In this document: positions 1-64,000 of the stretch, piece after piece | Position numbering within the stretch: the first letter of the stretch is position 1 | Layout: every line of letters begins with the position of its first letter | NCBI RefSeq assembly: GCF_964204645.1 | Contig: NC_134035.1 | Location: 10,540,501 to 10,604,500, forward strand | From: Tubulanus polymorphus | Lineage: Eukaryota; Nemertea; Palaeonemertea; Tubulaniformes; Tubulanidae | Direction: 5' to 3' | DNA: 64,000 nt | The notes under the pieces: model-generated | The model's input: only the letters and a program-made list of their open reading frames with translations | Told to the model about the DNA's origin: nothing | The model's database searches: none | Position numbers and translations under genes: made by a program

Positions 1-1
1 A

Positions 2-2215
2 TGCGATGACCGACAACTACAGAAGCATCCCAGTCAAACATCTTCGTCTAACAAGTTGGAGAATAGAAAACACAATGAAGATCAACAAATACGTGGATAT
101 TGTAGCGAGCCTTTGGTGCACAACGAAACAATGGGCAGAAAACATGTAAGGCTTAAAGACGTAAGAAGTATACAATCGTAAGAAGAACGAACTCATTTTT
201 CCTATAGGGCAGAATACTTCTAACCATCTTACGAGATAATTAACTTGAATGCTGAAGATAGGGCAGAAGTATATATTCTGGCAGAAATGTTAGGAACTAT
301 GAGTTTGTTCTTATGAATGTATAGGTTTTACTTCAACACCAACTAAATACCACTATTATTAGTCGAATATACAAAATAACGTCGTCACATCTTCGTTCAT
401 TGGTTTGACATTTTGATAGAATTCCGATTACTTTTCCAGGGTGAGGTTGAAAAGCAGATTGCTAGTGATCTAGTTCTGATCGCCGACGTGCACAGAGAAC
501 CTTCGAATATCGCTGTTGACCACGAAGTTAAAAGCGAAACTAAAGACGATGGTGTATTTTCGGATGACACCGACATTGCTACCCTACAGCGACAGTACCA
601 CAATATAATAGCTACCAATGAGGTCCTTAAGTCTGGTTCATACACGGCTTCACCCGGCGGCAGAATATGTGACCCCGACAGACCACAAACCGACCAATTT
701 GCGAATTTGTTGACCTCAGAAGCTATGAATAAGAAGGAGTTGGTCGATCGGTTTTTAGCAGCCCCGGTAGAGTTTGATGATGTCGTCGATCATGAACCGA
801 CTCGGCAACACGGCGATGTTGTTAATGACTCATGCGCTAGTTCATCTGCCGGTTCCTTTCGTACGAATCAACACCGATACGGAGGACGAGATTCGCTTCA
901 CGACCAGCGTCAGCGACACGATTACAACGCGTTATCCTCATCGGACGAAGGTTACTCGAGCGTGTACAGCAGCAATACAACGACCGAGTACCAATCCAGA
1001 CCGCTACGATCTTATACGTCACAGTTCGGTAAGACGGATATCGGTCACCGCGGCGGTACTGGACGCAACCGATCCAGACCACGCGTCGGAACGCCTATAC
1101 CTTCGATTAGTGACGGCAGATACAGAATAGCCCGCGCTAACGATAGCTTCATTCCCTGGAGAGAAGTTTCGCAGATGAGTTTGGAGACTAGCACTACTCG
1201 GCGGGTTGGCAGCACGCAAGCGGCAGTTACCGATGTTCGACGGAGTTCCGATTTCCGGACTGGACCGACCATGTATTTTCGCGTGCCATCGTCCGTGCAG
1301 GAAATGGTGTTCATCAACAAACACGATACGCGTAAGGTTTCGTTTCGGGATTCACTGATTCCGCAACGCAGGACACCGCGAAAGAAAATCGTATACTCCG
1401 AGTCGGACGACGAAGACACTGACCGTGAAAGGAGTATCGATAATGTAACTGTTCAGATCGATGGTGAACAACTTTCGGTAATGAAATCTGAGAGGAGCCA
1501 TCCAGAGAACGCGAAGGCAAATACGCAAAAAGATGCGCCGTTTAGCGAAAAGAACAAGGATAAAACTGCATCGAATAGGAAACAGCTGCGGAAAAAGCAA
1601 AGTTGTCGTTTAAAGCGATTCTCAGAGTTATCAGTGAATACACTTCTGCCCGCTGTTCCAGACGGATATGATGTTGCTAATGGTAAATTTAAAGATATGA
1701 ACGTAACGGATGATGAATTAGTTGGAGGTATTACCCGCGACGAGTGCACAACGTCACTGTCGAAAGAACTCCGTGACGTCGCCGATACCTCATTTCAACG
1801 GCGGTCGCGCAAATACCTCGTCGACGATGATCGCGATTTAAAACCGAAGCGGAAAAATGAGCGCGTTGACCACCACCGCGGTATTGTTAATGACACAACA
1901 ACGAGGAAACAACGATTGAACCAGGATGCATCGACTTACCGCGCGACAAAACAAAACCAGAAATTTAAATCGTATTACCAGAATTTTACTACTACCACCG
2001 GGCTGAACGTAAACGTGAATGACGTCAGAGACCGCGTGCGGCAACGTTACGGCGTTGCTGTCGTTGCGAAGTTGCCGGATTTCGTTAAGCAACGTCGGAT
2101 ACGGAAGCTGCCGATTTTGGCTCCAATTTGTTACGACGTGATCGCCGAAAGAGCTAAAGAACCACAGTTCGATACGCGAATTGCTGGCAATCAGTTCAAA
2201 GCAACTAGGCATTAA
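2..2215 (+). CDS. Unrecognised charged, disordered protein; last two exons, 5' end outside window
   Basis: Two exons join in frame: 2-145 (donor CAT|GTAAGG, phase 0) and 440-2215 (acceptor TTACTTTTCCAG|GGTGAG), ending with TAA at 2213-2215. An open frame also runs back through the acceptor to 413, but the apparent TTG start there lies in the intron. The visible part is about 640 residues. It is very rich in Arg, Asp, Ser and Thr, has basic clusters (RRTPRKK, KPKRKNERVDH), no membrane segment, no cysteine pattern and no domain that I recognise; most of it should be disordered. The C-terminal 40 residues (LPDFVKQRRIRKLPILAPIC onward) are the least low-complexity part. Possible AATAAA signals lie at 2872-2877 and just after. 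The last ~430 bp are duplicated at 6214-6640. Coding status is well supported by 592 open codons and matched splice phases; function is unknown. Confidence 0.75.
146..439 (+). other. Intron of the first gene
   Basis: The 294-bp interval runs from GTAAGG at 146 to TTTTCCAG ending at 439. It is AT-rich and carries no open frame or repeat that I can see. Phase 0 on both sides supports the join. Confidence 0.7.
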
Positions 2216-3494
2216 AAGGACAAATCGTATGATATTTCCGGGCTAACGTAGTGAACTGGTACAGAGTAGGGGCGGATCTAGGGGTACGCACCCTTTTTTC
2301 GGCCGAGTGACCTTTTGAATATCCTCCCAAAAAATCATAGGGTTGCAACCCGTCGCGCCATCCAGGTACATTGCGTACAATCAGTTCTCACAATGCACCC
2401 ACATGCATCTAATTGTTCTGGTAGAAGACCCCCGGCGGACCCATCCCCTCGCTGATGACGACTTATTGTACAAAGGAGATACGTTACAGCGAGAAATAGA
2501 GGAAATATCACAATATGGTCCAATTCAACAAAATCTAATCAGGATCGGCTGATTTCCGATAGCCCGATATCTTAGCACTAACCAAGATCAAACTGCGAAG
2601 AGACGAGAGCAAATATACGGACCCATTCCAGTTTATTTAAAGCTTTGTGATGTGAAGAGAGGAAATGAGGTTAAATGTCTTGCCCGGGACAACCGGGCTT
2701 CCCAGAGTCGGACGATCTATACACTCACCCACACCGCTCGCTCAACATACATATTTTTGATACATTATACGATGAATGAATTTCGGTTTATTGTCTTGCA
2801 GTGTGTAGCACGAAGAAGACTGACCCTGCTACGTATAGAACTATAATAGTGTTTTTGTCAATGTTTTGACGAATAAAATACAAATCATTTCATTAATAAA
2901 TTAATAAATATGGAAAGAAAACTTTAGACCAGTCCTTTAGACACCATTATTACAGCCAGCACCGTGCGCAAAAATCTAGATATGTTTCTAACATACATGT
3001 TATTTGTTTACATCCAATTAATTCGTGAATTTCTTGGTGGAAGGGTGCACGAAATAACCATCTCGGGATATATCGAGATCTGGGTGTAGCACATGTTGGG
3101 CAGACTAGTAAAACATGCATTGCATGATATAATATTTCTTAAAAGTTTAAATAGATTGATTGTCGCTAATAATGATCATGAAATATTGTGAAGTCTTGGA
3201 GTTGGTCCACGGTCGACTAGCTGATCTGGCAAATGTTAAAAACACATGTCATCTGTTTGACCAACTCGATGTAAACCCCCGGTATACCGGCTACGGGTGA
3301 TTAGGATCTTTGCGGTATAGAAAGTAAGGAGGTTTAACGGAGATTATTAATGTTGGCTATCACCGTGATAAAACAGAGTTAGGCGGAGTGGCGATTTATC
3401 GGGAGGCGATATATTGTACTATTGATTAGTTGAACTATACCGCAATTCGTCGCAGGGCAAATCCCTGAGTAAAATCCCCAGGCTCAGAGAATAG
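2216..3494. other. 3' UTR and intergenic DNA of duplication unit 1
   Basis: No gene is seen. The stretch begins with a one-ended hAT-MITE-like motif (GGGGCGGATCTAGGGGT, about 2272-2288), followed by a degraded tRNA-derived SINE and AATAAA-type motifs near 2872-2900. The short open frames at 2343-2552 and 2652-2846 are not conserved in unit 2 and are not believed. Confidence 0.6.
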
Positions 3495-4646
3495 TTAATC
3501 CAACCAGCGCACAGTGTAGTTAACATCAACTGAAACTAATTTCTCGAAGTCTCTATCGGGCTTCATATTTGCTATCAATGTTTTTATGTCAAACGGTTTT
3601 TTCACGATTTCTCGCACGGAAAACAATATCTTGTATTCGGGTTTATCGTAAACCGTGTGATGAAATGCGTGACTCGACATCACTTCCGGTCCGTGTGGCT
3701 TATTTGTGTAATTATCGCGTATCAACATTTCACAAATTTTACCTCCAGGTGTTCCAGGGGGTTCCTGATTTTCGCACTCGTATTTGAAGTATTTTACACC
3801 ACTTAGGTCGATGTCAGGTATGAATCGACTGTACGATGCAAAATAGACTGAATCGCATAACGACACGGTTCTGTTGTCCTCGTCGCCCGCGGATTTCTCA
3901 TACGTTACTAAAACCGCATCAGTCATAAATGGACCAGTTTTATAAAGAACATCCGTTCTATTTGTCGCCTCATTCGCTGTCGGTAGAAATTCGATAATTC
4001 TTCGTTGATATTTATGTTTTGGCGTTGACGTCATTAACGCGTTTAAAGTCGATGGTCGCGACAGATTCCAATTAACGATGCTATGAACGAGATGATCTTC
4101 GGGTATCATCGCCGAGTGGGTGTTCAGCAAATGATCGAATGGTCGGAAGGCTTCCATATCTAAATCAGCGTACAGTCCACCAAACGTGTATAGTATGAAA
4201 TACCGAATCGCGTCGGCTCTCTGAATTCCCTCTTCATAATTTTTGTACATCGGATAATACGCAGGAAATCTGCGTTTAACGAACTCGTCGGCGATGCTAT
4301 CGGTCCACAACCAATATTCCCAATCGGGGTGAAGTTTAACCCAAGATGTGATATATTTTTTAAACGAAATCGGGATATTTTCGGTTTTCCACGTTTGGTG
4401 TATTCTTTTAGGTACGCGACCGCATTTACTATCACTTAGGTCCAACTGTTCCAATACATTGGCAACGATATCATTGTATACAACAGGTACCTTCATGTTG
4501 TGTTGTGATATTGAACAGTAACGATGAAATGATGCTTTCAGGCCGCTCAGCGCGTTCTCGCTGAACACCAAAAACAAAATAGCGAGGATAAAGCTGGCCA
4601 ATCCGAAAATCTTGAGATGAGCATGCTTAAGCCGTCCAAGCGCCAT
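3495..4646 (-). CDS. GT32 family (DXD) glycosyltransferase, copy 1
   Basis: This 383-residue protein is a probable type II Golgi glycosyltransferase of the GT32/Gly_transf_sug family (related to Och1-like and alpha-1,4-sugar transferases); the acceptor sugar cannot be told. A short cytoplasmic N-terminus is followed by one membrane anchor (about residues 12-29), a stem, and the catalytic domain beginning at RIHQTWK (81-87). LWTD (113-116), RADAIRY (143-149) and GGLYADLDMEA follow; the DxD (D161, D163) should bind the nucleotide-sugar metal. Several N-glycosylation sequons (NLS, NRT, NYT) fit a luminal domain. The coding region is one exon. Immediately upstream the minus strand reads TTTTTTTTTGTCCTAG|GATG, a strong 3' splice site, so an intron in the 5' UTR probably ends one base before the ATG. 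The paralogue at 8491-9642 has the same length, which supports this start. Confidence 0.9.
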   Translation of the reverse strand: MALGRLKHAHLKIFGLASFILAILFLVFSENALSGLKASFHRYCSISQHNMKVPVVYNDIVANVLEQLDLSDSKCGRVPKRIHQTWKTENIPISFKKYITSWVKLHPDWEYWLWTDSIADEFVKRRFPAYYPMYKNYEEGIQRADAIRYFILYTFGGLYADLDMEAFRPFDHLLNTHSAMIPEDHLVHSIVNWNLSRPSTLNALMTSTPKHKYQRRIIEFLPTANEATNRTDVLYKTGPFMTDAVLVTYEKSAGDEDNRTVSLCDSVYFASYSRFIPDIDLSGVKYFKYECENQEPPGTPGGKICEMLIRDNYTNKPHGPEVMSSHAFHHTVYDKPEYKILFSVREIVKKPFDIKTLIANMKPDRDFEKLVSVDVNYTVRWLD

Positions 4647-4861
4647 CCTAGGACAAAAAAAAATATGATTAATAACACAAATGTTTCATTGAAAGGGGGT
4701 CGAGAAGATAAATGCATTCCAGTTTATGCTACAGCTTTACTCTTTTCAGTTTTAAGTTTATACCACCCGACATTGATTAAATAGGAAAGTCATGGAACGC
4801 TATCCGGTGATCTGCAGTTCGAGATCTTTTTTGAAAACCTATCTGGTTCACCGAAAGGATA

Positions 4862-5640
4862 CTATTATCATTTTCATAGGTCGCCAGACGATCATTCAAA
4901 ATCATACAAAAAAGTTTACTGACAGAGGTTACTTGTTATAGTTATACCTCTATAACAAGACACATTGTCCTTTTTAAATAACGGGATTATAATCCCTTGC
5001 GACCATTCCGGATATTTCCAAATTAAGGTTAATATGGCATTAAAATTCTCAAAAGTGGCACTATCATGATATCGATACTACATTTTAACAGTTCACTCAA
5101 AATAGACGCCAAGCCAGATGCTTTGTTAGGTTTCAATTTTCTAGAAGCTCGTAAAATTTCATCCTCAGTTATTTTAAAATCCAGATTATCGAATGGTTGT
5201 ACTTCTAGATGTCTAGGTACGTTTTAGACGAGACACCGTAGATCCAGCGTTAATGTCAGGAGTACTAAATGGCTTGAAATGATTGTACCACTCATTGTAC
5301 CACGATTCATGTTGCTGCTTGGAGAACATTTTTTAGCGAGATTCTTAAGATTATAACCAATTTCCAGGAGTTTTCACTGTTATTATTGGAGCCGTTTAAT
5401 TCGCTAATTTCACCTATTATTTTGTCAGTATAACCTTTTTTCTTAGATCTAAATAAGTTTTTATACGACTTTTTTAAACCATAATCTGCTAATCTACTGT
5501 GATCAATATCGCTAATATCTATTCGCTGAAGCTAAGTTGTTTAGATTTTTTCTTCAAAGGACGTCTGGCAGCCAAGCAAGAATTATCCAAACCACTTCTG
5601 TTTACATCTTCTCCTGCTACCTGGTTTCAACGATTTTAGT
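4862..5640 (-). mobile_element. Non-LTR retrotransposon (LINE) remnant, reverse transcriptase N-terminal part
   Basis: Conceptual minus-strand translation, with frame breaks, gives segments typical of the start of a LINE reverse transcriptase. A spacer reads LADYGLKKSYKNLFRSKKKG, the RT entry motif reads EDEILRASRKLKPNKASGLA, and further on come WSQGIIIPLFKKD and CYRGITITSNLC...LNDRL. These match the known NKASG, GxIIPxFKKG and YRGI motifs of RT (PF00078). The catalytic FADD region is absent and there are several stops and shifts, so it is dead. It sits in the spacer between the two duplication units. Confidence 0.8.
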
Positions 5641-6055
5641 GTTTTATTAGCGACTGAGTTGTAAATACTTGTAGACCTCTGAAGACCTCCTTATGTTACA
5701 GGGGTCGGTAGATATTACCATATCATTCAAGATAGGGACAGGTTATCTCAGTGAATAATTTGTTCGTATTCTGATAGAATCTTATCGGGCGCGAATTGGG
5801 TCTAAGTAAAAAAAAAAACGCACAACGCAGTAGTACACTCATGTATACATGTACCTACTGCCAACGGACTCAGATTTTGAGGGTATAAATTTCTGTGATT
5901 TTAGACCTGGGTTTCAAATAAAATCATCTCTACTACCGGTACGGACAGCTCTTCTCTGTGTAGAACAGATTTCCCGTAAACTAGTAATGAAAAACGACTG
6001 TTTTCCCCTTTATTAGTACACACATTCAGCGCTAACTCAGGAGACGTAAAAAAGC
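5641..6055. other. Spacer between duplication units
   Basis: AT-rich DNA with no gene, no conserved frame and no recognisable repeat. Confidence 0.5.
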
Positions 6056-6136
6056 CACATCACGATATCGATCCACTGTAGCTAGAAATATACATATTCT
6101 TAGCTACACTGCTGAGTGGATCGATATCGTGATGTG
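6056..6136. repeat. Perfect 22-bp inverted repeat (hairpin)
   Basis: Arms 6056-6077 and 6115-6136 are exact reverse complements (CACATCACGATATCGATCCA... against ...TGGATCGATATCGTGATGTG), separated by 37 bp. It lies about 80 bp before the start of duplication unit 2. It may be a very short MITE; no target duplication is clear. Confidence 0.8.
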
Positions 6137-6215
6137 AGTCATATATACAGAGTGCTGACAAATTAATGTTAAATGGTTTGTACATAGTCATAATTATTTC
6201 TACAATGAAGATATC

Positions 6216-6634
6216 TCATTTCAACGGCGGTCGCGCAAATACCTCGTCGACGATGATCGCGATTTAAAACCGAAGCGGAAAAATGAGCGCGTTGACCACC
6301 ACCGCGGTATTGTTAATGACAAAACAACGAGGAAACAACGATTGAACCAGGATGCATCGACTTACCGCGCGCCAAAACAAAATCAGAAATTTAAATCGTA
6401 TTACCAGAATTTCTACTACTACCACCGGGCTGAACGTAAACGTGAATGACGTCAAAGACCGCGTGCGGCAACGTTACGGCGTTGCTGTCGTTGCCGGATT
6501 TCGTTAAGCAACGTCGGATACGGAAGCTGCCGATTTTGGCTCCAATTTGTTACGACGTGATCGCCGAAAGAGCTAAAGAACCGCAGTTCGATACGCGAAT
6601 TGCTGGCAATCAGTTCAGCACAACTTGGCGTTAA
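6216..6634 (+). pseudogene. 3' fragment of the first gene, frameshifted
   Basis: The fragment matches 1790-2215 closely but lacks everything upstream. Relative to the parent it has a one-base insertion in the TTACTACTACC stretch (near 6412) and an 8-bp deletion near 6493 (parent GTTGCGAAGTTGCCGG, copy GTTGCCGG), plus substitutions. No promoter or start codon is present. It is a passenger of the segmental duplication. Confidence 0.85.
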
Positions 6635-7149
6635 CGACAAATCGTATAATGTAGTCCTGGGCTAACATAATGAACTGGGTACTGATCAGGGTGGATCCAG
6701 GGGTGTATAAGCCCCATTCTTCAGCCGAGTGACCCTTTGAATATTCTTCCCAAAAATCATGGTTTGCAACCCGTCGCGCCACCCAAAATCAGCGTAGGTC
6801 CTCGGAATGCATGCATCTAATTTTTCACAATTTTCTGGTAGATCCCCCAGGAACCATCCCCTCGACTTACTGTATAAACCTAGCAGCTACGTTATACAGC
6901 GAGAAACAGTGGAAATATCGGAAACTGGTGCCAATTAACCATGATTTTTGAGATGGTAACTGTTGAGTCATTGTGTTAATGATGTTAAAACTTCGGCTGA
7001 TTTCCGATATTTCCAAAACTAACCAAAATCAACCCACGATGAGACGAGAGCAAATATGCGAACCCATTCCAGTTTATTTCAAGCATTGTGAGGTGAAAAG
7101 AGACAATGAGGTTAAATGCCCTGCCTGGGGACAGTACGTACGTACTATA

Positions 7150-7222
7150 GTAGTACGAGGTTCGAACCCACGACCTGGCTTCCCAGAGTCGGACGCTCTT
7201 ACCACTCGCCCCCATGGCTCGC
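7150..7222 (-). repeat. tRNA-derived SINE head
   Basis: The minus strand shows an A-box-like GGGGCGAGTGGTAAGAGC and a perfect B box GGTTCGAACC about 35 bp apart, the Pol III promoter layout of tRNA-derived SINEs. No cloverleaf with a convincing anticodon stem forms, so it is not called as a tRNA. A truncated copy lacking the B box is at about 2690-2745 in unit 1. Confidence 0.6.
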
Positions 7223-7400
7223 CGAACACACATATTTTTAAAACATTATACGATGAATCAATTTCGGTTTATTTCTAGCAGTGTGTAGCACGAAAATTAC
7301 TCTGCTATATAAAATACTTTTTGTAAGTGTTTTGACAAAATAACACACGCATTAATTGATTAATACATTCATAAATATGGAAACAACACTTTAGACCAGG

Positions 7401-7528
7401 GGGCCGGTTGCTCAAAAGTTGGTTAAAGATAACCAGCAAATAAATACCATAGTAACAATGAACTTTTAATTGTCACTATGTCAACAATCCACTGGTTAAC
7501 TCTCACCAACTTTTGAGCAACTGGCCCC
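7401..7528. mobile_element. 128-bp MITE with CAG target duplication
   Basis: Terminal inverted repeats begin GGGGCCGGTTGCTCAAAAGT and end with the near-perfect complement ACTTTTGAGCAACTGGCCCC. Flanks are CAG on both sides (7398-7400 and 7529-7531). Unit 1 reads GACCAGTCC at the matching place, a clean empty site with a single CAG, so this is a recent insertion with a 3-bp target duplication. A 3-bp duplication is usual for PIF/Harbinger elements, although their target is normally TWA; the superfamily stays open. Confidence 0.85.
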
Positions 7529-7618
7529 CAGTCCGTTAGACAATATCATTACAGCCACATCGTGCGCAGGGTTTCCAGAGCCATTTTCAAAAATCTAGAA
7601 ATGTTTTTAATATAATAA

Positions 7619-8052
7619 CACCAAGAAATTCACGACGAATTTAATGGAAAACAAATCATGACTGCAGTGAACTGATGTAAATCTCAGTGTAGAGTTAACG
7701 AATAAAATCCACAGTTACTTCTGTCAGAACGGTTTGTTGCCTTGTGGCCCCTTGGGTGTTGTTCTTGAGCTACACAAGTATGTAATGGTGTAAGAGTTAT
7801 GACTGCAGTGAACTGATGTAAATCTCAGTGTAGAGTTAACGAATAAAACCCACAGTTACTTCTGTAAAAACAGTTTATTGTTTTTTTTTGTTCCTCTGAA
7901 GATGAGGTTTAGTTTGAACCTCGAAATTGTAAGCCAATAAACTGTTTTTACAGAAGTAATTGTGAGTTTTATTTGTTAACTCTACACTGAGATTTACATC
8001 AGTTCACTGCAGTCATGTTTTCCATTAAATTCGTCGCGAATTTCTTGGTGCA
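7619..8052. mobile_element. Foldback element with long inverted arms
   Basis: The outer arms (about 7619-7735 and 7935-8052) are near-perfect inverted repeats starting CACCAAGAAATTC and ending GAATTTCTTGGTG. Each contains CATGACTGCAGTGAACTGAT. A third direct copy of the inner part lies at about 7798-7880. The outermost ~35 bp of the right arm also occur in unit 1 (near 3022-3042), so host DNA has been duplicated in inverted form at the left end. No coding capacity. Confidence 0.8.
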
Positions 8053-8490
8053 TGGGTGTACGGATCTTGGCATATATCGAGATCTGGGTGTAGCATATAT
8101 GTTACGAAGACTAGTAAAACATGCAAATCTCCAATTTGATGATCATTGCAAACGAGATTGATTGTCGCTAATACCGATTATCAAATTTAATATTGTGTAG
8201 TCTTGGAGTTGGTCCACATGTAATCCGTTGACCAACTTGACGGCTACAGTCAACCCCTGGTATACCGCCTACATTGGTGATTAGGATCTTTGCCGTATAG
8301 AAAGTAAGGCGGTTTAATGGAGATCCATTTTGACTAGTTCCATGATAAATACAGAGTTAGGCGGGATGGCGATTTATCGGGAGGTGATATATTGTACTAT
8401 TGATTACTTGAACTATAACCGCAATGCTGAAGCCCAATTCGTGGCAGGGCAAATCCATGAGTAAAATCGCCAGGCTCAGAGAATAGTTAG

Positions 8491-9642
8491 TTAATCATGC
8501 CAGTGCACACTGAAGTTAACATCAACTGAAACTAATTTCTCGAAGTCTCTATCAGGTTTCATATTTGCTATTAATGTTTTGATGTCGAACGGTTTTTTCA
8601 CGATTTCGCGAACGGAAAACAAAAGCTTGTATTCGGGTTTATCGTAATACGTGTGATGGAATGTGTGATTCGACATCACTTCCGGTCCGTGTGGCTTATT
8701 CTTGAAATTGTCGCGTTTCAGCATTTCACAAATTTTACCTCCAGGTGTTCCAGGGGGTTCCTGGTTTTCACATTCGTATTTGAAGGTTTTTACACCATTT
8801 GGGTCGAAGTCGGGGATAAATCTACGGTATGACGCAAAATAGACTGCATCGCATAGCGACACGATCCTGTTGTCATCATCTCTCACGGATTTCTCATACG
8901 TAACTAAAACCGCATCAGTCATGAATGGACCAGTCTTATAAACAACATCCCTTTTATATGTCGCCTTATTCGCTGTCGGTAGAAATTCGATAATTCTTCG
9001 TTGATATTTATGTTTTGGCGTTGACGTCATTAACGCGTTTAAAGTCGATGGTCGCGACAGATTCCAATTAACGACGCTGTGAACGGGATGATCTTCGGGT
9101 ATCATCGCCGTGTGGGTGTTCAGCAAATGATCGAATGGTCGCAAGGCTTCCATATCTAAATCAGCGTACAGTCCACCAAACGTGTATAGTATGAAATACC
9201 GAATCGCGTCGGCTCTCTGAATTCCATATTCATAATTTTTGTACATCGGATAATACGCAGGAAATCTGCGTTTAACGAACTCGTCGGCGATGCTATCGGT
9301 CCACAACCAATATTCCCATTCGGGGTGAAGTTTCACCCAAGACGTGATATGTCTTCTGAACGAAATCGGGATATTTTCAGTTTTCCACGTCTGGTGTATT
9401 CTTTTAGGCACTTGACCGCAGTTACTATCGCTAACGTCCAACTGTTCCAATACATTGGCAACGATATCATTGTATACAACGGGAACCTTCATGTTGTGTT
9501 GTGATATTGAACAGTAACGACGAAATGATGCTTTCAGGCCGCTCAGCGCGTTCTCGCTTAACACCAAAAACAAAATAGCGAGGATAAAGCTGGCCAATCC
9601 GAAAATCTTGAGTTGAGCATGCTTAAGCTGTCCAAGCACCAT
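8491..9642 (-). CDS. GT32 family (DXD) glycosyltransferase, copy 2
   Basis: This is the paralogue of the 3495-4646 gene, also 383 residues, with the same anchor, RIHQTWK, LWTD, RADAIRY and YADLDMEA motifs. The frame is open further upstream to 9717, but I place the start at the ATG at 9640-9642. It matches the paralogue, and the sequence just before it reads TTTTTTTATCCTAG|GATG, a 3' splice site for a 5' UTR intron. The open frame is intact and the active-site residues are kept, so it is probably functional. It is preceded by a GC-rich stretch at 9783-9840 not found before copy 1. Confidence 0.9.
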   Translation of the reverse strand: MVLGQLKHAQLKIFGLASFILAILFLVLSENALSGLKASFRRYCSISQHNMKVPVVYNDIVANVLEQLDVSDSNCGQVPKRIHQTWKTENIPISFRRHITSWVKLHPEWEYWLWTDSIADEFVKRRFPAYYPMYKNYEYGIQRADAIRYFILYTFGGLYADLDMEALRPFDHLLNTHTAMIPEDHPVHSVVNWNLSRPSTLNALMTSTPKHKYQRRIIEFLPTANKATYKRDVVYKTGPFMTDAVLVTYEKSVRDDDNRIVSLCDAVYFASYRRFIPDFDPNGVKTFKYECENQEPPGTPGGKICEMLKRDNFKNKPHGPEVMSNHTFHHTYYDKPEYKLLFSVREIVKKPFDIKTLIANMKPDRDFEKLVSVDVNFSVHWHD

Positions 9643-9785
9643 CCTAGGATAAAAAAACCCGATTAGTAACACAAATGATTGACTGAAAGGCGTCGAGATC
9701 ATGCAAAACAAGTTCATAAAAGTTCCGGTTTAGGCTACAGCTTTATCTATTCCAGTTCATTGAAATTAGGGAAATCATGTTACGC

Positions 9786-11700
9786 ACTCGGAGGAACGGG
9801 CGGCGGTGCGCGGCGCTGAGGGCGCGTCGTGCAGTGCCAGTTTTTATGGTCTAAATTTTTTGGTCAAAAACACGCGCACGCACGCACGCACATTCGTATG
9901 TATGCACTCTGCACATCGATAGGTCGGATGGGTGTTTGAACTCCACCGTCCGAATCGTCGAAACCTCGATTACTGAAATCATTGACGGGGCATTTTCGCC
10001 GCTACAGCGAAATTTCTCAATGCAAAACGCTTTAGGACGTTGGTGAATTCGTGGTTTAGAATATGCTTTTTCCGTTACCTGTTAGGACTAATATCTTATA
10101 TCCATAAATGAATATTAAAAGACTGCTTCTTTGATTGACGAAATACATACTTTTTAGTAAACAAATATGTTTCCGTTTCGTTCTTTTTTATTTTGTCATA
10201 CATGTACATGTATTTCATACCCATCAAAACCTAGACGCTGGATTCATGTAGGCGCTTGTACGGCTTGTTGTGTAGGGTGTGTTCGCACGGATGAAATGAT
10301 AGCGTTGTGTAACCATACGTATTGTTAATTCTAAAATGTCAAGGCCCATCATGGCGCAAAAAGATGCAGTATGTCCAGTCCAGCCTGGAGAATCTTCCCA
10401 TACCTTAGGGTAATTTAGTCTTCAAAGGACGAATTACCGCTGGCAGCAAAACAACACAAATACAGTCAACCCCCGATATATCACTACGTCGTATCTATTT
10501 TCTCAGTCGGATCGTCCTTCCATCGCAATGGCAAATCTATCATACTTTGCATCGAATTTAATTCAATATTCATTGTATTCGGCGAAGTTCAAACTCCGCA
10601 AAAGGGAAAACTTGTTTCTCATTTCATTTTTAGTGAAGAAATAAACTTGTATAACAATCATAATACATAGAAAACAATTTCATACCCTAAGAAAATTAGG
10701 GAAAAATAATGGCAGAATTGATTATAAAATGATCAAACATCTAGCTTCAAACATTTTCTTGATTGATAACCCTAGTTCTATCACCATTTGCGTTTCCATA
10801 AAAGCAGACATAGCTGATAGAATGAAAACAATAAATTGTTTTATTTCATTTCATGGTAAATGCACAAATTTAGAACACATCTTGTCGTCTCTAAAAAACT
10901 AATTCTTTAAATACAATTGTGCCTTTATTATTAGATAACAAATATAAATGGTATGCTTAGATATATATACAAAGTACATTATTATAATGAATACAATCTT
11001 ATTTAAGTCAGGCATGAAAATATAGTAATTTCATAAAATCTAGGAAACAAAAGAGTGAAACAAATTTGAATTTTGATAACATGTACATGCGACTAAATGG
11101 CATGAAAATTCTAGCAATCATCTCTGCATTAGCACGGTCAACAATGTAAGCATAATATCATGCAATTCGTTGGTTGAGGGTGTTATTCAAAATGTACTAC
11201 GGATGGGGGTCTAAAAACAGCCAAATTCACCGCACATACCATTTCAAGCCCTGAGAACAATATCTAATGAACTAGAGAATGCCTTGTCTCCATTCTACAT
11301 TGTAGCTCAAAGAGTATCAGCATCGAATTCTGCAGCCACCAGAGCAATTCGGGAGTCCACTAGACTTGTTAGGCCTACATCTAGCTTCATCTCTACCCTG
11401 ACTTCGACTGGTCACTGGTAATCAGTGGTGGTTGGTCATCGGCTTACTGGCGCTTGGGTCCGGTCAGCAGTCGGCCTCACACGTGTCAAGTAGAACCTAC
11501 CATGCATCTCAGCCTGGGCATAGACGTTGTCCAGGAAGGGGATGGATGGAAATGAACGTATAGGTGACCGTTCTAGCCCTAACCTAAGAGGATTATCTTT
11601 TCATAAATCAATTAATCATCTCCCGCATCTACTCAATAGCGTCTCTGAAAGCATAGAATAAAAGCCAATTCTCTGTACATAGAAGTCAACCGATATATAC
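9786..11700. other. Intergenic DNA
   Basis: 9786-9840 is GC-rich (GGGCGGCGGTGCGCGGCGC) and 9868-9893 is a (CACG)n-type simple repeat. From about 10,480 to 11,250 the DNA is strongly AT-rich without open frames. Nothing coding is seen; possible promoter DNA for the GT32 gene lies at its left end. Confidence 0.5.
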
Positions 11701-12239
11701 GCTGAATAGATGTATAAATATGATCTCATTCAATAAATGATAAAGATTTCTACGGGAAGTGTTTATCTTACAGCACCTGGGCTTTTATCATTGACTCTAT
11801 TCTATTTCAGTGCGCTAAACCATCAGATTACAGCTGAAATCGTTTCAGCGTATGCATCAACGGACCAAAAGAAAAATCTATGGCAAGGGTTGCAAGGCTG
11901 GGTTAGGTGGATTACAAAGGGAGTCAGGGTGCCCCTCTTGGATCGTGAAGGGCTCTTTAAACATCAGCCTAAAGAAATACCAATTACTTTTCCAACTCAA
12001 GCATTAATGTTTCTTTCCAAAGGCCTGGAGAATATCTAACCCTTTCTCGAAATGTCCCTCTATTCATGGATCATAGATCTGCTTTAGAAATTGGCTCACC
12101 CAGTATGGGGAGAGTGGCTGGTTCAAAGCGTTATAGGGATAATACTGGCACCTCTAGTCGCGAACTCGGACCGTAAACAGATGTACTTTCGGAGCGGAGC
12201 GCTCTTGGACTCATTTTCTTTAGGGAACATACAACGATT

Positions 12240-12880
12240 TACGAACTACAATGGAGTTACTACAGAACGCAAAAACCTTTTGGTATGATTCGGCGACTGC
12301 AGAAGATTTTGAAAAATTTCTTACTGGTACCCAAAATTCGGATCCAACTAAAAAAACTCGATTTAGCTGCGATGTGTGAAATTCTGACAAATGATGCAAC
12401 TTCTCGTCAGTGTATCGAGAAGATAATCGATTTTAACTATAATAACATGGAGTATTCTGCAACGCAGCAGACAAATATAAAATACTGAAGAAACATCAGA
12501 TATCTTTTCAAGACGCGACCATAAAATTTATGTCACCATTAGAAACTCCGTCTCCAACGATCGTGCGTGTGGATGGGGTGCCGGTAAACTGCCCCCACGA
12601 CAAGATCCTGAAGCCATACATAGACATTCTAACAGGGTCCTACCATCCGAATGTAGGTACATGTAGGTCCATGTTTAAAGACGGACTGAAACGTGTTGTC
12701 GAAATTGCGTAAAACTAAAAGGCCCCAATTCCGAGACATCTGACTTTACCTTCGAATCGATACGGGATATTGGTGCTCATCAGATCAGAGCCTACTATTC
12801 TGGGCAGCCAGACCACTGCTGTACCATTTGCGGTGGCTTTGAACATTCGTGGGTCGAATGCCTCATATCATGCACGGAAA
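12240..12880 (+). mobile_element. LINE ORF1-like remnant with CCHC zinc knuckle
   Basis: Broken frames on the plus strand read like the nucleic-acid-binding ORF1 protein of L1/Tx1-type LINEs. A segment YKILKKHQISFQDATIKF leads into PTIVRVDGVPVNCPHDKILK (about 12,465-12,620). After a stop and shift comes IRDIGAHQIRAYYSGQPDHC and a knuckle C-x2-C-x4-H-x4-C (CTICGGFEHSWVEC, about 12,812-12,853). The order DGVPVN...IPRHL...YSGQP...CCHC matches that family from general knowledge. Stops and frameshifts make it inactive. The 11,737-12,039 open frame just upstream may belong to the same element, but I cannot show it. Confidence 0.65.
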
Positions 12881-12984
12881 TGTAGGAAAAATGGCCTAGG
12901 TATTTGCCTAGGAAAAAATGGCCGAGGAAAAAATGACCACGGAAAAAAGGACAGACTCTCGATTTTGTCTGCAATAATTTAGCG

Positions 12985-14640
12985 TTAAATTTCAGCCTTT
13001 TCAGAGTCGGATAAGCGTTAAATAAAGATCAACCAAGCGCGTCTTACCTGAATTCAATATACTGTAACGTACACGAGCTTTCTGGTTGATGAACAGCTAT
13101 TCTCTGTACAGTACTTTACTCAGTTCTATTATTATTGAATCCAGCTCGATTCAGCTGATTTATCTAGGTCACAAACTGGCATTTATCTAGGTGCCAGCGT
13201 ACTCTATTATTATCAGAGGGTAGATAGGATACTGTAGAAGGCCTAATACTCTCAAATTTCATAGCAGAATAAAATTTCAAGATATATCTTTGATTGCAAA
13301 AGATAATTACTTTAGATTAAAGGGGTTTAATCGTTTATTCGCGAGAAGGATTTCAAAATAAAGAAGAAATTAAGATAAGGAATATTCATCACCCCTTATT
13401 TGTAATAGAATCGTCTGGGGATGTCAGAGTTGAGTTGTATCACGCGTACAGCGCCTGTCGGCTCGGATAAACGCTTCCTCAGATGCTAAACTTTCGGAAA
13501 ATAGCGCATTCATTATTTCCCATAGATTTACTTATAAATGAACTGGAAAAAGTGCAGATCCGCACCTCTCCGCGTAAACGGTTCAATCAATTACATTAAA
13601 TATCAATGTTTCAGATTCAAAATTCAGCAATTCAGTACATTATTGCCATTGGTTAATTTAAGATATCTTCACAAGAAAGATTTTATCCTGGATTCTGTCA
13701 TTCAGCAGATTGCGTCAATCACGAGAGGTGCGGATCTGCACTTTGACCAATGAATTTTTTTTTAATGCACAGTTGTATAGGTAGTTAGTTACCTAATCGT
13801 TGGTGGTAAGCTTTTTATAATCGGATGGGCTTATACTGGGTCAACGTTAGGCGGGATGACAAGGAACAAAACACAGTTGAAAAAAGTAACGCTTCAAAAA
13901 TATACTTGCTATTCACTTCAGTCCACAATTAATGGCTTAAATAGAGGGGCCCGTATTTGAAGTTTGGGGGTGAACTGTAGCTTAGATCATCCAGTATCCC
14001 TGGTACTATCTATATATACAAAAAGAAAAGGGTGGAAACTCCTATACAGACACTTCGATTTAAAACTGCTGTAACTCCTCAAATTTCCAATGGATTTCGA
14101 TGAAATCTGTTTTAAATTGTTCAAAACATCCTATATTTTCTAAATTTGACTACTTGGAGGCCATTTGATAACGTTTCACCACTCAAAATCGCGATTAAAT
14201 GCGACGGAAACCCTAAAAAATCCTGCTATACTGCTATGGCAGCAAAAATCCTCTACCTTTCAACTTCAAGTGAAGAGCTTGTGGTGATTTCAGCGTCTAA
14301 ATCCAACAAACGATACATCAATCAAAGCACAACATCTTATATTTTGTTCATAACAAGAATTTATTCATCAAATGAACGTATTCTGCGTTTGGGAGAGTAA
14401 AATTTGCAGAAAAACGGAAAGCTAATCGGCAAGATACAAATAAAATTCAAATTCAATTTTATTGCGCATACTTTCTGAGGAATATATCCGCGACGGTTTT
14501 GGTAGTTTAAAATACAATCCTTATGATAAGACCCACGTAGAATACGATTTCAATGATCTAACGGGATTAATTAGTCATTTCGAAGTAGTTTCCTGAAAGT
14601 TTGCACAATAAAATCGAATATGAATTTACATTTGTGTTGG
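12985..14640. other. Intergenic DNA with small repeats
   Basis: No gene is seen. A segment around GTTAGTTACCTAATCGTTGG (about 13,784-13,830) recurs at 14,858-14,905. Open frames at 13,538-13,753 and 14,146-14,400 have no domain, no compositional bias for coding and no splice context. Confidence 0.45.
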
Positions 14641-14643
14641 CAG

Positions 14644-14720
14644 CGAGCTCGGTGGTCTAGTGGTATGATGCTGCGCTAGTAATTCACTGGCCCGGGTTCG
14701 AGTCTCGCTCGATCCCGCTC
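14644..14720 (+). repeat. tRNA-like sequence (degenerate, Pro/Gly-like)
   Basis: The sequence has a tRNA-like A box (GGTGGTCTAGTGGTATGAT) and B box (GGGTTCGAGTC) at the right spacing, with four of five T-stem pairs. The acceptor stem does not close and the anticodon stem does not pair, so it is more likely a tRNA pseudogene or a SINE head than a working tRNA. Confidence 0.5.
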
Positions 14721-14909
14721 TATTTTTCTCTAACTATTCTCCACACTTTCTGAATAAAACCAATATCACTGACCAACCCCACTATTCCTGTATAAAAAAT
14801 AAGATTTTTTACAAGTCCAGATATGGGGTAGTCTAGTAGTATCTAGCCGCCGTTCTCTGTTAGTTACCTAATCGTTGGTAGTAAGCTTTTATTATCGGAT
14901 GAGCTCATG

Positions 14910-15875
14910 TGTTTAGTGAAAATATCCGATCGTGAAACTAAACCACAGACAGGTTACTGACTACCGTCCAATTGTGACTACGACTGGTATTCGGACTAGA
15001 TGTGGGAGAACCCATTGTTGGCGGCGGGTATTCAGACTATAGTCTATAGTTATTTTCACTTTATCTTGGAAATGGAAAATCCAAATGATATGTCGGGTAA
15101 TATGCCTGCTAAATCTGAGTCACATTACAGTTCTGTGGGAACTCACAATCAATGTGCTCACCCAGCAGTCCTCTCGGTCCAAACTGTGGACTCGTCACTG
15201 GGGCAATCAGATAATGACCTATATTCAGTAACCTGATTTATCTAACAGGTGTTTAAAATAGCCTTGTATTTGTTTGCGCATAGACACACACCAAAGTCTA
15301 AATGTCGATCTCTGATCTAAATGTCTTGTTATATTTCATTTTGCGCGATTCTTTCTTACAGCACCGGTATGTCATAGGCCAATTTACTAATCAGTAGGCT
15401 GAAATTAGACCTACCTTGATGAAATAGGTTAGATTTTGTAAAGTTATTTATTTCTGTTTCAATCGAATGATGAATCTATCTTTTTTTTTCATCTAGAGAT
15501 TCATGGTGTGAATAAGCCTAGTTTCGCCGGTGTACTAGCTGTTTAAAAAAGGGCCGGCTGTCGTTGAGGACGCGTATCCGTGGTTTCGAGTTGGGTGAAT
15601 TTACGATTGAAATCATCGGATCAGTTGATGAATAACGTCATTATGGATATCGTGTCTGGTACGAATTTGAAATCTCTCATCGAATCATTGACCGGCAGAT
15701 ACATGAAACGTGTTCAAAGCTTTGACGGGTGGGTTTTATACCTGAAACAATGTTTGGTTGGTCAAGTATTCACATTAGAATTCACATTTTCACTCGGGCT
15801 TGTGACGCCATGTCAGATATGGCGTGACAAGCCCCGGGGCCTGTGACGCCATGTTCTGCTGATTCTTAAGATTGA
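14910..15875. other. Intergenic DNA, one short hairpin
   Basis: No convincing gene. At about 15,798-15,832 GCTTGTGACGCCAT is mirrored by ATGGCGTGACAAGC with one mismatch, a small hairpin; a third copy of the GTGACGCCATGT word follows at 15,842. Open frames at 15,000-15,236 and 15,580-15,846 are unsupported. Confidence 0.4.
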
Positions 15876-15892
15876 CTTCACTCCAAACTGCA

Positions 15893-16040
15893 GTTAGACC
15901 CCGGCAGGTGTGGTGGGTTTGTAAGGGACACTCAATCAAAAAATCAAATGAAATTTACCAACCAAATAAATAACAGGGACAATCCCTATTTTAAGATCAA
16001 AACTAACGATTTAGTTGAAAAACAGCCTGGTTTTTAAGAG
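15893..16040 (-). repeat. Dispersed repeat A, minus orientation
   Basis: The segment is the reverse complement of the repeats at 45,275-45,850 and 60,683-60,860. Shared words are CCGGCAGGTGTGGTGGGTTTG, GTAAGGGACACTCAAT and AGGGACAATCCCTATTTTAAG. It holds no reading frame. Copies are diverged, so the family is old. Confidence 0.7.
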
Positions 16041-16177
16041 AAGAAATTCTTTGAATATATATACGTAGAATTCTAAAATAAGAAAAAAACCTAACCTCAA
16101 TCAACATCGACGTTGTAATTCGGGACATTATGACGTATATGTGGTCATTGTGTCCACTGGTTTGACCGGGAAGACGT

Positions 16178-16252
16178 GTGGGAGGATGGGAGGGAAGGGG
16201 TGGGGGAGGGCGGAAGGGATTGGGTGAGGGAGGGTCGGGTAGGGTGGTTAGG
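16178..16252 (+). other. G-rich tract
   Basis: About 75 bases contain many G runs of three to five (GGGAGGGAAGGGGTGGGGGA and similar), which fits the pattern of a possible G-quadruplex on the plus strand. No gene start is identified next to it. Confidence 0.6.
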
Positions 16253-16629
16253 CGAGTTGAAATGATACGATGTTTTCGTTAGACGGACGGATGATATGAG
16301 AACAAATCACTGAAGTAATACAAGTGGTATCTGCACACAATGTTAGATACATGTATCTACTGATCAGTCAGTGTAAAATCTACAACAGTTAAATCAAGAG
16401 AAATGCTGCACTGTCTGATTGATTGAAAAACAGTAATTTCCCTTTTCGTTGTTTTCGCGTATTTTGATTGCGAGTGGTTCTGCTGCTATTATTTAGAGTA
16501 TTGCGCTCATAGGACATCTTTGTCTTACGCCTCTTTCTAAAGTGAAAGGTTTCGTTAGGTAGCCGTTGCTCTTAATTCTGGATTTTCTCCAAAGCCAAAG
16601 CTTTCGATCATACATTCTCTGCAAATAAA

Positions 16630-16868
16630 CCATTTTACAGTTGCTAGCCGCCATTTTGTTAGAGTACTTATGTCCCGTATTGTTGGGTCATTTTTTTCTC
16701 TTTTTTTAAAAAACTATCCGTGATGTGTGTTGTATCATATTTCTTCTGTCTATGGATGGATTTTGACAGTTTCAGCAACAATCAAACCGCGTGAATCTCT
16801 AGTTTTTAGTTATGTAAAAATCATTTTTTAAATTTGCAACAATGCGACATGAGAGCGATATAAAAATC
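16630..16868 (+). repeat. Dispersed repeat B, plus orientation
   Basis: This ~235-bp segment is matched in inverse orientation at 61,012-61,248. Shared words include GCTAGCCGCCATTTTGTTAG, CGCGTGAATCTCTAGTTTTT and GCAACAATGCGAC. The CCGCCATTTT word resembles a YY1 site often found in retroelement promoters; that link is inference. Repeat A lies beside it here and at the second locus. Confidence 0.7.
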
Positions 16869-17338
16869 TTCTGTTCCAAATTTTGGCTTAAGTGAGGTAT
16901 AATTACGGAGTTTTGGTTGCAGAGGAACTGACCACGATATAGCATAGTTCCTATATAAAATTGCTCAAATATCATTCAAAACCTTAATGATTTGATAGGT
17001 ATTTAGAATAGATAACTGCATGTTCTCATAAAAATATTCCATTTTACATTCAGTTAGTATTGACTTGACAAATGAACTAGCTTTGCCAATAAAGGCCTGT
17101 TCATAATCACAAAGAAACAAATTACATGTATATAAATCCCTCCAAGAGTACGTATAAATTGTAAATAGAAAAGTTGTGAATAACGTATGTTCTGTTTTAA
17201 GATGCTTTAATTTTTTCTGTTTGAAAAATGGGTACATTGTAGAAGAATATAGTCTGAAAATGAATTAAAACTTGAAACCGGGATCAGAAGAATGCAGTTA
17301 AACTCGCTCGATGTCCCCATCTTAAATTACATGTGAAC

Positions 17339-18538
17339 TCAAACTAATTTCTCGAACTCTCTATCGGGCTTCATATTTGCTAACAATGTTTTGATGTCGA
17401 ACGGTTTTTTCACGATTTCGCGAACAGTAAACAATAACTTGTATTCGGGTTTATCGTAATACGTGTGATGGAATGCGTGATTTGACATCACTTCCAGTCC
17501 CTGTGGCTTATTCTTGAAATTGTCGCGTTTCAACATTTCGCAAGTTTTACCTCGAGGTGTTGAAGGGGGTCCGGGGTTTTTACATCCGTTTTTCATGCTC
17601 TGTAAAGCATTTGTGTCAAAGTCAGGAATGAATCGACTGTATGGCGCAAAATAGACTGCATCGCATAACGACACGGTTCTGTTGCCCTCAACACCCACAG
17701 ATTTCTCATACGCAACTAAAACCGCATCAGTCATGAATGGACCGGTTTTACGAACAACATCACTTTTGCTTGTTGCTTTATTCGCTCTGGGAAGAAATTC
17801 GATTATTTTCCGTAGATATTTATGTTTTGGCGTTGACGTCATTAACGCGTTTAAAGTCGTCATTCGCGGTCGACCCCAATTAACGACGCTATGGGCCGGA
17901 TGATCTTCGGGTATCATCGCCGTGTGGGTGTTCAGCAAATGATCGAATGGTCGGAAGGCCTCCATATCTAAATCAGCGTACAGTCCACCGAACGTATAGA
18001 GTATAAAATACCGAATCGCGTCGGCTCTGTGAATTCCCTGTCCATAATTTTTGTACATCGGATAATACGCAGGAAATCTGCGTTTAACGAACTCGTCGGC
18101 GATGCTATCGGTCCACAACCAATATTCCCAATCGGGGTGAAGTTTAACCCAAGATGTGATATATTTTTTAAACGAAATCGGGATATTTTCGGTTTTCCAC
18201 GTTTGGTGTATTCTTTTAGGTACGCGACCGCATTTACTATCACTTAGGTCCAACTGTTCCAATGAATTGGCAACGATATCATTGTATACAACAGGTACCT
18301 TCATGTTTTGATGAACGGTACTGTAACGATGCGACGATGATTTCGGTCTGTTCCTCATATCCTGTTTCAATGAATTTGCAACGACATCAGTGAACCCACC
18401 AGGCGCATACTCCTTGTCGGGGTCAGTGAATCTATCAGGTACATTCACGTAATGTGATATTGAAACGTAACGACGCCACAGCAAAAACATCGCGAGGATG
18501 ACACAGGCCATTCCAATTGTTTTGAGACGGGTACGCAT
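17339..18538 (-). CDS. GT32 family (DXD) glycosyltransferase, copy 3 (longer stem, trimmed tail)
   Basis: This 399-residue paralogue has an N-terminal anchor (about residues 7-21), then a stem containing two related modules (VNVP...DVVANSLKQ and MKVPVVYNDIVANSLEQ), then the GT32 catalytic domain with RIHQTWK, RADAIRY and YADLDMEA intact. The stem duplication accounts for the extra length. A TCA-to-TGA change after EKLV removes the last ~11 residues present in the other copies; the lost tail carries no known catalytic motif, so activity may survive. 221 bp of its coding sequence (18,043-18,263) are identical to copy 1, while the C-terminal third is closer to copy 2. The polypyrimidine 3' splice site that precedes the ATG in copies 1 and 2 is absent. 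Confidence 0.85.
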   Translation of the reverse strand: MRTRLKTIGMACVILAMFLLWRRYVSISHYVNVPDRFTDPDKEYAPGGFTDVVANSLKQDMRNRPKSSSHRYSTVHQNMKVPVVYNDIVANSLEQLDLSDSKCGRVPKRIHQTWKTENIPISFKKYITSWVKLHPDWEYWLWTDSIADEFVKRRFPAYYPMYKNYGQGIHRADAIRYFILYTFGGLYADLDMEAFRPFDHLLNTHTAMIPEDHPAHSVVNWGRPRMTTLNALMTSTPKHKYLRKIIEFLPRANKATSKSDVVRKTGPFMTDAVLVAYEKSVGVEGNRTVSLCDAVYFAPYSRFIPDFDTNALQSMKNGCKNPGPPSTPRGKTCEMLKRDNFKNKPQGLEVMSNHAFHHTYYDKPEYKLLFTVREIVKKPFDIKTLLANMKPDREFEKLV

Positions 18539-18699
18539 GATTCACGTGATCTAATACCAATATGATGTGCTATAAGATTTGAAATAAAAATCCGATAAAT
18601 ATCGTAATGATTTCAGCGAAAGATTATTTCACCGTATGCAAATGAGATAGATGGATGAAATACTTGCCTTAACCAATATGGATACCGGAAATGATGACG

Positions 18700-18796
18700 A
18701 TGATGATGACTGGTCTTAAGCTGTTAGATTAGCTATATAACTCAAATAGTCTTAGACTAGTCTCAAGTCTAAGCCTTGACTATGGAACCGGCCCCA
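18700..18796. repeat. One-ended MITE-like sequence
   Basis: The stretch ends in ...TATGGAACCGGCCCC, which on the minus strand begins GGGGCCGGTTCCATAGTC, similar in its first ten bases to the terminal repeat at 7401. The other end is not found. Confidence 0.35.
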
Positions 18797-18993
18797 GATG
18801 TTTTAAGTTTTGACATACTTGTCCTCTGCGATATTGTTCTGTTGTTATCGGCGTGCGCTCTTTTGATTGGTTAAATCATCAACTTGGAGCCTCCTATTAT
18901 GATAATCAGCGATCTGACGTTTCGCTTTGATGTCCTTTTTTCACACTAGCTTGATAATTCAAAACCCGTTACAGCGAGAAAGGTCGCTGTTTC

Positions 18994-19465
18994 GACCAGA
19001 CCTAGTAACAAGCTGCGAAAGGCGTTATTTAGACATTTAGTGCGTTCAGTTATCAGCTCGGTTCAAGTCCAGTACAGCATGGAATAGTTCCACGCTCAAA
19101 GATACATTTTTAGAAAAAACATCACAAATTCGCATGTAATATGGAAAAAAAATATCATCGCAATCTTCGGCTAGTTTTTTTCTTGCAGATTAAGATTTAT
19201 CTTAACGTCATTTTGGGTGTATTCATTTTCTGAGAGAGATTTCTAGCAGAATATTGAATCGAGCCTGTGAAGGAGGAGGTATTGTCCCGACTAACAGACA
19301 CTTCAGTTCGTAAATAGTCGACTAACTGATAAGTTAAAAACTATAAAACGGATGTGGGCGCATCAGATATTGAATAGTTTGGAAATTTATCTTTAGAGCA
19401 AATAACCGACGCACTAAAAGTTCGGTCTAAATAACGCCTTTTGCATCTTGTAACTAGGTCTGGTC
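18994..19465. mobile_element. Inverted-repeat element abutting the GT32 pseudogene
   Basis: The ends 18,994-19,054 and 19,405-19,465 are imperfect inverted repeats: left starts GACCAGACCTAGTAACAAGC, right ends with its complement ACTAGGTCTGGTC, and both carry the AATAACGCC/GGCGTTATT and TTTAGTGCG words. The interior is AT-rich and non-coding. Its right end is only about 10 bp from the point where homology of the pseudogene begins. Confidence 0.7.
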
Positions 19466-19474
19466 TAAACAGCA

Positions 19475-20270
19475 CATTGGGAATATTGGTTGTGGACCGA
19501 TAGCATCGCCGACGAGTTCGTTAAACGCAGATTTCCTGCGTATTATCCGATGTACAAAAATTATAAATATGGAATTCACAGAGCCGACGCGATTCGGTAT
19601 TTTATACTCTATACGTTCGGTGGATTGTACGTTGATTTAGATATTGAAGCCTTCCGACCATTCGATCATTTGCTGAACACCCACACGGCGATGATACCTT
19701 AAGATCATCCCGTTCACAGCATCGTTTATTGGGGTCGACCGCGACCATCGACTTTAAACGCGTCAATGACGTCTACGCCAAAACATAAATATCTACGGAA
19801 AATAATCGAATTTCTTCCCAGAGCGGATAAAGCAACAAGCAAAAGTGATGTTGTTAGTAAAACTGGTCCATTCATATTGATGAGGTTTCAGTTACATATA
19901 TATGTGAAATCCGTGGGTTTTGAGGGCAACATAACCGTATCGTTTTGCGATGCAGTCTATTTCGCGCCATACAGTCGATTCATTCCTGATTTTGACACTT
20001 TTGCTTTATTGAGCTTCAAAAACGGATGTAAAAAACCCCGGACCCCCTTCAACACCTCGAGGTAAAACTTGTGAAATGTTGAAACGCGACAATTTCAAGA
20101 ATAAGCCACAGGGACCGGAAGTGATGTCAAATCACGCATTTCACCACACGTATTACGATAAACCCGAATACAAGTTATTGTTTTCCGTCCGCGAAATCGT
20201 GAAAAAAACCGTTCGACATCAAATCATTTATAGCCAATATGAAGTCCGATGGAGACTTCGAGAAAATAGT
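19475..20270 (+). pseudogene. GT32 glycosyltransferase, copy 4, 5'-truncated and broken
   Basis: Homology begins at the EYWLWTD segment, so the anchor, stem and RIHQTWK part are missing. The DXD segment (YVDLDIEA) is present. A GAA-to-TAA change follows AMIP, and frame changes occur near 19,880, 20,050 and 20,205. Residues such as RADKATSKSDVV place it nearest copy 3, which lies on the opposite strand 0.9 kb away, so the two form an inverted pair. It cannot make an enzyme. Confidence 0.9.
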
Positions 20271-20521
20271 ATAAGTATAAGGCCAAAAATAATTCCTTAT
20301 TTCCCGGGCCGGGTACCGATAAATTAACGCAACACCGTAGACATATAATGCTGCCGGCCGGACCTAGAGTTAATACCATTTTCTTTTTATGATTGAAATA
20401 TAAACCGACCGGGCGGGTCAAGTAGTAATAAGTAGTATTCATAAAAATTCTACTTGTTTACCTACTACAACACTCTTAGTCTTTAGTATCTAGCCGTTGT
20501 TCTGGAACCCGTAACAATGAC

Positions 20522-20527
20522 TTTATT
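20522..20527 (-). terminator. Candidate polyadenylation signal of the GPCR gene
   Basis: The minus strand reads AATAAA about 75 bases after the stop codon of the receptor gene, a usual distance for a short 3' UTR. Confidence 0.5.
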
Positions 20528-20601
20528 TTTAGCCTATATCTTTTACCAAAATATACGTTTTCCGAGTACACACCAAGAATCGTGGTTGTTCTGATTGCTT
20601 T

Positions 20602-21684
20602 TTACAACGCTTTTATCTTACAACTACAGCGACACTTACTTCCAAAATTTTTAAACAATTTTATCGCATCGTGCCTGAATCTATCGTTGGTCAGGCAATA
20701 TACGAAATAATTAACGCTTGAATCTAAAGGAGTCAACACGTCAGACCCTATACCCGATATACGTGAAATAACATTCCTAACTTCTTTACTCGGGCTCGGC
20801 ATACCACATAATTTTACTAGCATATCTAAATAACTTTTAAGCGACGTAGCAAACTCTAAAACTATGAACAATACCACGATAGCGAGCGCCATTCTCGTAG
20901 CTTTTTTATCGAGATTGCTGAACTTCGATTGTTGGGTGCCGAGATTCTCTCTTTGTTTACCAATTTGTTTCAGCAAAATTATGAGAATCACGTTGAGGAT
21001 TATCAGGAATAAAATCGGTAGCAGATTCGTGAAAATCGATGTTAATACCCATTCTACGTAATATAAAAGACGGCCTTCAATTGGATTAAGTATTCTTTTC
21101 TTCAATGCAGGAATATAAAGTCCTGTACACACATCCAACCAATAATATGAATGCCCTACATACATGAAGTAACTAAGACCGAAACAAGCGAAGAAAATGT
21201 ATTGCACGCAGACACATAAAAGTAAGCGTTGTTTGGTGACATGAGCCTGCGCAAACAGCGGGAAACCAAGACTTACTGCCCGTTCAGCTGCTATCAGTAC
21301 CGTTATCCAATTTCTCGTTAATTTTGCCGACCGATTGAAGAGAAACATAACAAAATAGATCATGTAAAATCCCGCATATCTTCCATCGTGATAGATAAAC
21401 TTTAAGAATCTCTGAAGCGCAACGCCATAAACCGTTACATCCAGCAACGGACGCAGGAATTCACGAAAGAATTTGACAATGAGAAATGAAATATCAGCAA
21501 CGGCTAAAGCTCTTAGGAGAAAAATTGACCTGTGCTGCGACGACTGTCGTTTTAGAATCACAATACTGAGTGTGTTAAAGAAAATACCAAACGCTATCAA
21601 TGCGGGCAGAAATGCGACTCGCTGTATGAACTGATCTGTAATCGTTAGTTTTTCATCGCACTTTGGTGGTTTAGTCGTCGACAT
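20602..21684 (-). CDS. Class A G-protein-coupled receptor, peptide type, intronless
   Basis: The 360-residue protein has seven hydrophobic segments (about residues 24-46, 57-80, 104-126, 138-160, 170-190, 222-248, 280-300, and 325-343 as TM7, the first two loops being hard to divide). TM3 ends in AAERAVSL where ERY/DRY is usual, TM7 reads LDSSVNYFVYCLTNDRFR where NPxxY is usual (here N-Y-F-V-Y), and a Cys-rich tail (CRCSC) could be palmitoylated. The TM7/helix-8 pattern is like FMRFamide-receptor-type peptide GPCRs of protostomes. The intracellular loop 3 is short and basic. The ligand cannot be named. One exon, with no stop or shift. Many such receptors occur as lineage-specific, intronless expansions, which fits the degenerate E/DRY and NPxxY motifs. 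Confidence 0.85.
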   Translation of the reverse strand: MSTTKPPKCDEKLTITDQFIQRVAFLPALIAFGIFFNTLSIVILKRQSSQHRSIFLLRALAVADISFLIVKFFREFLRPLLDVTVYGVALQRFLKFIYHDGRYAGFYMIYFVMFLFNRSAKLTRNWITVLIAAERAVSLGFPLFAQAHVTKQRLLLCVCVQYIFFACFGLSYFMYVGHSYYWLDVCTGLYIPALKKRILNPIEGRLLYYVEWVLTSIFTNLLPILFLIILNVILIILLKQIGKQRENLGTQQSKFSNLDKKATRMALAIVVLFIVLEFATSLKSYLDMLVKLCGMPSPSKEVRNVISRISGIGSDVLTPLDSSVNYFVYCLTNDRFRHDAIKLFKNFGSKCRCSCKIKAL

Positions 21685-21903
21685 CGCCCCGTTTGCTGCA
21701 TTAGGAAATATCGATAATCATCACCAATTATGTATGGACGAATCAGCGATCCAATGCTCAAATTGCCAAATAGATAGATCATATTTAATAAACGCGCATC
21801 TAAAATTCCGACGCAGTATCCTTTTCCCTAATTTAATGGTACAGGAACAGAAAAGTTCTAATGGACATAAAAACTACATTGCATTATTACATTTGTGGAG
21901 TTA

Positions 21904-22009
21904 CTATCGCTTAGCAGTTTTATCCCGGTTTTCATGAATACTGGTGCAACCGCCATGACATTCTTGACGTTAGGAGTCGGTTTTAGCGGATTTCCGACAG
22001 CGGGTAAAA
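21904..22009 (+). pseudogene. Isolated copy of an SLC17 exon
   Basis: About 105 bp match, at about 95% identity by eye, the SLC17 exon at 25,123-25,233 of this window, in opposite orientation. The copy keeps the words TTCATGAATACTGG and GGAGTCGGTTTTAGCGGATT and runs past the exon's GT donor into GTAAAA, so it arose from DNA and not from spliced RNA. It remains open (reads [20 protein letters not shown]) with L-to-P, I-to-L and A-to-P changes. No other SLC17 exon lies near it. Confidence 0.85.
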
Positions 22010-23907
22010 GTATTCAATACAACTGAAAATTTCAATATTCAACGACCTTTTAGAATTATCTTCCCTGATTGTTTTACTAAAAGCCGGATCCGGCCCGAAA
22101 CTGGACTTCAGATCCGGGACATGTAGTCGCCCGACTCGGGCTGATATTTTAAATGCCACTTTGCTTTACTGAATCAACGTATTATTAGTGTTTTGATAGA
22201 TTAAACTAGCTTGTTTCCTTTCGTCAAATATATCTTAAGATCTTAATAAAAAAACGCCATATTTTCCGTTATAATTCGTATAAAGATTTATTGACTTAAT
22301 CATAATAATCATAACAACGTAACATAAATAACATAAACCATTACCGGTATCACCAATTCGGGACACTTGTTCACGCGCAAATTCCTATTCGATTAATGAC
22401 ATTCAGTTCAGGGATTTCTTTTATTGACCAGTCTTAACTTAAAATTCAAATTCTATATGCTTAATTCAATCGCGGTCTTTTCAAGAATGATTTAACGCCA
22501 GATTTAACCGGCAACCCGTTGAACTCGGTGTATACACCGACGGGATTACCGAGAACGAATTCTCGATTATATCACATGTCTTCATTTTAGTATTCGTTAT
22601 ACGTATATGTAATACATTACCACAGAATACTTTTTATCGCTTGATTTTTAACCATCGACATTCGACTAATTTGAGTGATTTGATCGCGGTGGCTAAACGT
22701 GCAACCACTCGTACATAGTTTATACGAGGCCTACGAATTTTACGAATTGACTGAGCGTTATTTCGCCCAACGGAACAAAACTGGGAATCGGTAAAATAAT
22801 GGAATACATGTGAATTATTGTGAACACATGCAGACTTCAAGTATAGAGGTCATGCAGAAATGGGTTTTATTTGCTTGACTACGCCATATTTTGTGTCAAA
22901 CGCAATAAGTGATTTAAAAAGCTTTTAAAAATAACTTTTGAAACTTTTTGAAATAACCTTTTTTTCTTTGGTCGTTACGACGGTTATGAAGTATGGTGAG
23001 TCATGTATTCGCGAAACTGTTACATTACGTATACGACGTTTTTTGATCGGCAAACACACTCAAAAAGGTCATTCATGACAAGACCCTCGAAGTTTCGATA
23101 TCTCCCCGACGATTTTTCATTGTTATGTATTTAATATGGCAAGTTTCCAGCACCGATTGGCAAAAAAACTATCACATAACATGCACGACCTCTTTATTCT
23201 ACAGACATTTATATGTCGACGACTGCGATTACGCAATTTATCGCAAATTCGTCTGATAAAATGTTTGAACACCGAGCGTGATTCAAATTCGTCTCGTAAC
23301 AATGATATCACAGATATGCACTTGATTCCGCTTCTTTTCCCCAAGTGATGCACATACATATACAAATATATATTTACGTGTTCGACGTATAATACGAACA
23401 GTCGTGTCTTTTAGATATGAGTGAAATATATATTATATATCATCCCCAGCCCTAACTGAAATCGTTAAATCTACTTCTCTTAACAATCTTAAGGTACATT
23501 TAATATCCAGTGACCACGCCGTATACTTCCTTTCGTGTTTTCCACATCAATGCGAGAATAGTAACAGATCATTTATTCGTTATCTAAAATCAAAACGTGC
23601 CGTAGAGTTGAGCCTAGTTACTGTCCTACATAGCGTTCATCTAGGTGGCGTAGCATTCACAAATGTTTCTCCATTTTATCGTGATCAGAAATCGATAAAC
23701 TGAAATCGTTTACGGGACAACGAGTGACGTCATCCTGAGATCCATTTTCGCAAGTATCATTCATACGAACATATTTGAGTTTTCTGCAGTTTTAGATGAA
23801 AGCTGACTCAAACTGTTTTTTTATATCGTACAAGAGCATTGTTTGTATTTGAGGTATTATTGCCATGTATAACGTCCTTATAACGGCAATAGTTTTGGTG
23901 CCTATAT
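22010..23907. other. Intergenic DNA and 3' UTR of the SLC17 gene
   Basis: No gene is seen. A minus-strand AATAAA at 23,577-23,572, about 330 bases after the transporter stop codon, is a candidate polyadenylation signal. The overlapping open frames near 23,123-23,365 lie on both strands without coding character. Confidence 0.5.
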
Positions 23908-26900
23908 TTAACTGGTCTTTCCTCCGTTTCGCTTGCGCAGTTTTTCGTCGATCGATTCTTCCAGCGCGTTGTCTGTGCTTTCCATAGTACCGTATGTTTT
24001 CGCATCGTCCGCGGTTCCGTTTGGCCCGAGTCCCTGGGTCTGCATCGGCAACGCTTGGTAGGGTTGTTTGTCCGAATCTGGTTTGACCGGTTTGAGCTGC
24101 ACTCCGGATATTGGATCGGCCCAAGGTTGCCTGTCAGCTGAAAGCACGAACGTAAACATGTGCACAAAACAGAAATTTTAGAAACATCTGCTTGTTAGAA
24201 GAAATCAGATCGAACGATAAAGTGCAGCTATATGAATGCGGGGCGAGTAGTGAGGCTGTCGTCGAGAAATTCAATCGTTTGACATATAAAACCTACCTGT
24301 TCCAAATATTGCGTAAAATACAACTCCAAATGCTAGTACTCCACCAGTTAGAATAAATGACATTTGCCAACTGTGCAGCGACTGAAATTACGAAAACAAA
24401 TCTTTAGGACTCAGTCTAGTATAGTGGAGAAAATTAAATGCTACTGTTGCAATCGATGATTCCACTTATGGCAAGTGAGGATCCGCCAGGCTCGCTAGTA
24501 GTTACTCGGGTCTTCCGCGTTCAATTTCCTCTACATTTAAAATCGAATGAATCGATTATAATGAAATTTATACGAAATATCTGAGTAGTAAATTGAGTTT
24601 GATGTATATTTGGTCGGTTCTTCGATAATGAATGGATTCGGGAGTCTGAAAATCTAGCTGAAAATTGATTGATGGTCGGTTGACTAATGGTGTTGCGTTT
24701 CCCTATTGCTTAACTTTCAAAGTGGTCAACTATGCCTATCAAAAACCCAAGATACGCAGCCATATCAGCGCATCTATCCCCGTTTCGCTTACTTGATCGT
24801 GAGTGATAAAGCCGACAATAAGCGGACTAAGAATTCCTCCGACCGTTCCCATTGTCGTCGACATACCGACCAGGACACTGGCGTACCTCGGTGCGATATC
24901 TAAATGCGAGATCTGCCAACCTAAAAGCAAATACACGGTCACGTTTTTTTAAACCATGAAACTATTCGAATCAGGAAGTTAATTCCTCATAGGCCGGTTT
25001 TATATACTGGTATTACCTTCAACATTGGGGCTAACTCAATTCATTATCAATTGAGTTAACCCCAGAGCTAAAGGTAATACCAGTCTATAAAACCGAGCCG
25101 AGGTCTTTTTGTTTTGTTTTACCCGCTGTCGCAAATCCGCTAAAACCGACTCCTATCGTCAAGAATGTCATGGCGGTTGCGCCAGTATTCATGAAAACCA
25201 GGATAAAACTGCAAAGCGATTCCATCCCGAAACCTTCAATAAGAACGTCGTATTTTTAACAATGTAATTAATCATCACATTAATTTGTTTTTCATTAGAA
25301 CATTTTTGTTTCCTTACCGACACACGTGAAAATCTTTCTGACTTGAGTTTTCGTAAATCTCGGATGCCTGATAGCCCAGTCGGCCAAATGACCGCTTATC
25401 CCGGATAATATAACCATCAGCACATGCGGCAGTGACGAAAGAATGCCATTCTGAAATTTGCAATCATTCATGGAAGGTAACTCGATTATTTGAAAATCAT
25501 TATCAGTTATCAGACGCAATTACACGAATAAATGCGGGAATTTCTGTCGCGTCACTTCGTTTCTTACATATTTCATATACGTGAGTTTATACGCAGGGAT
25601 TTGGGAAACACGTGAACACGGAAACATACATGTTTGATCTCGGAATCCATTTTTTTCCGAATCCATGTTTTTCGCTTCTCATGTTTTTCGCTTCTCGTAA
25701 ACGCACACGACGCATGTTTCCGTCTTCTGTTTCCGTATTTCCCTGTTTCGCGTGCGTTAGGCTTTATATATTCACCTCGGCAATTGTGAAACCGAAACAG
25801 TTGAGATAAGCCGGTTCCATCGTGAGCAAGAGGAAGAACATCCAATTTCGTGAGAAGTGACACACGCATAGTGAAACCACGGCGATCGAACTTAGAATCT
25901 TTTTCCACGGAATCGGTTCATCCTGAAAGTGAAAAATTGTCGGATGAAAATCGAGTGATTATTATTATGAGAGATGGAATGGGATACCGGCAACGCTACT
26001 GAGGGAAGCGAGGATTCAGCGATAATCCACCAGGTTCGCTAGTGGTTACTCGCTTACCGCGGTTCAATTTCTGTCTTCATTTCAATTGAATTCGACGCGA
26101 CCTTTCTCACCAGTAACTCGATTTTCAGGGAAATCTATACCATACACTGAGTGAGAAAGTCAATCTCATATCTATTCGAAGACTTGTTTGATAATTTTCG
26201 GAATTGGAAGCCTAAAAAATATCAACTTCCAATCGAAGAAGAACTGATTTTCACTACGAATAAGCCAGTGTTTCGTTGCTCCATCTGGTGGTGCCGGTAT
26301 CCCATTAATGAATTATTCGAGCTAGTCGCCGAAATTATGATTCAACGACTGCAAATTTCGGTAATTTGAAACGTCATTTTCTTCGGTAGTGGTGCACAAG
26401 TGCGCCCTCGTGTGATAGAAAATTAAGTCAAAATCAGCGCATGACGATAGATGAAGGAAAGCCGGTCGATGTGTGCGTGCACGATGACCAAAGTTAAAAG
26501 TTTATTCTCGAAACCGATGAACATTAAAAAAAAAAGATTCCGCGAAACAAAGACCCTGGAAATTACCCGAATCTAGAATCGATTCGAAAATACCAACTAC
26601 TTCCAAGCACTCCAAAATCAATCTTTAGTTGTTATTTCGAAAAAGAATGATTCCATTAGCTTACCTCTTCCTGGCCATCGGCATTCTAGACATATTATGT
26701 ATATATGATAGATAGATATTCATTTTACCAAATATAGTTTATTATATATACTTATTTGTGCCTAAATCTGATGAGTATAGATTTAACTAAACACCCGGAT
26801 TAACAAATCGGTCAAATATAGATTAAAGGCCGTTTATACGTTTGGACAAGACTTCATCAGATGACACAAGTCAGAACAAAACTAATGCTTAAACCACGTA

Positions 26901-29900
26901 CTCCTTACATACAACATATATTTCAATTTCATACTTTAGATATCATGGATATTTTGCTAAAGTTTCTCTCTTACCTCATAGGTGAACGCCATGTCACCCT
27001 GACTACTTTCGATGTATTTTTTCTCCTCCATGCTGATGTATGGATGATACGCTGGTCTTTCGTAGGCCAGAATCAACCATAAAAGAAACCAGACTATTCC
27101 CATTCCGGCTGCAATGACAACGTCTTTAATGTCAATAACCGAAGGCTTTTTCGTAAATTGAAAGCCTAAGTTCCAAAATTGCGACCTAAGTCAAAATCAC
27201 TTTAAAAAAAATCATTTCAACCGCAATGAAAATGTATTGATTTAACATTGTACGCGGTTGATTCAAATCCAACGCCGCATTATTTCGGCAGCATGAACGG
27301 GTTTTACCCCAGAATTTTTGAAATGGCTTACCGAAGAAATAGAAAACATACTGCCAGCCCATGAAGTGCGTGAGCAGACCGGATACAGGAAAGCCAACTA
27401 TAGCTCCAGCGTAAACACCTGTTTAAATTTTGTACAGAGAAAAATATGAAAAACGAATAAAAACAACACTCCGGTTTGTATTTGTGTAATTGATTTTAGG
27501 CGGCAAAGCAAGTAATAATGTTGAATAAGAGAAAAATCAAATTCACATGTATATCAAATCCGGGCTATATGCACATATTGAATATGGCCTGAATTTTTAC
27601 TAATCAAACGAATACGTTGATGAATATCCCTAATTTCGTTGTGAATTTCAATGGGAGGACAACTGCGTGGTTTAGGAATTGACGGCGGGCGCTACTTACC
27701 AGTAACAGTTGTGGAAGCGATAACACTACCTTCACCATCGACTGACCAGTGTCTCAGTAACGTATACAACGAAGGAAACGCAACACCCTAAATTTATATA
27801 CAGCAAGCATAAAAAAGATTCCAGCACCCTGTTCAACTCGCCCGTGACAGAGGAAGCGAATTTCATGAAATTGATGAAATTTTCTACTGCGATGCAAATA
27901 TGCTACCAGTCGAATAAATTCGCGCGAATCGAATGAGCTAGATTTGCCGAAATATCAATCAGCGATTGCTAATTTTGCCCATACTAAATCATGCGATCTA
28001 ATTTTGATCGGCGAATCAGGCATTCGCACACCGATTTCGCCTAGACGCGTTAACCTTGGTCTCCCGAATTCAATCGCTGGTGAATGTTTCGCCGAATAAA
28101 TTCGCCTGGCACAAGCTTCAAGCCTGTCACAAGCGTCAAGAGTTACATCCACCACACTACATCACCACTTTTGATAATAAACGCATGAAATGATAGAATT
28201 AAGACACAAATATAGGAATACACGACGGATAGCGCGGTGTAGGAGATTAACGTTTTCATAAATTTTTCGGGGAAACTGTAAACGACAAGAAACGTTTTGA
28301 TGATATCTTATTGTTTAGAGTTTCTCCGAATTTTTAATTTTGATAAATTTCGAAATCGTCAGAAAATGAATATAAGAAATCATCAGTTGCAGGTTCGTTG
28401 GTTATGACAGTATGGTGTGGGTTAATCGCTAGTCATCATATTCAGGAAATGGAGAATTTGTACGCGGAATACAGAATGAATACGTCGATTATTCGAAAGA
28501 GGTTTTTAGAATTCATTGATCACAAAACAATATCTGCTCTCAATGATATTTTGGATATTCAAATTATTGGCTACAACGAATAATACGGCATTGAACGGTT
28601 GTATTGGGCTGATTAAGTTTCTAAGGCATCAGTGATTTTTCTATTAAAAATGGCGCCAATACAATCCGTATATACGCTCGCTGACTATACACGCATATAG
28701 TTGATTTAATGTTGATTATCGGAGAATTGAAATCTGACGGCATATGTCGCCGATTTCTTTATTTAGTCCCGTTCAAATATCGCCGTATGATGGCTTGGAT
28801 ATAGGCCCTACTTGTTTAAAGAACGGTTGAATTTAGTGGTATGCTAACATTCGAAGTGTTGTAATGTAGCGAATATATCGGGAATCGAAAATTGTAAAAA
28901 CGAATCCGACAGATTCGTTACAACGCAGCTGATTAGCGTTGAATCGATAAGATCGGCTTCAGATTTATTCAACAAATATACAATTAACAAGTATAAATGA
29001 CGGACAATGTATAAATAAACGAAGTATGAATGACTTAATCCCGAACCTAAAGAAGCTTATTTTGGTAATATCTGAAGATGGTTAAGTTGACGAAACGCTC
29101 TGTTCGTGTCTCCACACTCGAACAGAAAAATTAGTCCGAAAAGGTTTCCTCAAGTTAATCATTCATTTTTCGACGGGAATTTGTTCAGGAATACTGAATA
29201 TCGATGATTAATTTATGAGTATAGAACGTCATCTATCGCAATCAGTTCGAAATTGTTGAATATTAAAAAGAAAAAATGAAATGAACGGATCGCTGTAAAG
29301 ATAACTTGGTGATAAAGTGACAGCTTGAGTTGTTATGGCGTATGTTAAGTAACCGGGTGATATTACTGCATATACCAAACTTGTTTGTGTAGCTGTGACC
29401 GAATCAGTATTCGGTAAAGGGTTGAAACCAAATCCGTCGTTTGTCGAAAACCTTTCAATATTGTGATATGGGATACTTTGCATTGAGCGTACGATTGAAA
29501 AGGTGGTCATATGTTATCTAAATGTTTCACTTTAAATGTATTTTGATTGAAAACCAGCCACCGCCATTTTCTTATATTCTAATGAAATATCCGATGCAAA
29601 CGAAGGATCCAATAGATTTTTGCTTGATGTAGAAATTTCCAATTGTTGATACTTCGTTTGCATATTATGAACCCTCTATGGACGAAAACCACAACACACA
29701 AACACCAACGATTTTACCTGTTAGAACCAAGGCCGCCTGTCGGCTCTGTTCGGGGGGAATCACCCAATGACGTAATATCGTGTAGCACGCGGGGAATACC
29801 AGGCCCTGTTTAAAATCGTATTGTATTACAAGCACTTAAATCAGTTTGAAAGATTGAACCGAGGGAGGCAGTTAATTAAGTAATTTCCATTGCAGATAAA

Positions 29901-32900
29901 AATATCAATACACGATTTTCCCAATACACTTTTTCCTCGACGCTCAATTAAAACTGTGAACAAAGCATATCGTATTGGAGCTCTTTTATATACAACGTCT
30001 AATCAATAATAGTAACACCTGTTTGGGCGATTACGATCGAAATGTTTTCCCTGATTTCCGTTGATCGATCAAATCACGATATTTGACGGTACACGTGATT
30101 AAACAGCTCAACGGGTTCTAGTATTCGCAGTTATGAAAACGGTTCATAGACGCGTATATTGAATGTTCGAATTCCGATAATTTCGTGAATAATCGACTAA
30201 TTTCATAAATAAAACGTTCTTCATTCATCACGATTTCTAAAGGATATCCAACTGATCTATTCTTTACAAAGGGAATTGTTTTCCTACAGATGTGTCGAGG
30301 TTTTGTTCCATTTTCTCGCATTCTTTGAATTTTCATAAATCTTTAGATTTTTTATACGACCGGGAACGGCTTGCACCGACACTGGGCTTTGAAAGGAGGT
30401 AACTACAAGGCAATGTTCATTAGTAACCTTTTATCTTTGTAAAACCGTGTAGATATTGCGCAGGGTTCCCATTATCTGGTCTAACTGACATTTCTATATA
30501 GATTTTTTGAATTTGAAACGTGCATTTGTTTAACATTTGTTTAATTACTGGTACTTCACCAATTTCGAGGACTCTAAGGCAGCTTTCGTTTGAATCGATA
30601 TTCCGGAATATCGATTCTGGATTAGCTCCCTACCGGCCGCTCTATCAATTTTACATGCTATTTCGTAATTGGCAGAGTGTCGAACTTGCCAGATGAGGAA
30701 TCGGTAGAGACCCGTCGAAACCTGCCTATAAAGTGCCCCTAATGTTTACCTCCGATAGGCCTTGTACGAGTCGTATCGCGCACGTAGCCTCGTAGCCTAA
30801 CTTGTCGATTCCAACCGGAAGCAGTAGATTTAGCACGCAAGACGTTAGTATACTTCCACCAAATAACCTGTAAGCAAAGCAGAAATTAGAAACGATTTTC
30901 TAAGTTAAGATATTTCAGTCTATACTTGATCCATCAAACATTATTCGAAGCAAATCATTGATGATGCACTAAGTCCGCTGTTGAAAAGATGAAATAAAAT
31001 CCCAACAAGAATTGAAAGGATGCGAAAAGCGACACTGAAACATCTTAGAGTCAGGAATGTCATCTTAGAACTAGAAATGTTTCTTTGAGCTAGTAGTTGG
31101 TTTAACGTTTCAGCCATATCCTACGATAGTCATTTTCAGGAATACCGATTTTTACATATCTGGTGTGGGATTTTATATCATTATGTAATGCAACCTATCT
31201 AGGAATGCTGATTTTTTTCTGGTGTAGGTTTTTTTTAATGACTGCACGTACCTATGTCCCGGTAACTTCGTGGCCAGAAAACCGCCCGGTATTTGAGTAA
31301 CTAAAAAACCGACGTAGAATATACTGTGCAGAAAACCGACCATTTTCGATGTCCATCTCGCAGTTGGTAGCTACAAAGTGAAACACATCGGAAACCACTT
31401 CAGACAACATTAGAACAAACATTATTAGTAAAACCAATAACTATAGCATATTTATTTTTTTTTCCAGCTGGAAAGGTGCGAATTGGGGATCGATATCCAA
31501 TATAGTTAACCCGGAGTATAGTATAGAAACTGGGCCGTATTAAAATCGATTTCGTGATTTTGAAATAGGCCGGGCATACAGGCAAGATAAAAAGGTTTTC
31601 ACACAACATCTAAATGACGAAAGTTCGCGCCGACAATATTACGCAGATTCGTAATAAATGCGTACTAATAATTAGTTAATACGGAGGAATTTGATAGAGA
31701 ATGATTTGTAGTAATTCAGCAGGTAAATAAAATGTCATCTGTTTAAACACGATAAAAATCGACCCGTTCAAAATCATATATACCACCGATACATTTTATT
31801 TGATAGGAATTCGTTACAATAAATATGTGCTCCGACTTAAAGTTGGTCCCCGACACCGTCACGGGTATGATATAAGTTTTCGTCGGAATTGTGCGTCGGT
31901 TTTAACTATGCACAAAAAGTGTAAACATAAAACCTTTCCTAAGGTTTCATCGTTCAATCATTAAAAGGTTAACGGCATTTCGGGGTAACTGATCTAACAC
32001 TTCCATCTCTTTCTAAACAACAAGGACATAGATTTGAGAGAAGAGACGCAAATGAAAGTTTGATCGTCACGCAAATACTCAATTTCTTAAAGGATTACTT
32101 AAAGCACAGGGACCAGTTTTATAGACTGGTAGGCCTATTAACTTTAACCCGGGGGTTAAATGGATTAAGTTAGCCCCGAGTTCAATTCAAATTCCAGTCT
32201 ATATAACCAGCGTCTGATGTTTACGTCACTAATTGTATGATTCAAAATCGATAAAGACCAATCGAAATATAACCGTCAGAGAAATGTTCGTAAGAAATGC
32301 AATTGCTGAAGAAAAGTTACACATATTATACATTGATATAAATTCGGATTAATAGGCTCGGATTATGATGACTAATCAGCACACGACTTCTGTAAAATAG
32401 TATATCCTTTCTATAGTGCAACCCGTATAAATATAAGGCACATGTTGTGCAGCTGTGAGCGGTATTATTGAGAGCTATATGTATAGAAATATTTGATTAG
32501 CGGAATATCTATACGTCGAACAGACCTCGATTTTGTGCTGTTTGATGTCTTCTTCCACGAACGCTTGTACCGGATTTACCAACTATAGACAAACGATAGA
32601 GTAGTAAAGTAGCGAAACCTCTATTTCATACCGTCCGAACAATAATGGATCGATATCGAAAAAAGTAATACTGAAATTCCATCGCAATTATTCAGGCATA
32701 TTATATGGACAGTTTATTCGATATGCATATTCTATTATGACAGTTCGAATTTTATTTCGGATTTTAATTCTCAAAATTGTATCAAATATACACGGAATAT
32801 AATAAACGGATGTTTCCCCAGCACCAGTTCATGTATACGTAATATCTGATTATTTGCTGTATATAGATAGATATATGTTAAAATAATTTCCGATATTTTT

Positions 32901-34375
32901 TTGCCGATGAAAACAGTCATCGAGTAGAGTGTGAAAGCGTCGGAAAATGTGAAATACACAGCATCAAAAGATAACTTCATTAAAAAAACGAAATACGCCA
33001 GTAGTTGGCGAAGAAGATATACAGGCAATATACACGAATTTGAAAAACTTTCACCTAAACAGTCATTTTTGAAATAAAACTACTCGGTATTATGCGCATT
33101 TGACTTAATATGATGAATGTATAGTTAGCAATTTTGTACATTTTAAGTTACGTCTATATCAGAAATTCGCAACGAAATATGATTTCGATTTCATCAACAG
33201 AATATCAGTTTCGTCTCGAAGTACAGCAACTGCGTTTGAAATTGAGAAATCTGCTTTTTTCAACAAAATTTTGCAACCATTCACTTTATCCATACATACT
33301 TAAAACATTAGGCAAAATAGAATTTAATCCCTACAACGCGCCGAAGAGGCATTTCATGTACGGAAATCAACGCCATAGAATCATTTAATTTTAATTTGGA
33401 TAGGTTGCAACGGAGTCTCATGATGAAGTGTCATAGTTGTAAACATTGAAAGGCACAAATCGACTAAAATATCTTGGAATATTTTCATTGAAATAAAGTA
33501 AAATAAAGAGTAATACATATTTGAATATATTGATGATTGAATAGTGTCCACTTTAGCCCACTACCTTACTGTCTGACGCATGCTCATTACCTGCATTTCG
33601 GACAGCTCTTCAAGGCGCTCGAGGGGGCTGGGTGGTGTGGGTGGGTAAGTTGGCGCGGGCGAGGACCCGTTGTTCTATAATCATTCAGTGAAAAAGGTGA
33701 TTTTTAGATACTACAAATAATTACCTTCGCGATCGTAAAATATTTTCAAAAATGTCAATATCAAAATTTGAACTGAATAACGAAGCTAATGCGATTCAGG
33801 CGAGGTCGAGGTCACAGCGCGTCATATTGGACTGAAGCAAAATGTAACATCTGAAAAACTGATGCATGTGAACTATACGCGTGGTATTCGACGAGTGATA
33901 TCTTCAGAGGATCCAGTTCCGAAGTTGTGCAAAGTCGATATATGGGTAAAACGGCAATGGACGAAATTTGACAGTTTGAATCAGGTCAGTTAAGAAGGCG
34001 ATGAGAACGAACATTTCGAAAACAACTGAGATTGAATTCGTGCAAAAATCAAAAGCTCATGAATATATTACTAACCGTTTGGTGGACGGACGGGTGAGTC
34101 TTCATTCGTGGTTCAGCGTCTATGATTGTCAAAATGGCCACGGCGACATTGACCCTCATCGAGTGAATGACGAACATGCCCAGAAAACACATCGCCACCA
34201 TCACGTAACGTTTCGGCACGTAGAAACAACACGAACAACTGAATACCGTATCTTGAATACGACGGGTCTTTCCTAACAGCGTCTCCTTGTCCGACATCAA
34301 TTCAGTCGTCGAATTCTCGAACGCTCCGTCGCCGTTCTCGGAGTCGCGCTTCGGCGCAAGTCCACTAGCCGTCAT
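23908..34375 (-). CDS. SLC17 family transporter (sialin/VGLUT-like), complete, with alternative TM4 exons
   Basis: Coding exons, all with GT-AG borders and matching phases: 34375-34076, 32582-32526, 31370-31252, 30867-30750, 29805-29718 or 27787-27700, 27418-27332, 27108-26975, 26685-26665, 25922-25776, 25450-25318, 25233-25123, 24920-24793, 24381-24297, 24137-23908. With one of the two alternatives this gives exactly 585 codons plus stop. The family (MFS, about 12 membrane helices) moves organic anions such as sialate or glutamate out of lysosomes or into vesicles. Visible family marks are VPKRY and SMRVNVAVA in TM1, TQIPGGFLA in TM2, RLVQGLSEG in TM4 (R and E seven apart, as the essential pair in VGLUTs), [13 protein letters not shown] and [13 protein letters not shown]. 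An acidic, dileucine-like DKETLLG sits in the N-terminal tail, as in lysosomal sialin. The substrate is not predictable. A 5' UTR exon (about 34788-34741) and acceptor at 34409 are likely. Confidence 0.92.
24443..24560 (+). repeat. Dispersed repeat C, copy 1 (SLC17 intron)
   Basis: The segment shares GAGGATCCGCCAGG, GGTTACTCG/AGTTACTCGG and TCTTCCGCG words with 25,985-26,110, 57,600-57,720 (minus) and, in part, 59,850-59,905. It is non-coding and looks like a short interspersed repeat. Confidence 0.6.
24992..25099. mobile_element. MITE in SLC17 intron (GGCCGGTTTTATA family)
   Basis: Ends GGCCGGTTTTATATACTGGT and ACCAGTCTATAAAACCGAGCC are inverted repeats, and the centre (GGGGTTAACTCAAT / ATTGAGTTAACCCC-like) is also palindromic, so the 108 bp fold into one hairpin. 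It lies in the intron between exons 25,123 and 24,920. A relative is at 32,110-32,213. Confidence 0.75.
25985..26110 (+). repeat. Dispersed repeat C, copy 2 (SLC17 intron)
   Basis: A relative of 24,443-24,560 in the same orientation, sharing AATCCACCAGGTTCGCTAGT and GGTTACTCG words. Both copies lie in introns of the transporter gene. Confidence 0.55.
26665..26685 (-). CDS. SLC17 21-nt microexon
   Basis: The minus strand reads GTCTAG|AATGCC...GAAGAG|GTAAGC, encoding NADGQEE between phase-0 neighbours. It falls in the central cytoplasmic loop between the two six-helix halves. Skipping it keeps frame (578 residues), so it may be a cassette. The acceptor has a weak polypyrimidine tract. Confidence 0.6.
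27700..27787 (-). CDS. SLC17 alternative exon 5b
   Basis: This exon is also 88 nt, phase 0 to phase 1, preceded by a weak TATAAATTTAG and followed by a strong GTAAGT. It encodes [16 protein letters not shown] followed by DGEGS and ends in VTG, with 14 of 30 residues identical to 5a. The PPEQSR core is replaced by DGEGSV. Using both exons or neither would break the frame, so they should be mutually exclusive. Confidence 0.88.
29718..29805 (-). CDS. SLC17 alternative exon 5a
   Basis: The 88-nt exon is preceded by TTTTAAACAG and followed by GTAAAA; it starts in phase 0 and ends in phase 1. It encodes [14 protein letters not shown] followed by VIPPEQSRQ and ends in LTG, corresponding to the GVTFPA...PPLERS stretch between TM4 and TM5 in sialin and VGLUTs. 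It keeps the PPxxS-R core of that motif. It lies 1.9 kb upstream of its homologue 5b. Confidence 0.9.
32110..32213. mobile_element. MITE in SLC17 intron, second family member
   Basis: Left end GGACCAGTTTTATAGACTGG and right end CCAGTCTATATAACCAGCG are imperfect inverted repeats, with a GGGGTTAA-type centre as in the element at 24,992. It is more diverged and so probably older. It lies in the intron between the 32,526 and 31,370 exons. Confidence 0.65.
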
Positions 34376-34788
34376 TTTTCGAGCGTTTTTCCTCGCGAGA
34401 TTTTCTTTCTAAACCAAATCTGATGTATTATCAGCAGCGATGATACATATTTTATCAATATTCCACTTGGCGAAGAAGTTTTCACTCTGCAAGTCGAACG
34501 TACAGCTGCGCCAGGTGTGTTGAGCGCGTATGGTGCTTAGAGCTAACTATTCGGTGTTCTGTTCAATATACAGACAACAGCTTCTGTTAATAACTTAATT
34601 TCGGTGATTGCTTTCAAATGAAATGATTCAATCGCAGGGTGGAATGTAGGATATACGGGTCTTTCCGGATAATCCCTATATCTATTATTCATATTATCTA
34701 TTTATCGATTATTTCGATTTGAAAAAAAATGTTTACCTACTTTCAATACGCTATGTTCGCAATCTTCGATGCTGTCCTACGCTCGCCC

Positions 34789-36248
34789 CTGAAAAAAAGG
34801 AATTAGATATTACGAACCTGTTACATATTGTGATATACCTTCATCGTCGCCATTCTTTAGGCCAGGTTTCGCTAATTCGCGGACAAGGGGGGTAAAAATC
34901 AACCTCACGGTTAGATTTTCATTAACACTGACTCTATGTCTGTTCCATTAGGTAAAGACAAATTTTGTCCTCGAACCCGGCGGGTGAAGGTGCACCTCGA
35001 TTCAAACTTGTATTGACAGCTTGATCGAATCGTTTTCAATTTTCCCGTATATTTCATATGAATTTGTAGAATCGCGTACACGCGTTAAACGAGCTGATCT
35101 ATCATATTATAAATAGGATGTCGTGAAAAATGTTATATATACGAAAGTGATTATTTTACACCCTAAACAAAACATTAAAAAGCGCCACGCAATAATCGGG
35201 GGCAATTGTTCGTGTAATAACATTACGAAATAACAAACTGTCCCGTTTATCATGTATTTAACTCCATTAGTTGATGCCGTATATATACATGTTCGTTGAC
35301 GAATCATTGAAATACTCTTGTCGATAATTATATCGCTAGCTTTTGTGTCACCCATCACAACTTGTATCCGAGAATTTCTTTTTTAATGATAATAATAGTT
35401 ACCGATCTCTCAATTTCAAACGATGATTTGAATAGTGCTAAGATCCTGTAAATTCTGCACGCGAACGTATGATTTTTTCATCGAGTTATCATATCGACAG
35501 CAGCGCTTATTCGTCGGTTCAGTAGTCGTATACAGCGTTTTATTATGCTTTCGGGTTTTATCAACTTATCTCAAACGATGAACAAATACAACATGGGAAA
35601 ATATGATAAGACGCGTAAAAATCTAAACAATTTAATTCGACAAATTGTCCTGCCCTGATGACAGATACGTGTTATACAAAGCGATTTTTGATTGTCGAAT
35701 GTTAGAAACGTAGGGTTTTCAGTACGAAGAAAACACGGCCTGGATTTGTAATATGAATATGTATTTTAGATCGAATTTAAGGACTGTTGATTAGTTCTGA
35801 TTTAACTCAAAGTAAAAATAGGTAAACTATATAGTAAAATCTGACCTCAGTAAATTCGGAACCGGGTCCATGTCGATATTGAGTACTAACAGAAATGACC
35901 CGTTTCCTAATAGGGTCCATTGAAAAATCAGCGTTTCGCAGTGTACTTGTTTAGGGTGGTTTTTATTTGATATAGAATTTGTCCTATATACATGTGTGTA
36001 TACATTGACAAAAAAGCAGCGAAATACACATATACGAAGTATACTTATTGCATCATAACATCATTTTATTCGATTAGTATTCAACCGATCCATGGAATAC
36101 ATTCTATTTGGTCCCATTTTACTGAACTGAAAATAGTTTAAAAGCTGATTTGCTTAATCAGAACGCCCAATTCCATACATCTGCATCGTAGTTAACTAGA
36201 TTCGAATTAGATTAGTTCATTTTCAACGAGTTCTATTTAGATTCGAGC
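34789..36248. other. Intergenic DNA upstream of SLC17
   Basis: No gene is seen. The stretch should contain the SLC17 promoter, but no TATA box can be singled out in such AT-rich DNA. The open frame at 35,107-35,358 has no supporting features. Confidence 0.4.
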
Positions 36249-37171
<923 letters not shown>

Positions 37172-37304
37172 CAGACCTTTTTTGATGGTCATGTGGATAG
37201 AGAACACAATTTGTAGGTGTACTCAATGACCTATTCATGATTCTTATTAAGAAAATGCTGATTTTCAATAACCTTCGCATTAGTCGAACATTCGGACGTT
37301 AGGT

Positions 37305-37325
37305 CTGTGGCGGGGGGGGGGGGGG
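37305..37325 (+). repeat. Poly-G run
   Basis: A run of about 15 G follows GTGGC. It is a simple repeat; a (CTAT)n tract lies at about 37,362-37,381. Confidence 0.9.
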
Positions 37326-37819
37326 CACTAATGAAGTAAGACCAACGATCCAAAGACAACAGATCTATCTATCTATCTATAGGGTATCTACCCCAGAAGA
37401 TATCTAAAAACGTACCCCGCTAGATGCATTCTAGAGGAATCTTGATGTCATGATCGTTAATACGCAGCCATCCGCTTTCAGGCAAAAACTGCAGGGATCA
37501 ATTAGAGACTTGTTAAAAAATCGAATTATTTTCGAACAACGTATTTGCACTAAAAGAGATAAACTTAAACACCTAGTCTAAATGAGATTTGATACAACCA
37601 TCCACTTTCGAGCAAAAACAGTAGAAGATCAATTTTTAAGATCTGAAATAGTTATTAAGAACCGGATTTTTTTAAAGTTAAATAACATGTATTTACATTT
37701 GCTCGGTAAGATAGCAGCCAGCCTAAATTGTAGATGTCATCACTCTCTGTTCACTTACTGAATCCTACGTGGACATTCTTGTTTTTCTAAAGGGTGCAAA
37801 AAAGATATTTCAAGAGACG

Positions 37820-37900
37820 ATGTGCTAAAAGGTCGGTCCACTACTTTCTCCTGACACTTTTAGGGGAGCCCAGTAATCTACCTAAATCCACCCCTGATAC
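37820..37900 (-). mobile_element. hAT-type MITE fragment
   Basis: The minus strand begins AGGGGTGGATTTAGGTAG, the CAGGGGCGGATCTAGG-type end seen at 43,094. Only one end is present. Confidence 0.5.
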
Positions 37901-38167
37901 CACTTCTGCACCCAATTCCAATGTTCTGAGTATAGGTTTGACTAAGTCGAGCTAACTCATTGAAAAATGAGCTTATTTAACTCCCGAGTAACTCGCAACC
38001 AATTGAACTGGCTCCTATAGTCTCTGTAAGTGACATGAGTGTGACCGTTCTTAACAGATGCGTCGACACATGACTCCGTTCCACAAAATCAATACGTATA
38101 CGTTAACCTGTCTAACCGCCCGTATTCTAATATCCATTTCACCTAACTGAATCGTACTTTACTGAGT

Positions 38168-38418
38168 TTATTGAAAGTCGAATCGTTTTGCATTGAATCT
38201 CATTTCAATGGGGACTTTTTTTATAGCTTGAGTCACATTCTCCACAGGAACATTAGATACTTTTTCGAAAAAACAAGGATCCCTTACACCCCTTGAACCC
38301 ACTCCAGTCTGTGCAACTTGAAACAGTTCACTTATTTCGGAGAAACAATTTCTTTTTGCGCTGGATCTGGTTCTAGATATGATATTCGCCCACGATTGAT
38401 GAAATGTGAAAACATTTA
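38168..38418 (-). CDS. Candidate terminal exon, unrecognised
   Basis: A strong acceptor (TTTGTTTGTTTAG at about 38,419) is followed by 83 open codons to TAA at 38,168, reading RVNVFTFHQSWANIISRTRS and on through KVSNVPVENVTQAI. No domain is recognised and no upstream exon was found, so it could be chance. If real, it ends a minus-strand gene upstream of the 36.2-37.2 kb gene. Confidence 0.3.
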
Positions 38419-38915
38419 CGCGGCTAAACAAACAAATATATCGTATGAATATTCATGATGTCACCATAAACAGTAATTTACATAAATTCCATGTTCCGAT
38501 TCATTCATTTGAAAGTCAAGAACATTACAGAAAATCTGACGTATCCATATATTTTGGAATATGTAAATGTGACGAATGAACTAACTAATCAACATTGCAA
38601 AGCAATCAGTCACTTTTGTGTTTACCTGCGCGTTTAAAGGCATAAATATGAATATGCTTGAGCCTTTAGTAATTTCAGGTTCTGAACGATTGCCAAGAAA
38701 TGACGCAACTTCTTTTTGATAAACTTGTACCTAAACAGCGAGTTGTTATCGCGGCGTTTTTATACAAACCCGCAGTCAATCGTCGTCGATCGATCAGGTG
38801 GTCGTTATAACTTGCCGTTTCTATTTCGTGTAAATGCTTCTACCAGCTCGGCCAGTTAGTAAAAGCGCGGTTGCAGAAATTGATCGCGACCAACCCCTTT
38901 CTCTGAAAACGATAG

Positions 38916-38990
38916 GTGAGCTTGGGATTCGAGACCACAATGACACCGTAATCGAAACCCACGCCACAACCGCTTGAGCTACGAAACGCT
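38916..38990 (-). repeat. tRNA-like sequence
   Basis: The minus strand carries a consensus A box (TAGCTCAAGCGG) and a near-consensus B box (GGTCTCGAATCCC, one base longer than usual). A good anticodon arm is not found, so this is a tRNA-derived repeat rather than a tRNA gene. Confidence 0.5.
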
Positions 38991-39981
38991 ATATTTTCGC
39001 TTGGGTAGTCATCTACCTGCGACAGGAATGTCAATTTATACCGAAGCTCAAACACATGATTTGTACTTTTTTCTTATCCTAATTAGTTTATTAACTACAT
39101 TCATGTTTTTCATTCGCGATTTTATTAGGGGTTAATCAAGTTTAATCACTCAGTTAATCAGTGATAAATTCAATCAAGTTTAGTCACCTAATCATAACTA
39201 TAATTATAAACTATATTTGATCATTCTATTATCATCTATCATAATCATTTGATTATTTTATCATAATTAACTCGGGCACATTTCTTCGCGTGACGGTTCT
39301 ATTTCGCGTAGAAATGTGACCTCGGTTTCCAACCTGTACTTAGCTAACATAGAACAGAACTCCGAAACTTTTGGCAAGAAATACATTCGATTCGATTTCT
39401 AGCACTTACCGTTGTATTTTCTATCATTTCTATCCTATCTATAAAAATCGCGATTTCGAGCTGGGACCCGGCGATAGAAACGATAGCTTACAAAAGCTTT
39501 CATTGGTTTACACAGTCACAGATGCTGACTTGTGTGCGACAGCTTAGGCCATGACAATTCCAGACAACGACAACTGCAGTTTTCGGAGATTTGCAGCTTT
39601 ATGAGCGCGCGATAAAAATGAAAAATCAATCAACTTCGACAGATATGAATTCGATAAGTCGTTCAAATGAAATACAACGATTTTTTTTCAGGAGAAGCTT
39701 CAGAAGAAGTTTGTATGATCTTGCTTGGAAATCTACACCAGCCGTTTTCGGTCGATGGTGTCGCCCTCTCACCAGCATTATGGTTCGGTTCGATTTTTTA
39801 TAGATCTATCGAATGCGTCGGCCAGCTTGATCCGATTGAATGAAAATCAGTGATTTGTTAATCATATATTCCCGTGTTGCGGAATCAAACCTACGTACAA
39901 TACATAGTCAGCAGGAAATCCATGAATATTGAGACAAACACATGTCATTGAAAACTGATACGGCAATGGTGATTGCAAAAA

Positions 39982-40100
<119 letters not shown>

Positions 40101-41795
40101 ATTTGTGATACACATGTTTACTTTTGAGTTCAGCAACTCCCAGGAAAAAAGCAGGAGGGATATTGAGTAAATTACACACGTTGTTGTAAACAACACGGGA
40201 AATAGATCAAGTGTAAAGAGAACGTAATTAGTTTTTCCAAATTCCTTTTTTCTAGTTATATACATGTCATGTATATATATATCGAGGACCAGGCACTATG
40301 AAAGGCTATCAGCATCAGGGATTGAGGGTTGGTTTGGACGCCAAAAAAGAAAGATTTTCATGCTTCATACTGCAGTTAAAAGGTGGAGAGGTTCGAAATC
40401 ATAATCATAATGTCATCATGTCCAAAAACCACTCACCTCAAACTTCATTTGGTTATTGTATATGTATATTGTTTAAATGTTTCAATGAAACAATATGCGA
40501 TAGTTTTGTAATTATGACTCGTCAATGGAATATGTAAATGAATATATATCGTCAATGGTATAGGGAAGAAAATCGAACGCAATCAGTTCGTTACCTAATG
40601 TAGCAGACTCATCTTCAAGAAATAAGGTAAACAACATTGTCGTAAAAAGCAAACATTTCGAAAATTCAAAACACGTATCGTAGAAAGATAAACTGGCGCG
40701 TCGGCTGTTTTTTTTCCAATGCTGTACTAAACGAATTTTAAGAAATGGTTCTAAAATCCATTCGATTCTGGGCAGAAAAACGTCGAGCTTTGAATTAAAT
40801 CTTACCAGATTTTGAATTGTAGTTTTTATCCGGATCATTTAATGTATAACACCCGCGTCAGTTGACTTTCTCTTTCAGCGGCTTTACATCGATTAGTTGC
40901 AGGCGCCGTACATTATAAATGTAACATCAGAAGTATACAAACTACATTATTCGAGTTATGTGTCAATAGGTTTTTTTTGCTCACAAATCTATCGGAAGCG
41001 ATCGTGCAATCTGAAGTACTGGCAGGTGGATAGTGTCAATTCAGTGTATCCGCGCGTACAAGGCGACACCTAACCGTCGAATCGGCTGACAAAATGTATG
41101 ATAGCTTCCGCAAGCATCGCTAGATCTGTCATTCTGCGCTTGCTGTATCTTTTGTTGAAGGCGTATTTGTATTTGTCAGGTCAGGCGTTCTGTTTTAATG
41201 AGTTAATTTGCGTCGTAAAGCATTAAATCGATTTCATAGGATCTGTCATCTTTTGTATTATGTTGTTTATCGTAGATTGTGTTTTCTTTCAGACGTTTTA
41301 TCATTTTAATAATTAGATTTTCGTGGTAAATAAATGAATCAATTGTATATCCAATGCAATAATTTCAGATGACGCGATATTTTGGTAAAATGCTTTGCTT
41401 TTAACTATATAGCAACTATCATGTTCAACCAAATCTCGCATTCTCTCGCCAAAAATCATGTGCGATCCAATATGGATCCATATGGGAATTCGGGCCCTGG
41501 AGTTTCATCCGTAACACTGATTCGGTGACGCTGGTGTATTTCATCTTATAAGGTTTTCTTCTCGCCATTATCGTTTAACGTTCAATCATTCTCTGAACCA
41601 AATTCTCCGGAATCCCTTTTTCATCAAGTCGACAGATATTTATCCTTTAAGGCACGATTCAGACCTGTATGTATACAATGACTTAAAACCGTGAAAAACG
41701 CATAGAAATAAAAAAAAAAAACAAACAAACAACTTTTTTTCATTCTACCCTTCTTCTCAAAAATAATTACACAACAAACACTATTAATGACCGAG

Positions 41796-44700
41796 TTATA
41801 AGGTGTTTTTTAGTAATCCCACCAGGTAGCGCCACGACATCATCACGTGGGATAAGACGACCTTGGTTATTCGCTCGAAGACAAGTGACGTAGCAATTTC
41901 TGCAGGATCTCTATCGTCCTCAACTGTAAAATAAACAACGCTAGTTCTCATACGACGAAAGCTTCGGTCATTGCGAATGTCATTTAGTCGTCGTACAATA
42001 TTTGCCAACCTATGTCATGCATAACAGCGCAAGATGATAAGAGGATTTACAGACTTCGCGAGGTCTGTGAGTGTCAGACACCCAAAGTTAAAAAACATCG
42101 AAACTTAGAAAACACCGGCAATAGAACATTGAAAAAGAAAAACGATTAAGAACTACGGATTTTCGGTTTTTAACCAAGAAAAATGTTTTATAACTTTTCG
42201 ATTATTTCGTTATGGGATTTGTTATTCATTTCCTTATTCGACATGACCACGCCAGTTAGGTGGTCAAACAGAATAAGTGAACAGACACAGACACTTGAAG
42301 ATGTAGAAGAGGCAAATAATAGACAGGTGGATAATAGACATAATAGAGGTGGATATTAAAGCACATTGCTACGAGACTTGTAGAAGACGAACCATGCGAT
42401 TAAACACAGTCACTGTATAGTTCCAAGATGGCAGTGACTATTAGTGAAGTGCAATCGGTTAGTTCTAACCATTCGTCAATTAATATCGCCTTACAACTAA
42501 ATCAGAATCTCTTATATCAAGCTAAAGAGTTGATACCTTGTTTCTCATTTCTGCTGGGCTTAAAGAATGACCCTGTCCACCGCTATCTACCCTATGTGCA
42601 TTCCTTCATTTCAAATAATCACCAGGTTAACCATTATACACCCGGTAGCTATAGAAATGAGCTGATTACACATTTTTATTGCATTTTACTCAAGTGGCCC
42701 AGACGATAAACAAGGTAACACTTTCCTTTGTCCTTAGTCTTAACTATGGCAATATAGTGTCTGCAGATATGATGACTGCATTTTCTTTCAGCACCGAATT
42801 CGATCTAAGTTCACATTTCTTAATTAGTAATATACTAGAGATACGATACCGTTTTACAACAGATTTCAACTGATGATAGTTTTCAGTAAGGGGGATACGC
42901 ACCCGCTGTTGATCGTTTGAAGGAAACGTATTGCCCCACGTGATATCGCCCTCATCTCGTTTTTCTGCCCTGCCCGGAACGAGATCAACATCGTCGTCAT
43001 CATCAGACGGAATGGCTCGAGTTAACTCACTTAATACGCCCAAACTACCGTAAATGAAAAAATAGAGGAAAAAGTTTAAAGATTATCTTCATTCAGGGGC
43101 GGATCTAGGATTTTCCATGAGGTGGGGGGGGGGGGTGTGGTTGTCTAACACCACGCACTCCGGATACTTCTACAACATTTTAGGGGGTGCTTTCGGTCAT
43201 TTCATGCGTTTAAAAAATTATCATAGTTGGAAAACCTTGGTCCAAAAAATTTTGGGGTGAAATTTTTGAGGGCAGGGAGGGGGGTATGTTCGGACACCCG
43301 GACATCCCCCCAGATCCGCCCTGTCATTCGACTGATGAAGCTACAATATAATATTAGCGAAAGCTGGTACTTCAGAAGAACTATTTAATCTATAAAGTAT
43401 TATCCTTCTCGTTGTATTTATTCTACACCAGGTTAACAGGCTCGTCTGCGAATCTTGAATTCGTGAATGTAGTTCTGTTCTAGTCAAAGCTATAACTGAT
43501 ACAAACCTTTCGTCTACACTGTTTGCATCCGAGCTTCGTTTTGCCGACACCCCGCGACACCGGGGCGCGAATACGTATTTTCTGTAAAAAAAATTTTAAA
43601 AAATGATGTTATACAAATATAGTTCTAGGATAAAATAGCATATTATTTGGAAACTACGTCGGCTAATTCGGGACATGTGCATAGTATTTCTCATCATCCT
43701 GTGCGATAACACGTGACAAGTGCGGAGGACGCTAATTGTAATCCGTCAAAATTGATGACACTCGGAGTATGAAAATAATTGAGATTAATTTCTATTTTGC
43801 CGATGATGTTCGCTGTTTGTACTATTTTCAGAAAGTACTCCTACGCACCAACGGGAGTGACGTCATTCTAAAAAAACAACCTTTTTTCTTTCCGATATTT
43901 TCCGTTATCGTAATATTTTTGTCCTCATTAATGGAAAATCAACTTTCTAAAAATACCGCTAGTTTCGATATTGATGTGTTCTCGCATCGGTTCGCGATCG
44001 TCACGCATCCTCCCCCGGCAGGGATTCGAACCTGATGGCATCGAGACTTGCCACACTAGGCCCTAGACTGAGTGCGCAGCTACACGCGCAGCTTAGATGA
44101 TGTCATTATCAGCCAATCAGATAACTCGTTTTATTTTAGCCAGAGTTTTCCCATTTATGGTTCTCCCGTAAAATTTACCTCATACAACCAGCAATCTGAT
44201 CGGTGCCGCAAGTTTTCGTGCGGCAAACCTGCGCAAAGCTAGACCTGCGCACCCGGTCTAGTGTGGCAGGGGTTCGTGCCGTGGCTGAGTGTAGCGATGC
44301 CATCAGGTTCCAATCCCTGCCGAGGGAAGATGTCGTCGCGGCGCGTAGATATTAAGCGGATAGATACCCGATGAACTGTATCGCACCTCTAGATAGATAT
44401 TTCAATTGATTTGTCGTCGAATCGGTTAATTGGACGGGTAAATGCGCGTATTTAGCGCGCTAACGAAATTACCGGCGCTATCATTAATCTTCACCAGCGG
44501 CGGCGACGACGACGGATGCGCGCCAGAACAGTCGCTTCGTCTTTAATGCGACATGAACGGCGCACTCGCGTCGATTTTCTTCTTCTCCGGGGGAAATCGG
44601 CACCTCATCGTCGCGCGCTGAAACGCCGGATGAGAGGTGCCATTGCTATTAATGGCCGAAGAAACACTTGATTAGTGAAATCTGTTATACGACCGACAAT

Positions 44701-47700
44701 CTCGACGAGATGAGAGCCGTTAGCGCGTTTGTTTCGGATCGCGCGGATGTTTCTACTGAGACGCGTCTGATTGCGCTCGATCGATCGACGCCGTCGTCGT
44801 CGAGTTTAATAACGAAGGCGACGAGAATTTCTCTTTTTTTGTGAAATAAACATCCCGGTGAATTTCAATAATAAGAATAATAATAATGCGATTTATAAAG
44901 CGCTAAATCCAGCCAAGCTGCTCAGAACGCTTTGTATACATGTCATAAAATGCCTCCCTAGAAAGAAAGTATTATGGATGTGAAGTTTGACGTGCATCAT
45001 AATGTAATATCCTATCATATATCTTTATTATCACGCGCGAAACTGACTAAAAGAAGAATCAATTCGCTGTAAATTTTCTCATTCTCTTCCATCGAAAAGA
45101 TTTGTTTATTTTTGTATGCCATTATTCATTGGCTGAACATCTGATTTTTTTTTCACGAAATTAAATTCATCTTGGGGTTTACTTGCTATTGAAATGAATA
45201 ATTAATATCACATGTTTGCGGTACAATCTTATTAGCTGAATTATGCTGGCTTATAGGCCTATAGAGCATTATATCAAGGGCTTTTTTTATCTTAAAATAG
45301 GGATTGACCCTGTTATTTATTTGATTGGTAGATTTCGTTTGATTAGTTTTGATTTGGTGTCCCTTACAAACTCGCCACGCCTACAATGAGCGAAACAGGG
45401 GTTCAATTTTGAAAATTGGAAATCGAAGTACAGATATAGTTGTGAGATCGACGGTCGATTGTACATTATTTTTTGTTTAAATCGAAGTAAGCATGATTGA
45501 AAATTTCAGTTCAGGTTCATCCAAAAAATCTTCCATCCAGCCACGGGCTTTTTTTTTTGTGATGAATGTTTGTTTTTTTTTTTAATCTTAAAATAGGGAT
45601 TGTCCCTGTTGTTTATTTGGTTTGTAAATTTCGTTAGATTTTTTGATTGAGTGTCCCTTACAGACCCACCACACCTGCCGGGAGCGAAACAGGGGGTTTG
45701 ATTTTGAAATCGGAAATCGAAGTACAGATATAGGTTGTGTGATCGGCGGTCTAATTTACAGAATTTTCTTTTTTAAATCGAAGTACATAATTGGAAATTC
45801 GGTTCCGGTTCATTCAAACAATCTTCCAAGCATTGGGCCACGGGCTTTTTTAGCGAGTTGTAGTTTAGAAATAGTACAAAGTCTCGCATGAGCTGACCCC
45901 GATTACTGACAAAATCGAAATATCCATCATCAATCTATTACTGACACGTATTGTATTGCGTCGAATGAATAAATAATCAGCCGGGATGAAATTTTTAGGC
46001 GGTTACTTCGCAGATCGAATAATTGCGAAAGTTTGAGTTACTAGAAATCAGTATCGTCGACGCGAAAATACTCGAAACGTGACACCATCCGCTCAGAGAA
46101 ATCTCAATCATTATCGGACTTTCCGCCGTGTTTCGCAATAGTTCGCGCAGTTTCGTCTGCGCGGTATATCTGTCCGTCAACACGTGGGATTTAATTCTAT
46201 CGCCACAAGTTGATCGAAGTTATTATTTTCGAATCATTAATTTCTAATGATACATCATCACGTGCGTGTCACGTTCCAAACTGCCGAAATCGCGGTTGTG
46301 AAGTGTTGTTAAACGGAATACAGTCCGGGTTATTTACTTCAAGCGAATGCGAAGAGGGCTCGATGTTGTTTTTCATCGGTTGCTCGGGTTATTTCAACTA
46401 TTTCAACTCGTGGTTGTTTTTACTAAACATTTTTTTCTGGCCAATGTCAAGTATAGTATAGCCAACGAGATGAATAATTCAAATGCGGCGTCGGTTGCGC
46501 ATGTCGAGTGGAATTTGCTGTTGATTATTAATGAATATAGGAGGGGAAAAAACGAAAAGGAGAACATAACACTTTGACGCGTTTGTTTATCCAGCTCGGG
46601 AAGGCCGTACAGCAACCTGCTTGGGCAGTGGTTTCTGCCACACGCTACAGAATTCGAGAAGAACTTCTGATGAATTTGAAAAAAAAATTCGCGACACGAT
46701 CGAAAAAACTGATCGGCAGTACGACCGACCTATTTACATGAAACTTTGAATTCCCACGTGTTCCGTACGTACAAGCAATTTCCCGATTAATTCATTTTTA
46801 AAAACGCGCACACACACAAACACACAGACACATTCACGTTTCCGATCACGATCTCATCTCGAGATGTCTCATCTTCTTTCATTTGCATTTCGTGACGAGC
46901 GACGGCCGAGAATATTTCGATTCATCAAACTTGCATATGTTATCAATCGCTATATGTCTCTATAAGGGAGAAATTTTTTTAGAAACGAAACGAAATTCAG
47001 AATCAGAATCGTGGATGATTATACAGTGTCTTTCAAAAGGAAAGAAAGGTAATGCGGGGTTTTCTTTATTCTCCGTCCTCTTTTTCCAGGTGCCTGCTCG
47101 GGTAAAGCATGTAAACGATACGGCATCACGCGATTTGAAAGAAAAAATCTTTATTTTCTCGCAGCGGCTGCGGTTAATATCGAGTGTCAACACAGTTCCG
47201 ACGAGAAAAAAATCACCTCGAAACAACGAAACCAGTCGACGAAATGCCGCGTAACTATTCACAGCGCTGCGCGGATTAATAATTCAATCGCCGTCCGAAA
47301 TGAAAAGAAGATTTCATTATTTTCTTCCATTTCGGAATGGATAAAACAAGGCGATTACGAATACGGTTCGCGCATATCGAGAAACGTGCCGGCGAGCCCG
47401 TGTTTGAAATCATAGCCGCCGGCTCCAGTTTCATTCCGGAGCGTGCGCGCGCATTTGTATCGCTGTTGATCGAATCGAATTGGACAGTTCCGCCGAGCCG
47501 TGTCTGCGCGATGACGCGGCGATCCGTCGTGGTTGTGATCGAGTCACCCGGGATGAAGTTTCGTTGAGTATTTACCGCGTTTTGCGGTCGACGCCCGATC
47601 AAACGTACAAAGTAACGGCCCAGTCGAAAGTAACGACCTGGCCGTGCGGGAATTGTTTTAGGGAATTCGATCGGTTTACTTTCCGCCCCCCTCTGATGTT

Positions 47701-48689
47701 TAACGAGCGCGTAGCTGAAAATCGCTATTTGATTATCGTGTTTCTTTATGCACACAGAAAAAACTCTGTAAACTCCGCGTCGAAATGAATGTCGTTTCGA
47801 TTGCTAATAATGTGATAACTGGATATCTAAAAAAGCAATTCCATTATGAATGCGTATTTTTGTTGTATGATAATGATAATAGATGCCCCTACTATATAGC
47901 ACTGTTCCATTAGCGGAGCTATTGTTCATAACACTGTCTTTCCAGTATAGGGCGATGACAAACTGCCAAAGTAATAAGGCCGACTTGAACTTTGCAGCAA
48001 GACTGAGTTGATTTGGCGACTTACTCCATAAGTTTGAAGCATAGACCGAGGAACTCTGGGATGAAGATACTATTTGCCCATAGTCCGTAGTGAACGCAGA
48101 ATAACAGGACCCGGTTCCACAGTTGGGAGTAAGAGTCAACTCTGAACTCAGGACCCAGTTCCAAAGTTGTGAAATAGAGTTAACTCTGAACTCAGGACCC
48201 AGTTCCACAGTTGTGAATTAGAGTTAACTCTGAACTCAGGACCCAGTTCCAAAGTTGTGAATCAGAGTTAACTCTGAACTCAGGAAACAATTCCAGAGTT
48301 GTGAATTAGAGTTAACTCTGAACTCAGGACCCAGTTCCAAAGTTGTGAATTAGAGTTAACTCTGAACTCAGGAACCAGTTCCACAGTTGTAAAATAGAGT
48401 TGACTCCGAGTTAAAATCAGTTCATTGTCGATGAGTTAACTCTGAGTCAAATCTTAACACAGAACTGTGGAACTGGGCCCAGAAGGGTATACGCCCATAC
48501 GCTTCCATCGGTAACATCATATCCAACAGTCTTCTATCGGCGCCCACTTGCCCGATTGAATCATTAGATCTAACATTAACCGATAAGTAATTACCTGCAA
48601 TCAAGTCTCCGAGCGGATGCTGTTAGGATTTGCAGTAATATCAAACTGATGAAACACAACACGGACAAACTCAATTGCGGCTTCTTCAT
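41796..48689 (-). CDS. Elevenin-type neuropeptide precursor
   Basis: Exon 1 (48,689-48,595) encodes a signal peptide (MKKPQLSLSVLCFISLILLQ, cleavage likely after TASA) and RRLDC, ending in phase 2. Exon 2 (43,581-43,507, acceptor TTTTTACAG) continues R-KYVFAPRCRGVSA followed by the KR processing site. The mature peptide is thus about RRLDCRKYVFAPRCRGVSA, with one disulfide. This matches elevenin, first known from Aplysia neuron L11 (DC...FVFAPxCRG core), which acts on its own GPCR in protostomes. Exon 3 (43,044-42,871, phase 2 start) encodes an acidic spacer (PSDDDDDVDLVPGRAEKR). Exon 4 (42,009-41,796) fits by phase to give 185 residues, but the exon 3 donor (CA|GTTGAA) is weak; reading through to a stop at 42,744 gives 156 residues instead. 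A 5' UTR exon border is likely at 48,728. Exons 1-3 are well supported, exon 4 weakly. Confidence 0.85.
43094..43321. mobile_element. hAT-type MITE
   Basis: The ends CAGGGGCGGATCTAGGA and CAGATCCGCCCTG are terminal inverted repeats of the kind found in hAT elements of many animals. The 228-bp interior is G-rich and non-coding. The expected 8-bp target duplication is not obvious. It lies in the elevenin intron between exons 2 and 3. Confidence 0.8.
43998..44338. repeat. Head-to-head pair of tRNA-like SINE ends
   Basis: 43,998-44,050 contains CGGCAGGGATTCGAACCTGA and 44,290-44,338 its near-exact complement (TCAGGTTCCAATCCCTGCCG). The GGTTCGAATCC word is a Pol III B box. Homology of the arms extends inward through CTAGTGTGGCA and CTGCGCAC words. 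The pair lies in the first elevenin intron. Confidence 0.7.
44340..44835. other. GC-rich, CpG-rich intronic block
   Basis: Within AT-rich DNA this ~500-bp block is rich in CpG (GCGGCGGCGACGACGACGGA, TCGATCGATCGACGCCGTCG), has no open exon with splice sites and shows a small inverted repeat (GGCACCTCATC / GATGAGAGGTGCC). It could be a regulatory element of the peptide gene or a CpG island of an unseen transcript; this is inference. Confidence 0.4.
45275..45850 (+). repeat. Dispersed repeat A, two tandem copies
   Basis: Two related ~290-bp units (about 45,275-45,556 and 45,557-45,850) each start near GGGCTTTTTTT, pass through TCTTAAAATAGGGATTG, the GTGTCCCTTACA word and GGAAATCGAAGTACAGATAT, and end near CACGGGCTTTTTT. 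Other copies are at 15,893 (inverted) and 60,683. Intron 1 of the elevenin gene. Confidence 0.8.
45900..48094. other. Rest of elevenin intron 1
   Basis: The DNA from 47,290 to 47,700 is locally GC-rich and therefore open in several frames on both strands (for example 47,276-47,755 minus and 47,337-47,567 plus). The frames overlap each other and show no domain or splice pattern, so I see no gene. Confidence 0.5.
48104..48480. mobile_element. MITE with internal 44-bp tandem array
   Basis: Ends GGACCCGGTTCCACAGTT and AACTGTGGAACTGGGCCC are terminal inverted repeats. Between them six units of 44 bp (starts of TCTGAACTCAGG at 48,141, 48,185, 48,229, 48,273, 48,317 and 48,361) each repeat the terminal-repeat-like word CCAGTTCCACAGTTGTGAAT and the palindrome AGAGTTAACTCT. 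It lies just inside elevenin intron 1. Confidence 0.85.
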
Positions 48690-48731
48690 TTTTGTGTTGG
48701 TATAAACAAAGCTTTCGTACTTTTACTTCTG

Positions 48732-51700
48732 AAAATAGACCAAAACAAACAAAGAAAATGAATTAGAAAAAAAGAAACCCATGGTTATTCGTGTGATAAT
48801 CTGAAAGTAATCTTCTCTCATTTGATGAAAACGTAACGATGATTGGAAATTGAAACTTTCCACAGGAAAGTCACAAAAATCAACCATACAGGTCTAAGCC
48901 AACTCGAAAGTCTATACAAAACGCACGAAAATAACGACAACTTCACGTGAAGATGTTTCTAGCTATGGTATTAGAAGTCTTTCAATCGATCGAAGAGTAT
49001 CACCGCCGACTAAAGCGTCCTTTCGGTCAACATTTCCGAAGCGGAAGTATAAACCTTTGTTGTTTTTATTTGTCGGCGATGGAAGTGACGACACCGGAAG
49101 TAACACGCATTCGTTTTAATGGGGAACGCGCGCCAAAAGCGGCTCTGATCCATCTCTGCGTATCTGGGTAAACGATTAGAAATTGCGCCTTTACAATCGT
49201 CGAATATAATCACCCATAACCCCCCCCCCCCCCAAAAAAAAGAATCGTAGAAAGTGTCGGATGGAAGTTTGCAAATGGCAGCCGGAAGTTGACATTTATC
49301 GCTCTTCCTTTGCGTTCAACTTTCGGATGAAAATAAGAGAAATAGAAACTACAGCTAAAACCCGATCAACAAACGTGTAATGTCACCATTAAGGAAAAGG
49401 AGACACTTTATTTTACTATATCGGAAGAATAATCTCGCATCACTTTATGGACGAACCAACGGCGAAGTGCTTACGATTTTTGAAAGTTGGCGATTGCGTC
49501 AATCCGAAAACGAATCTTCATCGAAAACGGGCAACGAATTAGATAAATAACGACTGTGATTGTCGGGGGAATTGCGGCATAAATCTGAAATACTATTCTG
49601 AAAGTGTCTTCGTTACTCAGGAATTATATGACCGAATCGGAAATGAGTTGGACGTTTGTCTATTTCCTCTGTCTGTTTGACATCAAATAATCTTTGCTCG
49701 CAAAATGACCTTATTATCATACAACTACTGTCTGACGCTCGGGCGGAAAAACTTCTCGAGAGTTGTGTCCACTTTTTACCGGTGCGTGGGGTAGACGTAA
49801 AGTTTCATTTCACGATATCAAATGAAACTAACCCAAAAACACGCATATATTAAGAAACACTTTAAGATATCAAAAATAGGGTCGATTGTACAGGTTTGAT
49901 GTCAAGTCGGTTAATGTTCTTAGATCTATACCATTAGATCAACCTGCTTTAGAACCAAAATGAGAATCGGAATATGTAAAATTGGTGTTTGCTGTGGATT
50001 TGATTTCTGAAAGCTACGGATCCTGCAAAAAAGCTTCACGATGAAGGTATGCCTTACCGTAACATATACGGCATTGAACAGTTTGGAATTACGTGCTTCC
50101 TGGTGGAATTACGGTGAGGTGACTTTCTTCATTTTCTAAACGCACAAATTATCGACGTTTTCGAAATGTTTGGCTTATGGAAACATTCAATGCCATTCAA
50201 TACCATCAAGGGTTTATTTCGTCGCAAGCAAAAACGAAGATCAAAAACTATGAAAGGGAAATGTATGGAATTTCGTGTACGCTTATTGCTACTTAGATAT
50301 CAGCCAAAAACGACGGATCGGAACACGCGTGCAGTATAAGCCTCGTGTAACCGCCGCGATGCCTCGGGTCCTTCGATTACGGATTATAGCTTGTACGGTC
50401 GTTTGAATGCGCTGTGCGACACTTAAGCGAGCGAAATAACCATTTAGCCAACAGATATTTAAATGGAGTCCTGTAAACAGTGGCAACAAGCTTTAAATGG
50501 ACAGCTTATGAATTTTATATGTAGATTATTTGCGTGCGTGCGTGCGTGCGTGCGTGATTTCGCCTTTTGAGCGGCGGCGAATCGTTGAATACGATACCCG
50601 ATCATTAACACGCCAGAAACGACTCAAGTGCACTTCAGTAACGGAATAGGGGTCTCTTCCCGGCGTAGTACTCACTACAGTATATACTTCGCTCAAGTCG
50701 GATCTTTTCGGACCGCAGAAATGTGTCCGAGTTGAACGGTTATCCAAGTTGATAGGATCCGACTCGGGCGGAGTCTGCTGTATAAAAGTTCCGTAATGAA
50801 CGCTTGATACGCTGACCGTCGAATCAGATAGATTGAAAATAGAATTGACACATCGAGAATTTCAAGAAGATTGCTAATGTTTGAAACAAAATGGCCGAAT
50901 GCTTATTTTCATATTTCTTTATTCCCCAAATGGATCCAATCAATATCTGCGTATTTTACAATACGCCGAGAACCGCGTGTACTCGGTGAATGTACTTAAA
51001 GGTACGAATGCCCTCCAAATAGAATATTGTGTAAAAGCTTAATCATCATGTGTTTTCATTTTTGGACACTTGTCTTCAGTTTACAGTCGTGTTCATGCTA
51101 TGCCATTTTGCTTTTTTCCACTTACGGGCATTTATTGTTGTAAATGATTGTGTTACGATTGTTCGTGCAAAGTTTTCTTTCCAAATAGTTCGGATTCTAT
51201 TTGGTTAAAATCTGATTAACGTTATTAAACTCGAATCCTATAGACGATTGAGGCATCGGGTTCGTTCGTCAACATCCCCGCGGTGTGAACATCGGAAAAC
51301 TCGCGCAATGATATAAACGCGTTAAATTGCTCGTCAAACCGGTAGATTAGTATCAACCTTCAATTTAGATTTCAGTTGCTCCCCTGCAATCATCGGCAAT
51401 TCGATTTGAAAATAAATTGGCCGCGCTATGATAAAAACCGCCGTGGAAATTCACCGCGACTAGACGCGTGGTATATGCAAGGATGCAAGGGGTATCATGT
51501 GGCATCGTCTGCGAGCGACTGATCCCCGCCTACGCGAATCCCACTCTCTTATTGCATCTTCGTATTCAAAAAAGGCGTCTTTTTTATCTCTCTTGATTTC
51601 TGGCTAGTTAATCATTTTTCTAGTGTAGGATTTACCATTACTTTCTTTTGTGAACAGAGACCTAAAAGTTCTTTTGCGAACACGAATACGATGAAAAAAA

Positions 51701-54090
51701 TTACAGACGAGCTTAAAGATGTATACAATGACGACATCGATCTTGTGAAGTTTGTCAGTTGTCTTAAGATTTAGATTTAGTTTATAATGTCAAAGATAGT
51801 TTAGCAGTTGAATTTGTTCCGGCGTCGAATCGAACTTAGTTTGGAAATATCGCATTCAAGTGACCACTTGTCGGCGGAATAATGATTTCACAATGAATAT
51901 CTATCGTAGGGAAACTAATTAAGTACGGCCCAATTCGTTCCTAATAATATTTCGGATCGATAATTTTTTATTGCCTATGAAGTTATCGCGGCCATCAATG
52001 ACATTATATCGAGCTCTTGTGAAGATTGTTTTCTTCATAGAGTACGGCGAGTGTCATGCAATATGATAGACCGCCGTCGAGTTGGGCGCAATACTCCTAA
52101 TGGCACACAAATGTATTGCAATAAAGATGATTTTCCCTGGCTACGGGGTGGCCGTAGTAGGGTAGTAAACGCGGGCGCCGGTAATTCATTCAGTCACATT
52201 GTCTAGAAGCATTTGTTGTAAGGGGCGGATAAAAACGAGTACCTTTAGGTCTTCAAGTGCAAAACCACTAGGTTCTTTTAAATCAGCTTTTCAATACGCA
52301 TTTCCACGTAACGAACTCACGTAATATAGTTACTCCAATTAGATAAGTACTTCAACACATAATCTAAGTTAATGACAAGTAATCAAATAGTGATAAATGA
52401 TGATAAACCAGAGTTTGTCTTAAGACAAGTATCGAAAGATACCGCAATGTGACCAAGCGTTAGTTCATGGTCTATCATCATGGCCCATTTCCAGAAATAT
52501 AGATATGTTATTGTGATTTGTATCATTTTCTTCGAAACCATCTAAAACAAGTAATAGGAATTTCAGCAAAGGCGCTTTCTGTGTATTCACAAAGACCTGA
52601 TACATTAGAGAAATTGGTTTCGGCAATAGATCATCGGACGTTTTTTTTTCTGTAAATGCCATTTATATCCGGTGATAAAAAGCTTGAAATGTGAGTCTCA
52701 TCACTGTTTGTTCGTGTATGAAATGTGATCCGAACGAAGACCATTATATATATAAACGGATTTATCCTTGGGGAGGCATGGCTTATCTAAACTTTTAAAG
52801 AAACTGACGACTGGACCAACGCGTTCTGAGAGGTTTACGTTCAACCCTTGTTTTTATCTGTCTCACAAAGGCGCATTCACGCAGTATATCAGGCGAGAGA
52901 GTAGATTAGGATTATTTTTCCTAATCGAATCCTTCCCGGATAATCTTGTCGAGATAATTGGCGGTCGAATTTGGACATTTTTCCATTCATAAGATTTTTG
53001 AAATCATACATATATTATAATTTCTAGAATCGGTTTATATAATCGAATAATTCTGCATTCTAGAAAAGATACTTGTAGCGGCGATCTAATCGCGTAGGTG
53101 GAAATGGAGCCACCCGTTCGGTGTACGAAAAACGCTGCCCACGGAAATTTAAAGAAAAGCGCTAAAACGCAATCACGAGCCCCGACACGCGATATCAGCT
53201 TTCGTGTTACAGGTAAATTAAATTTGTTAGACTCGGATGTCAACCGGCGCTGAAGATGTAACTGAGATTCACGTGGAATTAATCACTGCGGATTGTCAGT
53301 TATAACTGATAATGGTAAATGAATTAGTCTAACATGGGGGCAATCAAGCGAAAGCATCTGCTTATAGTGAATTGAGTTATGCGCGCTCCCCGTGTTGGAC
53401 TCCGTTGGAAAAAATGACGACGTGTCATACCTATATATAAAAATTCCTTTTTTTCCCTCGGGCCGACGTTTGTTTTGTTTGTGCCACTTTTCGCCGAGCA
53501 ACTCTTTAATATCATCAGGATCAGAATCGTAGCAGTAAAATCTCGTCAAAGCTTTACTAGGCGTGATGCCCGTAGCTGATGGATTAACAGATTAACGGCC
53601 CATCTGTTCGTCCCTCCGGTCGTGCTTATACGGACGGGAAAACGCTTCACTCTGTCTTCATCAAAGCGATCAGGATCGTATCGATAGCTCTTTAATATTT
53701 GAAACTATTGTGTTTCCGGCCGCGCTGTTTAAAGATTATATTCGAAGCTTTTACTTTTGAAATCACCAATAAAGACGGTTTATGTTCGAAAATCTGCGTA
53801 GATATTTTTCGATTTTCTGAAATTGAATACTCGCGGTGCGTTCTCTCGTATATCGGGAACGCTACGTTCTCTTGGGTCCATGCTAGACCGTTATCATCAA
53901 CTAATTCTAAGACGCAGTTTTCCCATGTTACTTAGAAATATTTTGCCGAATAAATACGGTCGAAACTGAAGGAAGAAGTTCTGGTTTTTATCACGCGATG
54001 GCCCAATTTTCCGATGTTTCTAATTAAGGACACAAGTCTGGTGCGGTTGATTGAAATATTTCTTTTGTCTGGTGAGATAGTTCTTATCAC
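48732..54090. other. Intergenic DNA upstream of the elevenin gene
   Basis: No gene that I can support. Simple repeats are a poly-C/poly-A run at 49,220-49,241 and (TGCG)n at 50,531-50,556. Several short open frames exist on both strands (50,526-50,747, 52,465-52,662, 53,283-53,549) without splice-site or domain support. Confidence 0.4.
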
Positions 54091-54228
54091 CTCTAACAAT
54101 AGAAACGGATATCAGCGTCCAGTCAGTAACTATTGGCCAAACTATGGGATGCATACGGCCAACCAGATATCTTAGGAAGATAGAAGTACTTGACATTCCT
54201 ATCGTGAAGGCGAACATGCCTCCGTGGA
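54091..54228 (-). CDS. Candidate internal exon of a multi-pass membrane protein
   Basis: The minus strand has acceptor ATATATATACAG, 138 open nucleotides in phase 1 to 1, and donor TTAGAG|GTGATAAG. The encoded HGGMFAFTIGMSSTSIFLRY and the following hydrophobic residues look like membrane helices, faintly like the HxxGxxLxFGxGxxY helix of Frag1/DRAM proteins. No flanking exons were found, so the call is weak. Confidence 0.3.
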
Positions 54229-54241
54229 CTGTATATATATG

Positions 54242-54484
54242 TATGACATTATGCGGATGGTAATGATGAAAATCACGAATTTCTTATTTGATATTTATGA
54301 ACAACCGTTCGGCGTTCTCATCAACCGACGCTGGAATTCACCGTGGCATACGTTAATGGCGAACTATGTCGTTCTAGCCGTATTGTATTTGGCCATCATG
54401 GTCGACTGGCTTCGGTATTATCGGTTAGATCGTATATTGCCGGTTAACATGCTCGAGACATCGATCAAGGCGGGCCTCAAATAA
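54242..54484 (+). CDS. Small open frame, hydrophobic, unrecognised
   Basis: From ATG at 54,242 to TAA at 54,482-54,484 the frame encodes about 80 residues with one clear membrane segment (ANYVVLAVLYLAIMVDWLRY) and a conserved-looking QPFGVLINRRWNSPWHT before it. Third codon positions are GC-rich compared with surrounding DNA, which favours real coding. It diverges from the candidate exon at 54,091-54,228. No family is recognised; it may be a short gene or a terminal exon. Confidence 0.3.
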   Translation, partial: YDIMRMVMMKITNFLFDIYEQPFGVLINRRWNSPWHTLMANYVVLAVLYLAIMVDWLRYYRLDRILPVNMLETSIKAGLK

Positions 54485-56421
54485 ACCACTGACCATGTTT
54501 CGCATGTTGCCGGACATACTCGCGTAGATAAATCGTGATTACATCCTAATGAAGACCTTTTCGTACTCAGACCTCTCAATATTAATAAGCCCGACACGAA
54601 ACTGATACCGGAGTATGAAAAATGATTTATTAGTTGCAATTCTTCATATACAAAATAACCAATAAAGGTAATGAAGCCACGCATAACAATAGACTACGAA
54701 TCAAATTCCTTTCAAGCAGAGGTTTTTTAGTTAATGGATTTTCTTAATTAATGTTTTTAGCAGTTCGGAAAGTGGGTTTAGCCAAACCTCATATTAAAGC
54801 ATCAAATGTTGAACTTAAAGTAGAATCCATCAACCACTCCGAAACGCCTATATTAGCTAATATCGAGGGGGAACTGATAACAGCAAATTTTAATAGAAGA
54901 TGAAAGCAATTTCGTTGAGAAAACGTTTCGTTATAGAGTATGGATGCACTCGATCCCCTCCAACCCCAGTGACACTACCCCTGCGTATAGACGGGTATAG
55001 TTTCAGGGGATTTACGAGTCTAGTGGATACAGTCGCTCGCTCGCTGCGTTCCGATTCCGTTCACGAGCGGTAAAACGGTAACTGGGATTATTCGAACGTT
55101 TGCGTGATTAAGAGATCTGGTGCAGAATTGATCAGATCATGTTGAAACGCTGTTGTGCATATTGTTTTAACCGAATCAAGTTTCATGTAAACTGAACGGA
55201 GCCCTCCTTTTACTGATGTAATGCTGTTATGCAAATTGTTATAGATGAATCCAATGCTATCTAATAAACGGAGTCCTCCTCTTCTTGAAACTGTTGTACA
55301 TATTGTTATAGACGAATCAAAATTTCATTCAAATCGAACGGAGCCCTCCTTTTCCTGACGATATGCTGTTGTACATATTGCTATAGACTAATCAAATACC
55401 ATTTAAACTGAACGGATACCGCTGTTAAAAGTTGCTGATCATAGATTTTATGTGGGTGGAGGTGAATAACGTGAGTTTCTATCAAAAGTTCGGTAACAAT
55501 TATTGATTCGTAATTCAAGTATTAAGCCATAGACCCTATCATATCGCCCACGGGTAATTCCGCTCAATTTGCGATTACATTTAGAATTCATTTTCAAGAG
55601 TCAATTAGTTTTTTTGCTAGCTACGATCTCTTAATAATTGATGATATTTGATACTTGATATTCGAATGAATACGATTTGAAAGATAAATGTATGAATACT
55701 AATACTAATCAGATGAGCGTAATCTTTTTGACATTTTCATGTAGTTTAGTCATTTTTTTTCAGTTTGTTCACGCGCTCGATCTAACAGCTAATTTAGATT
55801 AAGCGTACGATCAATTCTATCGTCGTAAATTCTAACTTCGGGCAATAACCGTTTAGTATCCATTGTGTTCTCGTTATAGTTGCGTTAAATTTACACCAAA
55901 AACGAATCGTGTCGTTTAGTGTAAACAATGTAGTTTCGTTTCACGAAATGTGCGCGCGTTGATAGCATTTTAAAATGTTTATTGCAAACTGGTTTTTTTT
56001 CAATGTTTTTTTCTTTTTAGATTTCTAACTGCTAGAGGACTTCTACGTAACGTCATAGTTTGCTGCCAACCGGTGCAGTAGACTTTATATGCATAACAAC
56101 ATACGAAAATGTGATTTACCAACTTCGAAGGTTTGTCATATACGTCGTCACTGTCTTATCGTGGGTTACGTCGAAAAAGTCCAATGCTTCATCGAGATCT
56201 CTATGTAACCACCGAAATTCAAATTCAATTCAAATTCAAAGTTTATTGCTCAACAAACGACATTTGCGCAGAGCAGGTAAATACAAAAAAGAAAAAAAGC
56301 AATACAAGAAAATGAAAGGCTTAAGTGTACATAATTCGACAGTGAATGAACATCATGGTTATGTACAATTACTTAAGAAAACCATGCCCCTTTTTTATAT
56401 AGCTTGACAAACGTTACAAAT
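54485..56421. other. Intergenic DNA
   Basis: Apart from the minisatellite at 55,140 and a LINE-3'-UTR-like AATTCAAATTCAAAGTTTATT word near 56,225, nothing is recognised. Confidence 0.4.
55140..55430 (+). repeat. Minisatellite, about 70-95 bp unit, four degenerate copies
   Basis: The segment repeats CTGTTGTACATATTGTTATA, an ATCAAATTTCAT word and AACGGAGCCCTCCTTTTCCT about four times with unequal spacing. No known element is matched. Confidence 0.75.
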
Positions 56422-56640
56422 TCACTCGAATTTCATGACTTTTGCACCGACATTCCGATTCGCAATAAAGCGGTATTCTCCGTTTTTTCTCAAGCCGAAT
56501 CGCACGAACGCGACAACTTGTAGAAAGAAAATGATTAGATAGTTAGTTATACAATAATGCCACGTGACAGTCGATCCAGAAGCTAGCGTACAGCCATGAT
56601 CGTTTCCATTACCGTCAATCTCATTTCGTATTAAATTAAT
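56422..56640 (-). CDS. Candidate terminal exon with one membrane segment
   Basis: The minus strand is open for more than 70 codons to TGA at 56,422, encoding a hydrophobic stretch (CITNYLIIFFLQVVAFVRFG) and a basic tail (ANRNVGAKVMKFE). A possible acceptor CTACAAG lies inside it. It could be chance. Confidence 0.2.
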   Translation of the reverse strand: MNLIRNEIDGNGNDHGCTLASGSTVTWHYCITNYLIIFFLQVVAFVRFGLRKNGEYRFIANRNVGAKVMKFE

Positions 56641-57599
56641 CTTATATCGTATCAAATGAATTCACGGTTCAACTGTTTTCTCTCACAATTAAGACGCTCG
56701 TTATCTGCTGGCAATACGATGAAAGAGTAGCGACGCCGATGTTGTCGATTCATACATATTAGATGTTCGCGAGGCGGCGAGTAGCTTTGAGTACTCTCGG
56801 CGTAAAAACTGTCAACTTCGCAGCCACACGGCCGACCATAAAACGGCGGTAATTTCTAATCTTCGTCGTTGAACGATACGCCATAAATAGCCGTATGATT
56901 GCACCATGCATTATTCAATAACAACTCGGCGAGCGGCACTTGAGCTGGTGGAAGCGGTAAATCTTAAACACTGCGCGTGACCTGGACACTTTGCCGGGTC
57001 GCTAGTGTAGTTCCACCAACGCAACGAATTAAGCTTATCCGATAAACAAGTATGAAAAATACGACCCGGAAATCTCGTTCGATTTAACGATGTTGTTATT
57101 GCAATTAACGTTGGTTTTAATTGTCGGCGGTGTGTACGGGCGAATGGACGAAACAAAGCGAAACAACTTCACGACGTTGTAGTCGAATATTGTTCTACTT
57201 TCAAAGTTATTTCGATAGTTGGACATTTTATGCTTAGGGCTAAATATGCCGGCGTCGCTGGTTCGTAAGGGTCACGCTAGACGACGAATACAGTAAATCA
57301 AATCGATCAATCAAATGAATTGCGGGAAAGTTATCCGTCGAGATCAAAATGCCCCCGCATATGGACTTATCCATAGTAAACCCCGGGCACCGGCACGCAA
57401 CAGATGGCGCAACAAAGCACTCAGTTATAGATAGTGAATATCAGTTTATTTTCAATTAACTGCGAACTGGATTTTGGGGCTCCCAAATGGAAATTTAGTC
57501 AACGAAATCATCAAATAAATACATGAGCTTTGCATCCCCGATGAGCGTATGGTATAGTTTCGTTGAGAAAAGATTTAACGATGAGAAAAGTTGATTCGA

Positions 57600-57720
57600 A
57601 TTTAATTGAAATGTAGAAGAAACTGAAGCGCGGAAGACCGAGTAACTACAAGCGAACCTGGCGGATCCTCGCCTGCCATAAGTGGAATCCTCGGTTGCCA
57701 CGGGAGCGGTGCCGGTTCCG
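57600..57720 (-). repeat. Dispersed repeat C, copy 3
   Basis: The reverse complement shares GAGGATCCGCCAGGTTCGCT, TAGTTACTCGG and TCTTCCGCG with copies at 24,443 and 25,985. The open frame at 57,495-57,854 runs through it and is therefore not believed. Confidence 0.6.
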
Positions 57721-58654
57721 CGTTCCACAATATTGAGAGAAGTTCTAAGTTTTACTCTCTTCCAGTTTCTAGCTTTTTTCGCCGAACTATCGAATTCACA
57801 AATATCTTCTTTGTTGATAAATGCGTATCTTTTGCCATTGAATACACGTATCAACTAACTGCACAGCTAGCTGACTCGCGCGTTAGTTTGGAATAGTTTT
57901 TATAATAACGAAAAAAAAAACACCTCATACAAGAAAACCAATCGGTTATAGCGTCGTCAACAACGGCCACCATCGCGTCTTGACCGATTGCGCTATGAAA
58001 AAAAATAAACGCAAGCTGAATTCATAGCTGTCGGCCATACTTCGCTAATACGTTTCCGAATGACGCTCGAAGTGATACTAATAACGACAAGAGCTTAATA
58101 TGTGATCAGAGATGATCATCGTGTATGCAAGCTTCATTTGGCGTACAAAAGCAAGCGCTCGTGGCTTCTTTACCGAAGCCGGTATCGCGTAGATAAGATA
58201 TTAAATCGGCCCGCAGTATCGAAATTGGATCAAAGGCGCGCCAGGAAATTTCATCGCCGAAACGTACAGAACGAATTCGTTATTGGTATCGATGAGGACG
58301 AATGTTATATACTCATATGCGTGGCGATTAGTGTTTTGTTTTATTGGTCGACGACGACCGCCGCGTATCATCGACGGAGGGAGTTATTGCATCGCGCCAA
58401 ATACTTATCACCTTATCACACGTGTGTGTGTGGTAAATCGTCGATCAAACGCGGTCCTGATTACGACCCGAGAAAGCCTTCGTTTCAAAGTAATGATTTT
58501 TATATCGCGCGTAGAAAGTTGCGAGTGCGCAGAATATCATTTATTATTAACTGTAGATCATAGAAACAATATCAGCGCCGTTGTCAGTGTAGATGAAGAT
58601 TAATCCAGCCCCACCCCGAAAGTTTACCAGCTTGTGGCGGTTAAGAGGGGAAGC

Positions 58655-58705
58655 GAAATTAAGCGCGCTCACCGGGGATCGAACCTGGTCTCAGTAGACA
58701 TTTAC
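58655..58705 (-). repeat. Pol III B-box-like repeat
   Basis: The minus strand contains GACCAGGTTCGATCCCCGGT, a perfect B box with a pairing T-stem. No A box is convincing. Probably a SINE fragment. Confidence 0.4.
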
Positions 58706-58779
58706 CCAATATTTTGAATAACATTGTTGTATAACTTTTTTTGTCACACATTAACTGTGGCGTGATGTAATCTTGGCTA

Positions 58780-58925
58780 GATATAAGCCTTGGCTATCAT
58801 CTATCCAAAATAAACCAGAATTTTGTTTCTGATATTGTATTTTATTTACATTCATGTTGTATTGTCTTTTTGCTCTGAGCAAATGTACTTTTGTGAGCAA
58901 TAGAAATATATTCTATTCTATACTA
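58780..58925 (+). mobile_element. LINE 3'-end-like sequence with short tandem tail
   Basis: The segment ends in ATATATTCTATTCTAT repeats after an AT-rich stretch with TTGTCTTTTTGCTCTGAGCA, like the 3' UTR and simple tail of CR1/L2-type LINEs. No ORF is kept. Confidence 0.35.
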
Positions 58926-59794
58926 ATAGAACTAGTCCACTTGGCCAGTGGTTACATACAGCTTGTCCCATATGCGTAACACTGTCTTAGCTATTTCCAA
59001 TTCCTCAATATGACTTTTTGAAAATCATGTCAGAAACATAAGCTATAATGAGAAAATTTCAAATATTCGACTCATTTAGTTTTCCTTACTGTTACCGGGG
59101 ATTTCTTCAATATGTAAGCTAGCCTTTTTGCTATACTCATCATAAATTAGATCACCATTTTCGGACCGAAATCACATGTAAACAATAAGGACCTAGCAAT
59201 GTAAGAATTAAGAGATGGCGAAATTAATGAACACAGACCTCGAATATAGAAAGCAAGCTTACCATTAGACCAATAGAACTGTAATCTACTTGGCCAGTGG
59301 TAATTTGTAAAACAGATTCTTCTAAGATACAGACTATAGCCTACATTCTTTTTCTTTGCATCTTTTAACTTATATTTGATCGGATATGGATGTAATCTCG
59401 TCTCGGAGGCGGGTTTCGTTTTTTATCTGAGACGACGTGATGATAAATTCAGGGTTTATTCGATTTAATTGCAAAGATTTGATTTTCATTACACATGATA
59501 AGCTATGTATTCGCGAGTTGTGGGAAGCTCATTCATGGGTGGTGTTGCTTTTGAATTGTAATTACGCCACAGAGGGCTGTACACCTAAGCTTGATTAATT
59601 AACTGCAATAGACACGTCTACCTGGTTTCGATAATTATCGCACAGAACGGCGACCGTGGTTTATGAAGCTCTTCTATACTGCCTGTTCATAATGTTTTTT
59701 TATCGTTGTTCCCTTTACGGGCCAGACACGCGTTATCGACGGATCGGATATTCTTACTGGCGGGGATGGGTCAAAACAGTTCCAGTCGCCCAAG

Positions 59795-59905
59795 AAAATT
59801 CACCGCCAACCGGGATTCGAACCCATCCATGTTTTTAAAGATCGGGACTCACAGTCGACTGTGGCAATCGAGGATCCACCAGGTGGCAACAGTCCGCATT
59901 CTACG
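59795..59905. repeat. SINE fragments: B-box word and partial repeat C
   Basis: 59,801-59,825 (minus) contains GGGTTCGAATCCCGGTTGGC, a perfect B box. It is followed by AATCGAGGATCCACCAGGTG, similar to repeat C. The two may be parts of one SINE family. Confidence 0.4.
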
Positions 59906-60096
59906 AGTTCTTCTCAAATTCGATAGAAATCTATCAATAACTTCTCAAATTCTCTATGAATGACGAATTTAAATTCTGCTATTACGAACCCTAAAGATCA
60001 ATCTGAATTTATCAAGAGCCGTGCTTTTTTATGATTGTGAACATGGAAAAGTAAGAATCTCGATGAAAGTTAATTGAAAATTAACAAAAATCTTGA

Positions 60097-60345
60097 TTAA
60101 AGTCGATCTATCGTTGTGTGAGCTGGTGGGAACACTGGAGTGGAGTGGAGTCCACATTCGGCACCCTGACTCGCGCCAGAAACACGCCATATACGACGAA
60201 CACCCGCTAAAAGCGCGGCAATCTCGCCGAAGGTCAAATCAAGTAACTCGACGCTGAAATATCGCGCGTCTTGCTGTGACTCTAACAGTCGCAACGCGAA
60301 GAAATTAATCACGATGGTAAAAAGTACGGTAACCGTCGCAGCGTG
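60097..60345 (-). CDS. Candidate terminal exon with a membrane helix
   Basis: A strong acceptor (GGTTGTTGTTTCCAG) is followed by 82 open codons to TAA at 60,097. They encode HAATVTVLFTIVINFFALRL, then LLDLTFGEIAALLAGVRRIW and a short polar tail. One helix and an amphipathic segment suggest a membrane protein; no family is recognised and no upstream exon was found. Confidence 0.35.
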   Translation of the reverse strand, partial: HAATVTVLFTIVINFFALRLLESQQDARYFSVELLDLTFGEIAALLAGVRRIWRVSGASQGAECGLHSTPVFPPAHTTIDRL

Positions 60346-60682
60346 CTGGAAACAACAACCGCGGGACTGAGGGCGACATTAACCCACGCTTCGCGAAAAC
60401 GCGGTAGAGTCGCGTGTACCCGAAAACGCCGTAAATATATCTATATGATTGACGTTTTGCGATATATCTTGACTAGAAGCTACGTACGCGAGACGACTCA
60501 CCCGATAGACGATAACCCGTCGATATCGTTGATAGAAACTACGTTCGTTTTGGTTAAACGTAAATTAAGCTTCAAAATTGGACCGGGTTTAACGATTCCT
60601 ATTCGGATTTCTCTTCGATTGTGATTCAGTTTTGATCCGACGATTGTAATTAAAATCTACAGGGGTCGCTTTTCATGACCTG

Positions 60683-60860
60683 GGCTTTTTTTCATTTCTC
60701 GAAATGAGGAATTATCTATTTGATTGATTGGTTGATTTTGATTTGATTTGAATTTTGTGTCTCTTACAAACCCACCGTACCTGCCGGGAACGACACAGGC
60801 GGCTTGATCGTGACATCTGAAATCGAAGTATACACGGATATAGTAGCACGATCGCGTTAG
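60683..60860 (+). repeat. Dispersed repeat A, fourth copy
   Basis: It shares GGGCTTTTTT, TTGTGTCTCTTACAAACCCA, CCTGCCGGGAACGA and AAATCGAAGTA words with 45,275-45,850 and, inverted, 15,893-16,040. Confidence 0.7.
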
Positions 60861-61011
60861 ACCAGTTAACGTTGCACATCTGTCGTATTTTGTTTCACTA
60901 CCTCTAGTTTTTTTGTGCTACAAACAATGTGTATGTGTGTTAAATAGGGGTAACTTCAAGACAGATTTAAAATGACAACAGTAATCAGGATTACCCGAGT
61001 AAAGTGTGGTT

Positions 61012-61248
61012 TATATCGCTCTCGCGTCGCATTGTTGCAAATTTTAAAGGTCAATTTTACATAACTAAAAACTAGAGATTCACGCGGTTTGAATGTTGCT
61101 AAAACTATCAAAATCGATCCGGGGACAAATAAAATATGATAAAACGCACATCACAAATAGTTTTCAAAAAAGAGAAATACATGACCCAACAATTACAGGA
61201 CAAAAAGTACCCTAACAAAATGGCGGCTAGCAACCGTAAAATGCTTTA
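61012..61248 (-). repeat. Dispersed repeat B, second copy
   Basis: The reverse complement matches 16,630-16,868. It contains AACAAAATGGCGGCTAGCAA. Repeat A lies about 150 bp to the left, as at the first locus in mirror arrangement, so A and B are probably parts of one larger element. Confidence 0.75.
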
Positions 61249-61250
61249 TT

Positions 61251-61347
61251 AAGCCCAACGCACGCGGCACCGAAAAAACGTTTTCTCCTCGTGAAAAACG
61301 TGTTTTCTGTTTCGGCGAAACAAAATTTTTGCCGTGTGCGTTGGGCT
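61251..61347. mobile_element. 97-bp MITE
   Basis: The ends AAGCCCAACGCACGCGGCA and TGCCGTGTGCGTTGGGCTT are inverted repeats with one mismatch. It abuts the end of repeat B. A TTA is on the right and TT on the left, so the target duplication is unclear. Confidence 0.8.
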
Positions 61348-64000
61348 TTACGGGAGATATCTTGATTTTATGATACTAATATGAAATTTACGACAGAAAG
61401 TGAACTTTGACATAAATGCCTATTATGTTATGTATGTACCCAGTATATACATGCCAAATACCATAATCGCAATATGAGAAGTATATATTCAGCTTGAAGA
61501 AGTGATATTGAAATTATCTATTATTAATACCGCAGCATGATAAGAACACGACAGAACCTTTCGTGAAAGTGTACGCGTATAATGTTCATCGGTTTTTACG
61601 GATGAATATTTCAAACGAATCGCGACGATTTAATTGGTTCAAACGGTCGAGTTTTGAGCGCTCAAAATAACTCCATTCCAACCGCCCGATTTGAAATATG
61701 ACACTGTTTTTTCCTTCTTGTCATTCAAGTATATTTTTTATCGAAGGGGATTGTTCTGCCTCGGGTATACAATGACTTTAAAAGTCACGGTTTTCTTACT
61801 AAATCATAAAGTCATAGTCAATAAACGTCATAAATGCAAGAACATCTAGTTCTAATAATCATTCAAATTTGTAACCGTCTTAAGGACGAGCAATAGCGAA
61901 CGCTGATATTACACTTTCACTCATCAGTTTGTTATTAGATTTATTACTGCCGTTATTACAAAGTGAATGATATTAGATTGTTGCCAGTTCGCCTGGAAAC
62001 TCGAACTGTTTTATCATTTACACCGACCCATTTACTTATTAGAAAGGTGCAGTCAAATATATACATATATATATACATGGTTTATATATTCAGTCTAGAT
62101 CGTTTCTGTCCTGAGCGATACTTTGTCTTATGAATCCGCCTCCATTGTGTGGCGCTCTTCACACTAGTAACTATTGTCTTGATAAAATCCGATGATTTTA
62201 ACAGATAACGTCGGATGAGCATGTTAATTTCTTTCAGAATACCTCCGATTACGATACCGAATATATAAGTTGTTATGTTGTATGAATGTATCTGTAACTT
62301 TGACTGTAACACAAAATGTGGTGTACATTCGAATTGAACGCAAATATGTTTCTGTCTGGAGATATTGGCGAAGTTGAAATTAGGTAAACATAGCACGTAT
62401 CGTGATGTGGAAGTTAGATATTTGTCATTTGATACGGAGTCCAGTAACTCTAATAACTCTAATAGAGACTGCGATTTGAACTTTGAGTCTGATAGGTTAA
62501 TTTGAATGTCTCAGCGCGTGATGGCCAATATACATTTTCAATGTAAGATCGGCCCCGTAACCTTTACCCAGGAACGATACAACCGCTCCGGTCCGACGTT
62601 GGAGAACAAAGTGGCTTAGATACATCGACTGTTCCAAGCGCCGTTGTCTTGTGTCTTGATTGCCTTTATCATCTAATTGTCACGCTGAGGCACAGTTTAT
62701 CCTCGATGCGATATGTTGTGAATATCCTTTCCCGCATGTTTAATGTAACCACGAAGTAGATATAGGCTAGATCGGACGAAATGTTAAATAGTTCGATATA
62801 CAAAAGTCGATATCCAAAATTCAGCTATTCTTTATTGAGATATGGAGGAAAATGAGTTTTTTTCATCGCAAAAACAACTACTTGGGCAGACCCAAAAGGG
62901 AAGGGCGCAGAAGGTGTGGACCTCTTTTAAAATGTCAAGTTACCCTAAATTTTAAAAGTATAGTGAAAAAATCAACTATAGAATATCAACGGATGCTTAA
63001 ATTCATAAGAATGTTTGTTCTCTGTAGGCCTACATCCAAACTTGAGGAAATGTTTTCCGAACATCGGGTATTCGATGAAGTGCCCTGTTTTGGGTGCACC
63101 CCTCCTGAATCAGAACCTGGATCCGCCCGGGAATATCAAAGCGTGCATCTAACATTACTGGTTTGGGTTACGCGTTGCAAGACGAGTCCATAGCGAGATC
63201 TGGCATTTCTTTATCTGCCATCGTCGGTAAAAAAAACCCAGTCCTTCTGTCCCTTTTAAAAGCCGTCAGTCCCCTGCCGGTGTAAACGAAATAAAAAGCC
63301 GTCGCGTGCATTCGTCATCCATGCTTTTATCAGTAACACGATTCGGTTAATCGGTTCCGCTGACATCAATATGTAAAAGGTATAGAAAATCTAGAAAGGT
63401 TTTTCGATAATCCGTTATATCTTACTGTAACCGGAGTATCTATTCAATCGTTTCATATTTTATTCAGAGGTCCGCGCGTTGCGATGGCGTGGAAAGCGAA
63501 TCGCCCGACCTGTTCAGATTTCATTCTACGTTCCTTTCAATTATAACCGAATTTGTATATGTACGTCCATAATTTTTATGTTCCGAACGACAGGGAGAGT
63601 TTCGTTGGAATGGAGTTTATGGAAATGCCACGAGTTAACTATTCAGTCATTCTGCTTTTAAAAACCCAAAGCTTATTCATCTAAAGCGTTTTGAAATCAA
63701 GATTATTTTTTTACGAAGCTGATAAATAAAAGAGAATACAGTCCGTAATGGAAACGGGGATGATACTGTCCGTTAAAACCTAACATTGTTTGTTCGAAAA
63801 TATTAGCTTTTATTATTGTTTGTCTGAGCGATCGCACCGTGGAGCGAATTATAGAAATACTAACGCAAGTTTTCAGGTGTTCGTAGCCTAATAGCGTTTT
63901 TCCACTTTTTGATCGAGTGCAGTGCTTTTATCGGACATTTCGAATCGAAAACGAACTCATAAATCAGCATAAATTGACTGCGAAAACCAGTACGCGCCAC
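61348..64000. other. Intergenic DNA to window end
   Basis: No gene is seen. A single hAT-MITE-like end (CCTGGATCCGCCC, about 63,117-63,129) and a short (TA)n-like tract near 62,058-62,078 are present. The open frames at 62,082-62,396 and 62,852-63,193 show no domain; the second runs through the hAT fragment. Confidence 0.4.

What the first reader, a model, noticed from the sequence alone, without database searches (positions are those of the whole stretch)
27700..29805. Mutually exclusive TM4 exons in an SLC17 transporter
Two exons 1.9 kb apart, both exactly 88 nt, both phase 0 to 1, encode homologous 30-residue segments (14 identical) right after the R...E pair of TM4. Including both or neither shifts the frame, so only one can be used per mRNA. 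The conserved PPxxS-R core is kept in 5a and replaced by DGEGSV in 5b, in a region that in human sialin and VGLUTs is sensitive to mutation. The gene may make two transporters with different substrate or coupling. I do not know of this arrangement in SLC17 genes.
Basis: partly seen in the sequence, partly recalled or inferred. Interest (0 to 1): 0.8.

Follow-up and report, generated by a model that had tools for sequence, protein, structure and literature searches.

The report
Swappable exon pair in vesicular transporter
A gene for a glutamate-type vesicular transporter in an unnamed animal carries two alternative versions of one small exon, only one of which can fit in a working message, so the gene can probably make two transporters that differ at the inner gate; this way of making variants is known, but I found no report of it in this transporter family.

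Summary
On the minus strand an intact SLC17-type gene (34375-23908) has two homologous 88-nt exons, 5a (29805-29718) and 5b (27787-27700), both phase 0 to 1, with GT-AG borders. Either gives an open 606-residue protein; both or neither gives an early stop. Exon 5b is no chance match: among 85 open AG-88-GT frames in the window only 5b resembles 5a (score 71, next -9). The pair diverged under protein-level selection: silent sites are saturated, replacement sites are not. In 29 other SLC17 places examined the matching exon was seen once each, with an 88-nt reading. The protein is closest to VGLUT2/3. Best reading: tandem exon duplication with mutually exclusive use, swapping the inner half of TM4 and the TM4-5 loop. 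No transcript data could be seen, so use of 5b, exclusive splicing and any functional difference are inferred. The mechanism is known; I found no report of it in SLC17.

The parts
34076..34375 (-). coding exon 1 (N-terminus, TM1)
   Evidence: gene model; aligns to VGLUT2 TM1
33591..33674 (-). coding exon 2, 84 nt, phase 0/0, luminal loop; prediction only, perhaps optional
   Evidence: not covered by the PDB alignment; not found in the VGLUT-like paralog
32526..32582 (-). coding exon 3, 57 nt, phase 0/0, luminal loop; prediction only, perhaps optional
   Evidence: as above
31252..31370 (-). coding exon 4 (TM2)
30750..30867 (-). coding exon 5 (TM3 and first half of TM4, ends RLVQGLSE)
29718..29805 (-). 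alternative exon 5a, 88 nt, second half of TM4, TM4-5 loop, start of TM5
27788..29717 (-). 1,930-nt intron between 5a and 5b
27700..27787 (-). alternative exon 5b, 88 nt, homologous to 5a
27332..27418 (-). next common exon (TM5 into TM6)
26975..27108 (-). common exon (TM6 and start of central loop)
25776..25922 (-). common exon (TM7 region)
25318..25450 (-). common exon
25123..25233 (-). common exon
24793..24920 (-). common exon
24297..24381 (-). common exon
23908..24137 (-). last coding exon with stop codon

Best explanation
The exon of an SLC17 (VGLUT-branch) gene that codes for the cytosolic half of TM4 and the TM4-TM5 loop was duplicated in tandem long ago, and both copies are kept as mutually exclusive alternatives. 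Shown: two homologous 88-nt exons with canonical borders and equal phase, either of which completes a 606-residue transporter, while both or neither gives a premature stop. Shown: the two copies diverged to silent-site saturation while keeping protein similarity. Inferred: each mRNA that makes protein carries exactly one, mis-spliced forms being frameshifted and presumably removed by nonsense-mediated decay, with cell-type splicing factors choosing. Inferred: the two transporters share the binding residues and differ in the inner (cytosolic) gate, where 5b removes the last basic residue of the TM4-5 loop and brings in D and G, so they more likely differ in turnover, pH or voltage control or trafficking than in substrate.
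For: Reading frames of all four combinations. Chance excluded. NG86 pS 0.90 against pN 0.43; identity by codon position 13, 19, 7 of 29; of 20,000 simulated neutral copies of 5a with 48 changes, 4,504 stayed open, 0 of these reached the observed BLOSUM 71 (best 43) and 1 reached 13 identities. No other exon has a convincing second copy within the gene. The matching exon was seen once, with an 88-nt reading, in 29 of 29 other SLC17 places examined. 5b keeps the positions fixed in 19 paralogs that 5a also keeps: G1, W14, E19, G30 (G1 is 28 of 29 in the larger set). Both isoforms score best to VGLUT2 (381 and 361 bits, the second with a shorter query). [quoted passage not shown]
Against: No transcript of any kind was seen. 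Only one animal genome is held, so conservation of the pair in relatives is untested. 5b departs from positions that are fixed or nearly so in the 29 paralogs (16: P in 26; 20 and 23: 29; 22: basic in 28) and scores 12 bits less than 5a against Pfam MFS_1 (137.4 against 149.2), so its product might be inactive. A crude search for long-range RNA pairing that could enforce exclusion found nothing clearly beyond shuffles. On the 30-residue tree 5a and 5b join with only 0.313 support, so that they are sister copies is not firmly shown. Even in human clusters of the frame-shifting type, reads joining both exons were found in 83 of 377, so exclusion need not be strict.
Confidence: 0.8

Rival explanations
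1. 5b is a regulatory (poison) exon or makes an inactive transporter: its inclusion lowers the amount of working protein and its peptide sequence matters little now.
For: 5b loses the prolines and both basic positions of the loop that nearly all paralogs keep; joining 5a to 5b gives a stop after 273 residues.
Against: A poison exon needs no conserved peptide; 5b keeps frame, exact length, phase and the positions fixed in 19 paralogs apart from 20 and 23, at saturated silent sites.
Confidence: 0.12
2. 5b is a relict exon on the way to loss; only 5a is used.
For: 5a is closer to the family norm.
Against: Open frame, GT-AG borders with the donor gtaagt, and no sign of decay although nucleotide identity to 5a is only 40 of 88. 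A very recent loss of use cannot be excluded from one genome.
Confidence: 0.06
3. 5b is what is left of a partial tandem duplication of a larger part of the gene, or an assembly error.
For: Local duplication happens here: a 104-nt inverted copy of another exon lies beyond the gene's end. A weak match to exon 24920-24793 lies in the intron between 5a and 5b (29089-29033, E 0.067, with a stop codon), most likely chance.
Against: No other exon has a convincing second copy inside the gene; the copies differ at 48 of 88 nt, so they are not one haplotype assembled twice.
Confidence: 0.02

Closest known systems
Tandem-duplicated mutually exclusive exons of human genes (PMC5740500, PMC9741552), such as SLC25A3 and CACNA1C
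   Same: Homologous neighbouring exons for the same piece of a membrane protein; one per protein; in many clusters lengths not divisible by three so that joint use shifts the frame; a swap inside a folded domain.
   Different: Other families. SLC17 does not occur in the main text of PMC5740500; the term SLC occurs once in PMC9741552, in a passage on SLC12A1. The copies here share 45% of residues.
VGLUT2/VGLUT3 (SLC17A6/8) and the VGLUT-like paralog at C11:4023.5-4031.6 kb of the same genome
   Same: Same family by score; in the paralog an exon at the same place with the same phase and an 88-nt reading; R of TM1, H of TM2, R and E of TM4 and R of TM7 are identical between the focal protein and VGLUT2 in the alignment (that they matter in VGLUT2, and the TM numbers, are recalled).
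   Different: The paralog has one exon at this place; the focal gene has two, both without the basic residue at position 20 and L23.
E. coli DgoT and human sialin as structural models of SLC17 (PMC6532931, PMC11116495, passages)
   Same: Counting without gaps, exon position n equals DgoT 133+n and sialin 175+n: position 4 = F137, a substrate-contacting gate; position 8 = N141/H183, a cytosolic gate (H183R eliminates transport); position 19 = E152, which pairs with the arginine corresponding to sialin R39 (the paper itself equates N141 with H183, the other places are my count).
   Different: Both alternative exons have F, Y and E at these three places; they differ around them.

Membership tests
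Mutually exclusive tandem-duplicated exons | Homologous adjacent exons of equal phase within one gene | tested here: met
Mutually exclusive tandem-duplicated exons | Joint inclusion or joint skipping gives no working protein | tested here: met
   stops after 273 and 232 residues
Mutually exclusive tandem-duplicated exons | Transcripts with each exon and few with both or neither | not testable with these tools
   no RNA data held
Mutually exclusive tandem-duplicated exons | Pair conserved in related species | not testable with these tools
   only the window's own animal genome is held
Mutually exclusive tandem-duplicated exons | A structural cause of exclusion (steric, U2/U12, RNA pairing) | tested here: inconclusive
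   The 1,930-nt spacing rules out steric block; all borders GT-AG without the U12 donor consensus (recalled); pairing scan against 6 shuffles per pair of introns shows nothing clear
SLC17, VGLUT branch | Closer to VGLUTs than to other solved SLC17 proteins | tested here: met
   VGLUT2 377-381, VGLUT3 368, sialin 282-285, DgoT 52-54 bits; SLC17 members without a solved chain could not be compared
SLC17, VGLUT branch | TM1 R, TM2 H, TM4 R...E, TM7 R | tested here: met
   identical in the alignment to VGLUT2; their role is recalled
SLC17, VGLUT branch | Glutamate uptake into vesicles | not testable with these tools
   needs an assay
NCBIfam TIGR00894 (Na-dependent phosphate cotransporter type) | Curated cut-off 626.45 bits | tested here: not met
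   358.7 bits (5a) and 345.0 bits (5b); so not filed as an NPT-type phosphate carrier

The most novel reading that the evidence does not exclude
A VGLUT-branch transporter whose cytosolic gate is an exchangeable cassette: by choosing 5a or 5b a cell sets how the carrier returns and how it responds to pH, chloride or voltage, or whether it works as a vesicular or a plasma-membrane carrier, with the substrate site unchanged. As far as my searches reach it would be the first splice-switched gate in this family and a natural experiment on the TM4-5 loop.
Probability: 0.25. Interest if true: 0.7.

Novelty: new member of a known kind. Interest (0 to 1): 0.48.

Why it matters
SLC17 carriers load glutamate into synaptic vesicles and export sialic acid from lysosomes, and how the same fold is driven by voltage in one case and by protons in the other is still being worked out. 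A gene that swaps just the piece after the proton-sensing TM4 glutamate, with everything else fixed, would let that piece be tested in two natural forms. It would also add a neurotransmitter-type transporter to the proteins tuned by exon swapping.

Tried and rejected
Steric exclusion between the exons: rejected, the intron between is 1,930 nt. Different spliceosome classes: rejected from the donors (U12 consensus recalled). RNA docking pairs between the introns before, between and after the pair: best duplexes -53.7, -47.6 and -47.8 kcal/mol against ranges -50.4 to -59.2, -37.0 to -49.9 and -39.0 to -50.9 in 6 crude two-base-block shuffles each: nothing clear, though the second is lower than 5 of its 6 shuffles. 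Splice-site scoring from 12 donors and 12 acceptors of this gene was too noisy to use: donors 9.3 (5a) and 7.6 (5b), acceptors -3.1 (5a) and 5.5 (5b), with the gene's other acceptors ranging from -13.5 to 9.5. Partial gene duplication: no other exon convincingly repeated within the gene. Recruitment of 5b from another paralog: not settled; 5b scores 72 to the C3:2035 kb gene over 30 residues, and 71 to 5a over 29 residues (77 if the shared last glycine is added); tree support 0.313. Species identity: no COX1 match; two Pfam markers chosen from memory for molluscs and annelids gave no match here nor in any control genome, so they say nothing.

Literature: (open-licence PMC library; I saw titles and abstract starts of the listings; one search listed 20 of 22) showed no SLC17 or VGLUT mutually exclusive exon pair by title or abstract start. 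One search was for the structure of sialin. Opened by passages only: PMC9741552, PMC6532931, PMC11116495, PMC7954323, PMC7318467 (its sialin case is an alternative 3' splice site in exon 8), PMC8626913, PMC12528612 (Slc17a8 in inner hair cells is described as the full-length isoform), PMC8395830 (SLC17A3 listed as exon skip and alternate promoter); PMC5740500 by passages and the whole of section 7. The other listed papers and all supplementary tables were not opened, so a case there cannot be excluded.

Full report
What is there. The minus strand carries a complete gene model from ATG at 34375 to TAA at 23908. With exon 5a (29805-29718) or exon 5b (27787-27700) it gives an open protein of 606 residues; with neither the frame stops after 232 residues, with both after 273. 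All introns of the model, those around 5b included, are GT-AG. Both exons are 88 nt, phase 0 to 1, 13 of 29 residues alike (14 of 30 with the split codon) and 40 of 88 nt alike.

Is it more than chance. In the window, on both strands, 85 stretches of 88 nt lie between AG and GT and are open in this phase. Scored against 5a with BLOSUM62, 5b reaches 71; the other 83 (5a itself left out) average -30 (SD 10) with a maximum of -9. tblastn with 5a alone finds 5b at E 4.6e-6 in the window. No other exon of the gene has a convincing second copy inside the gene; the strongest weak match is to exon 24920-24793 at 29089-29033, E 0.067, with a stop codon.

Have both copies been under selection. Identity by codon position is 13, 19 and 7 of 29 (first plus second against third position, Fisher p 0.007). 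Nei-Gojobori pS is 0.90 and pN 0.43. Neutral copies of 5a with the same 48 changes kept an open frame in 4,504 of 20,000 cases; 0 of these reached BLOSUM 71 (maximum 43) and 1 reached 13 identities. A copy that drifted freely would not look like 5b. Recent loss of use cannot be excluded from one genome.

Which family. Nearest solved proteins to the 5a form: VGLUT2 377-381 bits, VGLUT3 368, sialin 282-285, DgoT 52-54. The 5b form, given from exon 4 on, ranks the proteins in the same order (VGLUT2 358-362, VGLUT3 350, sialin 266-268, DgoT 55-56). Pfam MFS_1 matches both, 149.2 and 137.4 bits. NCBIfam's best model, TIGR00894, stays under its cut-off for both (358.7 and 345.0 against 626.45), so the phosphate-carrier subfamily name does not apply. 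I call it a VGLUT-branch SLC17 protein; what it carries is unknown.

Paralogs as a yardstick. Searches of the genome located 29 other places with the matching exon: 19 in loci (read out), and 10 more, fetched. In 29 of 29 the exon has an 88-nt reading in the same phase and was seen once in the stretch examined; in 8 of the 29 a further in-frame donor is also possible next to it (6, 2). For the VGLUT-like paralog on the same contig the whole interval between neighbouring exons was examined: one exon. For the other 18 loci the stretch is at least 1.0 kb on each side and the full interval was not established in every case; the ten later ones were cut to span the neighbouring exon matches. A search hit count alone would not do: one search does not even list 5a or 5b, so a second copy as divergent as 5b would be missed by it, which is why the DNA was scanned. 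One weak match (C1:17040924, E 6.7) was not followed. The searches give lower bounds, so more SLC17 genes may exist. Because the family exon is 88 nt, a tandem copy of it is bound to be frame-incompatible.

What differs. Over the 29 paralog exons W14, E19 and L23 are fixed, position 20 is basic (27 R, 2 K), position 22 nearly always (28 R or K, 1 T), position 16 is P in 26 and 17 P in 19. 5a reads V15 I16 P17 P18 E19 Q20 S21 R22 Q23; 5b reads S15 V16 D17 G18 E19 G20 S21 V22 I23. Thus both lost the basic residue at 20 and L23, which suggests that the loop was released before the duplication; 5a keeps P17 and R22, 5b neither.

Where it sits in the protein. The exon before ends in R...E (RLVQGLSE), which by spacing is DgoT R126 and E133 and sialin R168 and E175. 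Counting on without gaps, position 4 is DgoT F137 (contacts substrate), position 8 is N141 = sialin H183 (cytosolic gate; H183R eliminates transport), position 19 is E152, which pairs with R29, the residue corresponding to sialin R39 of Salla disease (PMC6532931, passages; PMC11116495, passages). 5a and 5b have the same residue at all three (F, Y, E). The swap therefore leaves these binding and proton-sensing residues and changes what surrounds the inner gate and the loop near TM1 and the intracellular helix. My inference is altered gating, coupling or trafficking rather than a new substrate.

How exclusion could work. A steric block needs short spacing (under 50 bp in PMC5740500); here 1,930 nt. 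U2/U12 mixing is not seen. A crude pairing scan showed nothing clear. What remains is regulated choice by splicing factors, with frameshift and decay as a safeguard. In human genes 377 of 629 clusters (60%) contain lengths not divisible by three, of which 83 still showed reads joining the exons; 57 (9%) have potential steric block and 5 U2/U12 incompatibility (PMC5740500 section 7).

Known or new. Exon-swap pairs are well known and reported as enriched in ion channels (PMC9741552, passages). I found none in SLC17 in the searches named under Tried and rejected, in an open-licence library only and without supplements. I rate it a new member of a known kind, worth following because the swapped piece adjoins the proton-sensing glutamate. 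The main gap is RNA evidence.

Noticed in passing
window 21906-22009 (+): An inverted copy of 104 nt (25220-25117) that covers most of the focal gene's exon 25233-25123 and its donor, 99 of 104 identical, cut off at its 5' end, 1.9 kb beyond the gene's stop codon: a recent local inverted duplication.
   Followed up: partly
window 26685-26665 (-): Possible 21-nt microexon (NADGQEE, phase 0/0, bordered by tctag and gtaagc) in the central cytosolic loop between exons 27108-26975 and 25922-25776; seen by eye, place checked, may be chance.
   Followed up: no
window 33674-33591 and 32582-32526 (-): Two predicted exons of 84 and 57 nt, both phase 0/0, that add 47 residues to the luminal loop; no counterpart found in the VGLUT-like paralog. 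They could be cassette exons.
   Followed up: partly
window 3495-4646, 8491-9717, 17339-18538 (-), and about 19500-20100: Three intact related reading frames that look like DXD glycosyltransferases (label recalled, not searched), and by eye a degenerate inverted stretch with similar wording.
   Followed up: no
window 20602-21684 (-): Single-exon 360-residue reading frame that looks like a peptide-type GPCR (label from reading, not searched).
   Followed up: no
L046 4602-4715 (C11:4024827-4024940): The VGLUT-like paralog reads IFIKIIQGLVE, with K where VGLUT2 and the focal gene have the TM4 arginine.
   Followed up: no
genome G000, contigs C1, C2, C3, C7, C8: Large SLC17 expansion: 30 places with this exon counting the focal gene once, many in clusters (C2:24.77-24.80 Mb, C8:11.18-11.20 Mb, C7:1.66-1.67 Mb, C3:2.03-2.05 Mb); whether all are intact genes was not tested.
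   Followed up: partly
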